Source: an uncultured Lachnospiraceae bacterium
GTDB taxonomy: Bacteria > Bacillota > Clostridia > Lachnospirales > Anaerotignaceae
DNA: 64,000 nt
NCBI GenBank assembly: GCA_944383855.1
Contig: CALWRB010000054.1
Location: 1-64,000 of the forward strand
Direction of reading: 5' to 3'
The notes under the pieces were generated by a model, which had not been told where the DNA came from, did no database searches, and saw only the letters and a list, made by a program, of their open reading frames with translations. Both the position numbers and the translations under genes were made by a program. Of this stretch, positions 1-64,000 are shown in pieces (positions within the stretch are counted from its first letter, which is position 1; each line of letters starts with the position of its first letter).

Positions 1-351
1 ATGCAGGTGACCACCGATGAGATCCACGATCAGATGATCGCCTATACTTCACAGCTGGCGCATGTGGTTTCCAGCGCTTACATCAAGAGTGAACTTTCTC
101 CGCATTTTAAAGGCTTTTCCGCAGGCAGCTTCCATGATATGACTCGTGTGGCAAAGCTGAATGAAGTGATGTGGACGGAACTGTTTTTGGATAACAAGGA
201 CTTTTTGGCGGAAGAAGTGGACGGTCTGATCGAACGCCTTTCGGCTTACAGCAAAGCGCTGCATGAAAGCGATGCCGAAACATTGTGCAAACTTCTGCGG
301 GAAGGAAAAGAACGTCGCTTGGCAGTAGATGATATCAAAGCGTTCGAGTAA
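1..351 (+). CDS. tyrA: Prephenate dehydrogenase, C-terminal part (5' end outside window)
   Basis: This is the last 116 codons of prephenate dehydrogenase, which oxidises prephenate to 4-hydroxyphenylpyruvate for tyrosine synthesis. The frame is open at base 1, so the ATG there is almost certainly internal. The segments TSQLAHVVSSAYIKS (about residues 16-30 of the visible part) and FSAGSFHDMTRVA are typical of the all-helical dimerisation domain of TyrA. The NAD-binding Rossmann domain would lie upstream of the window. It ends 22 bases before aroB and is the first visible gene of an aromatic amino acid operon, which supports the call. Whether an ACT domain or other fusion exists cannot be seen. 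Confidence 0.88.
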   Translation: MQVTTDEIHDQMIAYTSQLAHVVSSAYIKSELSPHFKGFSAGSFHDMTRVAKLNEVMWTELFLDNKDFLAEEVDGLIERLSAYSKALHESDAETLCKLLREGKERRLAVDDIKAFE

Positions 352-373
352 ACGGACGCGGAAGGAGAATAGC

Positions 374-1435
374 ATGAGAACAGTAACGGTAGAAGCGTCT
401 GTTTCTTATCAGATATTGATTGGGAAGGGCTTGCTTGCGGCAGTCGGCACAGAAACGGCAAAGCGGATCTCCCCTTGCAAAGCCGCATTGATCACGGACA
501 GTGTGGTGGAAGCGTTATATGCCGATACCGTGCGGACTTCTTTGGAAAAAGCCGGGTTTTCGGTTTGCACGTTTTCCTTTCCCGCGGGGGAAGCGAGCAA
601 GCGTATTTCCACCTTGGAACAGATATTGGAATTTTTGGCGGAAGAAGAAATGACAAGGCAGGATATCATCGTTGCGCTGGGCGGCGGTGTAGTCGGTGAT
701 ATGGCAGGGTTTGCGGCTGCCGTTTACCAAAGAGGAATCCGTTTTATACAGATACCTACCACGTTTTTGGCGGCGGTGGATTCTTCTGTCGGTGGGAAGA
801 CCGCGATTGATCTGGCGGCAGGCAAAAATATGGCAGGTGCGTTTTATCAGCCGCATCTGGTCGTATGCGATATCGATACTTTGCAGACCTTGCCGCAGGC
901 AACCTTTGCGGACGGCTGCGCGGAAGTGGTCAAATACGGTGTGATCGGGAACGAAGCTTTGTTTGAGCAGGTCAAAGACGGCTGCAAGAAGGAAGAATTG
1001 GAAGAAATCATTGAGGCGTGTGTCAAGATGAAACGGGATATCGTGATGGAAGACGAATTTGACACCGGTACGCGTCAGTTGTTGAATCTGGGGCATACAT
1101 TGGGACACGCGATTGAGAAAAAAAGTGATTTTTCCATTACACATGGCAGTGCAGTCGCGATGGGGCTTTCGCTGATTGCGCAAATTGCGGAGCAGAGAAA
1201 GATCGCACAGGCAGGGATTACTGACCGCATCAAACAGGCGCTTACGGCAAACCATTTGCCGACAGAAGCGCCGTACAGTGCCGCGGAGATTGCACAGGAA
1301 ACCTGTTATGATAAAAAAAGAAGGGGAAATACCATTACATTCGTATTTCCGGAAAGAATCGGCGCCTGCCGCTTGGAAAAAATCCCTGTTTCGGCAGTGG
1401 AAGAAATGGTTGCGGCGGCGTTGGCAAAGAGGTGA
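374..1435 (+). CDS. aroB: 3-dehydroquinate synthase
   Basis: Converts DAHP to 3-dehydroquinate, the second shikimate pathway step, in the cytoplasm. The 353-residue length is normal for the family. The NAD-binding stretch GGGVVGDMAGF is at about residues 103-113. The zinc-ligand regions DGCAEVVKYG, LNLGHTLGHAIE and THGSAVAMG follow in the expected order. The ATG at 374 was chosen over an in-frame ATG at 329, which lies inside tyrA, because AAGGAG (362-366) sits at the right distance and MRTVTVEASVSYQI is a normal AroB start. The gene lies between tyrA and aroA, with only 7 bases before aroA. Confidence 0.96.
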   Translation: MRTVTVEASVSYQILIGKGLLAAVGTETAKRISPCKAALITDSVVEALYADTVRTSLEKAGFSVCTFSFPAGEASKRISTLEQILEFLAEEEMTRQDIIVALGGGVVGDMAGFAAAVYQRGIRFIQIPTTFLAAVDSSVGGKTAIDLAAGKNMAGAFYQPHLVVCDIDTLQTLPQATFADGCAEVVKYGVIGNEALFEQVKDGCKKEELEEIIEACVKMKRDIVMEDEFDTGTRQLLNLGHTLGHAIEKKSDFSITHGSAVAMGLSLIAQIAEQRKIAQAGITDRIKQALTANHLPTEAPYSAAEIAQETCYDKKRRGNTITFVFPERIGACRLEKIPVSAVEEMVAAALAKR

Positions 1436-1442
1436 AACAGAC

Positions 1443-2714
1443 ATGGAAGTGAGAATCGCAAACGGCTATTTGCAAGGAACAGCGAAGGCAATCTCCTCCA
1501 AATCAGATGCACACCGTATCTTGATCGCGGCGGCACTGGCGGACGCACCGACAGATGTCTTTTTACAGGGAACGAATGCAGATATTTTGGCTACCATACG
1601 CTGTCTGAAAGGATTAGGCTGCCAAATTACGCAAAAAGAGCAGACCATTCACGTCGAACCGATTCGCAGGGACACTCCTGTCAGCGGAGAAATGGACTGT
1701 GGAGAAAGCGGCTCCACACTGCGTTTTTTGGTACCTGTGGCAGCGGCTTTGGGCGGCGGCGCTGTGGTAACGGGAGAAGGCAGATTGCCACAAAGACCGA
1801 TGGAGCCTTTGCTGCAACTGCTGCGCCAGCATGGCTGTACGGTGCAGGGGGACAAACTGCCACTGGAGATCACCGGAAAACTGACGGCAGGCAGTTTCAT
1901 GCTGCCGGGCAATATCAGCTCACAGTATATCACGGGATTGCTGTTTGCCCTGCCGTTGTTAAAAGAGGACAGCGAGATCGTGCTGACTACACAGATGGAG
2001 TCTGTGGGGTATGTGAATATGACACTGCAGACATTGGAAAGATTCGGTATACATGTGAAAACAACGCCGACAGGCTGGAAAATACCGGGAGGACAGATTT
2101 ACCACTCCCCGAAAGAGATTTATGCGGAAGGGGATTGGTCGAATGCCGCGTTTTGGCTGACGGCAGGCGCGGTCGGAAAAGAAAAAGTCGGCTGCAGCGG
2201 GCTGGACGAAAATTCCAGGCAGGGGGATAAAGAAATCCTTTCTCTTCTGGAACGATTTGGCGCAACGGTGGAGCGGAAAGAAAATACTTTTACCGTTTGC
2301 GGCAAAAAGCTGCAAGGCTGCGTGATTGACGCTTCACAAATTCCCGATTTAGTTCCGATTCTCTGCGTGGCGGCAGCGGCGGCGGAAGGCAAAACAGAAA
2401 TTATCAACGCGAGACGCCTGCGATTAAAAGAAAGCGATCGTCTTTCTGCGATGGCGGATTGTTTGCAAAGATTGCAGGTGCCTGTGGAGGAAAAAGAAGA
2501 CGGATTGGTGATTTACGGCATCGGCAGAGCGAAAGCATCTGCTCCGGTCACGGTATCTTCCTATCAGGATCACCGCATTGTGATGGCAATGGCGATCGCT
2601 GCTGTGGCATTGCAGCAGGAGATCGTGATAGAAGGCGCGGAAGCGGTGGAAAAATCATACCCTTCCTTCTTCGCAGAGTTTACCAAGTTGGGAGGTGCGG
2701 TACATGTCCTCTAA
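1443..2714 (+). CDS. aroA: 3-phosphoshikimate 1-carboxyvinyltransferase (EPSP synthase)
   Basis: Transfers the enolpyruvyl group of PEP to shikimate 3-phosphate, the penultimate step to chorismate. The 423-residue protein has SKSDAHR (about 19-25) for substrate binding, then GESGSTLRF, and LKESDRL in the C-terminal half, all in family order. The ATG at 1443 follows the aroB stop by 7 bases; a longer in-frame reading from 1176 overlaps aroB and is not supported. The 3' end overlaps aroC by 11 bases, suggesting translational coupling. Whether it is a class I or class II (glyphosate-tolerant) type was not determined. Confidence 0.96.
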   Translation: MEVRIANGYLQGTAKAISSKSDAHRILIAAALADAPTDVFLQGTNADILATIRCLKGLGCQITQKEQTIHVEPIRRDTPVSGEMDCGESGSTLRFLVPVAAALGGGAVVTGEGRLPQRPMEPLLQLLRQHGCTVQGDKLPLEITGKLTAGSFMLPGNISSQYITGLLFALPLLKEDSEIVLTTQMESVGYVNMTLQTLERFGIHVKTTPTGWKIPGGQIYHSPKEIYAEGDWSNAAFWLTAGAVGKEKVGCSGLDENSRQGDKEILSLLERFGATVERKENTFTVCGKKLQGCVIDASQIPDLVPILCVAAAAAEGKTEIINARRLRLKESDRLSAMADCLQRLQVPVEEKEDGLVIYGIGRAKASAPVTVSSYQDHRIVMAMAIAAVALQQEIVIEGAEAVEKSYPSFFAEFTKLGGAVHVL

Positions 2715-3801
2715 TATCGGAGAACAGGTGAAGATCACCATATTCGGACAATCCCACTCCGAGGCGATCGGTGTGGTCATTGACGGACTGCCGCCCGGGG
2801 AAGAAATCGATCTGGAACGTGTGCGTGCCTTTATGCAAAGAAGGGCGCCGGGACAAAATGCTTATTCCACACCGCGCAAGGAGGCGGACGAGGCAAGGAT
2901 ACTTTCCGGACTATTCGAGGGAAAGACCTGCGGTGCACCGCTTTGCGCGATGATCGAAAACACCAATACCCGTTCTAAGGATTACGAAAGGGATATCCCA
3001 AGACCGGGGCATGCGGATTATACGGCAATGGAAAAATACAACGGTGCGAATGATTACCGCGGCGGGGGACATTTTTCCGGCAGACTGACGGCACCGCTTT
3101 GTTTTGCGGGTGCGGTTTGTATGCAGATCTTAGAGCGCAGAGGCATTTATATCGGGGCGCATATTGCACAGATCGCAGAGGTGAAGGACGTGCCGTTTCC
3201 GCCATGTGATTTGGAACGCGCGGTGCTGCAGCATACGGCAAGTGCATCGTTTCCTACGCTTTCAGAAGAAGCAGGGGAACAGATGCAGGCTGTGATCGCT
3301 GCGGCAAGAGCAGAGGGCGACTCCGTTGGCGGCATCGTGGAAGGCGCTGTCATCGGACTGCCGGTCGGTGTGGGAGAACCGATGTTTGACAGCATGGAAA
3401 GCTGTCTTTCGAAGCTGTTATTTTCCATACCTGCCGTCAAAGGTGTGGAGTTTGGCGCAGGCTTTGCGGTGGCAGGCATGCGCGGCTCCGAAAATAACGA
3501 TGCGTTTTATTATGACGGCGAAGGGTTGGTACGGACCAAAACGAACCGCCATGGCGGCATTTTGGGCGGCATTTCCTCGGGTATGCCCGTTTTGGTGCGG
3601 GCAGCATTCAAACCGACACCCTCTATCGCAAAAGAACAGGACAGTATCAGTTTTCTGAATGCCGAGGCGTGTAAGCTGCAAGTCAAAGGCAGACACGATC
3701 CTTGCATCGTACCCAGAGCGGTCCCTGTGGTAGAGGCAGCTTTGGCGCTTGGTGTACTGGACCTGCTTTGTGTGGCAGGCTTGGCGGAAAGAGAATTTTA
3801 A
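2704..3801 (+). CDS. aroC: Chorismate synthase
   Basis: Makes chorismate from EPSP using reduced FMN as cofactor. The 365-residue length is typical of the full-length form. The start MSSNIGEQVKITIFGQSHS and the segments RRAPGQNAYSTPRKEAD and RPGHADYT are family hallmarks. The ATG at 2704 is preferred to the in-frame ATG at 2695 because GGAGG (2691-2695) leaves an 8-base spacer and the residual N-terminus matches the family. It overlaps the last 11 bases of aroA. It ends 39 bases before pheA, the branch-point enzyme that uses its product. Confidence 0.96.
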   Translation: MSSNIGEQVKITIFGQSHSEAIGVVIDGLPPGEEIDLERVRAFMQRRAPGQNAYSTPRKEADEARILSGLFEGKTCGAPLCAMIENTNTRSKDYERDIPRPGHADYTAMEKYNGANDYRGGGHFSGRLTAPLCFAGAVCMQILERRGIYIGAHIAQIAEVKDVPFPPCDLERAVLQHTASASFPTLSEEAGEQMQAVIAAARAEGDSVGGIVEGAVIGLPVGVGEPMFDSMESCLSKLLFSIPAVKGVEFGAGFAVAGMRGSENNDAFYYDGEGLVRTKTNRHGGILGGISSGMPVLVRAAFKPTPSIAKEQDSISFLNAEACKLQVKGRHDPCIVPRAVPVVEAALALGVLDLLCVAGLAEREF

Positions 3802-3840
3802 AAATATAAAAAAGATGATAAAAAGAAAGGTGAGTTACCC

Positions 3841-4980
3841 ATGAATTTAGAAGAATTACGCAGTCAGATCAATACCATCGATGAACAGCTGACAGATCTG
3901 TTTGTCAAAAGAATGCATGTCAGTGCAGAGATCGCCGGCGCGAAAGCGGAAAATAATCTGCCTGTGTTAGATATTCGCAGAGAAAGAGATGTACTGCAAA
4001 AAGCAATGGAGCGCAGCGGTGAGGAAATGGAACTGTATACCAAAATGTTATACAGCACCATTTTTGACTTGAGCAAGAGCTATCAGTCCGGTCTGATGGT
4101 ACAGGAAACACCGTTATCCGCTGATATTCTGGCGCATGTGGCACAGGCGAAGATGGAATTTCCCAGAAAAGCAGTCGTTGCCTGCCAGGGTGTAGAAGGC
4201 TCTTATGCCGAAAAGGCTTGTGAAAAATTGTTTGCCCTGCCGAATATCCTGCATTTCAATAACTTTGAAAGCGTATTCCATGCGGTAGAAACCGGTCTGT
4301 GCCAGTTTGGCATTTTGCCGGTGGAAAACAGCTCTGCCGGCTCTGTCACAGAGGTGTATGACCTGATGGTAAAACATAAATTCTATATTGTAAAAAGCGT
4401 AAAACTGCATATCAATCATGCGCTTTTGACCAATGGCGAAGTTGCGCTGTCCGATGTGAAAGAAATCATCTCCCATGAGCAGGCACTCAGTCAGTGCAGT
4501 CAGTTCCTGAAATCTCTGCCCGATGTGAAGGTAACGGTATTTGAAAATACAGCAACCGCTGCAAAATACGTTGCTGAAAGCGGCAGAAAAGATATTGCTG
4601 CGATTTCTTCTCATGAATGTGCAAATCTGTACGGACTGCATATCTTAAAAGACGATGTGCAGAACAATCAGAATAACTATACCCGTTTTATCTGCATCAC
4701 AAAGAACATGGACATCTACGCAGGTTCCAACAAAATCAGCCTGATGCTTTCTTTGGCACACAGACCTGGTTCTTTGCATGAGATGCTGGGTAAGATCGCT
4801 TCCCACGGTTTAAACCTGTGCAAACTGGAGAGCCGTCCGATTCCCGGAAAAGATTTTGAATTCCGTTTCTATTTCGATCTGGACGGCAGCGTATTCAATC
4901 AAGATGTGATTACACTGCTCAAAGAAATGGAACTTTCTGCTGAACATTTGGCATTCCTTGGCTGCTACAGCGAAGCATAA
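3841..4980 (+). CDS. pheA: Bifunctional chorismate mutase / prephenate dehydratase
   Basis: Converts chorismate to prephenate and then phenylpyruvate, committing flux to phenylalanine. The 379 residues divide into an AroQ-type chorismate mutase (about 1-90, beginning NLEELRSQINTIDEQL), a prephenate dehydratase domain (about 105-280, CQGVEGSYAEKA near its start and PVENSSAGSV within it) and a C-terminal ACT domain (about 295-375, LAHRPGSLHEML and LESRPIPGKDFEF). The LESRP segment is the usual phenylalanine-sensing signature, so feedback inhibition by phenylalanine is likely. The start follows AAAGGTGAG. It sits between aroC and aroQ in the operon. Confidence 0.95.
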   Translation: MNLEELRSQINTIDEQLTDLFVKRMHVSAEIAGAKAENNLPVLDIRRERDVLQKAMERSGEEMELYTKMLYSTIFDLSKSYQSGLMVQETPLSADILAHVAQAKMEFPRKAVVACQGVEGSYAEKACEKLFALPNILHFNNFESVFHAVETGLCQFGILPVENSSAGSVTEVYDLMVKHKFYIVKSVKLHINHALLTNGEVALSDVKEIISHEQALSQCSQFLKSLPDVKVTVFENTATAAKYVAESGRKDIAAISSHECANLYGLHILKDDVQNNQNNYTRFICITKNMDIYAGSNKISLMLSLAHRPGSLHEMLGKIASHGLNLCKLESRPIPGKDFEFRFYFDLDGSVFNQDVITLLKEMELSAEHLAFLGCYSEA

Positions 4981-4995
4981 GGAGGCAGAGGGAAC

Positions 4996-5445
4996 ATGAA
5001 ACTGTTGATTCTGAACGGTCCAAATCTGAATATGCTGGGGATTCGGGAAAAGAATATCTACGGAACACAGACCTACGCGGACTTGGAGGCATTTGTGAAA
5101 GAAAGCTGCAAACAGCATGGCGCTGTGTGTGAGATTTTCCAGTCTAACAGCGAAGGTGCTTTGGTGGATCGAATCCAGCAGGCGTACTTTGACGGTACGG
5201 AAGGCATCGTCATCAACCCTGCGGCATATACCCACACCAGTGTGGCATTGTTAGACGCATTGAAGGCGGTTTCGCTGCCGGCGGTAGAGGTGCATCTTTC
5301 CGATGTATCCAAAAGAGAAGATTTTCGACAGATCTCCTATGTTCGTGCCGCTTGCGAGAAAACGATCGCGGGTCACGGTTTTGAAGGATATGCCATGGCG
5401 ATCGCGTATTTAACGGAAGAAAGAGAAGGGGGTAAGAAAGCATGA
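4996..5445 (+). CDS. aroQ: 3-dehydroquinate dehydratase, type II
   Basis: Dehydrates 3-dehydroquinate to 3-dehydroshikimate. At 149 residues it is the small, dodecameric type II enzyme rather than the type I Schiff-base enzyme. ILNGPNLNMLGIRE opens the protein, the catalytic tyrosine lies in NIYGT, and the EVHLSD segment carries a conserved histidine. GGAGG (4981-4985) precedes the start. The last 4 bases overlap the next aminotransferase start (ATGA). Together with aroB, aroA and aroC this covers most of the shikimate pathway; DAHP synthase, aroE and aroK are not in the window. Confidence 0.95.
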   Translation: MKLLILNGPNLNMLGIREKNIYGTQTYADLEAFVKESCKQHGAVCEIFQSNSEGALVDRIQQAYFDGTEGIVINPAAYTHTSVALLDALKAVSLPAVEVHLSDVSKREDFRQISYVRAACEKTIAGHGFEGYAMAIAYLTEEREGGKKA

Positions 5446-6629
5446 TCTCCAAACATATACAAAAGATTATGGATATGGGAGAAGCCTTCAGCGAGGTGTT
5501 TGCGGAAGGCGCGAAGCTGAAAGAGGCTGACGGAGCGGAAAACGTATTTGATTTTGGTATTGGCAATCCCAACGTCAAAGCACCGGCGATCGTGAATGAA
5601 ACAGCGATTCGTCTGCTGCGTGATATGGATTCTTTGGCAGTACACAGCTATACGGATACCAGCGGTCTGCCTGCGGCAAGAAGGAAGATCGCCGCAAGCC
5701 TGAACAGACGCTTCGGCACGGATTATAATGAGAAAAACATTCTGATGACAGTCGGCGCTGCGGGCGGATTGAATGTCATGATCCGTACTTTGATGGACGC
5801 CGATGAGGAGATTTTGACGATTGCGCCGTATTTTAGCGAGTATGATTGCTATGCGGCAAATGCAGGCGTGAAAATTGCTGCGGTTCCGCCCAATACGGTG
5901 GATTTTATGCCGAATCTGGAATTGTTTGAACAGATGATCCACGAAAAGACCAAAATGGTGCTGATCAATACACCAAACAATCCTTCCGGTGTGGTTTATA
6001 GCTTGCAGACATTACAGAAAATGGCGGAGATTCTGGAGAAAAAGCAGGCGGAATACGGTACAACGATCTATCTGATTTCCGATGAACCTTACCGTGAACT
6101 GGTTTATGATGGTGCTACCTGCCCTTGGGTCCCGAATATTTACCGCAATACCATTGTGGCATATTCTTTCTCGAAATCCCTTTCTTTGCCGGGAGATCGT
6201 ATCGGCTATTTAACGATCCCGTCCCAAATTGACGATTTTGAGGAAGTGGTAACGGCGGCAAGTGTTGCCAACCGTACACTGGGCTTTATCAATGCGCCTG
6301 CGTTACAGCAGATGGTGGTGGCAGAGTGCTGTGACGAGCAGACCGATGTTTCTTATTACGACGGAAACAGAGAATTGCTGTACCGCTCTTTGACGGAAAT
6401 GGGTTACGAATGCATCAAACCGCAGGGCGCATTTTACCTGTTTGTCAAAGCGTTGGAAGAAGATGACCGCGCGTTTTGCAAGAAGGCAAGGGAGCATAAG
6501 CTGCTTTTGACCATGGGCATTGGTTTTCGCTGCCCGGGGTATGTGCGTATTTCCTACTGCGTATCCCGAGAGATGATCGAAAAAGCACTGCCTGCTTTCC
6601 GTGCATTGGCGCAGGAATATCAAAAATAA
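5442..6629 (+). CDS. PLP-dependent class I/II aminotransferase, probably aromatic
   Basis: A 395-residue fold-type I aminotransferase. NTPNNPSG (about 179-186) and SFSKSLSLPGDRIGY, with the Schiff-base lysine in FSKS, identify the family. It overlaps aroQ by 4 bases, so it is translated with the aromatic operon. By position it may transaminate phenylpyruvate and 4-hydroxyphenylpyruvate, the products of pheA and tyrA, completing phenylalanine and tyrosine synthesis; this is inference from context. The sequence itself is of a Clostridia group usually labelled only as aminotransferase, so aspartate or another amino acid as substrate cannot be excluded. Confidence 0.85.
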   Translation: MISKHIQKIMDMGEAFSEVFAEGAKLKEADGAENVFDFGIGNPNVKAPAIVNETAIRLLRDMDSLAVHSYTDTSGLPAARRKIAASLNRRFGTDYNEKNILMTVGAAGGLNVMIRTLMDADEEILTIAPYFSEYDCYAANAGVKIAAVPPNTVDFMPNLELFEQMIHEKTKMVLINTPNNPSGVVYSLQTLQKMAEILEKKQAEYGTTIYLISDEPYRELVYDGATCPWVPNIYRNTIVAYSFSKSLSLPGDRIGYLTIPSQIDDFEEVVTAASVANRTLGFINAPALQQMVVAECCDEQTDVSYYDGNRELLYRSLTEMGYECIKPQGAFYLFVKALEEDDRAFCKKAREHKLLLTMGIGFRCPGYVRISYCVSREMIEKALPAFRALAQEYQK

Positions 6630-6641
6630 CAAAATACGGAC

Positions 6642-6670
6642 AGGGTGTCGTTTTTTGCGGCACCCTTTGG
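6642..6670 (+). terminator. Hairpin after the aromatic operon
   Basis: AGGGTGTCG (6642-6650) pairs with CGGCACCCT (6658-6666) around a T-rich loop. The downstream tract is short (TTGGCTGTTT), so termination is probably partial. Confidence 0.45.
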
Positions 6671-6706
6671 CTGTTTGCGGATAAAAAATGGGGAAAAGGT
6701 GAGAGT

Positions 6707-7378
6707 ATGAAACCATACCGTGCGGTGCTGTTTGATTTGGACGGTACGCTTTTGGATACATTGAATGACTTGACGGAGGGCATGAACCGTGCGCTCAGGC
6801 AGATGGGTTATCCGCCTTGCACAAAAGAAGAAGCGAGAAGTTATTTAGGCAACGGCGGCAGGGTCTTTGCACAAAAAGCATTGCCTCTGCAGGCAAGCCA
6901 AGAAGAAGCGGAAGCGTGCTATCAGGCATTTCGGCAGCAGTATGCCCGCTGCTTTCAGGAAACAACGAAACCGTATCCCGGCGTGCTAAAACTGCTTTGC
7001 GCTTTGCATAAGAAAGGGTATCGCATCGGTGTTGTGACCAATAAATACCGGGAAGCGGCAGAAGCGCTTTGCGAAGCTTTTTTTGTGCCCTATGTAGAAT
7101 GCGTGGAAGGAGAGCGTGCGCAGGTGCCGAAAAAGCCCGCGCCCAATATGCCGCTTCGCATTCTTGAAAAATGGGGTATTTTACCGCAAGAAACGTTGTT
7201 TGTGGGAGATTCCTCGGTGGACGCACTGACCGCTTTACATACCGGTATGGACTGCGCTTTGGTCACATGGGGATTTTCCGATGCGGAAACGCTAAGAAGC
7301 TTTCGGGATTGCCATATCATAGAGGAGCCTATGGAGCTGTTAGGCGTGCTGCAAGAAGAAAAAGCGGCAGAAAAATGA
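6707..7378 (+). CDS. HAD-superfamily phosphatase, phosphoglycolate phosphatase-like
   Basis: A 223-residue haloacid dehalogenase hydrolase. Motif I FDLDGTLLDT (about 9-18) supplies the nucleophile and acid-base aspartates, VVTNK is motif II, the lysine precedes APNMPLR, and FVGDSSVDALTA is motif IV. An inserted helical cap between motifs I and II makes it subclass I, the Gph/PgmB group. The start follows AAAAGGTGAG (6695-6704). It stands alone between the aromatic operon and a DUF554 gene, so the substrate cannot be inferred from neighbours. Confidence 0.85.
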   Translation: MKPYRAVLFDLDGTLLDTLNDLTEGMNRALRQMGYPPCTKEEARSYLGNGGRVFAQKALPLQASQEEAEACYQAFRQQYARCFQETTKPYPGVLKLLCALHKKGYRIGVVTNKYREAAEALCEAFFVPYVECVEGERAQVPKKPAPNMPLRILEKWGILPQETLFVGDSSVDALTALHTGMDCALVTWGFSDAETLRSFRDCHIIEEPMELLGVLQEEKAAEK

Positions 7379-7406
7379 CATAAAATACAAAGGAGAAAAA
7401 AGAGTT

Positions 7407-8108
7407 ATGTTTGGAGTTTTGTTTAATACCGCAACGGTGCTTGTGGGCAGCGCCATCGGGCTTGCGTTAAACAGGGGGATACCGGAAAAACTTTCCGCGA
7501 CATTGATGCAGGCATTGGCGTTATGTACGGTATATATCGGCATCGACGGTGCGCTTGCAGGTGAGAATACATTGATTTTGATCCTCTCTTTGGCGATCGG
7601 CACCATCATTGGAGAGGGGTTGGACTTAGACGAGAAGCTGAACCGTTTTGCCAAAGGATTAGAGTCAAGGTTTCGTAAGCAGGACGGAAAAGTCAGCATC
7701 GCGGAAGGCTTTATCACGGCTTCTTTGCTTTTTTGCGTGGGCGCGATGACGATCGTCGGTTCTTTGCAGGCGGGCTTGACGGGAAACCAGGAAATGCTGA
7801 TTACAAAAGCACTGTTGGACTTCGTTTCTTCTATTGTATTTGCGTCTGCATTGGGGATCGGTGTGATGTTTGCGGCGGGATTTGTGCTGGTGTTACAAGG
7901 CGGCATCGTGCTGTTGGCGCAACTGGTGCAGCCGTTTTTTACAGATGCGGTGATCGCGGAAATGAACTGTGCGGGTTCGGTGCTGATCATTGCACTGGGG
8001 CTGAATATCTTAGGGGTGACGAAGTTAAAGGTGCTGAATTTTTTACCCGGGATTTTTCTGCCCATTCTGCTTTGCCCGCTTTTGGCGAAGATCCCGTTTT
8101 TTTCCTAA
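7407..8108 (+). CDS. DUF554 family integral membrane protein
   Basis: A 233-residue hydrophobic protein of the DUF554 (YdfK-like) family, predicted to have about six or seven transmembrane helices. Recognisable segments are FNTATVLVGSAIGL at the N-terminus, ALCTVYIGIDGAL, and LFCVGAMTIVGSLQAGL in the middle. The function of the family is not established; transport is often assumed. AAAGGAG (7389-7395) precedes the ATG. It lies 28 bases after the HAD phosphatase, so the two may be co-transcribed. It ends just before the promoter of the rimP operon. Confidence 0.85.
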   Translation: MFGVLFNTATVLVGSAIGLALNRGIPEKLSATLMQALALCTVYIGIDGALAGENTLILILSLAIGTIIGEGLDLDEKLNRFAKGLESRFRKQDGKVSIAEGFITASLLFCVGAMTIVGSLQAGLTGNQEMLITKALLDFVSSIVFASALGIGVMFAAGFVLVLQGGIVLLAQLVQPFFTDAVIAEMNCAGSVLIIALGLNILGVTKLKVLNFLPGIFLPILLCPLLAKIPFFS

Positions 8109-8142
8109 AGGCGGAAGCGGACAGAAAAAATGCGGAAAATAC

Positions 8143-8171
8143 TTGCATTCTCATATAAAACATGGTATAGT
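8143..8171 (+). promoter_or_regulatory. Promoter of the rimP-nusA-infB operon
   Basis: TTGCAT (8143-8148), a 17-base spacer and TATAGT (8166-8171). This is the only good sigma-A-type match in the gap before rimP. Confidence 0.75.
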
Positions 8172-8199
8172 ACTGATGTATGAATAGTAACTTGGACAA

Positions 8200-8228
8200 A
8201 AGAGTGGGTAGATGCCCACTCTTTCTTG
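8200..8228 (+). promoter_or_regulatory. Leader hairpin of the rimP operon
   Basis: AGAGTGGG (8201-8208) pairs with CCCACTCT (8215-8222) across a short loop and is followed by TTCTTGTT. It lies about 25 bases into the transcript, 66 bases upstream of the rimP start. The weak U-tract fits an attenuator or a protein-binding leader better than a full terminator. A hairpin of this kind at this place could serve NusA or RimP autoregulation; that is inference. Confidence 0.5.
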
Positions 8229-8288
8229 TTGCATAGGCGCAAAAAAAGCGCAGCCAAGAATCAAAAGCCGAAGGAGGTGCGAGAAAGT

Positions 8289-8753
8289 ATGGCAAAGCTT
8301 AACAATACGGAACAAAAAGTCCTGCCGTTGGTGACACCGATCGCGCAGGAGATGGCACTGGAATTGGTGGATGTGGAGTTTGTAAAAGAAGGTTCTAACT
8401 GGTATCTGCGTATCTATATCGATAAAGAAGGCGGTGTGGATATTGATTCCTGCGAAGCGCTCAGCAGAAAGCTGGAAGAAAAGCTGGACGCGGCAGATCT
8501 GATCGAACAGGCTTATATTCTGGAAGTCAGCTCCCCCGGATTGGACCGTCCGCTCAAAAAAGAGGAGGATTTTGTCCGTTTTCGCGGTGAGATCATTGAT
8601 GTAAAGCTCTACCGCGCGATGGATGGCAAGAAAGAGTACCAAGGTCGGCTTTTGGGTCTGGAAGATGACACCATTGTTTTGGAAGAAGATGGAAATGAAA
8701 TTCGGATTGCCCGCAAAGATGCGGCGGACGTCCGTTTGGCAGTGATATTTTAA
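8289..8753 (+). CDS. rimP: Ribosome maturation factor RimP
   Basis: Needed for maturation of the 30S subunit. The 154-residue protein has VDVEFVKEG and the conserved EVSSPGLDRPL segment (about 83-93), followed by a C-terminal SH3-like domain. The ATG at 8289 is preferred to an in-frame ATG at 8226, since AAGGAGG (8271-8277) lies 11 bases upstream of it and the residues between are lysine-rich and not family-like. First gene of the translation superoperon; nusA follows after 23 bases. Confidence 0.94.
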   Translation: MAKLNNTEQKVLPLVTPIAQEMALELVDVEFVKEGSNWYLRIYIDKEGGVDIDSCEALSRKLEEKLDAADLIEQAYILEVSSPGLDRPLKKEEDFVRFRGEIIDVKLYRAMDGKKEYQGRLLGLEDDTIVLEEDGNEIRIARKDAADVRLAVIF

Positions 8754-8776
8754 CGGATTTGGAGGGAATTTGAAAA

Positions 8777-9916
8777 ATGGATAGAAAGGAATTCATCGAG
8801 GCTCTGAATTTGATCGAGAAAGAAAAGGGCATCGATAAAGAAATCATTTTTGAGGCGATCGAGGCATCTTTGGTTTCCGCCTGCAAGAAAAATTTCGGTT
8901 CCGGTCAAAACATCAAAGTTGTGATCGACAGAGAAAGCGGAGATGTTGCCTGCTACGCGCAAAAGACTGTTGCCGATCCTGTGGAAGATCCCCAGACAGA
9001 AATGACACTGGAAGAAGCAAGAGCCTTAAATCCCAACTATCAGGTGGGCGATATTGTGGATCTGGAAGTAACACCGAGAGATTTCGGACGTATCAGTGCG
9101 CAGACCGCAAAACAGGTAGTCGTTCAGAAATTCAGAGAAGCGGAACGCGAGATCCTTTACAATCAGTATATTACAAAGGAACGGGAAGTTGTGACTGCTA
9201 TCGTGCAGCGCAGAGAACGCAGAAACGTGATCGTGCAGATGGGTAAGATCGATGCGATTCTGCCTCCCAATGAGCAGATTCCGCAGGAAAGCTATAATTT
9301 CATGGATCGCCTGAAAGTGTATGTGCTGGAAGTGAAACAGACCACCAAGGGTCCGCAGATCTATGTTTCCAGAACACACCCCGAGTTGGTTAAACGCTTG
9401 TTTGAACAGGAAGTTCCAGAGATCCATGACGGAACAGTGGAGATCAAAAGCATTGCCAGAGAAGCCGGCAGCCGTACTAAGATCGCGGTTTATTCCAAAC
9501 ATGAGAATGTGGACGCACTGGGCGCTTGTGTTGGGCAGAATGGCTACCGTGTCAATGTGATCGTAGAGGAGTTGGGCGGAGAAAAAATCGACGTCATCAA
9601 CTGGAGTGAAGATCCGAAGAAATTCATCGCCGCAGCGCTGAGTCCTTCCAAGGTTTTGGCGGTTGCCATTGATGAAGAAGAACAGAGCGCAAGAATTGTA
9701 GTGCCTGACCATCAGTTATCCCTTGCCATCGGTAAGGAAGGACAGAACGCAAGACTTTCCGCAAAACTGACCGGCTGGAGAATCGACATCAAGAGCGAAT
9801 CCCAAGCGAAGGATACAGATTTTTTGGAGATCAAAAAGCATAAGGAAGAAGCTGGGGATCAGACAGCTGAAACAGATGCGGCAGAGATAGTTGAAGAAGC
9901 GGAACAAGAGGCTTAA
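8777..9916 (+). CDS. nusA: Transcription termination/antitermination factor NusA
   Basis: Binds RNA polymerase and RNA to control pausing, termination and antitermination. The 379 residues give an N-terminal polymerase-binding domain (about 1-110), an S1 domain (about 130-200), and two KH domains (about 220-350; DALGACVGQNGYRVN and LAIGKEGQNARLSAKLTGW carry the GxxG-type loops). The C-terminus ends in a short acidic tail (about 355-379) and lacks the extra acidic repeats of the E. coli protein, as usual in Bacillota. GGAGG precedes the ATG by 8-9 bases. Operon position between rimP and rnpM is canonical. Confidence 0.96.
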   Translation: MDRKEFIEALNLIEKEKGIDKEIIFEAIEASLVSACKKNFGSGQNIKVVIDRESGDVACYAQKTVADPVEDPQTEMTLEEARALNPNYQVGDIVDLEVTPRDFGRISAQTAKQVVVQKFREAEREILYNQYITKEREVVTAIVQRRERRNVIVQMGKIDAILPPNEQIPQESYNFMDRLKVYVLEVKQTTKGPQIYVSRTHPELVKRLFEQEVPEIHDGTVEIKSIAREAGSRTKIAVYSKHENVDALGACVGQNGYRVNVIVEELGGEKIDVINWSEDPKKFIAAALSPSKVLAVAIDEEEQSARIVVPDHQLSLAIGKEGQNARLSAKLTGWRIDIKSESQAKDTDFLEIKKHKEEAGDQTAETDAAEIVEEAEQEA

Positions 9917-9940
9917 TTTGCAAAAAGGGAGGCGGCAGTG

Positions 9941-10216
9941 ATGAAGCAGAGAAAAATACCCCTGCGCAAATGCACAGGATGTCAGGAAATGAAGGATAAA
10001 CGGGAGATGATCCGCATCGTCAGAAGCGAAGACGGCGTTTTTTCTCTTGACCGTACCGGAAAGAAACCGGGGCGCGGCGCGTATATCTGTCCGGACCCTG
10101 CCTGCCTTGCCAAAGCGCAGAAATCAAAGGGATTGGAGCGTTCTTTTAAAACTGCGGTCCCGAAGGAAGTTTATGAGGAACTGATGCAGGCACTGGAGGC
10201 AGGCGAAGATGCATAA
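9941..10216 (+). CDS. rnpM: RNase P modulator RnpM (YlxR, DUF448)
   Basis: A 91-residue RNA-binding protein of the YlxR family, which modulates RNase P activity in Bacillota. RKCTGCQEMKDKREMIRIVR near the start and KKPGRGAYICPDPACL in the middle are the family signatures; paired cysteines are retained in both. The ATG at 9941 gives an 8-base spacer to GGGAGG (9928-9932 region); the GTG at 9938 would sit too close. The end overlaps the next gene by 8 bases. Confidence 0.9.
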   Translation: MKQRKIPLRKCTGCQEMKDKREMIRIVRSEDGVFSLDRTGKKPGRGAYICPDPACLAKAQKSKGLERSFKTAVPKEVYEELMQALEAGEDA

Positions 10217-10517
10217 ACTATACGCCTTTTTGGGACTATGCAAGAAAGCGGGAAAGATTGCAGATGGCGAAATGGCGGCGGAGATCGCCGTGAAAAAAAA
10301 TAAAGCCGTACTGCTGCTGCTTGCGCAGGACGCGTCTTTTCGCACAAAGAAAAAATTTACCGACGCCGCGGCATATCGGAATATCTCTCTGATACAGTTT
10401 GGGGAGAAAGAAGCGTTGGGCAGAGCCATCGGAAAAGAGGAAAGGGCAATCCTTGCTGTATTAGACGAAGGGTTTGCCAAAAAAATCGCACTGCTTGCGG
10501 CGGATTCGAATGCATAA
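10209..10517 (+). CDS. YlxQ-like ribosomal L7Ae-family RNA-binding protein
   Basis: A 102-residue member of the L7Ae/L30e superfamily, which includes kink-turn RNA binders. LYAFLGLCKKAGKIADGE (about 4-21) and the AVLLLLAQDAS strand match YlxQ proteins. It overlaps rnpM by 8 bases and precedes infB by 32, the position YlxQ occupies throughout Bacillota. A direct target is not established. Confidence 0.88.
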   Translation: MHKLYAFLGLCKKAGKIADGEMAAEIAVKKNKAVLLLLAQDASFRTKKKFTDAAAYRNISLIQFGEKEALGRAIGKEERAILAVLDEGFAKKIALLAADSNA

Positions 10518-10549
10518 AGACAGAGAAGAAGAAAGCGGAGGTGTAGCCA

Positions 10550-12925
10550 ATGTCGAAAATTCGTATTTATGAACTGGCGAAACAGCTCGGTGTTGCCAAT
10601 AAAGAGTTAATGAGCAAACTGAAGGATTTCGGGATCGAGGCGACCAGCCATATGAGTATGCTGGACGAAGCGGAAACGGCTAAGATCATGGAATTTTATC
10701 AGCCGAAGAAAGAAGAGAAAAAAACGCCTGAACAGAAGCAGGAGCCGAAGAAAGACGCGGCAAAGCAAAGAAATGAGATAGATAAGCGGGAAAAACGGGA
10801 AGACCATAAAAAGCAGGAAGGACCGAAGCATGCCCCTGCCGAACAGGATAGAAAGTTCGGCACACAAAAGCCTGCCGCACCCGCACAGAAGCATAACGAC
10901 AGAAACGACCGTGCAGAGCGTGGCGGAAAAGCGCCTCAGGGCAGTATGCAGAAAAAAGAAAATAAACCGGAACATGCAGCGCAAAAACAGCCCAATCCGC
11001 CCGACAGAAACGGCGATAAGAAAAATAAAAAAGACAGAAAAGACAAAAAAGATCAGAATAACAGAGTCAGAGAAGACCCGATGGAACGCAGAAGAAGAGA
11101 ACGGGCGGAAGAGGAAGCAAGAAAAGCAGCCGAAGCGGCAAGAGCAGCTGAGGAGGCAGCCAATGCCGACCCCGAGATCAAATATATCCCCGAGTCCATC
11201 ACTGTAAAAGACCTTGCGGAAGTGCTGCATAAAAAAGGCTCCGAGTTGGTAACACTTCTGATGAAACAGGGCAAAATGATGAATATTAACGCAGTGCTGG
11301 ATTTTGACACAGCTTCTGCCATTGCGGAACAGTATAACGTGATCTTGGAGATCGAAGAAGAAAAAGACATTCTGGAAACAGTATTCGGCGAGGAAGAGGA
11401 AGATTCCGAGGAAGATCTGCAGGAAAGACCGCCTGTTGTAGTAGTAATGGGTCACGTTGACCACGGCAAGACCTCTTTGTTGGACGCAATTCGTCACAGC
11501 AATGTTACAAAAGGCGAAGCCGGCGGTATCACACAGCATATCGGTGCGTACACCGTACAGATCGATGGAAAACCCATTACATTCTTGGATACTCCCGGAC
11601 ATGAAGCCTTCACTGCAATGCGTATGCGCGGTGCGCAGATCACGGATATTGCGGTTTTGGTTGTTGCGGCAGACGACGGCGTAATGCCGCAGACCGCAGA
11701 GGCGATCAACCATGCGAAAGCGGCAGGCGTTGAGATCATCGTTGCGATCAATAAAATGGATAAACCTTCCGCAAACCCCGAACGTGTGAAACAGGAACTG
11801 GTAGAGTATAACCTGCTTGCCGAAGACTGGGGCGGTGAAACGATCTGCGTACCGGTCAGTGCGGTGACAAAAGAAGGCATTGATACGTTGCTGGAAATGA
11901 TCACACTGGTTGCGGAAATGAAAGAACTGCGTGCAAACCCGAACAGAAAAGCAAAGGGTACCATCGTTGAGGCAAAACTGGATAAGGGCAGAGGCCCCGT
12001 GGCAACTGTTTTGGTACAAAACGGTACGCTGCAGGTGGGCGATCCTGTTGTGGCAGGTCCTGCCTACGGTAAAATCAGAGCAATGACGGACGATAAGGGC
12101 AGACGTGTGAAAAAAGCAGGTCCTTCCACACCTGTGGAGATCTTGGGTCTTTCCGAAGTGCCTTCCGCAGGCGACAGCTTCTATGTAGCGGAAAACGAAA
12201 AACAGGCAAGACAGGTAGCGGAAAGCATCATTGCTAAGAATAGAGAAAACCTGATCAAAGAAACACCGCAGAAAGTATCTTTGGACGATCTGTTCAGCCA
12301 GATCCAGAGCGGTAACATGAAAGAACTTAATATCGTGGTCAAAGCAGACGTACAGGGCTCTGTGGAGGCAGTGCGCCAGAGCTTGGAGCGACTGAGCAAT
12401 GAAGAAGTGCGGGTACGCATCATTCATGGCGGTGTCGGTGCGATCACAGAAAGCGACGTCATGTTGGCGTCCGCTTCCAATGCCATCATCATCGGCTTTA
12501 ACGTACGTCCCGAACCTGCGGCAAAAGCATTTGCCGATGCGGAGAAAGTAGATGTTCGCCTGTACCGTGTTATCTATAACGCCATCGAAGATATTACCGC
12601 GGCGATGAAGGGAATGCTTGACCCGGTTTATGAAGAAAAGGTAATGGGTCATGCAGAGATAAGACAGCTGTTTAAGGCTTCCGGTGTGGGTACTATTGCC
12701 GGCAGCTATGTCAAAGACGGTAAATTCCAGAAAAACTATCAGGTTCGTATCCTGCGTGACAATATCGTCATCTACGAAGGCGAACTGGAAAGTCTGAAAC
12801 GTTTCAAAGATGACGTCAAGGAAGTTGCGGCAGGCTACGAATGCGGTCTGGTGTTCAAAAAATTCAACGACATCAAAGAAGGCGACTGGGTAGAAGCCTT
12901 TACTATGGTAGAAGTGCCCAGATAA
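10550..12925 (+). CDS. infB: Translation initiation factor IF-2
   Basis: GTPase that delivers initiator fMet-tRNA to the 30S subunit. The 791 residues include IF2-N modules (about 1-55 and 210-265), a long lysine/glutamate/glutamine-rich linker (about 55-205), the G domain ([15 protein letters not shown] near 303-317, [14 protein letters not shown]) and the C-terminal barrel and fMet-tRNA binding domains. The low-complexity linker is normally variable. AGCGGAGGTG precedes the ATG. A large minus-strand open frame across this gene is a coding shadow. Confidence 0.97.
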
Positions 12926-12938
12926 GAAAATCCACATT

Positions 12939-12959
12939 TGCGGCAAGCGTTTTGCCGCA
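12939..12959 (+). other. Hairpin between infB and rbfA
   Basis: TGCGGCAA (12939-12946) and TTGCCGCA (12952-12959) form a perfect 8-bp stem with a 5-base loop. No U-tract follows, so an RNA-processing or stability element is more likely than a terminator. Confidence 0.5.
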
Positions 12960-12977
12960 GCGCGGAGGTGAAAGAAA

Positions 12978-13361
12978 ATGAAAGGCAATACAAGAATTGC
13001 AAGAATTAACGATGAACTGCAAAAAGAATTATCCCAAATCGTACGCGGTGAGCTCAAAGACCCCAGAATCGGTGTGATGACAAGCGTCATTCGTGTGGAA
13101 ACCACACAGGATCTGAAGTTTTGCAAAGTATTTGTTTCCGTTCTGGGAAATGAAGAAGAAAAGGCTTCCGTCATGAAAGGGTTAAAGAACGCGGCGGGCT
13201 TTATGCGCCATTTGATCGCGGAAAGAATCAATTTGCGAATCACGCCGGAACTGATTTTCAAGCTGGATGAGTCCGCAGAGTATGCGGTACGCATGAATCA
13301 GCTGATGGAACAGATTTCGCAGGAAAGAAAACAGCGGGAAGACGGTGAGGAAAATGCGTGA
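12978..13361 (+). CDS. rbfA: 30S ribosome-binding factor RbfA
   Basis: Assists late 30S assembly and 16S rRNA 5'-end processing. The 127-residue KH-fold protein shows RIARINDELQKELSQIV near the start, LKDPRIGVMTSVIRVETTQD (about 27-46) and ELIFKLDESAEYAVRM near the C-terminus. GGAGGTG (12963-12969) precedes the ATG. Its 3' end overlaps nrnA. Position between infB and nrnA/truB is canonical. Confidence 0.94.
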   Translation: MKGNTRIARINDELQKELSQIVRGELKDPRIGVMTSVIRVETTQDLKFCKVFVSVLGNEEEKASVMKGLKNAAGFMRHLIAERINLRITPELIFKLDESAEYAVRMNQLMEQISQERKQREDGEENA

Positions 13362-14328
13362 GGAATTTTCCGCTATTTACCGCCTGATCGACAAGAGTGA
13401 AACGATCTGCATCGCGGGGCATACGAATCCTGACGGCGATGCGATCGGCGCTTGCCTTGCACTTGCGCGTTCTCTGAAAAAAATCGGAAAACAAGTTTGG
13501 GTGATGTTAGAGCCGTATGCGCCAAAGTATGATATCATCGCGGGCAAGGAGCTGATCTCGGCGCCGGAGCAGACACAGCAGATCGATCTGTTTATCTCTT
13601 TGGACTGTTCCGATACGCTGCGTTTGGCAGATGCCTATGCCGTTTTGCAGCGGGCATCTCACAGTTGTCAGTTGGATCATCACAGAAGCAATGAGATGTT
13701 TGCGGAAGTGAATCATGTGGAGGCGGAAGCTTCCTCCACCTGTGAGGTGCTGTATCAAATGATGGAAGGGTACCTGCCCATCGACAGAGAGATCGCGACG
13801 GCATTGTACGCGGGTCTGGTGTATGATACGGGCGGATTCCGCCATTCTTCCACAGCGCCCTCCACCATGGAGGCGGCTGCAAGGCTGATGGCGTTTGACA
13901 TACCGTTTACTGCTGTTTATGAACGCTTTTTTTCGGAAAAAACATATTCCGAAACAAAGATTTTGGGAAAAGCGATCGAAAACGCGGCACTGTACTTTGA
14001 CGGCAAATGCATCTGTTCTACCATTACGGCAGAGGAGATCGCTGCCTGCGGCGGAAACAATAAAGAGTTGGATACTGTCATCAATGTGTTAAACGGCGTG
14101 ATCGGAACGGAGATCGCTTGCTTTTTGTACGAAAAAACACCGCGGGAAACCAAAGCCAGCCTGCGCGGCAAAGACGGCAGAGATGTCTGCGCGCTGGCGC
14201 AGCTTTTTGGCGGCGGCGGTCATGTGAAGGCGGCAGGGTGTACGATCCACGCGCCGGTAGAGCAGGCAAAGGAGAAAATACTTTCAGAGATCGAGAAACT
14301 CTTTTTACATGAAGGAGGCTGTCCGTGA
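13354..14328 (+). CDS. nrnA: DHH-family phosphoesterase, NrnA-type oligoribonuclease/pAp phosphatase
   Basis: Degrades short oligoribonucleotides and dephosphorylates pAp. The protein has the DHH-family motifs in order: GHTNPDGDAIGA (about 20-31), a metal-binding aspartate in ISLDCSD, QLDHHRSN (about 107-114), and the C-terminal DHHA1 motif GGGGHVKAAG. I used the ATG at 13354, overlapping the rbfA stop; a GTG at 13345 is possible but has poor ribosome-binding-site spacing. It overlaps truB by 4 bases (GTGA). Placement between rbfA and truB is standard in Clostridia. Confidence 0.9.
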   Translation: MREEFSAIYRLIDKSETICIAGHTNPDGDAIGACLALARSLKKIGKQVWVMLEPYAPKYDIIAGKELISAPEQTQQIDLFISLDCSDTLRLADAYAVLQRASHSCQLDHHRSNEMFAEVNHVEAEASSTCEVLYQMMEGYLPIDREIATALYAGLVYDTGGFRHSSTAPSTMEAAARLMAFDIPFTAVYERFFSEKTYSETKILGKAIENAALYFDGKCICSTITAEEIAACGGNNKELDTVINVLNGVIGTEIACFLYEKTPRETKASLRGKDGRDVCALAQLFGGGGHVKAAGCTIHAPVEQAKEKILSEIEKLFLHEGGCP

Positions 14329-15239
14329 ACGGTATTTTCAATATTTACAAAGAAGAAGGATTTACCTCGCATGATGTGGTCGCCTTGGTGCGCAAAATCG
14401 TCGGCACCAAAAAAGTGGGGCATACCGGCACATTAGACCCCGATGCCGAAGGGGTGCTGCCGGTGTGCGTCGGGCAGGCGACAAAGCTGTCGGATTACAT
14501 CATGAACGGGAAAAAAAGTTATCGTACCATATTGAAATTGGGTGTGACGACTACAACGGAAGATGCTTCGGGAGAGATATTGGAGCAGAAACCCGTTTTG
14601 GTTTCAGAGGAAGAAATCAGGCAGGCGGCAGCTTCTTTGGTTGGAGAGCTGATGCAGGTGCCGCCGATGTATTCCGCTGTCAAGGTCAACGGCAAGAAGC
14701 TGTATGAACTGGCAAGAGAAGGAAAAGAAGTGGAGCGCAAGGCGAGGAAAGTAGAGATCTATGACATTCGCATTCTGCAATTTTTGCCGCAGGACCGACT
14801 GGAGATGGATATTTTCTGTTCCAAAGGCACCTATATCCGTTCTCTTTGCAGACAGATCGGTGAGATCCTTGGCTGCGGCGGACATATGGAGAAGCTGCTG
14901 CGGACGGCAAGCGGACAGTTTCGTCTGGAAACAGCCGTAAAACTGGACGAGCTGAGGGCTCTGGCGGAACAGGGAAGACTATCGGAAGCGCTTTTGCCGA
15001 TGGAGGAGGCGCTTGCGGAGTATCCGAAAGCAGTCGTTTCGGAAAAAATGACAAGACTGCTGCACAACGGCGGCAAGATCCATCTGTGCCATGTGCAGGC
15101 GTCTGTACCTTTGGAAGAAGGGCAGACGGTGGTCGTTTATGACGCGGCAAAATGTTTGACAGGAATTTATACCGTTGCCGCAACAGAGCAGGGATTGGCG
15201 GTAAAACCGCTGCGTTTGCTTTTGCAGGCGGAAACATAA
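14325..15239 (+). CDS. truB: tRNA pseudouridine(55) synthase TruB
   Basis: Makes the T-loop pseudouridine 55 in tRNAs. The 304-residue protein has KIVGTKKVGHTGTLDPDAEG (about 25-44), which includes the catalytic aspartate, then PPMYSAVKVNGKKLYELAR and the KGTYIRSLCRQIG segment. The start is GTG at 14325, 8 bases downstream of GGAGG (14313-14317 region), coupled to the nrnA stop. It is followed by ribF after 17 bases, the usual truB-ribF pair. Confidence 0.95.
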   Translation: MNGIFNIYKEEGFTSHDVVALVRKIVGTKKVGHTGTLDPDAEGVLPVCVGQATKLSDYIMNGKKSYRTILKLGVTTTTEDASGEILEQKPVLVSEEEIRQAAASLVGELMQVPPMYSAVKVNGKKLYELAREGKEVERKARKVEIYDIRILQFLPQDRLEMDIFCSKGTYIRSLCRQIGEILGCGGHMEKLLRTASGQFRLETAVKLDELRALAEQGRLSEALLPMEEALAEYPKAVVSEKMTRLLHNGGKIHLCHVQASVPLEEGQTVVVYDAAKCLTGIYTVAATEQGLAVKPLRLLLQAET

Positions 15240-15256
15240 AGGAGTTCAGAACAAAC

Positions 15257-16213
15257 ATGGAACATATTACAACGACGAATATAACACAAAAGATGCCTAC
15301 GGCAGTGACATTGGGCAATTTTGACGGACTGCATCTGGGACATCGTTCTCTGATCCGTCTGATGAAACAGTTCGCTGAGGAAGAAGGCTTAAAAAGCGTG
15401 GTATTCAGCTTTTCTCCGCACCCGAAGCTGGTGTTTGGAAAGGACGAGGACTTTGCGCTGATCATGTCTCCGGAAGAAAAATGTTTTGCCATCGAGCAGA
15501 TGGGTGTGGACGCCTATGTGGAATATCCTTTTGACAAAGAATTTGCGTCCATGTCACCGGAAGATTTTGCAAACGAGCTGATTTTCGGTCAAATGAATTG
15601 CAAAGTGCTGGTGGTGGGAGAAAACTACCACTTTGGCAAAAACGGTGCCGGAGATTATGCCCTGCTGCACCGTTTGGGCGAAGAAAAAGGCGTGAAGGTT
15701 ATCGCTGTACCGTTTGTACGCTATCAAAACGAAAGAGTCAGCAGCAGCAGGATCCGTCAGTGTTTGGTGGAAAAAGATTTGGAAGATGCCAACTGTATGC
15801 TGACAGAGCCGTATTTTATACTGGGCAAGGTGGCGGAAGGCAAAAAATTGGGCAGAACGATCGGGTTCCCGACAGTCAATATCGTGGCGCACCCGTTAAA
15901 ACTGTTTCCGCCCAACGGTGTATATGCCACAAAGACATTGTACCGTGGGAAATATTATTACGGCGTGACCAATATCGGCAAAAATCCAACGGTAAACGGT
16001 ACACAGAAAATTGTGGAAACTTATTTATTCGATTTTAACCAGATGATTTACGGGGAAACACTGCAAATCTTTTTCTATGAATTTTTGCGCAGCGAAAAGA
16101 AATTTGCCAGTGTAGAGGAGCTGCAGCAGCAGATCGCCATTAACGCGGAACAGACCAAGGAATATTTTGCCTCTGCGCGTTATGCGCACTGGAAAGCGGA
16201 AGCAGAAAAGTAA
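15257..16213 (+). CDS. ribF: Bifunctional riboflavin kinase / FAD synthetase
   Basis: Converts riboflavin to FMN and FAD. The N-terminal nucleotidyltransferase domain (about 15-180) has LGNFDGLHLGHRSLI and SSSRIRQCL; the C-terminal kinase domain (about 185-310) has GRTIGFPTVNI and GVTNIGKNPTV. At 318 residues the length is normal. The ATG at 15257 follows AAAGGAG and removes 35 in-frame residues that overlap truB and resemble nothing in the family. No separate ribC/ribR gene is nearby. Confidence 0.94.
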   Translation: MEHITTTNITQKMPTAVTLGNFDGLHLGHRSLIRLMKQFAEEEGLKSVVFSFSPHPKLVFGKDEDFALIMSPEEKCFAIEQMGVDAYVEYPFDKEFASMSPEDFANELIFGQMNCKVLVVGENYHFGKNGAGDYALLHRLGEEKGVKVIAVPFVRYQNERVSSSRIRQCLVEKDLEDANCMLTEPYFILGKVAEGKKLGRTIGFPTVNIVAHPLKLFPPNGVYATKTLYRGKYYYGVTNIGKNPTVNGTQKIVETYLFDFNQMIYGETLQIFFYEFLRSEKKFASVEELQQQIAINAEQTKEYFASARYAHWKAEAEK

Positions 16214-16225
16214 GAGGAAACGGTT

Positions 16226-17113
16226 ATGGAACAAAATAAAAGAATGCAGGCGCATGCCTTGCTTTTGCTGACAGCGATCATTTGGGGCAGTGCTTTTGTA
16301 TTCCAGAAATTCGCGACAGAGGAACTGTCCTCTTGGTTTATTACCGCAGCCAGATTCAGTATTGCGGCTTGTCTGCTTTGGGTATTGACACGCCCCAAAT
16401 GGGGAAGGCTGAATAAAAGCTATCTTTTGGGCGGCGTGATTACAGGGACGACGATGGGGCTTGCCACTGCCATTCAAACGGTGGCATTGACATTGGGCAC
16501 CACACCCGGGAAAAGTGCCTTTTTGACAGCGGTATACTGTGTGATCGTACCGTTTTTTTACTGGTTTGTATCCAAAGAACGTCCGCAAAGAAACCATGTG
16601 CTTGCCGCTGTGATTTGTTTGGTCGGGATCGGATTGATTTCGCTAAACGGTGACTTGCAGATGCAAACAGGGGATCTGGTGACTTTGGTTTGCGGTGTGA
16701 TTTACGCCTGTGACCTAACGGCGGTAGCTTGGTTTTCCAAAGGCAGAGATCCGCTGCTGGTGGCGACGATGCAAATTACATTTTCCGCTGTAGTGGGGTG
16801 GATCGGCACCTTTTGTGTGGGCGGTATCCCTGCTTCTGTTTCTTTGGAGGCGGCGGGCAGCGTATTGTATTTGTCGCTGTTTTCTACTGCATTATGTCTG
16901 TTTTTGCAGGCGTACGGCTTGAAATATACAGACCCTGCCGTAGGCACAATTTTATTGAGTCTGGAGTCTGTGTTCGGCGTGCTTTTTTCCGTGCTGCTGT
17001 ACCATGAAGTGGTGACGGGACGCATGGCGATCGGCTTTGCGGTGGTGTTTGTGGCGGTGCTGTTGTCGCAGTTTCGCCTGCCGGAGAAGAAAAAAATGCA
17101 AATACAGGACTAA
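16226..17113 (+). CDS. EamA/DMT-superfamily transporter
   Basis: A 295-residue membrane protein with about ten predicted transmembrane helices arranged as two EamA repeats (about 10-140 and 150-285). LLTAIIWGSAFVFQKFA near the start and LLSLESVFGVLFSVLLYHE in the second repeat are typical of drug/metabolite transporters. The substrate is unknown. It starts 12 bases after ribF but belongs to no conserved role in this superoperon, so it looks like a passenger gene. Confidence 0.85.
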   Translation: MEQNKRMQAHALLLLTAIIWGSAFVFQKFATEELSSWFITAARFSIAACLLWVLTRPKWGRLNKSYLLGGVITGTTMGLATAIQTVALTLGTTPGKSAFLTAVYCVIVPFFYWFVSKERPQRNHVLAAVICLVGIGLISLNGDLQMQTGDLVTLVCGVIYACDLTAVAWFSKGRDPLLVATMQITFSAVVGWIGTFCVGGIPASVSLEAAGSVLYLSLFSTALCLFLQAYGLKYTDPAVGTILLSLESVFGVLFSVLLYHEVVTGRMAIGFAVVFVAVLLSQFRLPEKKKMQIQD

Positions 17114-17155
17114 AACATGCCAAAAAGCTGTGAAAATCAAAGGAAATCGCTGTTT

Positions 17156-17184
17156 TTTACTTGCAAAGCGGCTTAGAGTATGAT
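17156..17184 (+). promoter_or_regulatory. Promoter of rpsO
   Basis: TTTACT (17156-17161), a 17-base spacer and TATGAT (17179-17184). It leaves a leader of about 100 bases before the rpsO ATG. S15 often represses its own translation by binding such leaders; no specific fold was proven here. Confidence 0.6.
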
Positions 17185-17291
17185 AAACTGTAAAGGCTGT
17201 AAAACCGAAACTCAGTGAAAGGAATCTCCGACCGTCACTTAGTTTACGGGGTTGCATATAGAATATTTATTATTTTAAGGAGGCTATTCAA

Positions 17292-17555
17292 ATGGCACAG
17301 ATCAACAAACAGGAAATTATCGAAAAATACGCAAGAACACCCGGTGACACAGGTTCTCCCGAGGTACAGATCGCGCTGCTGACCGCTCGCATCTCCCTGC
17401 TGACAGAGCATCTGAAAGGTCACAAGAAAGACCATCACTCCAGACGTGGTCTGCTGAAAATGGTAGGTCAGAGAAGAGGTCTTTTGAACTACCTGAAGAG
17501 CACAGATATTGAAAGATACCGTGCAATCATTGCAGAATTGGGTCTGAGAAAGTAA
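17292..17555 (+). CDS. rpsO: 30S ribosomal protein S15
   Basis: A primary 16S rRNA-binding protein of the small subunit platform. The 87-residue length and the segments [16 protein letters not shown] (about 19-34), [20 protein letters not shown] and LNYLKS are diagnostic. AAGGAGG (17277-17283) precedes the ATG by 8 bases. It has its own promoter and is followed by a hairpin and by pnp, the order also seen in enterobacteria and actinobacteria. Confidence 0.97.
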
Positions 17556-17566
17556 GAACCTGATGT

Positions 17567-17602
17567 GATAGAGAGGAGCCATATCCTCTCTATCGCTTTA
17601 TA
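17567..17602 (+). terminator. Hairpin after rpsO, probable partial terminator
   Basis: GATAGAGAGGA (17567-17577) and TCCTCTCTATC (17584-17594) form a perfect 11-bp stem with a 6-base loop. The tail GCTTTATATC is only weakly U-rich, so read-through into pnp is likely. Confidence 0.6.
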
Positions 17603-17667
17603 TCGGCGGTTTTTGATGCGGAAGAAAGCGCGCCGAGATGTTTTTTATCATTTTTTTCCGCAGGAAG

Positions 17668-17736
17668 TGCACTATAGATTTCCAACTTTGCAAATGTGGA
17701 GGCGCCACGTTTTTGAAGTTGAAGATCTATGGTGCA
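17668..17736 (+). promoter_or_regulatory. Long imperfect hairpin in the pnp leader, RNase III-type
   Basis: Two 32-base arms (17668-17699 and 17705-17736) pair around a 5-base loop: by hand count 25 Watson-Crick pairs, 5 G-U pairs and 2 mismatches. It ends 45 bases before the pnp ATG. Length and perfection fit a double-strand RNase substrate. In E. coli and Streptomyces the rpsO-pnp leader hairpin is cut by RNase III to allow PNPase autoregulation; the same role here is inference. Confidence 0.75.
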
Positions 17737-17781
17737 AAAGGCAAAATCATAATTTGAAAAACCAGTAAAGGAGAAAAAAGT

Positions 17782-20049
17782 ATGTTTAGAACCTATTCCA
17801 TGGATCTGGCAGGCAGAACTTTGTCCGTAGAGATCGGCAGAGTGGCAGAACAGGCAAACGGCGCGGTTCTGATGCGTTACGGCGATACCACAGTTTTGGT
17901 GACCGCAACTGCATCGGACAAGCCCAGAGAGGGAATCGATTTCTTCCCTTTGAGCATTGATTACGAAGAAAGACTGTATTCCGTCGGTAAAATTCCCGGC
18001 GGTTTCATCAAAAGAGAAGGCAGACCTTCCGAAAAGGCGATTTTGACTGCACGCTGCATCGACAGACCGCTGCGTCCCCTTTTCCCGAAGGACTATAGAA
18101 ATGACGTTGCGATCGTTGCGACAGTTATGTCTGTAGACCAGGACTGCTCCCCCGAAGTAGTGGCAATGATCGGCGCTTCTTTGGCACTGAACATTTCCGA
18201 TATTCCGTTTACGGATTTGGTTTCTTCCGTCAACATCGGTTATGTGGACGGAGAGTTGGTAGTAAACCCCAATGCGGAACAGAGAGAAAAGACACGTCTG
18301 TCCCTGACGGTTTCTTCCAAAGAAGATAAAGTTATGATGATCGAAGCGGGTGCCGATGAAATCCCTGATGACCTGATGATGCAGGCGATCCATCTGGCAT
18401 TTGACACCAATTTGCAGGTGGTAGAATTCTTCCGTGAGATCGTGGCAAAAGAAGGTAAGGAAAAAGCACCTTATACAGAGCATGTGATCGATGAGAACGC
18501 ATACCGCATGGTAACAGAGTATGTGACAGACGCAAGAATGGAAGAAGCTGTTTTTGCGGAACTGAAACAGGACAGAGATGCCAAGATCAAAGTCATCACA
18601 GAAGAAGTCAATGAAGCACTGACAGAAAAACTGACAGAGCTGATGGGCGAGGAAACAGATATTCCTGCTTTGATCGATGATATTATTTATAAATTCGAAA
18701 AAATGACTGTTAGACGTATGATCCTCAGAGAGCATAAACGTCCCGACGGACGTGGTATTGAGGAGATCCGTCCTTTGTCCGCTGAAGTAGATGTGCTGCC
18801 CAGAGTACACGGTTCTGCGCTTTTTACCAGAGGACAGACACAGGCACTGACAGTTACTACATTGGGTGCGATCAGCGAAGGTCAGAGATTGGACGGACTG
18901 GACGCCAACGAAACAGGCAAGCGTTATATCCATCATTATAACTTCCCCGGCTTCTCCGTCGGCGAAGCAAAGACTTCCAGAGGACCGGGACGCAGAGAGA
19001 TCGGTCATGGTGCATTGGGCGAAAGAGCACTTTTGCCTGTGATCCCTTCCGAGGAGGAATTCCCTTATGCGATCCGTCTGGTATCCGATATTTTAAGTTC
19101 CAACGGTTCCACATCGCAGGCTTCTATCTGTGGTTCCACATTGAGTTTGATGGCGGCAGGTGTGCCGATCAAACGTCCCGTTGCGGGAATTTCCGTTGGT
19201 CTGGTGACAGGAGATACCGATGATGACTTTATCGAAATCACCGATATTCAGGGCGTGGAAGACTTCTTTGGCGATATGGACTTTAAGGTGGCAGGTACCA
19301 GCGAAGGTATTACTGCGATTCAGATGGATATGAAGATCAAAGGTCTGACATTTGAAATGATCGAGCAGGCTTTTGCGCAGACCGGCAGAGCAAGAGAATA
19401 TATCCTCAATGAGGTTATGCTCAAAGCGATTGCGGAACCCAGAAAAGAACTTTCTCCTTACGCACCGAAGATCGCGACGATTCAGATTGATGTGGATAAG
19501 ATCGCGGAAGTCATCGGTTCCAGAGGTAAGGTCATCAAAAAGATCATTGAAGAAAGCCAGTGCGAGATCGATACCGAAGATGACGGTACCATTTATATCA
19601 AAGGCACAGACCCTGCGGGTATGCAGCGTGCGATCGATATGATCATGGCGATCGTAAAAGAACCCGAACCCGGTACCATCTTCAAAGGCACTGTCACCAG
19701 ATTGATGACATTTGGTGCATTCGTAGAGATCGCGCCCGGCAAAGAAGGTTTGGTACACATTTCCAAACTGGCGCATAAGAGAGTGGCTAAGGTAGAAGAT
19801 GCTGTTTCCGTTGGCGATGAAGTGATGGTAAAGGTAATGGAGATCGACCAGCAGGGCAGACTCAATCTTTCCATCAAAGATGCGATTCCCAGACCCGAAG
19901 GCATGCCCGAGGAAGAGGAAGAAGAAACCGACAGACGCAGAGAACGGAAAGATTTCAATCGTGACAGAAAAAACTCTGATCGCAGAAAATCTTCCAGAGA
20001 GCATACCTATAAAGGCATTCGCTACAGAGAAGAAGACCCCAGAGATTAA
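17782..20049 (+). CDS. pnp: Polyribonucleotide nucleotidyltransferase (PNPase)
   Basis: Phosphorolytic 3'-5' exoribonuclease of RNA decay. The 755 residues comprise two RNase PH domains (about 10-215 and 310-540; GKIPGGFIKREGRPSEKA in the first, SSNGSTSQASICG in the second), a KH domain (about 555-615, IAEVIGSRGKVIKKI) and an S1 domain (about 625-695, GTVTRLMTFGAFVEI). A basic and acidic low-complexity tail (about 700-755) extends beyond the S1 domain. AAAGGAG precedes the ATG. Expression is probably controlled through the leader hairpin just upstream. Confidence 0.97.
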   Translation: MFRTYSMDLAGRTLSVEIGRVAEQANGAVLMRYGDTTVLVTATASDKPREGIDFFPLSIDYEERLYSVGKIPGGFIKREGRPSEKAILTARCIDRPLRPLFPKDYRNDVAIVATVMSVDQDCSPEVVAMIGASLALNISDIPFTDLVSSVNIGYVDGELVVNPNAEQREKTRLSLTVSSKEDKVMMIEAGADEIPDDLMMQAIHLAFDTNLQVVEFFREIVAKEGKEKAPYTEHVIDENAYRMVTEYVTDARMEEAVFAELKQDRDAKIKVITEEVNEALTEKLTELMGEETDIPALIDDIIYKFEKMTVRRMILREHKRPDGRGIEEIRPLSAEVDVLPRVHGSALFTRGQTQALTVTTLGAISEGQRLDGLDANETGKRYIHHYNFPGFSVGEAKTSRGPGRREIGHGALGERALLPVIPSEEEFPYAIRLVSDILSSNGSTSQASICGSTLSLMAAGVPIKRPVAGISVGLVTGDTDDDFIEITDIQGVEDFFGDMDFKVAGTSEGITAIQMDMKIKGLTFEMIEQAFAQTGRAREYILNEVMLKAIAEPRKELSPYAPKIATIQIDVDKIAEVIGSRGKVIKKIIEESQCEIDTEDDGTIYIKGTDPAGMQRAIDMIMAIVKEPEPGTIFKGTVTRLMTFGAFVEIAPGKEGLVHISKLAHKRVAKVEDAVSVGDEVMVKVMEIDQQGRLNLSIKDAIPRPEGMPEEEEEETDRRRERKDFNRDRKNSDRRKSSREHTYKGIRYREEDPRD

Positions 20050-20064
20050 ACAAAAAAGAACAGA

Positions 20065-20105
20065 CAGCGGCAGACGATAAACTCTGCCGTTGTTTTTATT
20101 TTTCT
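20065..20105 (+). terminator. Rho-independent terminator of pnp
   Basis: CAGCGGCAGA (20065-20074) pairs with TCTGCCGTTG (20083-20092), one G-U pair, followed by TTTTTATTTTT. Confidence 0.85.
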
Positions 20106-20165
20106 GAAGAAACATCGGATTTTTCAAAAAAATGACGTTCCTTGCTTTTCCGTTGTGGGAAGATA

Positions 20166-20174
20166 TGCTACAAT
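20166..20174 (+). promoter_or_regulatory. Extended -10 promoter element before the M16 peptidase gene
   Basis: TGC-TACAAT (20166-20174) is a good extended -10. No convincing -35 lies at 17 bases, which extended -10 promoters tolerate. Confidence 0.5.
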
Positions 20175-20254
20175 AGGAGCGGAATCGGAATAAAACCGCC
20201 TGTCCTGCACATACTGGAAGCAGAGAAAATACAAAGCGTCAGGCAGGTGAAACT

Positions 20255-21520
20255 ATGGTCGAGATCAGAAAACTGGCAAACGGTATCCCGGTTGTGATCG
20301 ACAGCATGAAAGAGGTAAGAAGTGTTTCTTTCGGCGTTTGGGTGCGCAATGGTTCGCGTAATGAGCGGGAAGAAGAAAACGGCATTTCACACTTTATTGA
20401 GCATATGCTCTTTCAGGGGACCGAAAGCAGAACGGCGGAGCAGATCGCCGCACAAATGGATGAGCTTGGCGGGCAGATCAATGCTTACACCACAAAGGAA
20501 TCCACTTGTTTTTCGACAAGGGTATTAGACGAGCATTTTCCGCAGGCAGTGGAAGTGATGAGTGATATGCTGCTTTATTCTGTTTTTTCTTCGGCTGAGG
20601 TGCAAAAAGAAAGACAGGTTATATTGGAAGAGATTCGGATGTATGCCGATGCGCCGGAAGAATTGATCCACGATACGCTGATGGAACGTGTTTGGCATGG
20701 TTCCAGCCTTGGCATGCCGATTGCGGGCAGCGAAGAAAGTGTTTCCGCGCTGAAAAGAGAGCAGATCAAGGCATATTATGAAAAAAACTACCATACGGAA
20801 AATATGGTGATTTCTGTAGCAGGGCATATTCATGCGGCGCAGGCGGAAGAAGTGCTGAACCGCTGCTTCGGTGCTTGGCACAACCAGAACCCTTATGTGC
20901 CTTATGATACGAAAACGATCTATCACCCTGCCAGACTTGCACTGCCAAGAGAAATGGGGCAGGTGCATTTGGCAATGGCATTTCCTTCCTTGCCCAGAGA
21001 TCATGCACTGCGCTATGCAGCTGCCGTTTTTCAGACAGCATTTGGCGGCAGCATGAGTTCTCGCCTGTTTCAAAAAATCCGGCAGGAACACGGACTGACG
21101 TACCATATTTACAGCTATAGCGCTGCGTTTCAAGATGCCGGTCTGTTTGTGATCAACGGAAGTATGCAGCCCTCACAGATGGAACAGGTCTGTTCGCTGA
21201 CAGGAAAACTGATTACTGCACTGAAGCACGATCCGATTTCAGAAGAAACCGTTGCCGCCGTAAAGCGGCAGATGCTCAGTAATTTTTGGATGGGCAGAGA
21301 AAGTACGCAAAATCGTATGACATCTGCGGGAGCGACATTTTTATTCAAAGGCAAAACGGAAGAAGCGGCGCAGATCGCTTCCGAAGTGGAGCGAGTGACG
21401 GCACAGCAAGTGGCACAGGCGGCAGAAATGATACTGCTTCCCGAAAAAGTCAGCCTTTTTGCAGTCGGAAACGTGAAAGAGGAAGATGCAGACAGGTTGT
21501 GTGAAAAAATATTTTCATAA
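20255..21520 (+). CDS. M16-family zinc metallopeptidase (processing protease-like)
   Basis: A 421-residue peptidase of the pitrilysin/MPP family (YmxG/MlpA type). The inverted zinc motif HFIEH is at about residues 47-51 within NGISHFIEHMLFQG, with the downstream glutamate expected in the following helix (QVILEEIRM). The C-terminal half is the usual inactive repeat (GGSMSSRLFQKIRQEHGLTY). AGGTGAAAC precedes the ATG at 20255. It follows pnp, the conserved arrangement in Bacillota; its substrate is not known. Confidence 0.9.
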   Translation: MVEIRKLANGIPVVIDSMKEVRSVSFGVWVRNGSRNEREEENGISHFIEHMLFQGTESRTAEQIAAQMDELGGQINAYTTKESTCFSTRVLDEHFPQAVEVMSDMLLYSVFSSAEVQKERQVILEEIRMYADAPEELIHDTLMERVWHGSSLGMPIAGSEESVSALKREQIKAYYEKNYHTENMVISVAGHIHAAQAEEVLNRCFGAWHNQNPYVPYDTKTIYHPARLALPREMGQVHLAMAFPSLPRDHALRYAAAVFQTAFGGSMSSRLFQKIRQEHGLTYHIYSYSAAFQDAGLFVINGSMQPSQMEQVCSLTGKLITALKHDPISEETVAAVKRQMLSNFWMGRESTQNRMTSAGATFLFKGKTEEAAQIASEVERVTAQQVAQAAEMILLPEKVSLFAVGNVKEEDADRLCEKIFS

Positions 21521-21587
21521 ATTTACAGAATTTTTGGGATAATAACCTTGCGGTGATTCGCAATGATCTCAAGGAGGACTGATTTTT

Positions 21588-21821
21588 ATGAAACTGGTAA
21601 ACGGACTTGTATTAACATTGATCATCGTCGGCGCATTAAACTGGGGTCTGATCGGCTTTTTCAAATTCGATCTGGTGACCACATTGTTTAACAACAATTT
21701 GTTCTGGATCGCAAGGGTGGTATTCGCACTGGTAGGGTTGGCAGGCATTTGGGCGCTGACATTCTATCATTCCGTTATGCGCGAGGAACGATTACGCGCA
21801 CAGGCGGGACAAAGACAGTGA
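21588..21821 (+). CDS. DUF378 small membrane protein
   Basis: A 77-residue protein with two predicted transmembrane helices (about 5-24 and 38-60). LNWGLIGFFKFDLV between them is the DUF378 signature. The C-terminus is charged and probably cytoplasmic. CAAGGAGGAC (21570-21579) precedes the ATG. Function unknown. It lies alone between the M16 peptidase and dapF. Confidence 0.8.
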   Translation: MKLVNGLVLTLIIVGALNWGLIGFFKFDLVTTLFNNNLFWIARVVFALVGLAGIWALTFYHSVMREERLRAQAGQRQ

Positions 21822-21833
21822 AAAAGGAAAAAA

Positions 21834-21856
21834 AGGCGGCGCATTTTGCCGCCTGT
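21834..21856 (+). terminator. Hairpin between the DUF378 gene and dapF
   Basis: AGGCGGC (21834-21840) pairs with GCCGCCT (21848-21854). It lacks a clear U-tract, so termination is doubtful. Confidence 0.4.
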
Positions 21857-21880
21857 TACATAGATGAGGGGGAAGAAAAC

Positions 21881-22720
21881 ATGCGCTTTACGAAAATGCA
21901 GGGATGCGGCAATGATTATGTATACATTGATACCGCACAGGAAGAAGTGCGAGATCCGCAAAAGCTTGCACTTCGCATGAGTGAACGCCATTTTGGTGTG
22001 GGTGCGGACGGACTGGTGCTGATCATGCCGTCGGAAACGTCGGATTTCCGTATGCGGATGTTTAACAGTGACGGTTCGGAAGGTGAAATGTGCGGAAATG
22101 CCATTCGCTGTGTGGGAAAATATGTCTACGACAGAGGGCTGACGCAGAAAAAAGTGATCACGATAGAAACCCTTGCGGGGGAAAAGAAATTGCACCTGAT
22201 GACGGAAAACGGTGTGGTAAAAGAAGTGCGTGTGGATATGGGTACGCCTGTTTTTTCAGGGCGGGAAATCCCTGTGGCGGTGGAAGGTGAAAAAATTACT
22301 GTGCAGCTGAGCGCAGCGGGGCGCACATTTGCGTGTTACTGCCTTTCCATGGGAAATCCGCATTGTGTCATTTTTGTAGAGAACGCAATGGAGTTTCCGG
22401 TGGAGATTTACGGACCGTTGTTGGAAAAAGACCCGTTTTTTCCGAATAAAACCAATGTGGAATTTGTGGAAATAAAAGACCCGACGCATCTTTGCCTCAG
22501 GATCTGGGAAAGAGGCAGCGGCGAAACGCTTGCCTGCGGAACAGGCGTATGCGCGGCAGCGGTGGCTGCGGCACAGTGGAAAGGCGCCGAAAGACAGATG
22601 ACGGTCACGATGCGCGGGGGAGATATGCAAACCGAATGGTCGGCGGAAAACGACCATGTATTTATGACAGGACCTGCGGCGTTTTCTTTTGACGGCGTCT
22701 GGCTGGGGAAGGAGGAATAA
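21881..22720 (+). CDS. dapF: Diaminopimelate epimerase
   Basis: Interconverts LL- and meso-diaminopimelate for lysine and peptidoglycan synthesis. The 279-residue protein has both catalytic cysteines, in MCGNAIRC (about 71-78) and in LACGTGVCAAA (about 217-227), the hallmark of PLP-independent epimerases. MRFTKMQGCGNDYVYID is a standard N-terminus. The ATG at 21881 follows GAGGGGGA; an upstream in-frame start at 21749 overlaps the DUF378 gene. hflX starts 3 bases after its stop. Confidence 0.95.
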   Translation: MRFTKMQGCGNDYVYIDTAQEEVRDPQKLALRMSERHFGVGADGLVLIMPSETSDFRMRMFNSDGSEGEMCGNAIRCVGKYVYDRGLTQKKVITIETLAGEKKLHLMTENGVVKEVRVDMGTPVFSGREIPVAVEGEKITVQLSAAGRTFACYCLSMGNPHCVIFVENAMEFPVEIYGPLLEKDPFFPNKTNVEFVEIKDPTHLCLRIWERGSGETLACGTGVCAAAVAAAQWKGAERQMTVTMRGGDMQTEWSAENDHVFMTGPAAFSFDGVWLGKEE

Positions 22721-22723
22721 CGC

Positions 22724-24007
22724 ATGGCGAAGGAGATCCATGAAACGGAAGAAATCAGGGAACGAGTGATATTGGTTGCGGTGGAGCCGGAAACAGGCAA
22801 TGCAAAAAGTGCCATGACAACGGAAGCTTGCTTGGACGAGTTGGAGGAGCTTGTGGAAACGGCAGGCGCACAGACGGTTGGAAAAGTGATTCAAAAAAGA
22901 GAAAAAGTACACCCCGGGCATTATTTAGGGAAAGGAAAAATCGAAGAAGTCAAGATGCTGGTCAGAGCAATGGACGCATCGGGAGTCGTGTGTGATGATG
23001 AGCTTTCGCCGGCACAGCTGAAGAATCTGGAACAGATGTTAGATACCAAAGTGATGGACCGTACGATGGTGATTTTGGATATTTTTGCAGGCAGAGCGAT
23101 TTCCGGTGAAGGTAAGATACAGGTGGAGTTGGCACAGTTGAAATATCGCCTCTCCAGACTGGCGGGCATGGGTGCGTCCATGTCCAGACTGGGCGGTGGC
23201 ATCGGTACGAGAGGCCCCGGTGAGAAAAAACTGGAAACCGACCGCCGTTATATCAAAGAACGGATCGCGGAACTGAATCGGGATCTGAAAGAAATCGAAG
23301 TACACAGGGAACTTCTGCGTGGGCAAAGAGGGAAAAAAGGCACGCCGGTCGTTTCTTTGGTGGGGTATACCAATGCGGGGAAATCTACGTTGATCAATCG
23401 GCTGACAGATGCCGGCGTTTTAGCGGAGGATAAGCTGTTTGCAACACTGGACACTACCACAAGAAAAGTGAAGCTGCCAAACGGTTCCGAGATTTTGCTG
23501 ACAGATACGGTTGGATTTATTCAGAAATTGCCGCATCACTTGATTCAGGCATTCCGTGCGACATTGGAAGAAATGAAATATGCCGATATTTTGCTGCACG
23601 TTGTGGACGCGTCCAATCCGAACCGCAAGGAACAGATGGATGTGGTATACGACACGCTGCGCTCGTTGGGCTGCGAAAAAACGCCCGTCATTACGGTTTT
23701 CAACAAAATGGACAGGGAAGTGGAACTGCCGCTCCCGCTCGATGGTATTTGCTGCGGCAGACAGCAGATCTCAGCTGTGACAGGTATGGGGATCGAGGAA
23801 ATGCTCAGCGGCATCGAAACGCTGTTAAAAACTTTCCGCCGCTCCGTAAAGGCGCTGTTGCCCTATACCGAAGGCGCGTTATTGGGCTGGGTGCATGGCA
23901 GATGTGAGATCCTTTCCGAGGAGCATACCGCAGAGGGTGTGCTGTTGGAGGCATATGTCGATGAGGAGGCTGCCAACCGTTTGGAGCCGTATTGTGTGCA
24001 GGAATAG
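22724..24007 (+). CDS. hflX: GTPase HflX
   Basis: Ribosome-associated GTPase that can split stalled 70S ribosomes. The 427 residues contain the HflX N-terminal domain (about 25-130, HPGHYLGKGKIEEVK), a glycine-rich linker (GGGIGTRGPGEKKLETDRR, about 165-183), and the G domain (VGYTNAGKSTLINRL near 210-224, DTVGFIQKLPHHLI, FNKMD). The C-terminal region (about 375-427) is the usual HflX extension. GGAGG (22711-22715) precedes the ATG. It is probably translated with dapF. Confidence 0.95.
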   Translation: MAKEIHETEEIRERVILVAVEPETGNAKSAMTTEACLDELEELVETAGAQTVGKVIQKREKVHPGHYLGKGKIEEVKMLVRAMDASGVVCDDELSPAQLKNLEQMLDTKVMDRTMVILDIFAGRAISGEGKIQVELAQLKYRLSRLAGMGASMSRLGGGIGTRGPGEKKLETDRRYIKERIAELNRDLKEIEVHRELLRGQRGKKGTPVVSLVGYTNAGKSTLINRLTDAGVLAEDKLFATLDTTTRKVKLPNGSEILLTDTVGFIQKLPHHLIQAFRATLEEMKYADILLHVVDASNPNRKEQMDVVYDTLRSLGCEKTPVITVFNKMDREVELPLPLDGICCGRQQISAVTGMGIEEMLSGIETLLKTFRRSVKALLPYTEGALLGWVHGRCEILSEEHTAEGVLLEAYVDEEAANRLEPYCVQE

Positions 24008-24090
24008 ACTGATTTTCAGAATGGATAGAGAAATGCCGCAAAGAAATAGGCACTTTGCCATTCCTTTTTAGAATCTTAACTGTTTCTTTA

Positions 24091-24118
24091 TTGGTTTTTT
24101 ACGAAAAAATGTTATAAT
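24091..24118 (+). promoter_or_regulatory. Promoter before the small gene at 24171
   Basis: TTGGTT (24091-24096), 16-base spacer, TATAAT (24113-24118). Confidence 0.65.
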
Positions 24119-24170
24119 TATAGTAGAAAACAGATAAAAAGCACAAGAAACGGAAAGAGGTGTGGTGAGA

Positions 24171-24383
24171 ATGAAAAAGACATTGTTTTCTGAAGAACAA
24201 AGAGAAATGTTAGGGATCAGCTATTGGTTTTTGAATCAGATGCATGATGATACAGAGAACGATGCGGGACAGAAGCAAAGGGATATCTTGGATTTTCTTA
24301 CCACGTTATTTGAGGATGCGATAGAGCCGGAAGATATGATCGAAATGCTGCGGGGATTTTCCGCGGAATATGGCATCGCATAA
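24171..24383 (+). CDS. Small acidic protein of unknown function
   Basis: A 70-residue acidic protein that I do not recognise. It has no predicted membrane segment or signal peptide and is mostly helical in appearance, with YWFLNQMHDDTENDAGQK in the middle and a C-terminal FLTTLFEDAIEPEDMIEMLR helix. AAAGAGGTG (24154-24162) lies 8 bases before the ATG at 24171 and a consensus-like promoter precedes it, so the gene looks genuine. A GTG at 24162 is in frame but overlaps the ribosome binding site. It is followed by the structured RNA candidate at 24407. Confidence 0.65.
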   Translation: MKKTLFSEEQREMLGISYWFLNQMHDDTENDAGQKQRDILDFLTTLFEDAIEPEDMIEMLRGFSAEYGIA

Positions 24384-24406
24384 AAAATTTACGCAAAAGA
24401 GAAAAG

Positions 24407-24540
24407 ACGAACGGATCGAGGCTATCCCAAGCGATAGCAAGCAGCTGATGTGATAGTGCCCGCTTCCTTGCAGAAGAAGATGAGTGTGCGAAAAAATGAG
24501 GTGTAGCATTCTGCAGGAAGAAAAAATCCGTTCGTTTTTT
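24407..24540 (+). ncRNA. Candidate structured RNA with terminator-like closing stem
   Basis: ACGAACGGAT (24407-24416) pairs perfectly with ATCCGTTCGT (24526-24535), followed by a U-run, so the closing stem itself can terminate. Inside are a 6-bp hairpin (24421-24426 with 24433-24438) and a 12-bp stem with one bulge (24463-24475 with 24509-24520). No open frame of note lies within. A closing stem that doubles as terminator is seen in some Bacillota 6S RNAs, but the position of the small hairpin does not fit that model well. Family unknown. The rest of 24384-24736 holds no gene. Confidence 0.55.
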
Positions 24541-24697
24541 ATGTTTTGCAGTATCCGAGAGAAAAAACCGCTTTTTTTCGAAGCGGCGAGGGCTTCTTAA
24601 AAACCGAATTTCTTTTATCTGCTTTTTATTTGGGAAAAAGCGGCAGACGGCTGATTTTTCCGAGCATCTTTTGTTTCAAAAACAGATTTTTGCACAA

Positions 24698-24730
24698 GGC
24701 ATACACGATGGAAGTGTATGCCTGTTTTTT
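24698..24730. terminator. Strong hairpin downstream of the minus-strand SOS gene
   Basis: GGCATACAC (24698-24706) and GTGTATGCC (24714-24722) form a perfect 9-bp stem, followed on the + strand by TGTTTTTT. It ends 14 bases from the stop of the minus-strand gene. The U-tract is better for + strand transcripts, but it may stop both. Confidence 0.65.
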
Positions 24731-24736
24731 ATGATG

Positions 24737-24997
24737 TCATATTTTTTTCAGCAGCCATTTTTGACTGTTGCAATGGTAGGAGAGTTCAAACAGCTTTTCT
24801 TCTCTGCCGCACAGAGTGCTGCATCGAAACAAAAGAATAGGAGAGCCTCCGAAAAAATGCGTTTCGGTGCGCAAAACTTTTCCGACTTTTACCACGACAG
24901 GTTGCCCGTTTTGTTCCATGCGGAAGCGAACAGGGGTCACATTGCCGTCTTTGGAAGTCCAAGAGATCATATCGATTTGTTGATTGAGCAGCTTCAT
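24737..24997 (-). CDS. Conserved small protein of unknown function with SOS-type promoter
   Basis: An 86-residue protein beginning MKLLNQQIDMISWTSKDG. It appears to be all-beta (alternating hydrophobic strands, for example NVTPVRFRM and LLFRCSTL) and contains no catalytic motif I can name. Similar small proteins occur in Clostridia, but I recall no function. GGAGGTG (complement of 25003-25009) lies 5 bases before the ATG. A longer open frame extends upstream to 25228 but crosses the promoter and is rejected. Its promoter contains a LexA-like box, so induction by DNA damage is predicted. Confidence 0.75.
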   Translation of the reverse strand: MKLLNQQIDMISWTSKDGNVTPVRFRMEQNGQPVVVKVGKVLRTETHFFGGSPILLFRCSTLCGREEKLFELSYHCNSQKWLLKKI

Positions 24998-25025
24998 AAA
25001 ATCACCTCCGTCTAAACTTGTCTTT

Positions 25026-25054
25026 ATTATATACGAACAAATGTTCTTTTTCAA
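25026..25054 (-). promoter_or_regulatory. SOS promoter with LexA (DinR) box
   Basis: On the minus strand, TTGAAA (complement of 25049-25054), a 17-base spacer and TATAAT (complement of 25026-25031). The spacer contains GAACAAATGTTC (25035-25046), matching the Bacillota LexA half-sites GAAC-N4-GTTC; with flanks it reads CGAACAAATGTTCT on the + strand. A repressor here would cover both promoter elements. Confidence 0.8.
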
Positions 25055-25088
25055 ATGGAAATTTTTACAAAAAAATATACACATACTA

Positions 25089-25231
25089 ATCTTGTCATAC
25101 AAAGACAAAATGCAGATTTTAAAGAATACAAAGATTTTAGAGAAAATAAAAGCAGATATGCGAAAAAAGGGGAGAGCGGTACCTTTTTTCGGGAATTCGG
25201 ATAGTGAGAAGGTATATTTGTATGACAAGAT
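25089..25231. repeat. 15-bp perfect inverted repeat flanking 113 bp
   Basis: ATCTTGTCATACAAA (25089-25103) is exactly inverted at 25217-25231. The DNA between is AT-rich and holds no supported gene. It could be a decayed mobile element's ends or an RNA stem. No flanking target duplication was recognised. Confidence 0.55.
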
Positions 25232-25382
25232 GCGGTCGGAAAGTACGGATATTGATACAGAAACAGAAAAAAAGCTTTAATAATTGTGCAAATAAGATAA
25301 AATGAAAAAAGAAAAAACTGGAAAAAGATAAAAAATAACGAAATTTTCGGGTCGTTCAAGAAGGTGGGAGAGGCGGAATCTA

Positions 25383-25411
25383 TTGCAATTAGAGCAAAAT
25401 ACAGGTATAAT
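25383..25411 (+). promoter_or_regulatory. Promoter of the ATPase-oxidoreductase operon, distal
   Basis: TTGCAA (25383-25388), 17-base spacer, TATAAT (25406-25411), about 120 bases upstream of the ATPase start. Apart from the SOS promoter, the inverted repeat and the two promoters, 24998-25534 holds nothing I can support. Confidence 0.65.
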
Positions 25412-25456
25412 AAAATCAGAAAAAGTGATTTTGACAAAAAAGAATTTGTGTGCATA

Positions 25457-25484
25457 TTGTATACTTTCGTTTTCTGTGCATAAT
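25457..25484 (+). promoter_or_regulatory. Second possible promoter of the ATPase operon
   Basis: TTGTAT (25457-25462), 16-base spacer, CATAAT (25479-25484). Weaker than the distal promoter. Confidence 0.4.
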
Positions 25485-25534
25485 GCATAAATAAAGACGG
25501 GGTATATTTGTTAAAAACAAAAGGAGGTTGGCAG

Positions 25535-26221
25535 ATGTTTGCGCAGGATAAACGCATCCGTATCATTACGGGGCATTACGGCAGCGGGAAAACGGAATTT
25601 GCCGTCAACTATGCCGAAAAGCTTCGCCAGAGTCTGCCGCCGGAACGGAAGGTAGCATTGGCAGATCTGGATATTGTAAATGTATATTTTCGCTCCAGAC
25701 AAAAGCAGGATGAGATGCAGCAAATGGGAATTTTGGTGATTGCTTCTTCCATTCAAGGGGATAGCGCGGATTTGCCAGCGGTTTCTGCGGCAATGACCAT
25801 GCCGGTCAATGACCGTTCCTACGATTATGTGGTGGATCTTGGCGGCAATGATGTGGGGACGCTGGTTTTGGGGCGGATGACCCCTTTGCTTAAGGAAGAA
25901 GAAACTGATTTTTTCATGGTAGTAAATGTGTATCGTCCGGATACAGCCACACCGGAGGGCGTGATCGAGCAGATGCGTTCACTGGAACGTGGAGCCGGAC
26001 TGAAAGTAACCGGCTTGATCAATAATACCAATTTGGTACGGGAAACAACAGCGGCATGCTTGCGGCACGGAGATGATGTACTGAAAGAAGTCACTGCGCG
26101 TACGGGTGTGCCGGTGAGGTATATCAGTTATGTAGAGGAATTGTTGCAGGAAGAACTGCCAGAGGGATTGAGTGGAGAATGGTTCCCGATGCAGTATCAC
26201 ATGAGAGAATCTTGGATGTGA
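25535..26221 (+). CDS. P-loop ATPase linked to the 2-oxoacid:ferredoxin oxidoreductase operon
   Basis: A 228-residue nucleotide-binding protein of the MinD/CobB-like P-loop group. Walker A is GHYGSGKT (about 13-20); VALADLDIVN follows as the likely switch strand, and VVDLGGNDVG resembles the Walker B/switch II region. AAGGAGG (25521-25527) lies 7 bases before the ATG at 25535, so the in-frame TTG-proximal start at 25508 is rejected. It precedes the ferredoxin subunit by 36 bases with no terminator. Its role is unknown; assembly, cofactor loading or regulation of the oxidoreductase are inferences from linkage. Confidence 0.8.
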   Translation: MFAQDKRIRIITGHYGSGKTEFAVNYAEKLRQSLPPERKVALADLDIVNVYFRSRQKQDEMQQMGILVIASSIQGDSADLPAVSAAMTMPVNDRSYDYVVDLGGNDVGTLVLGRMTPLLKEEETDFFMVVNVYRPDTATPEGVIEQMRSLERGAGLKVTGLINNTNLVRETTAACLRHGDDVLKEVTARTGVPVRYISYVEELLQEELPEGLSGEWFPMQYHMRESWM

Positions 26222-26257
26222 ACGCTTGTTTTTTAGGATGTTTTGGAGGTGCGTCAA

Positions 26258-26470
26258 ATGGCAAAAGGAAAAGTAACGATCAATGAGGACATCTGCAAAG
26301 GCTGCGGGCTTTGTGTTTCTGTATGCCCCAAACAGGTGTTGGAACTTTCTAAAACAAAAATCAATGCGTCCGGCTATAATCCCGCGGAAGCGGTGAATGA
26401 CGAGTGCATTGCCTGCACAAGCTGTGCAAAGATGTGTCCCGACTGTGCAATCACAGTGGAGCGGTTTTAA
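26258..26470 (+). CDS. 2[4Fe-4S] ferredoxin subunit of 2-oxoacid:ferredoxin oxidoreductase (delta)
   Basis: A 70-residue electron-transfer subunit. Two clusters are bound by CKGCGLCVSVCP (about 13-24) and CIACTSCAKMCP (about 50-61), the classic CxxCxxCxxxCP pair. GGAGGT (26245-26250) precedes the ATG at 26258 by 7 bases. It is followed at once by the alpha, beta and gamma subunits, the usual order of four-subunit VOR/KOR enzymes, and probably carries electrons to free ferredoxin. Confidence 0.92.
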   Translation: MAKGKVTINEDICKGCGLCVSVCPKQVLELSKTKINASGYNPAEAVNDECIACTSCAKMCPDCAITVERF

Positions 26471-26487
26471 GTGAGGAGGGGATTTTC

Positions 26488-27546
26488 ATGGCAAAAGTGT
26501 TGATGAAAGGCAATGAAGCGATCGGTAAAGCTGCGATCGAAGCCGGCTGCAGATATTTTTTCGGCTACCCTATTACGCCGCAGAGCGAATTGCCGGAGTA
26601 TTTATCCAGCGAACTGCCGAAAGTAGGCGGTATGTTTGTGCAGGCGGAGTCTGAGGTCAGTGCGATCAATATGGTATACGGTGCAGCCGCTGCGGGGGCG
26701 AGAGTTTTGACCAGTTCATCTTCTCCCGGTATCGCTTTGAAACAGGAGGGGATCGGCTATATCACCAATGCAAGCCTGCCTGCGGTCATCGTGAACATGA
26801 TGCGTGGCGGTCCCGGGCTTGGTACCATTCAGCCGGGTCAGGCGGACTATCATATGACAGTAAAAGGCGGCTCCAACGGAGATTATCAGAATATCGTTGT
26901 AGCACCTGCTTCCGTGCAGGAGGCTGTGGATATGGTGATGGAAGCTTTTGATTTGGCGGACCATTACCGCGTGCCTGTAATCGTTTTGGCGGACGGATTG
27001 ATCGGACAGATGATGGAGCCTGTTGAGTTTCATTATGTTCCGAAGTGGGACCTGCCGGAAAAAGATTGGGCGCTCAGAGGAAAAGGCGACGGCGAAAAGC
27101 ACATGGTGGAAAACCTTGTGATGGAAGCCAGAGAGTGCGAAGAATGGAATCTGGCGCATTATCGGGTATATCGAAAAATCGAGGAACAGGAACAGGACTG
27201 GGAAGAATATAAATTGGAAGATGCCGAGTATGCGTTTGTGGCATATGGCACGGTATCCAGAATCGTAAAATCCGCAATCTCGCAGCTGCGGGAAGAAGGA
27301 TATAAAATTGGTTTGATTCGTCCCAAAAAGCTTTGGCCGTTTCCGCAAAAGGCATTTGACCGCTGGGATGGACAGATCAAAAAATACCTGGATGTGGAAA
27401 TGAGCATGGGTCAGATGGTACAGGATGTTGCCTATGCGTGCAACGATAAACATAAAATCGAATTTTACGGCAGAACCGGCGGTATCGTTCCCGGTGTGGA
27501 AGAAATCGTTGTATTCGCCAAAAAAATCATGGGAGGTGACAAGTAA
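26488..27546 (+). CDS. vorB: 2-oxoacid:ferredoxin oxidoreductase alpha subunit (VorB/KorA-like)
   Basis: A 352-residue subunit carrying the pyrimidine-binding and transketolase C-terminal domains. FFGYPITPQSELPEYL (about 21-36), the EVSAINMVYGAAAAGAR region and MMRGGPGLGTIQPGQADY are typical of the 3-methyl-2-oxobutanoate:ferredoxin oxidoreductase VorB group; 2-oxoglutarate is the main alternative substrate. GAGGAGG precedes the ATG at 26488. An in-frame extension to 26404 overlaps the ferredoxin gene and is rejected. The stop overlaps the beta subunit start by 1 base. Confidence 0.9.
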   Translation: MAKVLMKGNEAIGKAAIEAGCRYFFGYPITPQSELPEYLSSELPKVGGMFVQAESEVSAINMVYGAAAAGARVLTSSSSPGIALKQEGIGYITNASLPAVIVNMMRGGPGLGTIQPGQADYHMTVKGGSNGDYQNIVVAPASVQEAVDMVMEAFDLADHYRVPVIVLADGLIGQMMEPVEFHYVPKWDLPEKDWALRGKGDGEKHMVENLVMEARECEEWNLAHYRVYRKIEEQEQDWEEYKLEDAEYAFVAYGTVSRIVKSAISQLREEGYKIGLIRPKKLWPFPQKAFDRWDGQIKKYLDVEMSMGQMVQDVAYACNDKHKIEFYGRTGGIVPGVEEIVVFAKKIMGGDK

Positions 27547-28298
27547 TGGCTGTTGTGTTTGAGAAAACAAAAGCTTTGACAGACCTGAAGATGCATTATT
27601 GTCCCGGCTGTGCGCATGGTATCGTGCATAGACTTTTGGCGGAATGTCTGGAAGAAAGCGGAGATGTAAAAGATGCCATTGTTGCCGTTCCGGTAGGCTG
27701 TGCCGTGTTTGCGAATAAATATTTTAATTTTGACGGGATCCAGTGTGCGCATGGTCGTGCACCTGCTACGGCGACAGGCGTGAAGCGTGTGCAGAAGGAT
27801 AAAATTGTCATTACCTATCAGGGAGATGGCGACCTTGCCTCTATTGGTACCTGTGAGATCGTTCACGCAGCGGCAAGAGGAGAAAAAATCACCACTATTT
27901 TTATCAATAACGGTATATATGGTATGACAGGCGGACAGATGGCACCGACGACACTGCCGGGTATGAAAGCGACTACGGCGAAAAACGGACGTGATCCCGC
28001 GGTCAATGGCTTCCCGCTTCGTGTCAGTGAGATGCTTGCGACATTGGACGGTCCTGCCTATATTGAGCGTGTCAGCGTATCTACGCCCGCACAGGTGACG
28101 CAGGCGAAAAAAGCGATCCAAAAAGCGTTGGAAATTCAGAAAAAAGGTCTGGGCTTCACATTTATCGAAGTCGTTTCCAGCTGCCCGACCAACTGGGGCA
28201 TGACACCGGTCAAAGCAATGGAATTTGTCAGAGAAAAAATGATTCCCTATTATCCTCTTGGCGTTTATAAAGATATTACAGCAGAGGGGGGCAAATGA
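27546..28298 (+). CDS. 2-oxoacid:ferredoxin oxidoreductase beta subunit (thiamine diphosphate binding)
   Basis: A 250-residue subunit. YCPGCAHGIVHR (about 18-29) is the cluster/cofactor-near signature and GDGDLASIGTCEIVHAAARG with ITTIFINNGIYGMTGGQ is the thiamine diphosphate-binding region. It overlaps the alpha subunit by 1 base (TAATG) and the gamma subunit begins 2 bases after its stop, so the three are tightly coupled. It decarboxylates branched 2-oxoacids or 2-oxoglutarate to the acyl-CoA, passing electrons to ferredoxin. Confidence 0.92.
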   Translation: MAVVFEKTKALTDLKMHYCPGCAHGIVHRLLAECLEESGDVKDAIVAVPVGCAVFANKYFNFDGIQCAHGRAPATATGVKRVQKDKIVITYQGDGDLASIGTCEIVHAAARGEKITTIFINNGIYGMTGGQMAPTTLPGMKATTAKNGRDPAVNGFPLRVSEMLATLDGPAYIERVSVSTPAQVTQAKKAIQKALEIQKKGLGFTFIEVVSSCPTNWGMTPVKAMEFVREKMIPYYPLGVYKDITAEGGK

Positions 28299-28299
28299 T

Positions 28300-28857
28300 A
28301 TGAGTACACAGAAAATTTGTTGTGCGGGTTTTGGCGGACAAGGCGCACTTTCCTTAGGTAAAATTTTGGCATATGCAGCCATGCTGGAGGGAAAAGAAGT
28401 TTCATGGTGCCCTTCTTATGGACCGGAAATGCGCGGCGGTACGGCAAACTGCCACGTGATTGTATCAGACGAAGCGATCGGTTCTCCTGTGATCGCGGAA
28501 AACGCTGCTTGCTTGATTGCGATGAATCAGCCGTCTTTGGATAAATTTCAGGATATTATCGCAGACGGTGGTGTGATCGTGCTCAATTCCGATTTGGCGC
28601 AGCTGCATGGCAGCGCAAAAACGGATAAGATTTATGCGGTACCTGCCAATACCATGGCGCAGAATGCATTCGGCAGCGCGAAGCTTGCCAATATTATTTT
28701 ACTGGGGGCAGTGGTACAGTCTGTGGGCGTAGTACGAACGGAAAGCATTGAAGAAGCGTTTGCACAAGTGTTTGGCGGCGCAAAGGAAAAATTTATTCCG
28801 GATAATAAAAAAGCATTTGCTTTGGGTTATACTTTTGCAAAAGGAGAACATGCATAA
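28300..28857 (+). CDS. 2-oxoacid:ferredoxin oxidoreductase gamma subunit
   Basis: A 185-residue subunit of the pyruvate ferredoxin oxidoreductase gamma family. CCAGFGGQGALSLGKILAYA (about 6-25) and SWCPSYGPEMRGGTANC (about 36-52) are the family signatures. GAGGGGGG precedes the ATG at 28300; an in-frame ATG at 28258 lies inside the beta gene. It closes the operon ATPase-ferredoxin-alpha-beta-gamma, followed by a terminator. Confidence 0.92.
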   Translation: MSTQKICCAGFGGQGALSLGKILAYAAMLEGKEVSWCPSYGPEMRGGTANCHVIVSDEAIGSPVIAENAACLIAMNQPSLDKFQDIIADGGVIVLNSDLAQLHGSAKTDKIYAVPANTMAQNAFGSAKLANIILLGAVVQSVGVVRTESIEEAFAQVFGGAKEKFIPDNKKAFALGYTFAKGEHA

Positions 28858-28927
28858 AAAGTGAGTTGCATAAAAAATCCTGTTTGCGTTTCTTGGGAAA
28901 AAAGAGAAGAGAAGGTAATATACAAAC

Positions 28928-28980
28928 AATACAGCAAAGCAGCGCGAGGCAGTTCGTGCTGCTTTTGTATTTTATTTTTT
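28928..28980 (+). terminator. Terminator of the oxidoreductase operon
   Basis: AATACAGCAAAGCAGC (from 28928) pairs with GCTGCTTTTGTATT (28958-28971) with a small internal bulge; TTTATTTTTTT follows. Confidence 0.8.
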
Positions 28981-28998
28981 TCTGATTTCTTACATCGC

Positions 28999-29027
28999 TT
29001 GACTTTTGTTTTGCCGTATGCTATCTT
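28999..29027 (+). promoter_or_regulatory. Promoter of the thioredoxin-lipoprotein operon
   Basis: TTGACT (28999-29004), 17-base spacer, TATCTT (29022-29027), with an extended TGC before the -10. It leaves a leader of about 155 bases (to 29189) that can form a CTATCC/GGATAG-closed hairpin but matches no riboswitch I know. Confidence 0.7.
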
Positions 29028-29189
29028 GATTTGCGAATGATTTGCATATTTATAAAGAAGAAAAGTTTGAATGGCGGGATTTTTTTGAGATGGGTGAAAG
29101 ACCGCTAAAAGGTACTTTACTATCCGAAATATGCCGATTATACGGGCTTTGGATAGAAAAACATATTTTTTTGATTTTGGAGGGATTCT

Positions 29190-29804
29190 ATGAAAAAACT
29201 CTTTTTGGCACTATCCTGCCTTTTGCTTGTGTTAAGCGCTTGCGGCAGTCAGGAAAAGGAAATGGCATTGGAAGCGGGAAACGTGACCGAAGAAGAAAAC
29301 GTTTCTTCCGAACAGACTGAAGAAGACGGTGTGGAAGAAATGGGAATATTATCGCAGTTTAGTGCAGTCGATTTGGATGGAAATGAAGTGACACAGGAAA
29401 TTTTACAGGGGTATCCATTGACAATGGTCAATGTCTGGGCAACTTTTTGCGGACCATGTATCAATGAAATGCCCGAGCTGGGAGAGCTTGCGGAAGAGTA
29501 CCGCGAAAAAGGAATACAGATCATCGGCATGGTTTCCGACAGTATGTCAACAGACGGCAGCCCGGATGCGGAGCAGATGGCATTGGCGAAGGAGATTGCG
29601 GAGGAAACGGGAGCGAATTATACTCATATCGTTCCGGGAGAAGATCTTTATGGACTGCTGTATCAAATTTCATCGGTGCCTACCACATTTTTTGTAGACG
29701 AAACCGGAAAACAGGTCGGTACGGCATATTTAGGTGCAAAGGATAAAGAATCCTGGCAGGAGATCATGGATGAAATGCTGGCGGAAACGGAGAATGCGTC
29801 ATGA
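29190..29804 (+). CDS. TlpA-like thioredoxin-fold lipoprotein
   Basis: A 204-residue extracytoplasmic thiol-disulfide protein. A lipoprotein signal (about 1-18) ends in the lipobox LSAC, so it is anchored at Cys18. An acidic linker follows (about 20-48). The thioredoxin domain has ATFCGPCINEMPEL (active-site CGPC near 90-93) and the cis-proline segment VPTTFFVDETGK. GGAGGG precedes the ATG. Its stop overlaps the start of the CXXC membrane protein, and a membrane iron-sulfur protein follows, so it probably receives or delivers electrons across the membrane; that part is inference. Confidence 0.9.
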   Translation: MKKLFLALSCLLLVLSACGSQEKEMALEAGNVTEEENVSSEQTEEDGVEEMGILSQFSAVDLDGNEVTQEILQGYPLTMVNVWATFCGPCINEMPELGELAEEYREKGIQIIGMVSDSMSTDGSPDAEQMALAKEIAEETGANYTHIVPGEDLYGLLYQISSVPTTFFVDETGKQVGTAYLGAKDKESWQEIMDEMLAETENAS

Positions 29805-29947
29805 ACGAAAGTCAGAAAAAGTGGATACCGATATTTTTGATTGTACTGGGGATATGCTTTGTTGTCATTGGCGTGTGGCAGCAGGAAACAGCTGATGTTT
29901 TCCGTAAGGCGGTCAATATTTGCATGGAGTGTATCGGTCTTGGTTAA
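29801..29947 (+). CDS. CD1871A-type CXXC-motif membrane protein
   Basis: A 48-residue protein beginning MNESQKKWIPIFLIV. One transmembrane helix (about 9-26) is followed by RKAVNICMECIGLG, with a CMEC (CXXC) motif at residues 41-44. It matches the small Clostridia family named after C. difficile CD1871A. The ATG overlaps the thioredoxin stop (ATGA) and its own stop overlaps or abuts the next gene. The CXXC pair close to the membrane suggests a redox-active bridge between the lipoprotein thioredoxin and the membrane iron-sulfur protein. Confidence 0.85.
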   Translation: MNESQKKWIPIFLIVLGICFVVIGVWQQETADVFRKAVNICMECIGLG

Positions 29948-30836
29948 AAAGATGAAGCGCCATCTGCGCCTGATGGTACAGGTCTGCTTTACCGCCCTGA
30001 CAAACGGTTACGCCGCCGGTTTTGCCAAGGGGACGATATATAAAGGCAGTACGAAAATGTACTGTGTTCCGGGGTTGAACTGCTATTCCTGCCCGGGGGC
30101 ATTGGGCTCTTGTCCGATTGGCTCTTTTCAGGCTGTTGTTACCAGCAGAGATCATATCTTCTCGTTTTATGTTGTAGGGTTTTTGCTGTTGTTTGGCGCT
30201 ATATTGGGGCGTTTTGTCTGCGGGTGGCTCTGCCCGTTTGGTTTGGTGCAGGATCTGCTGCATAAAATCCCGTTTTCGAAAAAATGGAAAAAACTACCCG
30301 GCGATCGCGTTCTTCGATGGCTGAAATATGTGGTGCTGATGGGATTTGTAGTGATACTTCCGCTTGTGGTGGTGGATATCGTCGGACAGGGGCAGCCTTG
30401 GTTTTGCAAATATATTTGTCCGTCGGGGACACTGTTTGGCGGCATTCCGTTGATCGTGTCCAATCCATTGCTGCGCTCGGCACTGTCATGGCTGTTCGCG
30501 TGGAAAATGTTGATTCTGGTGGCATTGGTATTGCTGTCGGTCGTGGTATACCGTCCGTTTTGCCGTTATCTTTGTCCGCTTGGAGCTGTTTACAGTGTGT
30601 TCAATCCGATCGCATTGTACCGCTATCGGGTGAATGAGGCGGCATGTACCCAATGCAAGACTTGCCAAACTGCCTGTCCGATGGATATTCCCGTTTATCA
30701 GACACCAAACAGTGCGGAGTGCATTCGCTGCGGAAAATGTAAGGCTGCTTGCCCGCATCAGGCGATTGTATCCACATTGGAAAAATCAAAAACACCTTGC
30801 CAAGAAAAATGCGGCGGAATGTCGCTAAAGAAATGA
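29940..30836 (+). CDS. NapH/YccM-like membrane 4Fe-4S protein
   Basis: A membrane protein of about 298 residues with four or five predicted transmembrane helices. Cysteine-proline motifs CGWLCPFG, CKYICPSG and CRYLCPLG lie near the membrane faces, and a C-terminal cytoplasmic ferredoxin domain has CTQCKTCQTACP and CIRCGKCKAACP. This is the NapH/CcoG-related electron-transfer type. The start is uncertain: TTG at 29940 has GGAG 10 bases upstream and overlaps the preceding gene by 8 bases; ATG at 29952 is in frame but lacks a site. Likely moves electrons from cytoplasmic ferredoxin to the outside thiol proteins. Confidence 0.85.
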   Translation: MVKKMKRHLRLMVQVCFTALTNGYAAGFAKGTIYKGSTKMYCVPGLNCYSCPGALGSCPIGSFQAVVTSRDHIFSFYVVGFLLLFGAILGRFVCGWLCPFGLVQDLLHKIPFSKKWKKLPGDRVLRWLKYVVLMGFVVILPLVVVDIVGQGQPWFCKYICPSGTLFGGIPLIVSNPLLRSALSWLFAWKMLILVALVLLSVVVYRPFCRYLCPLGAVYSVFNPIALYRYRVNEAACTQCKTCQTACPMDIPVYQTPNSAECIRCGKCKAACPHQAIVSTLEKSKTPCQEKCGGMSLKK

Positions 30837-30869
30837 TCGGCGAGAGGTGCTCAATCAAGAAAAAAGAAC

Positions 30870-30911
30870 AATACCGATATTCGTTAGGAAACGATGTCGG
30901 TATTCTTTTTT
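30870..30911 (+). terminator. Terminator of the thioredoxin/iron-sulfur operon
   Basis: AATACCGATAT (from 30870) pairs with a downstream arm ending GTCGGTATT (30896-30904) with one bulge; CTTTTTT follows. Confidence 0.85.
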
Positions 30912-31098
30912 ACATGATGATATGCCTGTTGGTGGTTTTGCATTTTTCGGGGAAAAAGCGGTAAAGCATGGGTAAAATCAAGGGAACAAGATTCCTTATA
31001 GCAAGTTTTTTGAGAGAAGATATGACGAAAAAAGCGTTTGAAAGGGCGAACGGAAGATTTCATTTTTATAAAAACGGTTTTCCCGTGGGCGGGTTTGT

Positions 31099-31164
31099 GG
31101 TATAATGACCGCAAAGTATGCATTTGCGGTCGCAGTCGGTCGCATAGGACCGCCTGCCCTGCTG
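31099..31164 (+). repeat. Intergenic direct repeat, copy 1
   Basis: This 66-base unit recurs at 31270-31333, identical except for a 2-base indel. It starts with TATAAT preceded by TGG (extended -10) and contains ACCGCAAA/TTTGCGGT (8-bp inverted repeat). Copy 1 runs into CCTGCTG-CAAG-CAGCAGG (31158-31175). Between the copies lies another tight hairpin, AACGGC-TAC-GCCGTT (31233-31247). The pattern suggests a dispersed palindromic repeat rather than a gene. Outside the repeats, 30912-31463 shows nothing I can support. Confidence 0.8.
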
Positions 31165-31269
31165 CAAGCAGCAGGATTCTACGATTCGCAGCCGAAAAGC
31201 GCCTGCTCATGCCGAGCCTTGGGAAAGAAAATAACGGCTACGCCGTTGCTTTCTTATCCCTGCGGCAAC

Positions 31270-31333
31270 GGTATAATGACCGCAAAGTATGCATTTGCGG
31301 TCGCAGTCGGTCATAGGACCGCCTGCCCTGCTG
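31270..31333 (+). repeat. Intergenic direct repeat, copy 2
   Basis: Second copy of the unit at 31099-31164, offset 171 bases. It lacks two bases in the GGTCGCATAGG segment (GGTCATAGG here). The TATAAT lacks the upstream TG of copy 1. Confidence 0.8.
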
Positions 31334-31463
31334 TGGCGGGTTTTTCAGAGAGAAAATCCGCGGTTTCTTACAAAATTCAAGTAAATGGACAGAAAATGAT
31401 ACGGGGAAAATTTGGAAACAAACAAAATATGCAGACAAAACGTATGCAAAAGGGGTGGAAGCA

Positions 31464-32384
31464 GTGAAGAACAGGACAAGGATCTCCATTGACGGAAAAA
31501 ATTTTACTTTGATGGGCGACGAATCGGAAGCGCATATGCAGAGGGTTGCCGCGTACATTAATGGAAAAATGAAAGAAGTGCGAAATACGACAGCGGTTGT
31601 GTTGGATTCCAGCTTGGCATACGTTTTGACTTCGATCAATGTGGCAAATGATTATTTGAAAGAACTGGAACGAAAAGATTCCAAAGAAACGGAAGAAGCA
31701 TCAGTCGAAAAATATAGGATGAAAATTCAGGAGTTGGAGGCAAAGCTTGCGGCAGCCGAAGCGGCGGACAACAGCGGATCTCTGGTGGCTTATGTACGGG
31801 AACTGGAAGAAAAGCTTGCAGCTATAGAAGCACAGCAGCCGACAGAAACGCAGAAGGAAGCTGTTACACAGCCGAATGTATTACAGGCAGACCCGATGCT
31901 TTTGGTAAAACTGCAAGAGTTGGAAGCGAAGCTTGCGGCAGCGGAAGCGGAACGAGATATGTTAAAAAGAGAAGCGATCCCTTCCGAAACGACCCAAGCG
32001 GCACAGGCGGGGCTTGCAGACGGCGGCGCTGTCGGGGATATCACAAGAGATATGGCGATCCGAATGCAGGAGTTGGAAGCGAAGCTTGCCGCAGCTGAGG
32101 CGGAGCGGGATATGCTGCGCAAGGAAACGACATTAGAAGATAAAATCAACGAAATGGAAACGCATCTCGCTGACTTTGGCTCCGCAGAGGAGATAGAAAA
32201 GGAAATGGCACTTCGAGTGCAGGAATTGGAAGCGAAGCTGGCGGCTTCGGAGGCTGCCAGAAAACAGGCGGAAAATGAATTGGACGACTACCGTTTGGCG
32301 GTAGAGGGGAATCTGAATTACAGTGCCGGCGGAAGCACCCGCGCAAGTCAGGTGCGGCATACTGCCAAGGCAAGAAGAAGATAA
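31464..32384 (+). CDS. zapA: ZapA-family cell division protein with long coiled-coil extension
   Basis: Binds FtsZ and promotes Z-ring bundling. Residues 1 to about 75 are a normal ZapA domain (TRISIDGKNFTLMGDESE, then AAYINGKM). The remaining 230 residues are a predicted coiled coil built on about five copies of a QELEAKLAAAEA-like unit, near residues 89, 112, 151, 202 and 253. ZapA proteins are usually 85-140 residues, so 306 is unusual. The GTG at 31464 follows AGGGGTGG with good spacing and leaves a family-like N-terminus; GTG at 31455 is in frame but overlaps that site. A U32 gene follows, as often in Clostridia. Confidence 0.85.
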   Translation: MKNRTRISIDGKNFTLMGDESEAHMQRVAAYINGKMKEVRNTTAVVLDSSLAYVLTSINVANDYLKELERKDSKETEEASVEKYRMKIQELEAKLAAAEAADNSGSLVAYVRELEEKLAAIEAQQPTETQKEAVTQPNVLQADPMLLVKLQELEAKLAAAEAERDMLKREAIPSETTQAAQAGLADGGAVGDITRDMAIRMQELEAKLAAAEAERDMLRKETTLEDKINEMETHLADFGSAEEIEKEMALRVQELEAKLAASEAARKQAENELDDYRLAVEGNLNYSAGGSTRASQVRHTAKARRR

Positions 32385-32400
32385 CAGAGGCTGCAATGGG

Positions 32401-32451
32401 GATAGCAAATAGGGCGAAGAAGACCGAAATGCTATCTCTTTGCTGTTTTTC
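32401..32451 (+). terminator. Possible terminator after zapA
   Basis: GATAGCA (32401-32407) can pair with TGCTATC (32430-32436), with a large loop, followed by a T-rich tail. Weak. Confidence 0.35.
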
Positions 32452-32535
32452 GAGTGAGAATCGAAAAAAGTCGGGAAATTTAGAATACCAAGCGAGAGTA
32501 AAATCGTTTTAAGCAGTAAGGGCGGAGGAAATAAC

Positions 32536-34968
32536 ATGCAGCAATGGAAAAAAACAGAACTTTTAGCACCGGTCGGTTCCATGCAGAGCTTATATGCGGC
32601 AGTGCAAAACGGCTGCGATGCGGTTTATTTGGGCGGAAAGAGTTTCAGTGCCAGACAGTATGCGGGCAATTTTTCCGATGAGGAGTTGGAAAAAGTCTGT
32701 GATTATTGCCATTTACGCGGTGTGCGTGTGTATGTGACAGTCAATACGGTGTATAAAGAAAGTGAATTGCCGTCATTTTTGCGTTTTATCGATCATTTGT
32801 ACCGCATCGGAACAGATGCGCTGATCATACAGGATCTGGGTGCGGCAATGGCGGTGCGTGAGCGTTATCCCGATTTTCAACTGCATGCCAGCACACAGAT
32901 GACGGCAAACGATGTAGATGACGTTAATTTCCTGTATGCACATGGGTTTTCCAAGGTGGTGCTCAGCAGAGAGCTTTCTTTGGGAGAAATCGCGCAGATC
33001 GCGGAGCAGACAGAGGCGGAGATCGAAACGTTTGTGCATGGGGCATTATGCGTGTGTTACTCGGGACAGTGCATCATGAGCAGCATGTTGGGCGGTCGCA
33101 GCGGAAACCGTGGGCGTTGCGCGCAGACCTGCCGCCTGCCGTATCAGCTTTACCGTGAGGACGAGGAGATCGCCGAAGGGTATCTGCTTTCGCCGAAGGA
33201 TATGTCTACACTTCGGATTTTGCCGGAGCTTGTGGAAGCGGGAATTACTTCCTTTAAAATTGAAGGCAGAATGAAAAGTCCGGAATATGTCGGCGGTGTT
33301 ACGGCGATTTATCGGAAATATATGGATCTATATGAAAATGACCCCGAAGGCTATGAAGTAGACCCTGCAGATGAGAAAGTCCTGCTGCAGTTGTTTAACC
33401 GAGGCGGTTTTACGACGGGGTATTATGAAAGTATTGCGGGCAGAAACATGATGAGTGTGGAACGCCCGAAAACATGGGGCTTGAAAGTAGGTTTTGTGGA
33501 TCAATACCTGCCGAAGTACCATAAAGCGATGATCCGCACCAGAGAAGCGCTGGTGCCCGGAGATGGCATTGAGATCTGGGCAAGCGAGGGAGAGCATGTC
33601 GGGACGCAGATCACAAAGCCTTCCAAAGCAGGAGAAGTGATCACAATTACCATCGAAGGCGGCATTGAGAAAAACGATGTGGTTTACCGCACATATGATA
33701 AAGCACTGCATGACCGATTGGAAAAGACTTGGGAAAAAGATACCAGAAAATCCCCTGTTTGGGGCGCTTTACGCGCAAAAGTCGGTGAGCCGCTTGCACT
33801 GCAGCTTTGGGATAATCGCGGCAGCAGCGTCTATGTTACGGGAGAGGCAGTGCAGCGTGCCGAGCAGAAACCGCTTTCGCAAGAAGAACTGCGCAGTCGG
33901 GTGGAAAAAATGGGTGCAACGCCGTTTTATCTGGAAGGATTGGAACTGGAAGCAGATGATAATATCTACTGCGGGATACGTCAGATCAATGAACTGCGCA
34001 GAGAAGCCGCTGCGGCACTGGAAAAAGCGATGCTGCGTAAAACCAAACGCAGTGCGCAAGAAGAAAAGGAAGCGCTTTTTACACCCCATACCGATCCGCA
34101 CAGCGGTGTAAAGCGGCTGCAAATCCAAGTGGAAACTTACGAACAGTTTAGTGCGGTGGTGCGTACGGAAGGGCTTTCGACGATTTATTTTGAAGTGAAT
34201 GCGGCATTGATGGAGCACCTGGAAGATGCGATCACACTTTGCCACTCTCGCGGTGTGAAGTTATACGCTTCCATGTCGAGGATCCGTCGGGAAATGACCA
34301 GACATTTGACGCAAAAATGGCTGAAAGAACTGAAAGGAAGCAAAATCGATGGATTTTTGGTGCGTTCCGCAGGCGAATTTCAGCAGGCAAAAGAATACGG
34401 AAAAGAAATTGCCGTAGACTATACCCTCAATGTGACAAATGCCGAAACCTTGGCATTTTGGCAAAAAGAGGGCGCGGCAAGCGTTTGCCTTTCTCCCGAG
34501 CTGAATGCAAAAGAGATCGCAGCATTCGCCAATCGAGGCAGTGAGCTTTTGGTGTATGGCTATTTGCCGTTAATGACCACGCAGCAGTGCCCGATCGGTA
34601 ATTATGCCGGCGGAAAAGACGGTAAAATGTACTGTACGAAAAGAGGCGACAGCGCGTTATATTACCTGAAGGACAGAAAAGGTGCAAAATTTCCGCTGAT
34701 GCCGGACTGCACCCACTGTGTTTGCAAGATATTAAACGGAAAACCTTTGTTTACATTGAAGTTTTATGATGAAGTGCTGCAAAATGGTGCCGGCAGTGTG
34801 CGGCTGATGTTTACCAAAGAAAGCGGCGCCCGCGCGGCGCAGGTAGCAAGAGCCTATGCGCAGATGACGGAAAATCCGAAAAAACCGGGACAGGCAGCAC
34901 AGGAACTGCTGCGTCAGATGGAACGCAGAGGCAGCACAAAAGGACATTTCTTCCGGGGAGTGGAGTGA
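32536..34968 (+). CDS. U32 family peptidase-like protein with DUF3656-type C-terminal region
   Basis: An 810-residue protein. The N-terminal U32 domain (about 5-300) has ELLAPVGSMQSLYAAVQNG, HGALCVCYSGQC and GRCAQTCRLPY, with the four-cysteine pattern that binds an iron-sulfur cluster in RlhA/TrhP-type RNA hydroxylation proteins. The middle and C-terminal parts (about 310-810) form the long Clostridia version. Although named peptidases, many U32 members act in rRNA or tRNA hydroxylation; which applies here is not shown. GGAGG precedes the ATG. FtsW/RodA starts 4 bases after its stop. Confidence 0.88.
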   Translation: MQQWKKTELLAPVGSMQSLYAAVQNGCDAVYLGGKSFSARQYAGNFSDEELEKVCDYCHLRGVRVYVTVNTVYKESELPSFLRFIDHLYRIGTDALIIQDLGAAMAVRERYPDFQLHASTQMTANDVDDVNFLYAHGFSKVVLSRELSLGEIAQIAEQTEAEIETFVHGALCVCYSGQCIMSSMLGGRSGNRGRCAQTCRLPYQLYREDEEIAEGYLLSPKDMSTLRILPELVEAGITSFKIEGRMKSPEYVGGVTAIYRKYMDLYENDPEGYEVDPADEKVLLQLFNRGGFTTGYYESIAGRNMMSVERPKTWGLKVGFVDQYLPKYHKAMIRTREALVPGDGIEIWASEGEHVGTQITKPSKAGEVITITIEGGIEKNDVVYRTYDKALHDRLEKTWEKDTRKSPVWGALRAKVGEPLALQLWDNRGSSVYVTGEAVQRAEQKPLSQEELRSRVEKMGATPFYLEGLELEADDNIYCGIRQINELRREAAAALEKAMLRKTKRSAQEEKEALFTPHTDPHSGVKRLQIQVETYEQFSAVVRTEGLSTIYFEVNAALMEHLEDAITLCHSRGVKLYASMSRIRREMTRHLTQKWLKELKGSKIDGFLVRSAGEFQQAKEYGKEIAVDYTLNVTNAETLAFWQKEGAASVCLSPELNAKEIAAFANRGSELLVYGYLPLMTTQQCPIGNYAGGKDGKMYCTKRGDSALYYLKDRKGAKFPLMPDCTHCVCKILNGKPLFTLKFYDEVLQNGAGSVRLMFTKESGARAAQVARAYAQMTENPKKPGQAAQELLRQMERRGSTKGHFFRGVE

Positions 34969-34972
34969 TGGT

Positions 34973-36367
34973 ATGTTTGACTTGATCATCATGTTGAGTC
35001 GATTTTTGTTTGTATTTTATATCGGTTTTTTCCTGTGGCAGGGGATCGTCTATATTGCGTATGAACAGGGAGGGTATTTAGGCAGCCCGTACCATGCGGT
35101 ATCGATACAGAGAAGACTGGTGGTGCTGATGCACCTGACCGCTTTTTTGATCCTGTCGTATCAGGGGGAGTTCCGTTTTGATCTGCCGTCTTTGGGCATG
35201 GGTGCAGTCACGCTGGTGTTTTTGCTGGTTGCGATACGGCTGTTAGATCGCTTTTATTATGAAGGCTGCCCGCTGATCTGGACGGGAATGCTGTTTTTTT
35301 TTTTTTTTATCTTGATCATGTTATGGCGGCTGTATCCTTCTTTGGCGGTGCGTCAGCTGATGTGGATGGTAATTGGATTGTGCGGTATGTTGTTTTTGCC
35401 GTACTTCTTGCGCCTGATCCCAAGATTTGAGATGTTTGAATGGGCATATATCATTGTTTGCTACGGCTTGTTTCTCTGTACCAAGTTTTTCGGCGTGGAA
35501 AAAGGCGGCTCCGTCAACTGGCTTGCCATCGGTCCGGAAGGGTATCAGCTGACATTTCAGCCGTCTGAAGTGGCAAAGTTTTTGTTCGTGTTCTATCTGG
35601 CAAGTGTATTCCGCAAAAAAGTCGGGCTGAAGGAATTACTGATCACAGGTTCTTTATCGGCAGGCTTGGTGCTTTTATTGGTGATGCAGAAGGACTTAGG
35701 CAGTGCGCTCATCTTTTTTATGACATATATGGTAATGCTGTATGTCGCTACCTCAAATGAGATTTTGTTCTTTTTGGGAATGGGCTCCGCTTCCATTGCC
35801 GCGATCGGTGCCTATAAGCTCGTTTCACATGTGCGGGTGCGTGTGGCGGCATGGCGGAATCCTTGGGCGGATATTGACAGCGGAGGATATCAGATCGTCA
35901 ATTCTTTGTTCGCCATTACCACATGGGGGTTCTTTGGCAGCGGTCTGACAAAAGGCTTACCCAAAAGTATCCCTGTGGTGGAAAGCGACTGTATTTTCGC
36001 GGCGATCTGTGAAGAATTCGGTGTGCTCTTTGGCATGGGCATCATCGGTATTTTCCTGATGCTTTTGTACCGCGGTGTCCGGATCGCACTGGACTGCAAC
36101 AGAAGGTATTACAGCATTATTGCGTTAGGGATCACGGCGCTGTTGTCTTTCCAGGCGTTTTTGATCATCGGCGGCGTGATCAAGCTGATCCCGCTGACAG
36201 GTGTTACCCTGCCTTTGGTCAGCTACGGCGGTACGTCTGTATTGGCAAGTTTGATGATGTTGGGGCTTTTGCAGTGGGTTTGTGTATACAGTGAGCAGGA
36301 CTACCGCAGAAGGGAAGAAGAAAAGCAGGGACAAGCGGATCAGGAGGTAGATGTGCTGTATGAATAG
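34973..36367 (+). CDS. FtsW/RodA/SpoVE-family peptidoglycan glycosyltransferase
   Basis: A 464-residue polytopic SEDS protein, about ten transmembrane helices. GSVNWLAIGPEGYQLTFQPS (about 180-199) and GVTLPLVSYGGTSVLASLM near the C-terminus are the family signatures, and QKDLGSALIFF is the central acidic loop. SEDS proteins polymerise lipid II with a partner class B PBP; the next gene encodes one and overlaps by 8 bases. The N-terminus is longer than in RodA. Codons 108-112 form a run of 15 T, which could slip out of frame. Confidence 0.9.
   Translation: MFDLIIMLSRFLFVFYIGFFLWQGIVYIAYEQGGYLGSPYHAVSIQRRLVVLMHLTAFLILSYQGEFRFDLPSLGMGAVTLVFLLVAIRLLDRFYYEGCPLIWTGMLFFFFFILIMLWRLYPSLAVRQLMWMVIGLCGMLFLPYFLRLIPRFEMFEWAYIIVCYGLFLCTKFFGVEKGGSVNWLAIGPEGYQLTFQPSEVAKFLFVFYLASVFRKKVGLKELLITGSLSAGLVLLLVMQKDLGSALIFFMTYMVMLYVATSNEILFFLGMGSASIAAIGAYKLVSHVRVRVAAWRNPWADIDSGGYQIVNSLFAITTWGFFGSGLTKGLPKSIPVVESDCIFAAICEEFGVLFGMGIIGIFLMLLYRGVRIALDCNRRYYSIIALGITALLSFQAFLIIGGVIKLIPLTGVTLPLVSYGGTSVLASLMMLGLLQWVCVYSEQDYRRREEEKQGQADQEVDVLYE
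35294..35308 (+). repeat. 15-T homopolymer inside the FtsW/RodA gene
   Basis: Fifteen consecutive T encode five phenylalanines in a transmembrane helix (MLFFFFFIL). A one-base slip would truncate the protein early. Confidence 0.95.
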
Positions 36368-37763
36368 AATGAAAAACAGTATGCGCCGTGTGTTCTGGTT
36401 GTTTGCGCTTTGTTTTTTTCTTGCGTTGGGATATGTAGTGAAATTAGCGGTATTTGACCGCAAGGAAATTTCTACGAATGCATATAACAGAAGGCTGTAT
36501 GTGGAAGAAGAAGATGTCAAACGCGGGGATATTACAGATATCAACGGGGAAGTGATCGCGCAAAGCGTGGCAAACGGTGACGGCACTTATCACAGAGAAT
36601 ACCCCCGTTCCCGTATGGCGGCACATGTGACAGGTTACAGCAGTGTCGGCAAAACAGGCGTGGAAGCGGCGGAAAATTTTGAACTGAATACATTGCATCA
36701 TGAGCTTTTGCAGCGGCTCAAGCACGCCTTTTTGGGCGAGGAGTTGGTCGGCAACAGCGTTGTCTTGACGTTGGATATGCAGGTGCAGTCCGTGGCAGGC
36801 GATCTGTTGGGCAATGCGAAGGGCGCGATCGTTGTGATGGAGCCTTCCACCGGTCGTATTCTGGCATTGCAGGCTTATCCGGATTTTGACCCCAATACGG
36901 TAGAGGAAAACTGGGACAGCCTCAAAGATGACGAGGACAGCCCTTTGGTCAACCGTGCGACACAAGGGTTATACCCGCCGGGTTCTACTTTTAAAATCGT
37001 AACGGCATTGGCAGGTATGAATTACTGCAAAGATTGGGAAAACTTTACTTATGAATGCACAGGAGAGGCTTCTTTTGAGGGAAAAGTGATCCACTGCTAT
37101 AACGATAAGGCACATGGCACAGTGGATATGGCAGGCGCATTAGCGGCTTCCTGTAACTGTTATTTTGCGGCGCTGGCAAAAGAGATCGGCGCAGGCAATT
37201 TGCGTAATATGATGACAAAAGTGGGTATGGAAGACGAGCTCGATTTTACATTGGAAAGCAGTTTAAATCGTGTGAACCTGACTGCCGACTCGACAGAAAG
37301 TGAATTGGTGGAAACTTCTATCGGACAGGGCAGAACTTCCGTTACACCTTTATATATGGCGATGTTAATTTCTGCTGTCGCCAATGACGGCGTGATGATG
37401 CAGCCTTATCTGGTGGATCATGTGGTATATGCCAATGGGGAAGAAGGCAAAACAACGGTACCGGAAAAAGTGATGAATATTTGCACTACACAACAGGCGG
37501 AACTTCTGACACAGATGTTGGTGGGTGTTGTGGAAAACGGTACAGGTACAGCAGCCGCAATATCCGGTGTGACGGTTGCCGGAAAAACAGGTACGGCGGA
37601 AAACGCGACAGGCAATGACCATTCCTGGTTTGTCGGTTTTGCGCCTGCGGAAGATCCGAAAGTTGCGGTGGCAGTCGTGATTGAAAACGCAAATGCTTAC
37701 GGCAGTGCAACGCCGATTGCGGGCAAAGTACTGCAGGCAGCATTGGAAGCGGTAGGAGAATGA
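36360..37763 (+). CDS. Class B penicillin-binding protein (PbpA-like transpeptidase)
   Basis: Cross-links peptidoglycan with the SEDS partner encoded just upstream. A single N-terminal transmembrane helix (about 8-28) anchors about 440 extracytoplasmic residues. The transpeptidase motifs are PPGSTFK (SxxK), SCN in AASCNCYF, and AGKTGTAEN (KTG). At 467 residues it is a short PBP of the PbpA type with a small N-terminal domain. I used the ATG at 36360, 12 bases after GGAGG (36343-36347); ATG at 36351 leaves only 3 bases. It overlaps the SEDS gene by 8 bases. Confidence 0.9.
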   Translation: MNRMKNSMRRVFWLFALCFFLALGYVVKLAVFDRKEISTNAYNRRLYVEEEDVKRGDITDINGEVIAQSVANGDGTYHREYPRSRMAAHVTGYSSVGKTGVEAAENFELNTLHHELLQRLKHAFLGEELVGNSVVLTLDMQVQSVAGDLLGNAKGAIVVMEPSTGRILALQAYPDFDPNTVEENWDSLKDDEDSPLVNRATQGLYPPGSTFKIVTALAGMNYCKDWENFTYECTGEASFEGKVIHCYNDKAHGTVDMAGALAASCNCYFAALAKEIGAGNLRNMMTKVGMEDELDFTLESSLNRVNLTADSTESELVETSIGQGRTSVTPLYMAMLISAVANDGVMMQPYLVDHVVYANGEEGKTTVPEKVMNICTTQQAELLTQMLVGVVENGTGTAAAISGVTVAGKTGTAENATGNDHSWFVGFAPAEDPKVAVAVVIENANAYGSATPIAGKVLQAALEAVGE

Positions 37764-37764
37764 T

Positions 37765-38946
37765 ATGGAACTCAAATTTGACCCAACCCAAGAATATGCT
37801 CTGGTGCTGGAAGGCGGCGGAGGCAAGGGCGCGTATCAGATCGGTGTCTGGAAAGCACTGCGGGAAGCCGGTGTACGCATCAGTGCAGTCTGCGGTGCTT
37901 CTGTCGGTGCGCTCAACGGTGCGCTGATTGCGATGGGAGATGTGGAAAAAGCGGTCAGCCTTTGGGAAAATATTCGTTTTTCTCAAGTGATGCAGGTAGA
38001 TGATGCGTTGATGGAGCATTTGTTTTCCAGGGAATGGGAACAGATTGTACCGCATGATTTTTTGGAAACAATTCGTGGAGTTTGGAAGGAAAAAGGGGTG
38101 GATATCGAACCACTCAAGCAGCTGTTGGACGATACGATTGCGGAAGAACGCATTCGTACATCGCAAACAGAGCTGTTTTTTGTGACTTACTCCATCAGTG
38201 AGAAAAAAGAACTGGTAGTGCATGCCAAAGAAACACCGCAAGGGCATTTAAACGATATGCTGCTTGCCAGCGCATACTTTCCCGGATTTAAGCAGGAAAA
38301 ACTGGGTGGGAAATATTATTTGGACGGCTGCGTGAGCGATCTGGTGCCGATAGAACCGTTACTGGAAAGAGGATATGACAAAATCATTGTCATTCGTTTG
38401 TATGGACTGGGGCGGGAGCGAAAAGTCACTTTGCCGGAAGGCGCTTTGGTCTATACGGTCGCGCCGAAAAGAAAATTGGCGGGCATTCTGCAATTCGAAG
38501 CGGAGCAGAGCAAAAAAGACCTTTTGTTGGGGTATTATGACGGTCTGCGGCTGCTGCATGGGCTCAAAGGAGAACATTATTATATCCAAAGGCAGTGGAG
38601 TGAACAAAGAGCGTATCTGGTCTTGGCAAAGCTTTTGCATAAAGCGGCACAAGAAAAGGGGGAAACGCTGACACTGCGCAGGTTGAATGAGGAAGAACTG
38701 CCGCGTTTTGCCAAAAAAATGAAGGCAAAAGGCGGATATTACGAAATTTTGCTTGCGTTTTTGGAAGCGGCTGCCCAAGCGTGCGATATTTGCTGTGAGC
38801 AGATTTTTACGGAAGAACGCTTGCTTGCGGAAATTTTACGACAAAAGGATAAAATAAAAGCACGGGAATTGCCGAAGATACTACGCTTTTTCCCGACTGA
38901 CTGCTCGTTGGAAATGCTTTTGCCAAAGCGGGATACGGAAGCATAA
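37765..38946 (+). CDS. Patatin-like phospholipase
   Basis: A 393-residue lipid acyl hydrolase of the patatin/RssA family. The oxyanion motif GGGGKGAYQIG (about 18-28), the nucleophile GASVG (about 49-53) and the dyad aspartate in YYLDGCVSD are all present, so the protein is predicted to be active. The C-terminal 150 residues are specific to a Clostridia subgroup and charged. It starts 1 base after the PBP stop, within the cell-envelope operon. Substrate (phospholipid or lysolipid) is not defined. Confidence 0.9.
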   Translation: MELKFDPTQEYALVLEGGGGKGAYQIGVWKALREAGVRISAVCGASVGALNGALIAMGDVEKAVSLWENIRFSQVMQVDDALMEHLFSREWEQIVPHDFLETIRGVWKEKGVDIEPLKQLLDDTIAEERIRTSQTELFFVTYSISEKKELVVHAKETPQGHLNDMLLASAYFPGFKQEKLGGKYYLDGCVSDLVPIEPLLERGYDKIIVIRLYGLGRERKVTLPEGALVYTVAPKRKLAGILQFEAEQSKKDLLLGYYDGLRLLHGLKGEHYYIQRQWSEQRAYLVLAKLLHKAAQEKGETLTLRRLNEEELPRFAKKMKAKGGYYEILLAFLEAAAQACDICCEQIFTEERLLAEILRQKDKIKARELPKILRFFPTDCSLEMLLPKRDTEA

Positions 38947-38996
38947 AAACAGAAAAAAGCGGCATACTGGAAAGAAAACAAGGAGGTTATCATTCC

Positions 38997-39662
38997 ATGC
39001 TGCTGCAATTTGCCGCCGTGCCGGTCTGGATCGGTCTGTTTTGTCTGTATTTATGGGATCGGTATGAAAAAGAGCCTTTTTCCATGTTGTTTTGGGGCTT
39101 TTTATACGGTGTGTATGCCACGTTTTTGATCTATGGCTTGGGTACTTGGTTAGAGGGTACATGGCTGCATCGGGAAACACCGTTTTTTTCCGCTTTTGTT
39201 TCCTCTGCCGCGGTGGAAGAAGCTTCTAAACTGCTGTTTTTGTTTTTTCTGATCTATTTTAACCGTAATTTTAATGAACCATTGGACGGCGCGGTGTATG
39301 GCGCGTTTGTTTCTTTGGGGTTTGCATGGTTGGAAAATATTGTATATGTGACACACCCTGCGCTCGGCGGGTGGCAGACGGCGCTCAGCCGTGCGGTTTT
39401 TTCTGTGCCGTGCCATGGTTTGTTTGGCATTGAGATGGGGTATTGGCTGGCAGAGGCGAAATTTAAAAAGAAAGCATTCGGAATGGCTTTTTTGGGACCG
39501 TATGTGCTGCATGGCGTCTATAATTATCTTCTGTTTTTGCAGACCGGTTGGGCAATGGTGCTTTTTTATGTATTTGTGGGCTATCTTTGGCTGAGGCAGA
39601 TCAGGCACTGGAAGCACCTTTTGGCAATTTCTCCGTTTCGCACAGAGAAAATTTCGTCCTAA
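38997..39662 (+). CDS. PrsW-family intramembrane glutamic protease
   Basis: A 221-residue protein with about seven predicted transmembrane helices. SAAVEEASKLL (EExxK, about 70-80), DGAVYGAFVSLGFAWLENI and the later VPCHGLFG histidine are the PrsW active-site motifs. PrsW releases ECF sigma factors by cleaving anti-sigma factors at site 1 in B. subtilis. AAGGAGG precedes the ATG at 38997. An ECF sigma/anti-sigma pair lies 22 kb downstream; a link is possible but not shown. Confidence 0.88.
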   Translation: MLLQFAAVPVWIGLFCLYLWDRYEKEPFSMLFWGFLYGVYATFLIYGLGTWLEGTWLHRETPFFSAFVSSAAVEEASKLLFLFFLIYFNRNFNEPLDGAVYGAFVSLGFAWLENIVYVTHPALGGWQTALSRAVFSVPCHGLFGIEMGYWLAEAKFKKKAFGMAFLGPYVLHGVYNYLLFLQTGWAMVLFYVFVGYLWLRQIRHWKHLLAISPFRTEKISS

Positions 39663-39664
39663 GC

Positions 39665-39693
39665 TTGAAATGCATCTCAAAAAGCGGTATACT
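39665..39693 (+). promoter_or_regulatory. Promoter of the NUDIX gene
   Basis: TTGAAA (39665-39670), 17-base spacer, TATACT (39688-39693). Confidence 0.7.
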
Positions 39694-39735
39694 GTCTGTA
39701 ATGGTGTAAAATGATAGACAAGCGGAGGTAATTCA

Positions 39736-40182
39736 GTGATTGAAGCAGTCAGTTGCGGCGGTGTCGTCATTCACAGATGGAAGATCCTCCTTCTGTATAA
39801 GAATCAAAACGGCAGATATATGGGTTGGGTACTGCCCAAAGGCACTGTGGAAGAAAATGAAACGTATCGCCAGACCGCACTGCGCGAAGTGTGGGAAGAA
39901 TCCGGCGCGACAGGTGAGATCCTGAAGTATGTTGGCAAAACACAGTATTCTTTCAAAGGAAATACGGATTTTGTCAATAAAACGGTCCATTGGTACCTGA
40001 TGAGCGCCAATTCGTTTTATTGCAAACCGCAGAGCGAGGAGTTTTTTGCCGATGCCGGTTTTTATAAGTTTCATGAGGCATACCATCTGCTCAAATTCAA
40101 TGACGAACGCCAGATATTGAAAAAAGCATATTACGAATACAGTGAAATGCGAAAAAACAAGGAAATACTGAAACGAAAATAA
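39736..40182 (+). CDS. NUDIX hydrolase
   Basis: A 148-residue nucleotide pyrophosphohydrolase. The Nudix box, of form GX5EX7REUXEEXGU, runs from GTVEENET to REVWEESGA (about residues 36-58). The start is GTG at 39736, 6 bases after GGAGGT (39724-39729); MIEAVSCGGVVIHRWKILLL is a normal NUDIX N-terminus. The substrate class (for example diadenosine polyphosphates or oxidised nucleotides) cannot be told. The next gene follows 42 bases later. Confidence 0.9.
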   Translation: MIEAVSCGGVVIHRWKILLLYKNQNGRYMGWVLPKGTVEENETYRQTALREVWEESGATGEILKYVGKTQYSFKGNTDFVNKTVHWYLMSANSFYCKPQSEEFFADAGFYKFHEAYHLLKFNDERQILKKAYYEYSEMRKNKEILKRK

Positions 40183-40224
40183 TGCGGGCGCAAAAAGCGT
40201 CTGAAAAAAAGGAGTGATTGCACT

Positions 40225-40503
40225 ATGAAAAGATATTTTGATACGGCAGCGATCGACGGTTTGAAAGAGAAAATTGTTGTGCTGAAAGAAAAAGACGACG
40301 ACAAAAAGACCATTTATCTTGTGATCGCTGTGATTGCAGTTGCTTTGATCGCAGTGGCAATGGGTGTTGTTTATCTGTTGAACAACAAAATGGAAGACGA
40401 GTACGAAGACGAATGGGATTATGACTGGGACGATTTGGACGATGATGCATGCTGCTGCACAGACAGCGATGTAGATGATACTGTAGAAATCGAAAAAATC
40501 TGA
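40225..40503 (+). CDS. Small membrane protein with acidic C-terminus
   Basis: A 92-residue protein I do not recognise by function. A basic/acidic N-terminal region (about 1-28) is followed by one transmembrane helix (about 29-51, rich in valine and alanine) and an extremely acidic tail (about 55-92) containing a CCC triplet. AAAGGAGTG precedes the ATG. It may be co-transcribed with the NUDIX gene. The cysteines beside acidic residues could bind metal; this is inference. Confidence 0.75.
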   Translation: MKRYFDTAAIDGLKEKIVVLKEKDDDKKTIYLVIAVIAVALIAVAMGVVYLLNNKMEDEYEDEWDYDWDDLDDDACCCTDSDVDDTVEIEKI

Positions 40504-40608
40504 TGAAACAGGCGCTTTTGAAAAAACGGCAGTTTTTTTTGGAAGCGCTTTTTTTCTTCTCGGTGGGTGAATTTTGTCCCGATTTTTTGCCGAAATCCTG
40601 GAAAAAGC

Positions 40609-40637
40609 TTGTAAAACAACAGAATTTGGGATATAAT
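40609..40637 (+). promoter_or_regulatory. Promoter of the cggR glycolytic operon
   Basis: TTGTAA (40609-40614), 17-base spacer, TATAAT (40632-40637). Transcription is expected to start near 40644. Confidence 0.85.
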
Positions 40638-40655
40638 GCGAATAGACCTATTCGC
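40638..40655 (+). promoter_or_regulatory. Palindrome at the cggR transcription start
   Basis: GCGAATAGACCTATTCGC is a perfect 8+2+8 inverted repeat directly after the -10. Its left arm lies upstream of the predicted start, so it is more likely a DNA operator than an RNA hairpin. Confidence 0.65.
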
Positions 40656-40681
40656 ACGATTTCGATAGGTTTTTGTTTTTT
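40646..40681 (+). terminator. Attenuator-like hairpin at the 5' end of the cggR leader
   Basis: ACCTAT-T-CG (40646-40654) pairs with CGATAGGT (40663-40670), one base bulged, followed by TTTTGTTTTTT. It forms within the first bases of the transcript. It shares its left arm with the palindrome at 40638-40655. Confidence 0.6.
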
Positions 40682-40687
40682 GCAATG

Positions 40688-40723
40688 TGGGACAAAATTG
40701 ATTTAGCAGGGACGGAAAATGTC
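40688..40723 (+). promoter_or_regulatory. CggR operator
   Basis: The 36-base layout fits the known tandem operator GGGAC-N6-TGTC-N4-GGGAC-N6-TGTC. The right half is exact (GGGAC at 40709-40713, TGTC at 40720-40723). The left half has GGGAC (40689-40693) and a degenerate GATT. It lies between promoter and cggR start, the road-block position used in B. subtilis. Confidence 0.8.
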
Positions 40724-40742
40724 CGGAAAGGCGGCGGTAAAG

Positions 40743-41783
40743 ATGGAGGAACTCTTGAAGCTGACAAGGCGAATGGCACCTGATCTGACGGAGGAATGGA
40801 TCAAGCGGTACCGTATTTTAAAAACCATACGGTTGCTTGAGCCGGTAGGCAGAAGAATGGTGGCGGTTTCCATCGGCATGCCGGAGCGTACGGTACGCGG
40901 AGAGATCGATAAGCTGAGTATTCAGAAATTGATCGACGTTTCTAAAATCGGCATGGTAGTCACGCAGGATGGGCATACCGTATTAAAAGGATTGGAACCG
41001 CTGTTTCTGGCGTTGACGGGCATTTCCGCTTTAGAGGATAAAATGGCGCAGCTTTTGGGCGTAGAAAAAGTATTGATCGCGCAAGGAAACTGCGATGAGA
41101 ATGAAAATGTCAAAAAAGAAATGGGCAGACTGGCAGTTTCTGCTATGTTAAGCCAGATCGAGGAACATAGTAAGATCGCTGTGACAGGCGGCACTTGTTT
41201 GGCGGCTTTTGTGGAAGCGATGCCGCATTTTTCCGGGAAAAAAGCGGAGTTGGTGGTGCCTGCCCGCGGCAGTATCGGCAGAAAAAATGAGGTACAGGCT
41301 GATACGCTTGCCGTAAAGCTTGCCGAGAAACTGGGAGCGGATTATCGCTTGCTGCACTTGCCCGATACCTTGAGCCAAAAGGCATTGGACGAAATGAAAC
41401 AAGACCCCGAGATCAAAGATACCATTGAAGAAATGCATCAGGCGAAAACATTGATTTTCGGTGTGGGTAATGGCTTGGAAATGGCAGAAAAGCGCCATGT
41501 GGACGAGCAAACTTACCTGAAACTCAAACAGCAGCAGGTAGTGGCGGAAGCTTGCGGCTATTACTTTAATGCCGCAGGCGATGTGGTGCATGTATCTCGT
41601 TGCATCGGTATTGATTTTCACGATATCGGTTCCATGAACTGTGTTATCGCCATTGCAGGCGGAAAGCGCAAGGCGGATTGTATCCTTGCCGTCAGCAAAC
41701 GAATGCAAAAGGGCGTGATCGTGATGGACGAAGGCGCCGCAACGGCAGTCCTGGAGCAGGTGGAATCAAATTTTTCCGCATGA
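40743..41783 (+). CDS. cggR: Central glycolytic genes regulator CggR
   Basis: A 346-residue SorC/DeoR-family repressor of lower glycolysis genes that is released by fructose-1,6-bisphosphate in B. subtilis. The N-terminal winged helix (about 20-75; EPVGRRMVAVSIGMPERTVR) is followed by a sugar-binding domain (about 95-340; SKIAVTGGTCLAAF and GVGNGLEMAEKR). ATG 40743 aligns with family starts; ATG 40719 is in frame but lies within the operator and has a poor ribosome binding site. The gene is followed by pgk, not by gap, which is unusual. Confidence 0.92.
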   Translation: MEELLKLTRRMAPDLTEEWIKRYRILKTIRLLEPVGRRMVAVSIGMPERTVRGEIDKLSIQKLIDVSKIGMVVTQDGHTVLKGLEPLFLALTGISALEDKMAQLLGVEKVLIAQGNCDENENVKKEMGRLAVSAMLSQIEEHSKIAVTGGTCLAAFVEAMPHFSGKKAELVVPARGSIGRKNEVQADTLAVKLAEKLGADYRLLHLPDTLSQKALDEMKQDPEIKDTIEEMHQAKTLIFGVGNGLEMAEKRHVDEQTYLKLKQQQVVAEACGYYFNAAGDVVHVSRCIGIDFHDIGSMNCVIAIAGGKRKADCILAVSKRMQKGVIVMDEGAATAVLEQVESNFSA

Positions 41784-41859
41784 TGCAAGCCAAAAAAGGG
41801 AACGATGAAACAAAGAAATGTTTGAAATAGAAAAATGAGGATAGGAAAGGAGAATCTTT

Positions 41860-43053
41860 ATGCTTCGCAAAAAAACAGTGGATCAACTTCAGGTAAAAGG
41901 GAAAAAAGTTCTGGTACGTTGTGATTTTAATGTACCGCTCAAAGACGGCGTGATCACAGACGATAACCGCATCACGGCAGCACTGCCGACGATCCAAAAA
42001 CTGATCGATGAGGGCGCTAAGGTGATTCTTTGCTCTCATATGGGTAAACCGAAGGGAGAGGTAAAGCCGGAACTTTCTCTGGCGCCTGTGGCAAAACGCC
42101 TTTCCGAATTGTTGGGCAAAGAAGTGGTGTTTGCAAAAGATGATACCGTTGTGGGCGAGAATGCCAAAACAGCCGCAGACAACATGCAGGACGGCGATGT
42201 GATCTTATTGGAAAACACCCGTTTCCGCAAAGAAGAAACCAAAAATGAGGAAAACTTCAGCAAAGAACTGGCTTCTTTGGCAGAAATTTTTGTCAATGAC
42301 GCGTTTGGCACCAGCCATCGGGCACATTGCTCCACAGTGGGTGTTGCGGCATTTGTCAAAGAATCTGCAGTAGGGTATTTGATGCAAAAAGAACTTGAAT
42401 TTTTAGGCAATGCGGTGGAAAACCCTGTGCGTCCTTTCGTGGCGGTTCTGGGCGGCTCCAAGGTTTCCGATAAGATCAATGTGATCAATCGACTGTTAGA
42501 GAAGGTGGATACCCTGATTATCGGCGGCGGTATGGCATATACATTTGCCGTGGCACAAGGCGGTCATGTCGGAAATTCCCTGTTGGAAGAAGATAAAGTG
42601 GAATACGCAAAGGAAATGATCGCGAAGGCAAAAGAAAAAGGGGTGAAACTTCTTTTGCCAGTGGATACGGTGATTACACAGGAGTTTAAAAACGATTCCC
42701 CTGCCAAGACTGTGCCGACAGGCGAGATCCCTGACGGTTGGATGGGGCTGGACATCGGCGAAGCAACCAGAAAACTGTTTACGGAAGCACTGCAGGGTGC
42801 AAAAACCGTGATCTGGAACGGACCGATGGGTGTATTCGAATTTGAAAACTTCGCGGCAGGCACCAAAGCAGTTGCGGAAGCGATGGCAAATCTGGACGCA
42901 ACGACCATTATCGGCGGTGGCGATTCCGCAGCGGCGGTCAATCAGTTGGGATATGGCGCGCGTATGACGCATATCTCTACCGGCGGCGGCGCGTCTTTGG
43001 AATTTTTGGAAGGAAAAGAACTGCCCGGTGTTGCGGCAGTGCAAGATCTGTAA
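41860..43053 (+). CDS. pgk: Phosphoglycerate kinase
   Basis: Makes ATP from 1,3-bisphosphoglycerate in glycolysis. The 397-residue protein has [11 protein letters not shown] (about 21-31), SHMGKPKG and FGTSHRAH in the N-terminal substrate domain, and the nucleotide-binding GGGDSAAAV and [14 protein letters not shown] near the C-terminus. AAAGGAG (41846-41852 region) precedes the ATG. It lies 76 bases after cggR with no gap gene between, and 24 bases before tpiA. Confidence 0.97.
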
Positions 43054-43077
43054 AAAGAGATAAAGCGAGGGAAAGCG

Positions 43078-43821
43078 ATGCGTAAAAAAATCATTGCAGG
43101 TAACTGGAAAATGAACCAAACCCCGATGCAGGCAAAACAGCTTTGCGATATGCTCTGCCCGCAGTTGGAGCATGCGGCGGCAGATGTCGTGTTTTGCGTA
43201 CCGTTTACGGATTTGCAGACGGTGTTAGATGCGGTGCAGGGAACAGATATTGCGGTCGGCGCACAAAATATGCATTTTGCAGATCAGGGTGCTTATACCG
43301 GTGAAATATCTGCGCCGATGTTAAAGGAAATGGGTGTTTCTTATGTGGTTTTGGGACACTCCGAACGCAGAGAATATTTCGCGGAAACAGACAGTGCGAT
43401 CAACCAAAAAGTCAAACAAGCATTGGCATATGGCTTGACACCGATCGTTTGCTGTGGGGAAACGCTGGAACAAAGAGAAGCGAATATCACGATCGAATGG
43501 GTACGGATGCAGCTGAAATTAGACCTTGCAGGGCTTAGTGAACAGCAGGCGAAAGGTGTTGTAATCGCGTACGAACCGATTTGGGCGATCGGTACCGGAA
43601 AAACAGCGACAAAAGAACAGGCGCAAGAGGTTTGTGCCGCGATCCGTACGGTTTTGGGCGAAATGTTCGGAAAAGAAACGGCAGAGCAGATACGTATTCA
43701 GTATGGCGGCAGCGTGAATGCGAAAAATGCCGCGGAATTGTTTGCGATGCCGGATATTGACGGCGGCTTGGTGGGCGGCGCCAGCCTAAAAGAAGAATTT
43801 GCGCAAATCGTTCGCAGCTGA
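43078..43821 (+). CDS. tpiA: Triose-phosphate isomerase
   Basis: Interconverts dihydroxyacetone phosphate and glyceraldehyde 3-phosphate. The 247-residue barrel has AGNWKMN (about 7-13), the catalytic histidine in VLGHSERR, the catalytic glutamate in [11 protein letters not shown] (about 163-173), and YGGSVNAKN for phosphate binding. GCGAGGG precedes the ATG. It lies between pgk and gpmI in the usual glycolytic order. Confidence 0.97.
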
Positions 43822-43877
43822 ATAAAAACGAGTCGATGCGGGCGAGGGGGATTTTTCCCCGAAGGAGGCAGAAGAAA

Positions 43878-46761
<2,884 letters not shown>

Positions 46762-46800
46762 TATTCCAATTTTGTACCGTAAAAAATAGAATACAATAGT

Positions 46801-46840
46801 AAAGAGGCGTATCCCTGTCGTGGGGATATGCCTCTTTTGT
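46801..46840. terminator. Bidirectional terminator between eno and the GntR gene
   Basis: GAGGCGTATCCC (46804-46815) pairs with GGGATATGCCTC (46823-46834), one G-U pair, flanked by AAA and TTTT so that both strands terminate. Confidence 0.85.
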
Positions 46841-47529
46841 TATAAGGTCTTAAAAATTTCTGCCATACCATCTTTTTCATTTCTGGAAAGCCAGTCAATG
46901 GTACTAAAAACGATTTGAAGATGCTGCTGAATCAAATCTGCGAGCGCCTTCTCATCACCGATACGCAGCAGCCGAAGCATTTCGCGGTGCTGTTCAAACG
47001 AAAGGCGGTGTTTATAGATCGGCATTTTGGAAATCGTGAACATGTAAAACATGGAGCCTACACCCCAGTTGCTTTCATATATTTTGGTTAACTGCGCATT
47101 GGAAGCTAAACTTACAAACAAAGTGTGGAATCTGTTTTCCAATTCTGCTGCGCGGGTATAATCCGTATCTCGAATCTCATCCAATGTTTCGCAAATTTTT
47201 TCCATCTCTTCTATGATTTCAGGACAAAAATCAGCGTTTGCAATCGCAAACTTTACGGCATAGAGTTCGATCATTTGACGAACCTCTGTGATTTCCCGCA
47301 GTTTCTGTGTGGAGAATTCAGCGACAATGACACCTCTTCTGGGAATTGCGACTGCCAGCCCCTGTGCAACCAATCGATTGACAGCTGCAACAACAGGTGT
47401 ACGGCTAATGCCTAAGGAATCTGAAATTTCCTGTGTGGATAATTTGGTTCCAGGTGGATAAGTCCCATTTTGAATGCGGCTTCGTATTTCACGAAGCGCA
47501 TACTCTACCAATGTTTCGGATTGACTCAT
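46840..47529 (-). CDS. GntR-family transcriptional regulator (FadR/FCD type)
   Basis: A 229-residue regulator. The N-terminal winged helix (about 5-70; NGTYPPGTKLSTQEISDSLG, then SRTPVVAAVNRL) is followed by an all-helical FCD effector domain (about 85-215; RQMIELYAVKFAI, ENRFHTLFV, EQHREML), which usually binds a carboxylic acid through a metal. AAAGAGG lies 6 bases before the ATG. It is divergent from the SDR and TRAP genes and probably controls them and itself; a small organic or sugar acid as ligand is inference. Confidence 0.9.
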   Translation of the reverse strand: MSQSETLVEYALREIRSRIQNGTYPPGTKLSTQEISDSLGISRTPVVAAVNRLVAQGLAVAIPRRGVIVAEFSTQKLREITEVRQMIELYAVKFAIANADFCPEIIEEMEKICETLDEIRDTDYTRAAELENRFHTLFVSLASNAQLTKIYESNWGVGSMFYMFTISKMPIYKHRLSFEQHREMLRLLRIGDEKALADLIQQHLQIVFSTIDWLSRNEKDGMAEIFKTL

Positions 47530-47586
47530 AGCATACCTCTTTTCATATTTGAAATGAAGAATCATTTTTGTTGTTTTAAAATAGAG

Positions 47587-47648
47587 TTGTTCGATATAGG
47601 AACAATTTTGTCTAATTCTATTATAAAGATGATAAAAGTATTTGTAAA
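47587..47648 (-). promoter_or_regulatory. Promoter and possible operator of the GntR gene
   Basis: On the minus strand, TTTACA (complement of 47643-47648), 17-base spacer, TATAAT (complement of 47620-47625). TTGTTC-N7-GAACAA (47587-47605) lies just after the expected start and could be an autorepression site. Confidence 0.65.
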
Positions 47649-47804
47649 CAATTTTTTGGACTTGATTGGAATTCAAATTATGCAATAAAGAGTAAAAAAA
47701 TAATTAAATTGAATGTAAATTTATCTATTTTTGCATTTTTAGAAAATCGAAATTACAAAAATTTACAAAATTCGAAAGGAATAGACTGGAAAAACTAAAA
47801 AACG

Positions 47805-47833
47805 TTGACAAAAGCGATAATGAATGCTAATTT
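47805..47833 (+). promoter_or_regulatory. Promoter of the SDR-TRAP operon
   Basis: TTGACA (47805-47810), 17-base spacer, TAATTT (47828-47833) with extended TGC before it. Confidence 0.75.
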
Positions 47834-47842
47834 ATAGATAAA

Positions 47843-47870
47843 GAATTCAATAAAGATATATTTTGAATTC
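47843..47870 (+). promoter_or_regulatory. Inverted repeat downstream of the SDR-TRAP promoter
   Basis: GAATTCAA (47843-47850) and TTGAATTC (47863-47870) are perfect inverted arms with 12 bases between, near +4 to +31. A repressor site for the divergent GntR protein is plausible. The rest of the 47530-47929 gap is AT-rich and shows no gene. Confidence 0.5.
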
Positions 47871-47929
47871 AAAAAATAAATTCCAATCACAGAAGAATTG
47901 GTGAAGGACAGAAGAAAAGGAGGAGTCTT

Positions 47930-48688
47930 ATGTTTGATTTAGGTGGAAAGGTTGCGATTGTAACAGGCAGTGGATCTGAAAGAGGAATCGGTCGCGCAAC
48001 GGCAGTAGCTTTGGCAGAGCAAGGCGCTACAGTGATTGTAACAGATATCAATGCAGAAGGAATTCAAAACACAGTGTCTATCATTCAAAATGCGGGTGGA
48101 AAAGCAAACGGAATTACGTTAGACGTCACCGATCAGGCATCGGTGGACTCTATGGTAAAAGAAGTGATGGATACATACGGTCATATCGACATTTTGGTAA
48201 ACAATGCCGGGATTTCACAGAGATTATCTGTGGCGGATATGAAAGTGGAAGATATGAAACGCCTGTTTGAAATCAATGTATTTGGTTTATTCCGCTGCAC
48301 AAAAGCGGTTTTAGATATTATGAAAGCACAAAAGAAGGGGCGAATTATCAATTTGTCTTCTGTAGCAGGCAAAAGAGGGGGCGGAGTATTTGGAGGTGCT
48401 CATTACTCCGCTACCAAAGCAGCAGTGTTAGGATTTTCCAAGAATTTGGCGAGGGAGGTGTCAAGAGACGGTATCACCGTCAACTGCGTAGCGCCGGGAT
48501 TGACCAATACGGATATTTGGGCGTCTTTGACAGAGGATGTGACAACGGCATTGATTAAAGACATTCCTGTCGGAAGACCCGGTGAAACCAGAGAAATTGC
48601 TGCTGCAATTGCATTTTTGGCTTCTGATGAGGCGGCTTACATTACAGGAGAAGAAATTGATATTAACGGCGGCTCGCATATGGATTGA
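47930..48688 (+). CDS. SDR-family NAD(P)-dependent oxidoreductase
   Basis: A 252-residue classical short-chain dehydrogenase. The cofactor motif is TGSGSERGIGRATA (about 12-25), NNAGIS follows at about 88-93, and the catalytic residues are the serine in NLSSVAG and Y-x3-K in HYSATKAAVLG. Asp at the end of beta-2 (VTDINAEG) favours NAD over NADP. GGAGG precedes the ATG. It lies first in an operon with a TRAP transporter, so it probably oxidises the imported hydroxy- or sugar acid; substrate unknown. Confidence 0.92.
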   Translation: MFDLGGKVAIVTGSGSERGIGRATAVALAEQGATVIVTDINAEGIQNTVSIIQNAGGKANGITLDVTDQASVDSMVKEVMDTYGHIDILVNNAGISQRLSVADMKVEDMKRLFEINVFGLFRCTKAVLDIMKAQKKGRIINLSSVAGKRGGGVFGGAHYSATKAAVLGFSKNLAREVSRDGITVNCVAPGLTNTDIWASLTEDVTTALIKDIPVGRPGETREIAAAIAFLASDEAAYITGEEIDINGGSHMD

Positions 48689-48724
48689 TGCAGGAAAGAG
48701 TTTAGTTGTAAAAGGAGGATATGT

Positions 48725-49735
48725 ATGAAAAAGAAACTTTTGGCTTTAGGTATGGCAGCTGTGATGGCAACGGCAATGGCTGGCTGTAGCGGATCTTCCT
48801 CAGAAAATGGAGGCGACTCTGTAGAGCTGACTATGACATGTGTTGGTACGGACCAGGGAATTGACTATATTACCAGTGTGGAGTTTGCAGATGTGGTTGC
48901 GGAAAAGAGTGGCGGCACAATTCAGATTAAAGTTTACGGCTCTGACCAGTTGGCAGGCGGCTCTACCAATAAGGCTTTGGAAATGTTGGCAACCGGTCAG
49001 GTAGATATCGGTGTTTATTCTAACAGCGTTTTGTCAAACATTTGTGCAAATATCGGTGTTACATCGCTGCCTTGGATTTTTACCAGTTATGATGATGTCA
49101 ACGAGAAGATGCAGGGCGCTGCCGGAGATTACTGCAAGACAGAGCTGGACGCAGTGGGCATTACATGGATTGACTATACACACAACGCTTTAAGACAGAT
49201 TTCCAACAGCAAGCATACAGTCCGTACACCGGAAGATGTCAAAGGGCTGAAAATCCGTATCCCCGGCGGTAATGTATTCATGGATACATGGAAAGCACTT
49301 GGAGCAGACCCTATCGCTATGGCATGGAGTGAAGTATTTACCGCTTTGCAGCAGGGTACCATTGACGGACAGGAAAATGGTGTAAAAACATCTCAGTCCA
49401 ATAGTATTCAGGAAGTAAATAAATTCTTTACCGTTTGGAACTATGCGTATGATCCGTACCCGATCCTGTTTAATAAAGAATGTTGGGAAGGCTTGACGGA
49501 AGAACAAAGAAATATTATCACAGAAGCGGCAAATGAAGTTTGCGCATGGAGCAGAGAATGGGTAGAAACAGAAGAAGAGGAACTGCTGACTTCCTTTGAA
49601 GAAGCAGGTGTAGAAGTAACCAGACTGACAGAAGATGAAATGGCGGCATTCCGTGAGGTGGTACAGCCTGTCATCGATAGTTACAAAGAAGTTTTCGGAG
49701 AAGAAGCTTACACCGCATTCGGAATTGAGTTTTAA
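48725..49735 (+). CDS. TRAP transporter solute-binding lipoprotein, DctP family
   Basis: A 336-residue extracytoplasmic binding protein. The lipoprotein signal (about 1-20) ends in the lipobox AMAGC, as usual for Gram-positive TRAP binding proteins. The mature part has the DctP fold, with LKIRIPGGNVFMDTWKALGA and GTIDGQENGV; the arginine in the former normally contacts the ligand carboxylate. AAAGGAGG precedes the ATG. A terminator-like hairpin follows, which would raise its level over the permeases. Confidence 0.93.
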   Translation: MKKKLLALGMAAVMATAMAGCSGSSSENGGDSVELTMTCVGTDQGIDYITSVEFADVVAEKSGGTIQIKVYGSDQLAGGSTNKALEMLATGQVDIGVYSNSVLSNICANIGVTSLPWIFTSYDDVNEKMQGAAGDYCKTELDAVGITWIDYTHNALRQISNSKHTVRTPEDVKGLKIRIPGGNVFMDTWKALGADPIAMAWSEVFTALQQGTIDGQENGVKTSQSNSIQEVNKFFTVWNYAYDPYPILFNKECWEGLTEEQRNIITEAANEVCAWSREWVETEEEELLTSFEEAGVEVTRLTEDEMAAFREVVQPVIDSYKEVFGEEAYTAFGIEF

Positions 49736-49775
49736 AAAGCATTGGGCTCTGCTCTAAGAGCGGAGCCTGCTTTTT
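49734..49775 (+). terminator. Intra-operon hairpin between TRAP binding protein and permease
   Basis: AAAAAGC and GCTTTTT flank GGCTCTGCTC pairing with GAGCGGAGCC (one G-U). A strong stem with a U-tract, so most transcripts may stop here. Confidence 0.8.
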
Positions 49776-49806
49776 CAAACATTACGAAAGAGAGGAAGTG
49801 GCGAAA

Positions 49807-50295
49807 TTGAAGAAATTTTTCAATAATATAGAAGAATGTGTAGGCGCCGTGTTGCTTGCGGTGATGACATTGATTACTGTAACAAACGTATTTTGCAGAT
49901 ATGTACTGCATGCATCGATTTCTGCGTCAGAAGAAATTACTACGCTGCTGTTTGTGCTTTTATCCCTCTTGGGTTCTGCGGTAGCCGTAAAAAGAAAGGC
50001 ACATCTTGGTTTGACGATTTTAACGGATCGCCTTTCCCCGAAAGCGCAGAAATACATTACGGTATTTGGCTATTTATGCGGCGTATTGTTCTGTGCGATT
50101 TTAGTTTACGAAGGTATTTTTATGGTAAAAAATGAATACGACTATAAAGTTTTGACTATCAGTATGAACTGGCCGGAATGGATTTTCGGTATGTTTGTAC
50201 CGATTGGCGGAACATTTATCGGTATTCGTTTTATACAAATGATTTATAAAGAATTGAAAGGAACAAAAGAATTGAGCGGAAAGGACGGTGAGTAA
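49807..50295 (+). CDS. TRAP transporter small permease, DctQ family
   Basis: A small integral membrane subunit with four predicted transmembrane helices (about 10-30, 45-62, 85-105, 125-145). NVFCRYVLHASISASEEI and VKRKAHLGLTILTDRL are typical of DctQ proteins. I used TTG at 49807, 11 bases after GAGAGG (49790-49795); GTG at 49798 is in frame but only 2 bases from that site, so the start is uncertain. It couples the binding protein to the large permease. Confidence 0.85.
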   Translation: MKKFFNNIEECVGAVLLAVMTLITVTNVFCRYVLHASISASEEITTLLFVLLSLLGSAVAVKRKAHLGLTILTDRLSPKAQKYITVFGYLCGVLFCAILVYEGIFMVKNEYDYKVLTISMNWPEWIFGMFVPIGGTFIGIRFIQMIYKELKGTKELSGKDGE

Positions 50296-50297
50296 GT

Positions 50298-51578
50298 ATG
50301 TCGGCTTTGGCTTTGATCATTACATTTGTGATACTGTTGATTTTGAATGTACCGATCGCCATTGGTCTTGGCGTTTCCAGCATTGCGGCGTTGCTTGTAA
50401 GCGATCTGGGATTCTCTATGATTCCTTCCAATGTATATGCGGCAACCAGCAAATTTGCGCTTTTGGCAGTGCCGTACTTTATTTTAGCAGGTAATATTAT
50501 GGAAAAAACCGGGATCTCCGCGAAATTGATCCGGTTTGCACAGAGCTTGGTCGGACATAAAAGATGTGGTCTGGCTCTGGTGTGTATCATTGTTTCCTGC
50601 TTCTTTGCCGCAATTTCAGGTTCCGGCCCGGCAACAGTAGCAGCCCTTGGTTTGGTTATTATTCCGGCGATGGTGGAACATGGATACAGAAGAAATTTTT
50701 CCTGCTCGCTGATGGCAACATCAGGCGCGATCGGTATTATTATTCCTCCCTCTATTGTATTTGTTATTTTCGGCTGTATCTCCGGTGTATCTATTGGTAA
50801 ACTCTTTATCGGTGGTATTATTCCCGGCTTGGTTGTAGGTATCAGTTTGGCGATCGCCTCTTTGATTGCCACCAGAAAAGATGCCTTAATCAAATTGCCA
50901 AAAGCAACAGGCAAACAGAGATGGGATGCGTTTAAAGATGCATTTTGGGGACTTTTGATGCCTGTGATTATCCTGGGCGGAATTTACGGTGGTATTTTCA
51001 CACCGACAGAATCTGCAGCGGTATCTGCAATTTATGGTTTGATCGTTGGCTTATTTATTTATCGTTCTATCCGCATCAGAGATTTATATCGCATTTTGGT
51101 AGATTCTCTTTCTCAAACTGCGGTAGTTATGTTTATCATGGCAACAGCGTGCCTGTTCTCTTGGGTAATGACAGTAGAAGGTATTGCAACGCAGGCAGGT
51201 GAAATTCTGACAGCGCTTTCCGGCGGAAGTCAGATTAAATTCCTGTTGATTCTGAATATTTTGCTGCTGTTGGCTGGATGTGTTTTGGATGGTTCTTCTG
51301 CGCTTTATATCTTCGCGCCGATTTTTGTGCCGGTTGGTCTGCAGCTTGGCATAGATCCCGTACATCTGGGTGTTGTTGCTACCGTAAACCTTGCGATTGG
51401 TTTGGTTACACCGCCGGTTGGGGTAAATTTGTATGTAGCTTGTGGTATCGGTGGTATTTCGATCAAAGAAATGGTAAAAGGCATGGCGCCGTTTTTGATT
51501 GCTTCTTTTGTTGCGCTTTTGCTGATTACTTATATCGAACCGTTGTCAACCTTCTTGCCGAACTTTATGGCAAGTTGA
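50298..51578 (+). CDS. TRAP transporter large permease, DctM family
   Basis: A 426-residue permease with about twelve transmembrane helices that drives uptake by the sodium or proton gradient. SGSGPATVAALGLVIIPAMV (about 110-129), IGIIIPPSIVFVIFG and LVTPPVGVNLYVACGI are DctM signatures. It starts 2 bases after the small permease stop and ends the operon before a terminator. Substrate is undefined; TRAP systems take up organic acids, sugar acids or similar anions. Confidence 0.94.
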   Translation: MSALALIITFVILLILNVPIAIGLGVSSIAALLVSDLGFSMIPSNVYAATSKFALLAVPYFILAGNIMEKTGISAKLIRFAQSLVGHKRCGLALVCIIVSCFFAAISGSGPATVAALGLVIIPAMVEHGYRRNFSCSLMATSGAIGIIIPPSIVFVIFGCISGVSIGKLFIGGIIPGLVVGISLAIASLIATRKDALIKLPKATGKQRWDAFKDAFWGLLMPVIILGGIYGGIFTPTESAAVSAIYGLIVGLFIYRSIRIRDLYRILVDSLSQTAVVMFIMATACLFSWVMTVEGIATQAGEILTALSGGSQIKFLLILNILLLLAGCVLDGSSALYIFAPIFVPVGLQLGIDPVHLGVVATVNLAIGLVTPPVGVNLYVACGIGGISIKEMVKGMAPFLIASFVALLLITYIEPLSTFLPNFMAS

Positions 51579-51624
51579 TCGGTCATAAAACTTTGTTACA
51601 ATATCTGTAATTTTCGGATTTTTT

Positions 51625-51670
51625 AAAAATCGACTGCCTTACCTCCCTTTATGGTAGTCGATTTTTTTTT
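51625..51670 (+). terminator. Terminator of the SDR-TRAP operon
   Basis: AATCGACTGCC (51628-51638) pairs with GGTAGTCGATT (51653-51663), one G-U pair, followed by a run of T. Confidence 0.88.
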
Positions 51671-51782
51671 AAAAAATATGGTTTGCATATGTTATTTCGC
51701 ATTGGTCACATTATATAAAGAAACAAAACTTTTTTGTTTCAAACAGCAGTTTGTTTATTTTTTGATGCGGGAGTTGGAAAAC

Positions 51783-53066
51783 ATGACGCAGAAAGGAAAA
51801 CGCTGTTTTGCCGCAGTTTTTGCGGCAGCGGCAGGTCTTTTTTTTGCGGGCGGCATTTGGCTTTGCGTTTCATGGCTGCTGCCAGATACGCTGACGCTGA
51901 CGGAAGGAGAAGCGCAGAGTATCCAACTGCGCCTTCCGGTCACGGCAAAAGTGGAGGAGGAAACGGCAGCGGTGTTAGAGATCACATCTCAGGCGGCGCT
52001 GCCTGTGGAGGCAACCTCTGTTTTTTCCTTTACCGCAGAGCCGGTCAGTGCAGGCACGGCGAAGGTGACGTTCTATCTTTTTGACAGTCTGCCTATAAAA
52101 ACGGTGGAAGCAAATGTGCTGCCGCAAAAGGAATTGGTTGCGGTGGGCAAGACTGTGGGGGTGACGATGGATACGGACGGCTTGCTCGTACTGGGTACGG
52201 GAAGTGTCATCACTTCCTCCGGACAGGCGGAGTATCCCTGTAAAGACGTGCTGCAGGCGGGGGATCTGCTGTTGGCGGCAAATGGCATTGCTTTGGAAAA
52301 CAAAGAGCAGCTGACAGAACTGATTGCAGACGGTCAAGGAAAAGAGATCACTTTTTCGGTGGATCGAAACGGAACGGAAAAAGAGATCTGTGTAACGCCT
52401 GTTTTCAGCGGTGCAGACCAGGGGTATAAAATCGGCGCGTGGATCCGTGACAGCATTCAAGGAATCGGTACCGTCACTTATTATGATCCGCAGACAAACG
52501 CCTTTGGCGCTTTGGGGCACGGCGTCTATGATGTGGACACAGGTGATCTGATGGTCATAAAAGGCGGCAGGCTGACTTCCTCTGTGGTCACGGAAGTCAA
52601 AAAAGGGGTCGCGGGAGAACCCGGAGAGTTGACAGGCAGCTTAGATTTAAGCACTACCCTTGGGAAGATTTCTTCCAATACAGAATGGGGGATCTATGGG
52701 GAAGGCGAGCAAAGCGAGCTGTTTGCGGGGGAAAGCTACCCTGTGGCGGCAGAAAGCCAGATCCATGAAGGTGAAGCGGAGATCATAAGCTGTGTGGACG
52801 GTGATGTGCCAAAGCATTATCAGATCATGATACAGGATGTCAATGTATACAGCAAAGATAAGAGCAAAGCTTTGCAAATTGAGATTACGGATGAAGCACT
52901 GTTGCAAAAAACAGGAGGTATTGTACAGGGAATGAGTGGCAGTCCGATTGTGCAGGATGGAAAAATCATCGGGGCACTAACACATGTATTGGTCAATGAC
53001 CCGACGCGCGGCTATGGGATCTCTATTCAGACAATGCTTGCAGTGCAGCAGCAAAATGCGGCATAA
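51783..53066 (+). CDS. spoIVB: SpoIVB sporulation serine peptidase
   Basis: Forespore-secreted protease that triggers pro-sigma-K processing. A single N-terminal transmembrane segment (about 7-28) is followed by a PDZ domain (about 140-225, QAGDLLLAANGIALENKEQL) and the SpoIVB peptidase domain, with histidine in ALGHGVYD and the serine in GMSGSPIVQ. At 427 residues it has the expected size. ATG 51783 lies 9 bases after GGGAG; earlier in-frame starts lie in AT-rich DNA. It precedes spo0A, as in B. subtilis and most Clostridia. Confidence 0.93.
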   Translation: MTQKGKRCFAAVFAAAAGLFFAGGIWLCVSWLLPDTLTLTEGEAQSIQLRLPVTAKVEEETAAVLEITSQAALPVEATSVFSFTAEPVSAGTAKVTFYLFDSLPIKTVEANVLPQKELVAVGKTVGVTMDTDGLLVLGTGSVITSSGQAEYPCKDVLQAGDLLLAANGIALENKEQLTELIADGQGKEITFSVDRNGTEKEICVTPVFSGADQGYKIGAWIRDSIQGIGTVTYYDPQTNAFGALGHGVYDVDTGDLMVIKGGRLTSSVVTEVKKGVAGEPGELTGSLDLSTTLGKISSNTEWGIYGEGEQSELFAGESYPVAAESQIHEGEAEIISCVDGDVPKHYQIMIQDVNVYSKDKSKALQIEITDEALLQKTGGIVQGMSGSPIVQDGKIIGALTHVLVNDPTRGYGISIQTMLAVQQQNAA

Positions 53067-53071
53067 GCCGT

Positions 53072-53120
53072 GATGCCTTTTTTCGGCGAAGTGCGGAGCC
53101 TTCTGTCGGAAAAGGCATCG
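53072..53120 (+). other. Long hairpin between spoIVB and spo0A
   Basis: Arms 53072-53087 and 53105-53119 pair over GATGCCTTTT/AAAAGGCATC and CGGC/GTCG (one G-U) with a small bulge. No U-tract follows. Confidence 0.5.
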
Positions 53121-53264
53121 TTACATCGGGAAAGAAGAATGTTTGGCAGCAAAAGGTATGAATGACAGCCAGAGAGGAACGAACGGGAAGAAATTTGAAA
53201 AAAATGTAATTCGGGGGCGAAAGGCTGTCGTTCATGCCAAAGTATGGAAATAAATGGGTGTTTT

Positions 53265-53273
53265 GCATATAAT
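53265..53273 (+). promoter_or_regulatory. Possible spo0A promoter -10
   Basis: TATAAT (53268-53273) lies about 80 bases upstream of the ATG, with only a weak -35 (TGGAAA, 53245-53250) at 17 bases. Sigma-H or Spo0A sites could not be confirmed. Confidence 0.4.
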
Positions 53274-53359
53274 ATAGACAAACGAAACGAAACCATAAAA
53301 GATGTCGTAATTGGTCTTTTTTTGTCCGAAAAAATGGATCAGTAAATGGGGGAGTCTGT

Positions 53360-54166
53360 ATGGAGAAACAGAAATTGAATATTGTACTGGCAGATAAAGA
53401 CGGTTTTTATCTGCAAAAATTAAAGACGTCTTTGGAACGCAAAGGCAGGCTGCAGGTAGTTGGTTTAGCGGATAATGGAATCCAGGCAATGGAACTGATC
53501 CGCCGTACGAAACCGGATGTAGTGGTGATGGATATTTTATTGGGTGAAAGGGACGGATTCTGGGTGCTGGAGCAGATGCAAAAAGAAGGAGTCGCTACGG
53601 TCAGCATTATGGTTTCCGCCATCGTTGCAGAGCGCATGGTGCGTCAGGCAATGCAGCTTGGTGCAAGTTATTTTATGGCAAAGCCGATTCAAGGGGATCT
53701 GCTGCTGCAAAGAATCAGCCAGTTAAGTGATTATGATACGGCTATTGTCGAGGAAGTGCGTGTGCAGGAAGTAGATCGTCTGTTGCCGGAGGCAAGCGGA
53801 ACGAAAGAGCATTTGGAGGCGGAGATTTCAGCGGTGCTGAGCAAGATGGGGATTCCTGCCAGCATTAAGGGGTATCATTATATCAGAAAAGCGGTGATGA
53901 TGTCGGTGGAAGACGAGTCTGTTTTGGTCGGCATCACAAAAGGATTGTATCCGGATATCGCAAAGCTCTACAAGACCTCTGCCAGCAAAGTAGAGAGAGC
54001 TATTCGCCATGCGATTGAAAGCGCATGGAAGAAAAACGGACAGCAGGTTTATTTTGAACTGGCAGGTTTTCTGCCGTTAAAAAAGCCGACCAACGGTCAG
54101 TTTATTGCGGCAATATCGGAATACTTTCGTTTATATGCAAAAAAAAAGTCTAACATGATCGCATAA
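53360..54166 (+). CDS. spo0A: Sporulation master regulator Spo0A
   Basis: Response regulator that starts sporulation. The receiver domain (about 6-125) has the phospho-acceptor aspartate at about residue 58 (VVVMDILLGERDG) and the conserved lysine in MAKPI. The C-terminal DNA-binding domain (about 150-265) has IPASIKGYHYIRKAVMMS and YPDIAKLYKTSASKVERAIR. The acidic pair near the N-terminus, normally DD, reads ADKD (residues 11-14), so a lysine replaces the second aspartate, and the switch Thr is a Ser. These are unusual but the fold is otherwise intact. Confidence 0.95.
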   Translation: MEKQKLNIVLADKDGFYLQKLKTSLERKGRLQVVGLADNGIQAMELIRRTKPDVVVMDILLGERDGFWVLEQMQKEGVATVSIMVSAIVAERMVRQAMQLGASYFMAKPIQGDLLLQRISQLSDYDTAIVEEVRVQEVDRLLPEASGTKEHLEAEISAVLSKMGIPASIKGYHYIRKAVMMSVEDESVLVGITKGLYPDIAKLYKTSASKVERAIRHAIESAWKKNGQQVYFELAGFLPLKKPTNGQFIAAISEYFRLYAKKKSNMIA

Positions 54167-54229
54167 GAATTACAAAAAAATAAGATACAAAAGGAAGCCT
54201 GATTTCGGACAAGAAAATACCTTACGACA

Positions 54230-54269
54230 AAAAACGGTATGCACAATTTAACGGTGCATATCGTTTTTA
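54230..54269 (+). terminator. Terminator of spo0A
   Basis: ACGGTATGCAC (54234-54244) pairs with GTGCATATCGT (54254-54264), one G-U pair, followed by TTTTATATTTT. Confidence 0.85.
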
Positions 54270-54331
54270 TATTTTGTGTGAAACGAAGTAATGGGAAAAT
54301 ACAAAAAAACGAATCATTTTTATGAAATTCT

Positions 54332-54360
54332 TTGACAATTTTCGAAAGCGGGACTACAAT
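54332..54360 (+). promoter_or_regulatory. Promoter of the aminotransferase at 54416
   Basis: TTGACA (54332-54337), 17-base spacer, TACAAT (54355-54360). Near consensus. Confidence 0.85.
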
Positions 54361-54415
54361 GAAAAAGGTAAATCTGCCCCGAAAGATGAATGGGTAAAGA
54401 GAGGATGAAAAAAAC

Positions 54416-55612
54416 ATGGAATTGTCAAGAAAAGCAATGAGTATTCGCCCTTCCACAACAATCGAGATTTCTTCCAAAGCAGCACAGATGAAAGCGGACG
54501 GTTTGGATGTAGTCAGCTTTGGTGCGGGTGAGCCGGATTTTGATACACCTGCGCATATCTGCCAGGCTGCGATCGATGCGATCCATAACGGAAAAACACG
54601 TTATACTCCTGCAGCGGGAACGACTGCACTCAGAGAAGCGGTTTGCCGTAAATTCAAACGTGACAATGGTCTGGATTATACATTTTCGCAAGTTGTGATC
54701 AGCAACGGCGGAAAACACGCGCTGATGAATGTATTTATGGCGATCTTAAACGAAGGGGACGAAGTGATTATCCCTGCGCCTTACTGGCTGAGCTATTCCG
54801 AAATGGTAAAAATCGCCGGAGGTACACCTGTCATCATTCACACCAAAAAGGAAAACGGCTATATGGTAACAAAAGAAGAACTGGAGCAGGCTTATACGGA
54901 AAAAACAAAGGCTTTTGTGATGACAAGTCCTTCTAACCCCACCGGAATGATTTCTTCTTTGGAAGATCTGCAGATGATCGCGGACTTTGCGGTGAAACAT
55001 GATATCCTGGTGGTTTCTGATGAAATTTACGAAAAATTGATTTATGATGAAGGCAAACGCCACATCAGCATTGCTTCTTTGGGTCAGGAAATCTATGACC
55101 GTACAATCGTGGTGAACGGTGTTGCAAAGACATATGCCATGACAGGCTGGAGAATCGGTTATGCAGCTGCGCCTTTGGCGATCGCAAAACTGATGAGCGC
55201 ACTGCAGTCCCATATGACATCGAACCCCAACTCCATCGCGCAGGAAGCGACGATTGCCGCTTTGGACGGATCTCAAGAGTGTGTGGTTGAGATGTGTAAG
55301 CAATTCAAAGCCCGCAGAGATTATATTTATGAGAGGGAAGAAGCCATTCCTATGCTCAGTGCACTGAAACCGGAAGGCGCTTTTTACCTGTTTGTAGATG
55401 TATCCGGAACATACGGTAAGAGCTATCAGGGCAAAGAAATTCACTCCGCCGCGGACTTTGCAAAAATCTTGTTAGAGGAAAAATATGTAGCAGTTATCCC
55501 TTGTGCGGATTTTGGTATGCCGGATCATATCCGTCTGTCCTATGCAACCAGCATGGAACAGATCCAAAAAGGTATGGACCGTATTGAGCAGATGGTCAAA
55601 GAGTTGGTATAA
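54416..55612 (+). CDS. Aspartate aminotransferase-type class I aminotransferase
   Basis: A 398-residue PLP enzyme of the AspC/AspB Ib subgroup. FGAGEPDFDTP (about 36-46), SNPTGMI, SDEIYEKLIY and the Schiff-base lysine in VNGVAKTYAMTGWRIGY (about 225-241) define it. The family transfers the amino group of aspartate to 2-oxoglutarate, though some members prefer aromatic or prephenate substrates. AGAGGATG precedes the ATG. It has its own strong promoter and a terminator after it, so it is probably a single-gene unit. Confidence 0.9.
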   Translation: MELSRKAMSIRPSTTIEISSKAAQMKADGLDVVSFGAGEPDFDTPAHICQAAIDAIHNGKTRYTPAAGTTALREAVCRKFKRDNGLDYTFSQVVISNGGKHALMNVFMAILNEGDEVIIPAPYWLSYSEMVKIAGGTPVIIHTKKENGYMVTKEELEQAYTEKTKAFVMTSPSNPTGMISSLEDLQMIADFAVKHDILVVSDEIYEKLIYDEGKRHISIASLGQEIYDRTIVVNGVAKTYAMTGWRIGYAAAPLAIAKLMSALQSHMTSNPNSIAQEATIAALDGSQECVVEMCKQFKARRDYIYEREEAIPMLSALKPEGAFYLFVDVSGTYGKSYQGKEIHSAADFAKILLEEKYVAVIPCADFGMPDHIRLSYATSMEQIQKGMDRIEQMVKELV

Positions 55613-55627
55613 ATATAGCGGAAAAAG

Positions 55628-55663
55628 AGGAATTTATTCTTATTCGGAGTAAATTCCTTTTTT
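55628..55663 (+). terminator. Terminator after the aspartate aminotransferase gene
   Basis: AGGAATTTA (55628-55636) pairs with TAAATTCCT (55650-55658), followed by TTTTTATC. Confidence 0.8.
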
Positions 55664-55686
55664 ATCATCAAGGAGGTTGAACGGAA

Positions 55687-56217
55687 GTGGCATATGAAGT
55701 CTTGGAGCAAAAAACGACATATCAAGGAAAGATTGTAACCATTCAGGAAGATCGTATTCGAATGCCAAACGGAACGGAGGCGGTAAGGGAAACGGTGATC
55801 CGAAAGAAAAATGCGGCAGCGGTGCTTCCGGTGTTACCTGACGGGAAGTTATTGTTTGTCAGACAGTATCGTCATGCTTTCGGCGAGATGATGTTGGAAG
55901 TGCCTGCCGGCGTTATAGAAGAAGGCGAGGACGCACGCAGTGCGATTGCAAGAGAGTTAGAAGAAGAAACAGGAAAAAAGAGCGAGGATATTCATTTTTT
56001 ATGTTGTATGCGTCCGACTGTCGGTTTTTGCAGTGAGCAGATCAGCCTGTTTTTTGCTTTTCATTTGCAGGAAGGGAAACAACATTTTGATGAGGATGAA
56101 TGGATCGAATTGGAAAGCTACAGTTATGAACAGGCACTGGAATTGATTGAAAGCGGAGAAATCACGGACGGCAAGACCATTGCGCTGATATATGCCTACG
56201 GTTGCAGGTATAAATAA
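55687..56217 (+). CDS. nudF: ADP-ribose pyrophosphatase-type NUDIX hydrolase
   Basis: A 176-residue NUDIX enzyme of the ADP-ribose pyrophosphatase group. RQYRHAFGEMMLEVPAGVIE (about 59-78) leads into the Nudix box, ending ARELEEETGKK (about 87-97). The start is GTG at 55687, 10 bases after AAGGAGG (55670-55676); MAYEVLEQKTTYQGKIVTI resembles the family N-terminus. It is followed by spoIIM and xerD, as in B. subtilis nudF-spoIIM-xerD. Confidence 0.9.
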   Translation: MAYEVLEQKTTYQGKIVTIQEDRIRMPNGTEAVRETVIRKKNAAAVLPVLPDGKLLFVRQYRHAFGEMMLEVPAGVIEEGEDARSAIARELEEETGKKSEDIHFLCCMRPTVGFCSEQISLFFAFHLQEGKQHFDEDEWIELESYSYEQALELIESGEITDGKTIALIYAYGCRYK

Positions 56218-56223
56218 AACAGA

Positions 56224-56259
56224 CATGCCATATCTTGGAAATAGGAGGGATATGGCATG
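56224..56259 (+). promoter_or_regulatory. Hairpin enclosing the spoIIM start codon
   Basis: CATGCCATATC (56224-56234) and GATATGGCATG (56249-56259) form a perfect 11-bp stem. The ATG (56257-56259) is the end of the right arm and AGGAGG (56243-56248) lies in the 14-base loop. Translation initiation should require opening of the stem. Confidence 0.8.
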
Positions 56260-56874
56260 GACAGAAAAAAACGAAAGAAAAAACAGACAAGCGGTGAAAA
56301 AAGGCAAATGATTTGGGGGATTCTTTGCCTTTCTTTTTTATGCAGTACAGCCTGCGGCGCAGTGGCGGCAAATTTATCCGCGCAAGAGGCAGCTTCACAG
56401 GTACAATCTTTGATTGCCGCATGGCAGACAGACGGTATGATTGTGACATACGGGGGTACGTTTTTCAAGTATTTGAAGTACTTATTGCTGATCTGGCTGG
56501 GGGGACAGGTTACTCCCGGATTGTTTTTGAGTGTAGGTACATTGCTGTTTCGCGGTGCCTGCCTGGGGTATGCATCGTCTGCGATACTGCTTGCGTTTGG
56601 GAAAAAAGGACTTCTGTTTGCAGCCTCTGCCATTGTGCCGCAAAATTTGTTTTTGGTACCCGCCTATTTGGCAATGACATGGGCAGCACTACGCTACGCG
56701 AACAGAAGACGGCAGGAACGCAGCGGCAAAGACGCACTTTTGCGGGAAAAACGGAAGGATCAGACGGAGTACGTTCTTTTGCTGTTGGGAGGTGTCATAT
56801 TGCTTGCGTTGGGGGCGTTTACGGAAGTTTTGCTGATGGGACAGTGGGTGGAGCGTTTTATCGAAATTTTTTGA
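56257..56874 (+). CDS. spoIIM: Stage II sporulation protein M
   Basis: Membrane protein of the DMP (SpoIID-SpoIIM-SpoIIP) engulfment machine. The 205-residue protein has about four transmembrane helices (about 20-40, 68-95, 112-135, 170-190) and a large central loop. LLLIWLGGQVTPGLFLSVGT and RGACLGYASSAILLAFGKKG followed by AIVPQNLFLVPAY are SpoIIM signatures. It sits between nudF and xerD as expected. The start codon is inside a hairpin. Confidence 0.88.
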   Translation: MDRKKRKKKQTSGEKRQMIWGILCLSFLCSTACGAVAANLSAQEAASQVQSLIAAWQTDGMIVTYGGTFFKYLKYLLLIWLGGQVTPGLFLSVGTLLFRGACLGYASSAILLAFGKKGLLFAASAIVPQNLFLVPAYLAMTWAALRYANRRRQERSGKDALLREKRKDQTEYVLLLLGGVILLALGAFTEVLLMGQWVERFIEIF

Positions 56875-56986
56875 TATTTGTGTCCGTTTGTGGAGAGAAT
56901 ATGACAAAATTATGGGCTTTCGGGCGGTAAATAGATGATTATTTATGAAAAAAATAACCAAAAATATGAATTTTACGCAAAAAATA

Positions 56987-57015
56987 TCGACAACCGATTG
57001 TAAAATGCTTATAAT
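56987..57015 (+). promoter_or_regulatory. Promoter of xerD
   Basis: TCGACA (56987-56992), 17-base spacer, TATAAT (57010-57015). Confidence 0.75.
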
Positions 57016-57060
57016 ATTTTATTATGAAATATGGGGATCGTTGTAAAAAGAGGGGTTAGT

Positions 57061-57945
57061 ATGCGGCAAAGCATTCAGGATTTTACCAATTATCTGAAAG
57101 ATGTAAAAAGTTCATCGGAAAACACGGTGCTGTCTTATCGTCGTGATCTGAAGGGGTTTTGCAATTTTTTGGAAAGTTGCGGAATCAAAGAGGTAAGGCA
57201 GATCAATCGTACCAATGTGATGGCTTATGTATACGAACTGCAGCGTCAGAAAAAAGCAAGCGCTACAGTTTCCCGCAATATTGCTTCGATCCGTTCTTTC
57301 TTTCAGTTTTTGCTGCGGAAAGGAACTGTATATGATAATCCTGCCTTGGACCTTGAAATGCCCAAAGTGGAAAAAAAGATGCCGGAGATCATGACATTGC
57401 AAGAGGTGGAGCGATTACTGGAACAGCCGGATACCTCCGAAGTCAAGGGAATACGGGATAAAGCAATGTTGGAATTGCTGTATGCAACAGGTATTCGTGT
57501 GACAGAACTGGTTTCTTTGCGTGTTGCGGACATCAACCTGCCGTTGGAATATATTCGTTGCGAAAACGGCGAGCGCAGTCGCATGATTCCACTGGGGGCA
57601 CCCGCCAGAGAAGCGTTACGCAATTATTTGGATCACAGCAGGAGCAAAATGGTGAAGGACCCTGCGGAAGAAAGGTTGTTTGTCAACTGTAGCGGTACAC
57701 CTATGACCAGACAGGGCTTCTGGAAGCTGATCAAACTCTATGGGAAAAAGGCGGGCATTCAGGAGGAGATCACGCCGCATATGCTGCGGCATTCTTTTGC
57801 GGTACATTTGATCGAAAATGGCGCAGACCTGCAGTCTGTGCAGGAAATGTTAGGACACTCTGATATTTCTACTACACAGATCTATACGAAGATGCAGCAT
57901 AATAAATTAAAGTCTGTCTATTCGAAAACGCATCCAAGAGCGTAA
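57061..57945 (+). CDS. xerD: Tyrosine recombinase XerD-like
   Basis: Resolves chromosome dimers at dif with XerC, or acts alone. The 294-residue protein has an N-terminal SAM-like domain (about 1-90) and a catalytic domain with arginine in ATGIRVTELVSL, histidine and arginine in HMLRHSFAVHLI, histidine in LGHSDISTTQIY and the nucleophile tyrosine in that last segment. It sits after spoIIM, the chromosomal xerD position, with no att site or phage gene nearby, so it is a housekeeping recombinase and not an element integrase. ATG 57061 follows AGAGGGG. Confidence 0.92.
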   Translation: MRQSIQDFTNYLKDVKSSSENTVLSYRRDLKGFCNFLESCGIKEVRQINRTNVMAYVYELQRQKKASATVSRNIASIRSFFQFLLRKGTVYDNPALDLEMPKVEKKMPEIMTLQEVERLLEQPDTSEVKGIRDKAMLELLYATGIRVTELVSLRVADINLPLEYIRCENGERSRMIPLGAPAREALRNYLDHSRSKMVKDPAEERLFVNCSGTPMTRQGFWKLIKLYGKKAGIQEEITPHMLRHSFAVHLIENGADLQSVQEMLGHSDISTTQIYTKMQHNKLKSVYSKTHPRA

Positions 57946-57975
57946 TGAGGAAATGAAATTATCCATTTAAAAAAT

Positions 57976-58020
57976 AAACAGATATTTTCCGATATCTTAA
58001 CGGAGGGTATCTGTTTTTTT
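57976..58020 (+). terminator. Terminator of xerD
   Basis: AAACAGATA (57976-57984) pairs with TATCTGTTT (58008-58016), with an inner TCCG/CGGA pair, followed by TTTT. Confidence 0.85.
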
Positions 58021-58037
58021 ATACCGCAAATTTTAAG

Positions 58038-58070
58038 CAAAAAAATCCCCCACGGAAAATTCCGTGAGGG
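58038..58070 (-). terminator. Terminator of the PfpI gene
   Basis: On the minus strand, CCCTCACGGAA (58070-58060) pairs with TTCCGTGGGGG (58057-58047), one wobble pair, followed by TTTTTTT. Confidence 0.8.
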
Positions 58071-58109
58071 AAAAGCGATTCATAAGATGTATTTTGCGCA
58101 AGTCGAAAA

Positions 58110-58688
58110 TCAGATCTCGATTTTTGCGCCCATCAGTTTTACAAATTCTGCAACGATGGCAGAGTCGCCGGGCCATGCGGGAGCAGTTACCAGATTGCCG
58201 TCAACAACAGCTTTGTCTGCATCGACTGCGATGTATTCGCCGCCTGCCAGGGTAATGTCGGGACCAACAGCAGGGTATGCGGTTGCTTTTTTGCCTTTCA
58301 GTACGTTGGCAGCTGTCAGGATCTGAGGTCCGTGGCAAATAGCGGCAACGGGCTTATTTGCAGCAAAAAATTCCTGTACGATTTCGATCACTCTGGGAGT
58401 CAGACGCAGATATTCGGGAGAACGACCACCTGTGATGAAAAGACCTTCATAGTCTGCGGTGTTAACAGCATCAAAATCTGCGGTCAGAGCAAAGTTATGT
58501 CCTCTTTTTTCAGAATAGGTCTGTTCACCTTCAAAATCATGGATCGCAGTACGAATGATGTCACCAGCTTTTTTATCGGGGCAAACCGCATCAACCTGAT
58601 AACCTAACATCTGCATTGCCTGGAAAGGTACCATGGTTTCATAATCTTCTGTGAAATCCCCGGCCAGCATCAAAACTTTTTTAGCCAT
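58110..58688 (-). CDS. DJ-1/PfpI family protein
   Basis: A 192-residue protein of the class I glutamine amidotransferase-like PfpI/DJ-1 superfamily. [17 protein letters not shown] near the start holds the conserved acidic residue, the nucleophile cysteine is in [10 protein letters not shown] (about 115-124) with the adjacent histidine, and [12 protein letters not shown]-like positions follow the family. These enzymes act in glyoxal detoxification or protein deglycation, or as chaperones; which one is unknown. GGAGGAG lies before the ATG on the minus strand. A structured RNA candidate lies upstream. Confidence 0.9.
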
Positions 58689-58828
58689 AATAAACTCCTC
58701 CTTTGTGATATGTTATAATGAATATAATACAGGGTATATCCCGTAAAATGAATACACCGGATTACTTCTTTATTATATCCTTTTGGATAACGAAAGGCAA
58801 TAGTATTGCGGAATTATCCTGACGAAAT

Positions 58829-58940
58829 ACAAAAAAAAGAGAAAGGTGTGCGGCCTTTCTCCTTTGAGGAGCCCGTCTGTTGGGACGGGAAAATGAGGTG
58901 CGGCGATCGGTCAAAGATCGCTTTTGTTGGATATATTATA
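58829..58940 (-). ncRNA. Candidate structured leader or small RNA upstream of the PfpI gene
   Basis: Minus strand order: TATAAT (complement of 58935-58940); a hairpin GCGATC/GATCGC (58903-58921); a hairpin CCCGTC/GACGGG (58872-58889); CTCC-N5-GGAG (58868-58856 region); and a terminator GAGAAAGG/CCTTTCTC (58839-58861) followed by U8. The CTCC-GGAG pair would compete with the terminator for three bases. It reads as an attenuator or a 100-base small RNA. The -35 is weak. No known riboswitch was recognised. The 58689-58828 stretch otherwise holds no gene. Confidence 0.55.
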
Positions 58941-58984
58941 TAAAAACAGTTTCCGGAATGCGAGAAAAATCACAAAAAATATGT

Positions 58985-59013
58985 TTGATTTTTAAACACT
59001 GCGAGGTTATAAT
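58985..59013 (+). promoter_or_regulatory. Promoter of the PrpR-like regulator
   Basis: TTGATT (58985-58990), 17-base spacer, TATAAT (59008-59013). It is divergent from the minus-strand RNA promoter, with which its upstream region overlaps. Confidence 0.75.
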
Positions 59014-59075
59014 ATTTTAAAGGAGAAAAAACGACAAAAAATGTTTATATATAGAACAAGAACCGGAGGAAAAAG

Positions 59076-60866
59076 ATGTATCATATTTTGGTAATTGCAC
59101 CTTATGAAGGTTTTGGCGGTTTATTTCAACAGGCGGCAAGCAGATATCCGCAGTTGCATTTGGATTTATACACGGCTCCTTTAGAGGAAGCGGTCAGCCT
59201 TGTGCAGGAGTTGGATATGCGGCGCTACGATGCTGTGGTGTCCAGAGGAAGGACGGTGGAGCTGCTGCGCGGTGTTTTGAGCAAGCCGATCATTGATGTC
59301 AATTTTTCCGCATTCGATATTTTGCGAAGCCTGCGTCTGGCAAATTACAGCAGTCAAAAACAGATGGCAATGATCAGTTTTTTTGAATTGCAGGACAATG
59401 CCAAGAAGCTTTGCGAACTGTTAGAATATGAAAAAGAAGTGCATTTTCCGCCTTGCGCAGCAGATATGACGGAAATGAAGGAGCAGGTCGAGCAGCTGTA
59501 TGATAAGGGGATCCGTTTGTTTATTGGGGACGGACCTTCCATGCATATGGCAAAAGAACTGGGGGCGGAAACGGTTTTGATCACTTCCGGAACGGAAAGC
59601 GTGGAAAATGCGCTGTTGGAAGTTTTTAGCGTTTGCAAGAGTTTACAGGAAATCCGGGAACAGCATCAGCTGTTTTTTCAGATGGTAGAAAATACGGATA
59701 TTCCGTTTTTGGTATTTGACGAGGCAGGAAGCATTATCTACCAAAATACGGCTTTCGCCAAAAGCAAAAAACAGCTGCAGGACTTGGTAACGGCGAACCT
59801 GCAGCGGATCCTTCGGCAAAAGGAAAAGCAGTTTTTTATCAATCAAGGGGAAATTGCCTGTCGGATCCACAGCTTTTCCATGCAGGTAGGGGTGCATAGT
59901 TATTATGTTTGCAGAATACAACCGGTATTGCCCCGTATGCAAAAGAGTGCTGTTTGTTACGAATGGTTGAGTATGCAGCAGGTTTTGGACGATGCGGAGC
60001 TGATTTCGCACAGCACGACGTTATGCGGAATCAAGCAGAGGCTGAATACTCCGCCGTATGAAAAAATACCGATTTTGCTATATGGAAGGGAAAACGGTGC
60101 GTTGCTGGAGATGGCAAAAGCAATCTACAGTGCAAGTCGTTGGAGAGAGCAGCCGCTGATCATCGTAGATTGTATGCTGATGCATGAAAAAACACTGCAG
60201 CAATTATTCGGGGATGAGTTTTCGCCTTTGACGGAAGTAGGATATACGATTTTTTTCCATCGAATCGAGGCACTGCCGCTGCTGCTGCAAAAGAAACTCT
60301 GCGCGGCGATAGAAGATACCGCGTTGTCGCTGCGGCATCGGGTGATGGCTTCTTTTTGTGGAAACATGCAAGAATCACTCCGAAACGGCACTTTTTGGGG
60401 CAGATTGTATCATTTGATGGCATCTTCTCCGGTGGGTGTGCCTGCGCTGCGGGAGATCGAGGACGAGATCGCTCCTTTGGCGGGGGCGTATTTGGAGCAG
60501 CTCAATCGCAGTATGCCGATACAAGTTGCCGGATTTGAAAGCGGAGCGCTGCAATGCCTGCGTCAGTATGACTGGCCGGGAGATCTGGTACAGCTGCGTC
60601 AGGTGATCCGGGAATGTGCGCTGGTGACAGAAGGGGAACTGATCAAAGAAGAAACCGTGCAAAGGATCTTACAGGAAGGGCGAAGCGAATCTCAGGCAAA
60701 ACCCAGTTTTCCTTTTAATCTGAACCGTACGTTAGATGAAATCGATCAGGAGATCATTCGTATGGTATTGGAAGAAGAAAATATGAATCGCAGCAAAACA
60801 GCGAAGCGATTGGGGATCAGCAGAAGTACGCTTTGGAAGAAATTAAACGAAACGGCAATGCCGTAA
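59076..60866 (+). CDS. PrpR-type regulator with degenerate sigma-54 activator domain
   Basis: A 596-residue regulator. Residues 1 to about 190 match the PrpR N-terminal sensor (VIAPYEGFGGLFQ, AVVSRGRTVELLR), then a PAS-like domain (about 200-300), an AAA+ domain related to NtrC (about 320-530) and a Fis-type helix-turn-helix (about 555-596, NRSKTAKRLGISRSTLWKKL). The AAA+ domain has lost its key motifs: Walker A reads GRENGALL, the Walker B position reads FFHR, and the GAFTGA loop is absent. It probably regulates sigma-A promoters rather than activating sigma-54. It has its own promoter; targets are unknown. Confidence 0.85.
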   Translation: MYHILVIAPYEGFGGLFQQAASRYPQLHLDLYTAPLEEAVSLVQELDMRRYDAVVSRGRTVELLRGVLSKPIIDVNFSAFDILRSLRLANYSSQKQMAMISFFELQDNAKKLCELLEYEKEVHFPPCAADMTEMKEQVEQLYDKGIRLFIGDGPSMHMAKELGAETVLITSGTESVENALLEVFSVCKSLQEIREQHQLFFQMVENTDIPFLVFDEAGSIIYQNTAFAKSKKQLQDLVTANLQRILRQKEKQFFINQGEIACRIHSFSMQVGVHSYYVCRIQPVLPRMQKSAVCYEWLSMQQVLDDAELISHSTTLCGIKQRLNTPPYEKIPILLYGRENGALLEMAKAIYSASRWREQPLIIVDCMLMHEKTLQQLFGDEFSPLTEVGYTIFFHRIEALPLLLQKKLCAAIEDTALSLRHRVMASFCGNMQESLRNGTFWGRLYHLMASSPVGVPALREIEDEIAPLAGAYLEQLNRSMPIQVAGFESGALQCLRQYDWPGDLVQLRQVIRECALVTEGELIKEETVQRILQEGRSESQAKPSFPFNLNRTLDEIDQEIIRMVLEEENMNRSKTAKRLGISRSTLWKKLNETAMP

Positions 60867-60926
60867 AAATTTATGTTTGATACGGCAGTGGGCAAAAGAT
60901 GTTTTTTGCTGTAAGAAGGTGATGGA

Positions 60927-61427
60927 TTGCAGGACTTTGAGCGGTTGTATCGAGAATATTATGAAAAAGTATATGCGTTTTTGTACCGGCTCAGTTCCGA
61001 TGCCGCGATAGCAGAAGATCTTGCGCAGGAAACGTTTTTGCAGGCATATACTTCTTTCCATCGTTTCCGAGGAGAATGTCATGTTTTGACATGGCTGATT
61101 TCCATTGGAAAACACCAATATTTTCGATATTTGAGAAAACATAAGAAAAATCTTTCCTTTGCGAATCTGGAAATTTTAAGTCAGTTATATGCAGATGTGC
61201 CGGAACCGGAAGATTATATGACCAAACGCCATGTAAAAGAAACGGTTCGGCGTGTGGTAGATGAGATACCGAAGAAATATAAAGATGTGATCACGCTGCG
61301 CGTGTATGCACAGCTGCCGTTTTCACAGGTGGCATTGGCGCTGGGGATCAGTGAAAATTCAGCAAAGGTAATCTATTTTCGGGCGAAAAAAATGCTTGTG
61401 GAGGAGTTGAAACATGAGTTATTGTGA
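60927..61427 (+). CDS. ECF-type sigma factor
   Basis: A 166-residue sigma-70 family factor of the extracytoplasmic function type. Region 2 (about 5-75) has LAQETFLQAYTSFHRFRG and region 4 (about 110-160) has IPKKYKDVITLRVYAQLPF and the helix-turn-helix VALALGISENSAKVIYFRAK. The start is TTG at 60927, 7 bases after AAGG (60916-60919); no better in-frame start exists. It overlaps the next gene, a putative anti-sigma factor, by 14 bases. The signal and target promoter are unknown. Confidence 0.88.
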   Translation: MQDFERLYREYYEKVYAFLYRLSSDAAIAEDLAQETFLQAYTSFHRFRGECHVLTWLISIGKHQYFRYLRKHKKNLSFANLEILSQLYADVPEPEDYMTKRHVKETVRRVVDEIPKKYKDVITLRVYAQLPFSQVALALGISENSAKVIYFRAKKMLVEELKHELL

Positions 61428-61746
61428 TATCATCAGAGATTTGGCTGCACTGTATCAAGATGGAACGGCCAGCGAAAGCAGCTGCACAGCTGTCAGACAG
61501 CATTTGCGCCATTGTCCGCAATGCAGGCAGTATTATCGGATCTGTGCATTAAAAGAAACAAAGCAACGAGGATTTGGAAAAATAAACATACCAAAACAAG
61601 GAGAGATCATGGGCAATTACGAGGCGTTAGCGAAGCGCATCAAGCGCAGGAGAATGCTGACAACAGCGGTTTGCGCGGCATATGTGTGGGTTTCGGTCGC
61701 GGCATTTTCCGTATTGCTGTTTGTAAGAAGCAGGAACAGGAGATAA
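61414..61746 (+). CDS. Putative zinc-finger anti-sigma factor
   Basis: A 110-residue protein. The N-terminal half has the ZAS-type motif H-x3-C-x2-C in HLRHCPQC (about 30-37) with a preceding cysteine; the C-terminal half has one transmembrane helix (about 82-103). This layout matches membrane anti-sigma factors that hold an ECF sigma in the cytoplasm. It overlaps the sigma gene by 14 bases, supporting a pair. The extracytoplasmic part is only a few residues, so signal sensing may be by proteolysis or a partner. Confidence 0.82.
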   Translation: MSYCDIIRDLAALYQDGTASESSCTAVRQHLRHCPQCRQYYRICALKETKQRGFGKINIPKQGEIMGNYEALAKRIKRRRMLTTAVCAAYVWVSVAAFSVLLFVRSRNRR

Positions 61747-61801
61747 ATCCGATTTCAGACATACCTAAACCGCGGGCGATTCGTCGGTTTGAGAAGTGAG
61801 A

Positions 61802-61842
61802 GGTTTGTGATCTGCATATCGCAGAGAGCAAGCCTTTTTTCT
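61802..61842 (+). terminator. Terminator of the sigma/anti-sigma pair
   Basis: GGTTTG (61802-61807) pairs with CAAGCC (61829-61834) and TCTGC with GCAGA inside, followed by TTTTTTC. Confidence 0.75.
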
Positions 61843-62119
61843 TTCCGCTGTCGGAAAAACGAAAAGATGGGGCAAAATTACGAGATGGGTCGCTGCGGAA
61901 GGTTTCCGTTTTTCGGCAAAAAATAAAAGTGTTTTATTTTTGAACGATATATACGGGATTTTCCGGCGGAGAGGAAAAGGCGTGCATCATTCGGGGAGAA
62001 AGAAAAAGCAGGCTTTTTTATGCACATGACAGAAAAAGGATTTTGCTCCGAAAAGAAGTGCATTTTTTTGCGAAAAGATTGTAGAATTTTTACATTTTTT
62101 CTAAATATAAGAAGAAGCA
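61843..62119 (+). other. Intergenic region with an AT palindrome
   Basis: AT-rich DNA without a supported gene. AAAAATAAAA (61919-61928) and TTTTATTTTT (61932-61941) form a 10-bp palindrome around GTG. A GTGCAT/ATGCAC-closed hairpin lies near 61983-62025. Confidence 0.4.
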
Positions 62120-62147
62120 TTGATTTTCAATTAAAATGCGCTAAAAT
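62120..62147 (+). promoter_or_regulatory. Promoter of the XRE-cupin regulator
   Basis: TTGATT (62120-62125), 16-base spacer, TAAAAT (62142-62147). Confidence 0.6.
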
Positions 62148-62179
62148 ATATATAGATATATTAAAAAGGAGGCGGAAGA

Positions 62180-62737
62180 ATGCTTGGTGAAAGAATTAAA
62201 TTGGCGCGAATGGAAAAGGGAATGACAGCAAAAGAACTTGCCGAACGTTCGGAAGTGACGCCGGGTTATATCTCGCAGATCGAGCGGGATCTGATCAGTC
62301 CGTCTCTTTCTGTTCTGATGCGCATTGTAGAGGCATTGGAGGTGCCGATCGTATCTTTGTTTTCCGAGGAAGCCAAGGAAGAAGTTACGGTCACGACCAA
62401 AGAAAGCAGAACGACGATCAAATTTCCCGATAACAATATGGAATACCAGTTTATGACCCCCTACAGCAGGAACAAAGACATCTGCACACAGATGGAAGTG
62501 CTCTTTTTCCGTCTGGAACCGAAAACATGGGGCAGTGCGAAGGTGCAGATCCATGAGGAAGCAGGGGAGTGTGTATATTTGCTTTCCGGTCATTTGCAGT
62601 ACCATATCCATGATAAAATATATGACCTGAAAGCGGGGGACTGCATTTATATTCCGCCCTGCACGCCGCATCAGATGTTCAATCCGGGAGAAACGGAAAC
62701 TACCGGCATCGGGATCATTTCCCCTGCGGTCTACTGA
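62180..62737 (+). CDS. XRE-family transcriptional regulator with cupin domain
   Basis: A 185-residue regulator. The N-terminal helix-turn-helix (about 1-60) has GMTAKELAERSEVTPGYISQ and the C-terminal cupin barrel (about 110-180) has VYLLSGHLQYHI and the IYIPPCTPHQMF strand with the conserved proline and histidine. This is the PuuR/SutR type, which often senses amino acids, polyamines or sugars. GGAGG precedes the ATG. It lies 144 bases before a class III aminotransferase that it may control. Confidence 0.9.
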   Translation: MLGERIKLARMEKGMTAKELAERSEVTPGYISQIERDLISPSLSVLMRIVEALEVPIVSLFSEEAKEEVTVTTKESRTTIKFPDNNMEYQFMTPYSRNKDICTQMEVLFFRLEPKTWGSAKVQIHEEAGECVYLLSGHLQYHIHDKIYDLKAGDCIYIPPCTPHQMFNPGETETTGIGIISPAVY

Positions 62738-62777
62738 AAAAAAACAGTGCGCCGGCAAAGGGCAGAAGCGCAGATAA

Positions 62778-62806
62778 TTGACAAAAAAACGGAAAAAGGA
62801 TACTAT
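62778..62806 (+). promoter_or_regulatory. Promoter of the class III aminotransferase
   Basis: TTGACA (62778-62783), 17-base spacer, TACTAT (62801-62806). Confidence 0.8.
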
Positions 62807-62881
62807 ACTTTTGAGAACAAAAGACAGAGGTCTTTTGCTGTTGCAAAAAGTATGACAAAAATGATTAAGGAGTGGATCCCA

Positions 62882-64000
62882 ATGAGCAAAAATAATGCAA
62901 AGTGTATGGAATGGGTGGAAAGAGATAATAAAGTAATTTCCCCTTGTTCTCATCTGTCTTACTACCCTTTGGTAGTCGCAAGCGGAAAAGATGAGATCCT
63001 GTACGATGAAGACGGAAACGAATACATCGACTTTTTGGCAAGTGCGTCTTCCCTGAACTTGGGTACTTGCAATGATGTTGTGACAAAAGCGATCAAAGAA
63101 CAGTTGGAAAAATATACTCAGTATTGCGCTCCTTATGCATATAATGTACCGACCATCGAATACGCGGAGCGTCTGGTTTCCGTATACCCCGGCGGCGTTC
63201 CCGCCAAGGTTTGCTACGGCAACTGCGGTTCTGATGCGAATGATGCTGCTGTAAAATTTGCCAGAGCTTATACCGGCAGAAAGAAAATCATTACATTCAT
63301 CAACGCGTATCACGGAAGTACATACGGTTCTTGCTCTTTGACCGCTGTGACCACCCGTATGCGTGCGAAAATGGGTCCTTTCCTGCCGGAAGTATATCAC
63401 TTCCCGTTCTTTGGCGCGGGAATAGATGATGAAACCTGCGAAAAAGAGTGCGTAAAGGAAATGGAAACCGCATTTGCGACTTATCTGCCTGCAGAAGAAG
63501 TTGCGGCTGTGATCATTGAACCGGTACAGGGCGACGCAGGTTTGATCGCGGCACACCCCATTTTCATGAAAAAACTGTATGAACTTTGCAAAAAACACGG
63601 CATTCTCTTTATTTCCGAAGAAGTACAGCAGGCTTTCTACCGCACCGGTAAGATGTTCAGCATTGAGCATTATGGTATCATTCCCGACGGTATCGTTATG
63701 GGTAAATCCATTGGCGGCAGCTTGACACTGGGTGCATTTATGGCAAGAGCGGAGATTTTGGACTGCCTGCCCGCACCTGCGCATCTGTTTACACTGGCAG
63801 GTAACGCACTTTCCTGTGCAGCCGGCAAAGCATCGTTTGATTATATGCAGACAGCGGAATTCCAGAACCGTTTGAAAGAAAACGAAGTAATCATGCTGGA
63901 ATGCCTGACTGCACTGCAGGAAAAATATCCAAATCTGGCGGGAGAAATCCGCGGTATCGGTATGTCCAGAGGTCTGGCGATCGATCATGTAGACCCTGTA
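62882..64000 (+). CDS. Class III aminotransferase (GABA/ornithine type), 3' end outside window
   Basis: The first 373 codons of a PLP enzyme; the frame is open to the window end. GSDANDAAVKFARAYTGRKK (about 118-137), NAYHGSTYG and the Schiff-base lysine in IVMGKSIGGSLTLGAF (about 272-287) define class III. In the usual DEVQ segment, which holds the PLP ring nitrogen, it has EEVQ (ISEEVQQAFYRTG). AAGGAG precedes the ATG at 62882. Substrate may be an omega-amino acid such as 4-aminobutyrate or ornithine; position after an XRE-cupin regulator fits a catabolic role. Confidence 0.9.
   Translation, partial: MSKNNAKCMEWVERDNKVISPCSHLSYYPLVVASGKDEILYDEDGNEYIDFLASASSLNLGTCNDVVTKAIKEQLEKYTQYCAPYAYNVPTIEYAERLVSVYPGGVPAKVCYGNCGSDANDAAVKFARAYTGRKKIITFINAYHGSTYGSCSLTAVTTRMRAKMGPFLPEVYHFPFFGAGIDDETCEKECVKEMETAFATYLPAEEVAAVIIEPVQGDAGLIAAHPIFMKKLYELCKKHGILFISEEVQQAFYRTGKMFSIEHYGIIPDGIVMGKSIGGSLTLGAFMARAEILDCLPAPAHLFTLAGNALSCAAGKASFDYMQTAEFQNRLKENEVIMLECLTALQEKYPNLAGEIRGIGMSRGLAIDHVDPV

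Follow-up and report, generated by a model that had tools for sequence, protein, structure and literature searches.

The 64,000-nucleotide stretch of DNA analysed here (the window), from a gut-type Clostridia genome, carries on its minus strand an uncharacterised gene of 86 codons, and a preliminary description had placed a LexA-type SOS box within its promoter. We asked whether this gene is indeed under LexA control and, if so, what its small product might do in the SOS response. The features of the locus are the following.

24737-24997, minus strand: 86-codon gene encoding a predicted all-beta protein of an uncatalogued clostridial SOS family (open reading frame and ribosome site)
25003-25010 (approximate), minus strand: ribosome-binding site GGAGGTGA, just 5' of the ATG (sequence)
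25026-25031, minus strand: -10 hexamer TATAAT (sequence)
25035-25046 (25034-25046 with the outer base), minus strand: putative LexA operator GAACATTTGTTC (sequence; position kept in 21 sister promoters; same operator at recA and lexA)
25049-25054, minus strand: -35 hexamer TTGAAA (sequence)
24697-24723, plus strand: hairpin resembling a terminator, opposite to the gene and just past its 3' end (consensus match only)

The anatomy described earlier, TTGAAA-N17-TATAAT with a GAAC-N4-GTTC dyad before the minus-strand gene, proved exact. The frame opens with an ATG at 24997 and ends at 24737, and GAACATTTGTTCG lies inside the promoter, 49 nt 5' of the gene. The 17-nt spacer reads AAGAACATTTGTTCGTA on the minus strand, while the dyad read on the plus strand is C-GAACAAATGTTC. 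A perfect GAAC-N4-GTTC in this spacer is placed to block the promoter, as expected of a LexA-regulon member, and resembles the LexA (DinR) regulon of Bacillota, where the same operator, as at recA, overlaps the promoter. We did not find the small gene named in published accounts of that regulon. Next to it lie hflX and a cluster of ATPase and 2-oxoacid oxidoreductase genes, with no Y-family polymerase gene adjacent. Two further observations were made around it: a 73-codon open reading frame without Pfam or NCBIfam match lies between hflX and the 86-codon gene (24162-24383, plus strand), and at 25544-28857 (plus strand) a MinD/CbiA-like ATPase gene, whose match scores under Pfam's cut-off, stands directly 5' of the ferredoxin and 2-oxoacid:ferredoxin oxidoreductase cluster.

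The motif match alone is not significant, considering that about one per 64 kb is expected by chance and that the genome shows no excess. The window holds 1 copy of GAACNNNNGTTC against 0.87 expected, and at least one copy appeared in 59 of 100 shuffles of the window. Pattern searches over the whole genome returned 12 sites versus 26 for the reversed control pattern; most of the 12 fall within long open frames. Among those located 5' of plausible gene starts are the sites of the 86-codon gene and of recA, and one next to a gene for an S24-type repressor. What makes the operator significant is its placement and its conservation.

We therefore compared the promoters of the same gene across the Anaerotignum family, in which 22 of 58 genomes encode the protein; 21 of these 22 promoters were read. 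The dyad sits between the -35 and -10 elements in every one of them, and 20 fit the TTGA..-N17-[-10] arrangement exactly. GAAC-N4-GTTC is perfect in 17 of the 21 sister promoters, with one mismatch in 2 and two mismatches in 2, so that the expectation that homologues would keep the box was borne out; 27 of 28 stand-alone homologues elsewhere keep it too. The half-site columns carry 2.0, 2.0, 2.0, 1.39 and 1.71, 2.0, 2.0, 1.53 bits, against 0.64-0.95 bits for the four central bases and 0.56-0.77 bits just 3' of the dyad. In these columns, near-fixed half-sites surround a drifting centre, as is typical of a bound dyad. The worst boxes at the small gene belong to G014 and G016, which also lack a perfect recA box; no dinB-type match was obtained in either genome, and yet both keep the small gene. 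Their degenerate boxes count as one event because the two are close relatives, and this branch (L043, L072, L089; L040, L071) suggests a joint erosion of SOS control.

The second line of evidence comes from known SOS genes. In the genome of the window, a perfect box, GAACGTAAGTTCG, lies shortly before the start of recA, a gene preceded by AGAACGTAAGTTCG. The upstream region of lexA, on the same contig, contains AGAACACGTTTTCC, CGAACATATATTCC and CGAACATAGGTTTG, all a few hundred nucleotides before the lexA start and all differing from the core at a single position. Results were similar in the family: a perfect recA box is present in 20 of the 22 genomes carrying the small gene, and lexA, found in 21 of the 22, always has at least one upstream site with 0-1 mismatch. 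The Bacillus motif is one that LexA of Clostridia is known to recognise (PMC8457756). The idea that the known SOS genes of the genome carry the same box thus held for recA and lexA and failed for dinB: neither the dinB-type nor the UmuC-like genes of this genome have a box, whereas dinB boxes are present in many other Clostridia. More generally, the polymerase genes examined in the Anaerotignum family lack a convincing box and do not adjoin the small gene. Near-boxes AGAACAATTTTTCA before dinB in this family were rejected because they are the first dinB codons (ATG AGA ACA ATT TTT CAT), conserved as protein. We also noticed, near a contig start (L058, G000:C50), a UmuC-like polymerase gene followed by a YolD-like open reading frame, with no LexA box in the 196 upstream bases available. 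Upstream of lexA (L080), a LysM-type gene whose product is similar to the division inhibitor YneA is apparently divergent from lexA, the boxed region being common to both, an arrangement described for Bacillus and Clostridium thermocellum (PMC8457756).

Taken together, conservation and the common operator at recA and lexA support the claim of a LexA-type SOS box in this promoter, and SOS control of the 86-codon gene is well supported by comparison of sequences.

We then looked at the wider distribution of the protein, which a profile search found in 73 of 391 sampled Clostridia and in 45 of 398 sampled members of the phylum. At 55 of 88 loci the small gene comes immediately after a full Y-family polymerase gene in the same orientation, and at 5 more it follows a polymerase gene cut by a contig end or flank, while the remaining 28 copies are stand-alone. 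About 60 of 88 relatives therefore adjoin a Y-family polymerase gene, unlike the locus in the window. The tight order of dinB then small gene is repeated over many clostridial families, and in many Clostridia the two appear to be co-transcribed. The box follows this organisation: for stand-alone homologues in other Clostridia, a perfect box lies no more than 350 nt away in 27 of 28 cases, and polymerase-linked homologues have one before the polymerase in 36 of 55, some of the rest having flanks too short to show it. The relevant promoter stretches, 34.7 kb in all, contain 64 perfect boxes versus 6 in the other ~397 kb of homologue loci, whereas the control pattern CTTGN4CAAG gave 9 matches in these loci with 1 inside the promoter stretches. 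Chance appears excluded in practice by such a concentration, for which we claim no P-value because the species are not independent.

One lineage is organised differently. Genomes of family f89 (L252 and L255 of G598; L261 of G449) contain as many as six small-gene copies. Some of these lie just behind a gene that by eye resembles a DNA adenine methyltransferase, and none of the 10 copies read is near a Y-family polymerase gene. A perfect LexA box shortly before the adenine-methyltransferase-like gene was seen once in that lineage, at L252. Considering that these relatives follow an adenine-methyltransferase-like gene, the partner may vary.

What kind of protein is encoded? Searches of Pfam, NCBIfam, PHROGs and PDB sequences gave no convincing match. 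The AlphaFold prediction, made with high confidence, is all-beta, with seven strands and no helix (pLDDT 93); W81 and K85 are invariant in alignment A3, and R or K is common at positions 24-26. Foldseek revealed no clearly similar solved structure (best E-value 0.1), and the adhiron/cystatin scaffold, the best VIA-align hit (Z 6.5), was taken as a common arrangement and not as kinship. A more informative result came from hhalign, in which the broad family alignment was compared with an alignment of fetched DUF6504 (PF20114) proteins: the two aligned over their full length with probability 90 and P 1.7e-6, against P 0.15-0.81 for ten column-shuffled controls and one reversed control. Length is similar, and the alignment shows a common P..F core and a W-x-L-Y-K type ending. 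On the other hand, hmmscan of 31 family members with E up to 10 gave no Pfam match, so that no small-protein member reaches PF20114 even at E = 10. The kinship with DUF6504 is likely but distant, because the narrower alignment A2 reached only 32% probability. DUF6504 was not detected in the genome of the window (G000) or in the same-order and same-class genomes listed, and none of the 12 DUF6504 loci fetched has a LexA box in a comparable position.

DUF6504 is probably the published ImuB-C superfamily, whose members are beta-only, have a conserved C-terminal Trp and, when standalone, are mostly found beside DinB (PMC3765255). By this route the small-protein family would be a clostridial ImuB-C-like group or a close sister of it. 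Like ImuB-C, the small protein is predicted to be beta-only, with a conserved C-terminal Trp and positive residues; it is SOS-linked, and its relatives mostly stand beside a DinB/YqjH-type polymerase. It differs in that its sequence is too divergent for library matches, no ImuB, ImuA or DnaE2 context was seen for the gene, and the Anaerotignum-family gene stands apart from the polymerase gene with its own LexA promoter. YolD/YqjX (PF08863), the UmuD analogue of Bacillota, is likewise a small beta protein with a link to SOS and a Y-family polymerase as its partner, but the 86-residue protein has no Pfam match to it, and the genome of the window has a separate YolD-like open reading frame adjoining its UmuC-like gene.

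We propose that the gene probably encodes a LexA-repressed accessory subunit of translesion polymerases, separated from dinB in the Anaerotignum family. In the undamaged cell, LexA bound to the dyad between the -35 and -10 elements would block RNA polymerase; RecA filaments on single-stranded DNA would then stimulate LexA self-cleavage, and the gene would be turned on together with recA and lexA. Repression and release are here drawn from established SOS biology. As an accessory subunit, the small beta product would bind a Y-family polymerase or help to place it where the DNA is damaged, perhaps together with RecA, and would most likely aid this error-prone enzyme in copying damaged templates, a role suggested by the linkage with dinB elsewhere and by the distant profile kinship. 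For the Anaerotignum family the partnership is proposed by analogy, as its polymerase genes are without convincing box and not adjacent; there the gene would form a separate one-gene SOS unit, and may thus act in trans on DinB, the UmuC-like polymerase or something else.

The same control is compatible with a different product. It is possible, although on balance we doubt it, that the protein works as a general SOS factor (a beta protein that binds DNA or RecA, for instance) and that co-transcription with dinB is a regulatory convenience. The frequency of stand-alone copies, the unboxed polymerase genes of the Anaerotignum family, the retention of the gene in G014 and G016 without a dinB-type match and the copies behind an adenine-methyltransferase-like gene all fit such a factor; the repeated dinB-then-small-gene order across many clostridial families and the distant kinship to ImuB-C, which appears as part of polymerase complexes in published models (PMC12926913), argue against it. 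In a slightly more tentative variant, the family would be a free-standing SOS effector and not a fixed polymerase subunit, aimed at one shared target (RecA filaments or damaged DNA, for instance) and deployable alone (Anaerotignum family), with dinB or behind the methyltransferase-like gene; this reading is kept alive by the one multi-copy lineage in which the small gene follows that gene.

It is very unlikely that the operator is read by a different repressor of similar specificity to LexA, for instance one from a prophage or of the S24 type. Candidates for such a regulator do exist in the genome, as contig C18 has an S24-type repressor gene beside a perfect box and C20 a second weak LexA-DNA-binding match, but throughout the family the chromosomal recA and lexA genes have the box too, and a canonical lexA is present in almost all of these genomes. 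The C18 site merits a description of its own: the perfect box CGAACTAATGTTC (G000:C18:21638-21650; L001/L025) is flanked by the S24-type repressor gene on one side and by a divergent phage-like gene on the other, in a region adjoining a terminase-small-subunit-like open reading frame, and the locus is a probable prophage tied to the SOS response. Lastly, a chance palindrome in a sigma-70 promoter, although compatible with the background frequency of the motif and the missing genome-wide excess, is extremely improbable given the conserved register, the half-sites of 1.4-2.0 bits versus a centre of 0.6-1.0, the boxed stand-alone homologues outside the family and the shared operator of recA and lexA.

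The gene had been put forward as a new member of the SOS response; LexA control is well supported by comparison, while the gene is not a one-off, as its relatives make up an SOS family of Clostridia with ties to Y-family polymerases. A LexA-controlled polymerase partner is, moreover, an already known sort of protein, because published work describes ImuB-C as a beta protein that stands beside DinB and is coupled to the YqjH polymerases of Clostridia (PMC3765255; PMC6511836; PMC12926913), a coupling first noted here from a report of 2019. Among such partners of error-prone polymerases, the gene would be a new, unnamed member.

In conclusion, the SOS response gains, with strong comparative support, a widespread unnamed protein family, and the small gene offers a tractable route to what ImuB-C-like small subunits do. 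In the Anaerotignum family, where the small gene would be SOS-controlled and dinB apparently is not, the two functions would be genetically separated.
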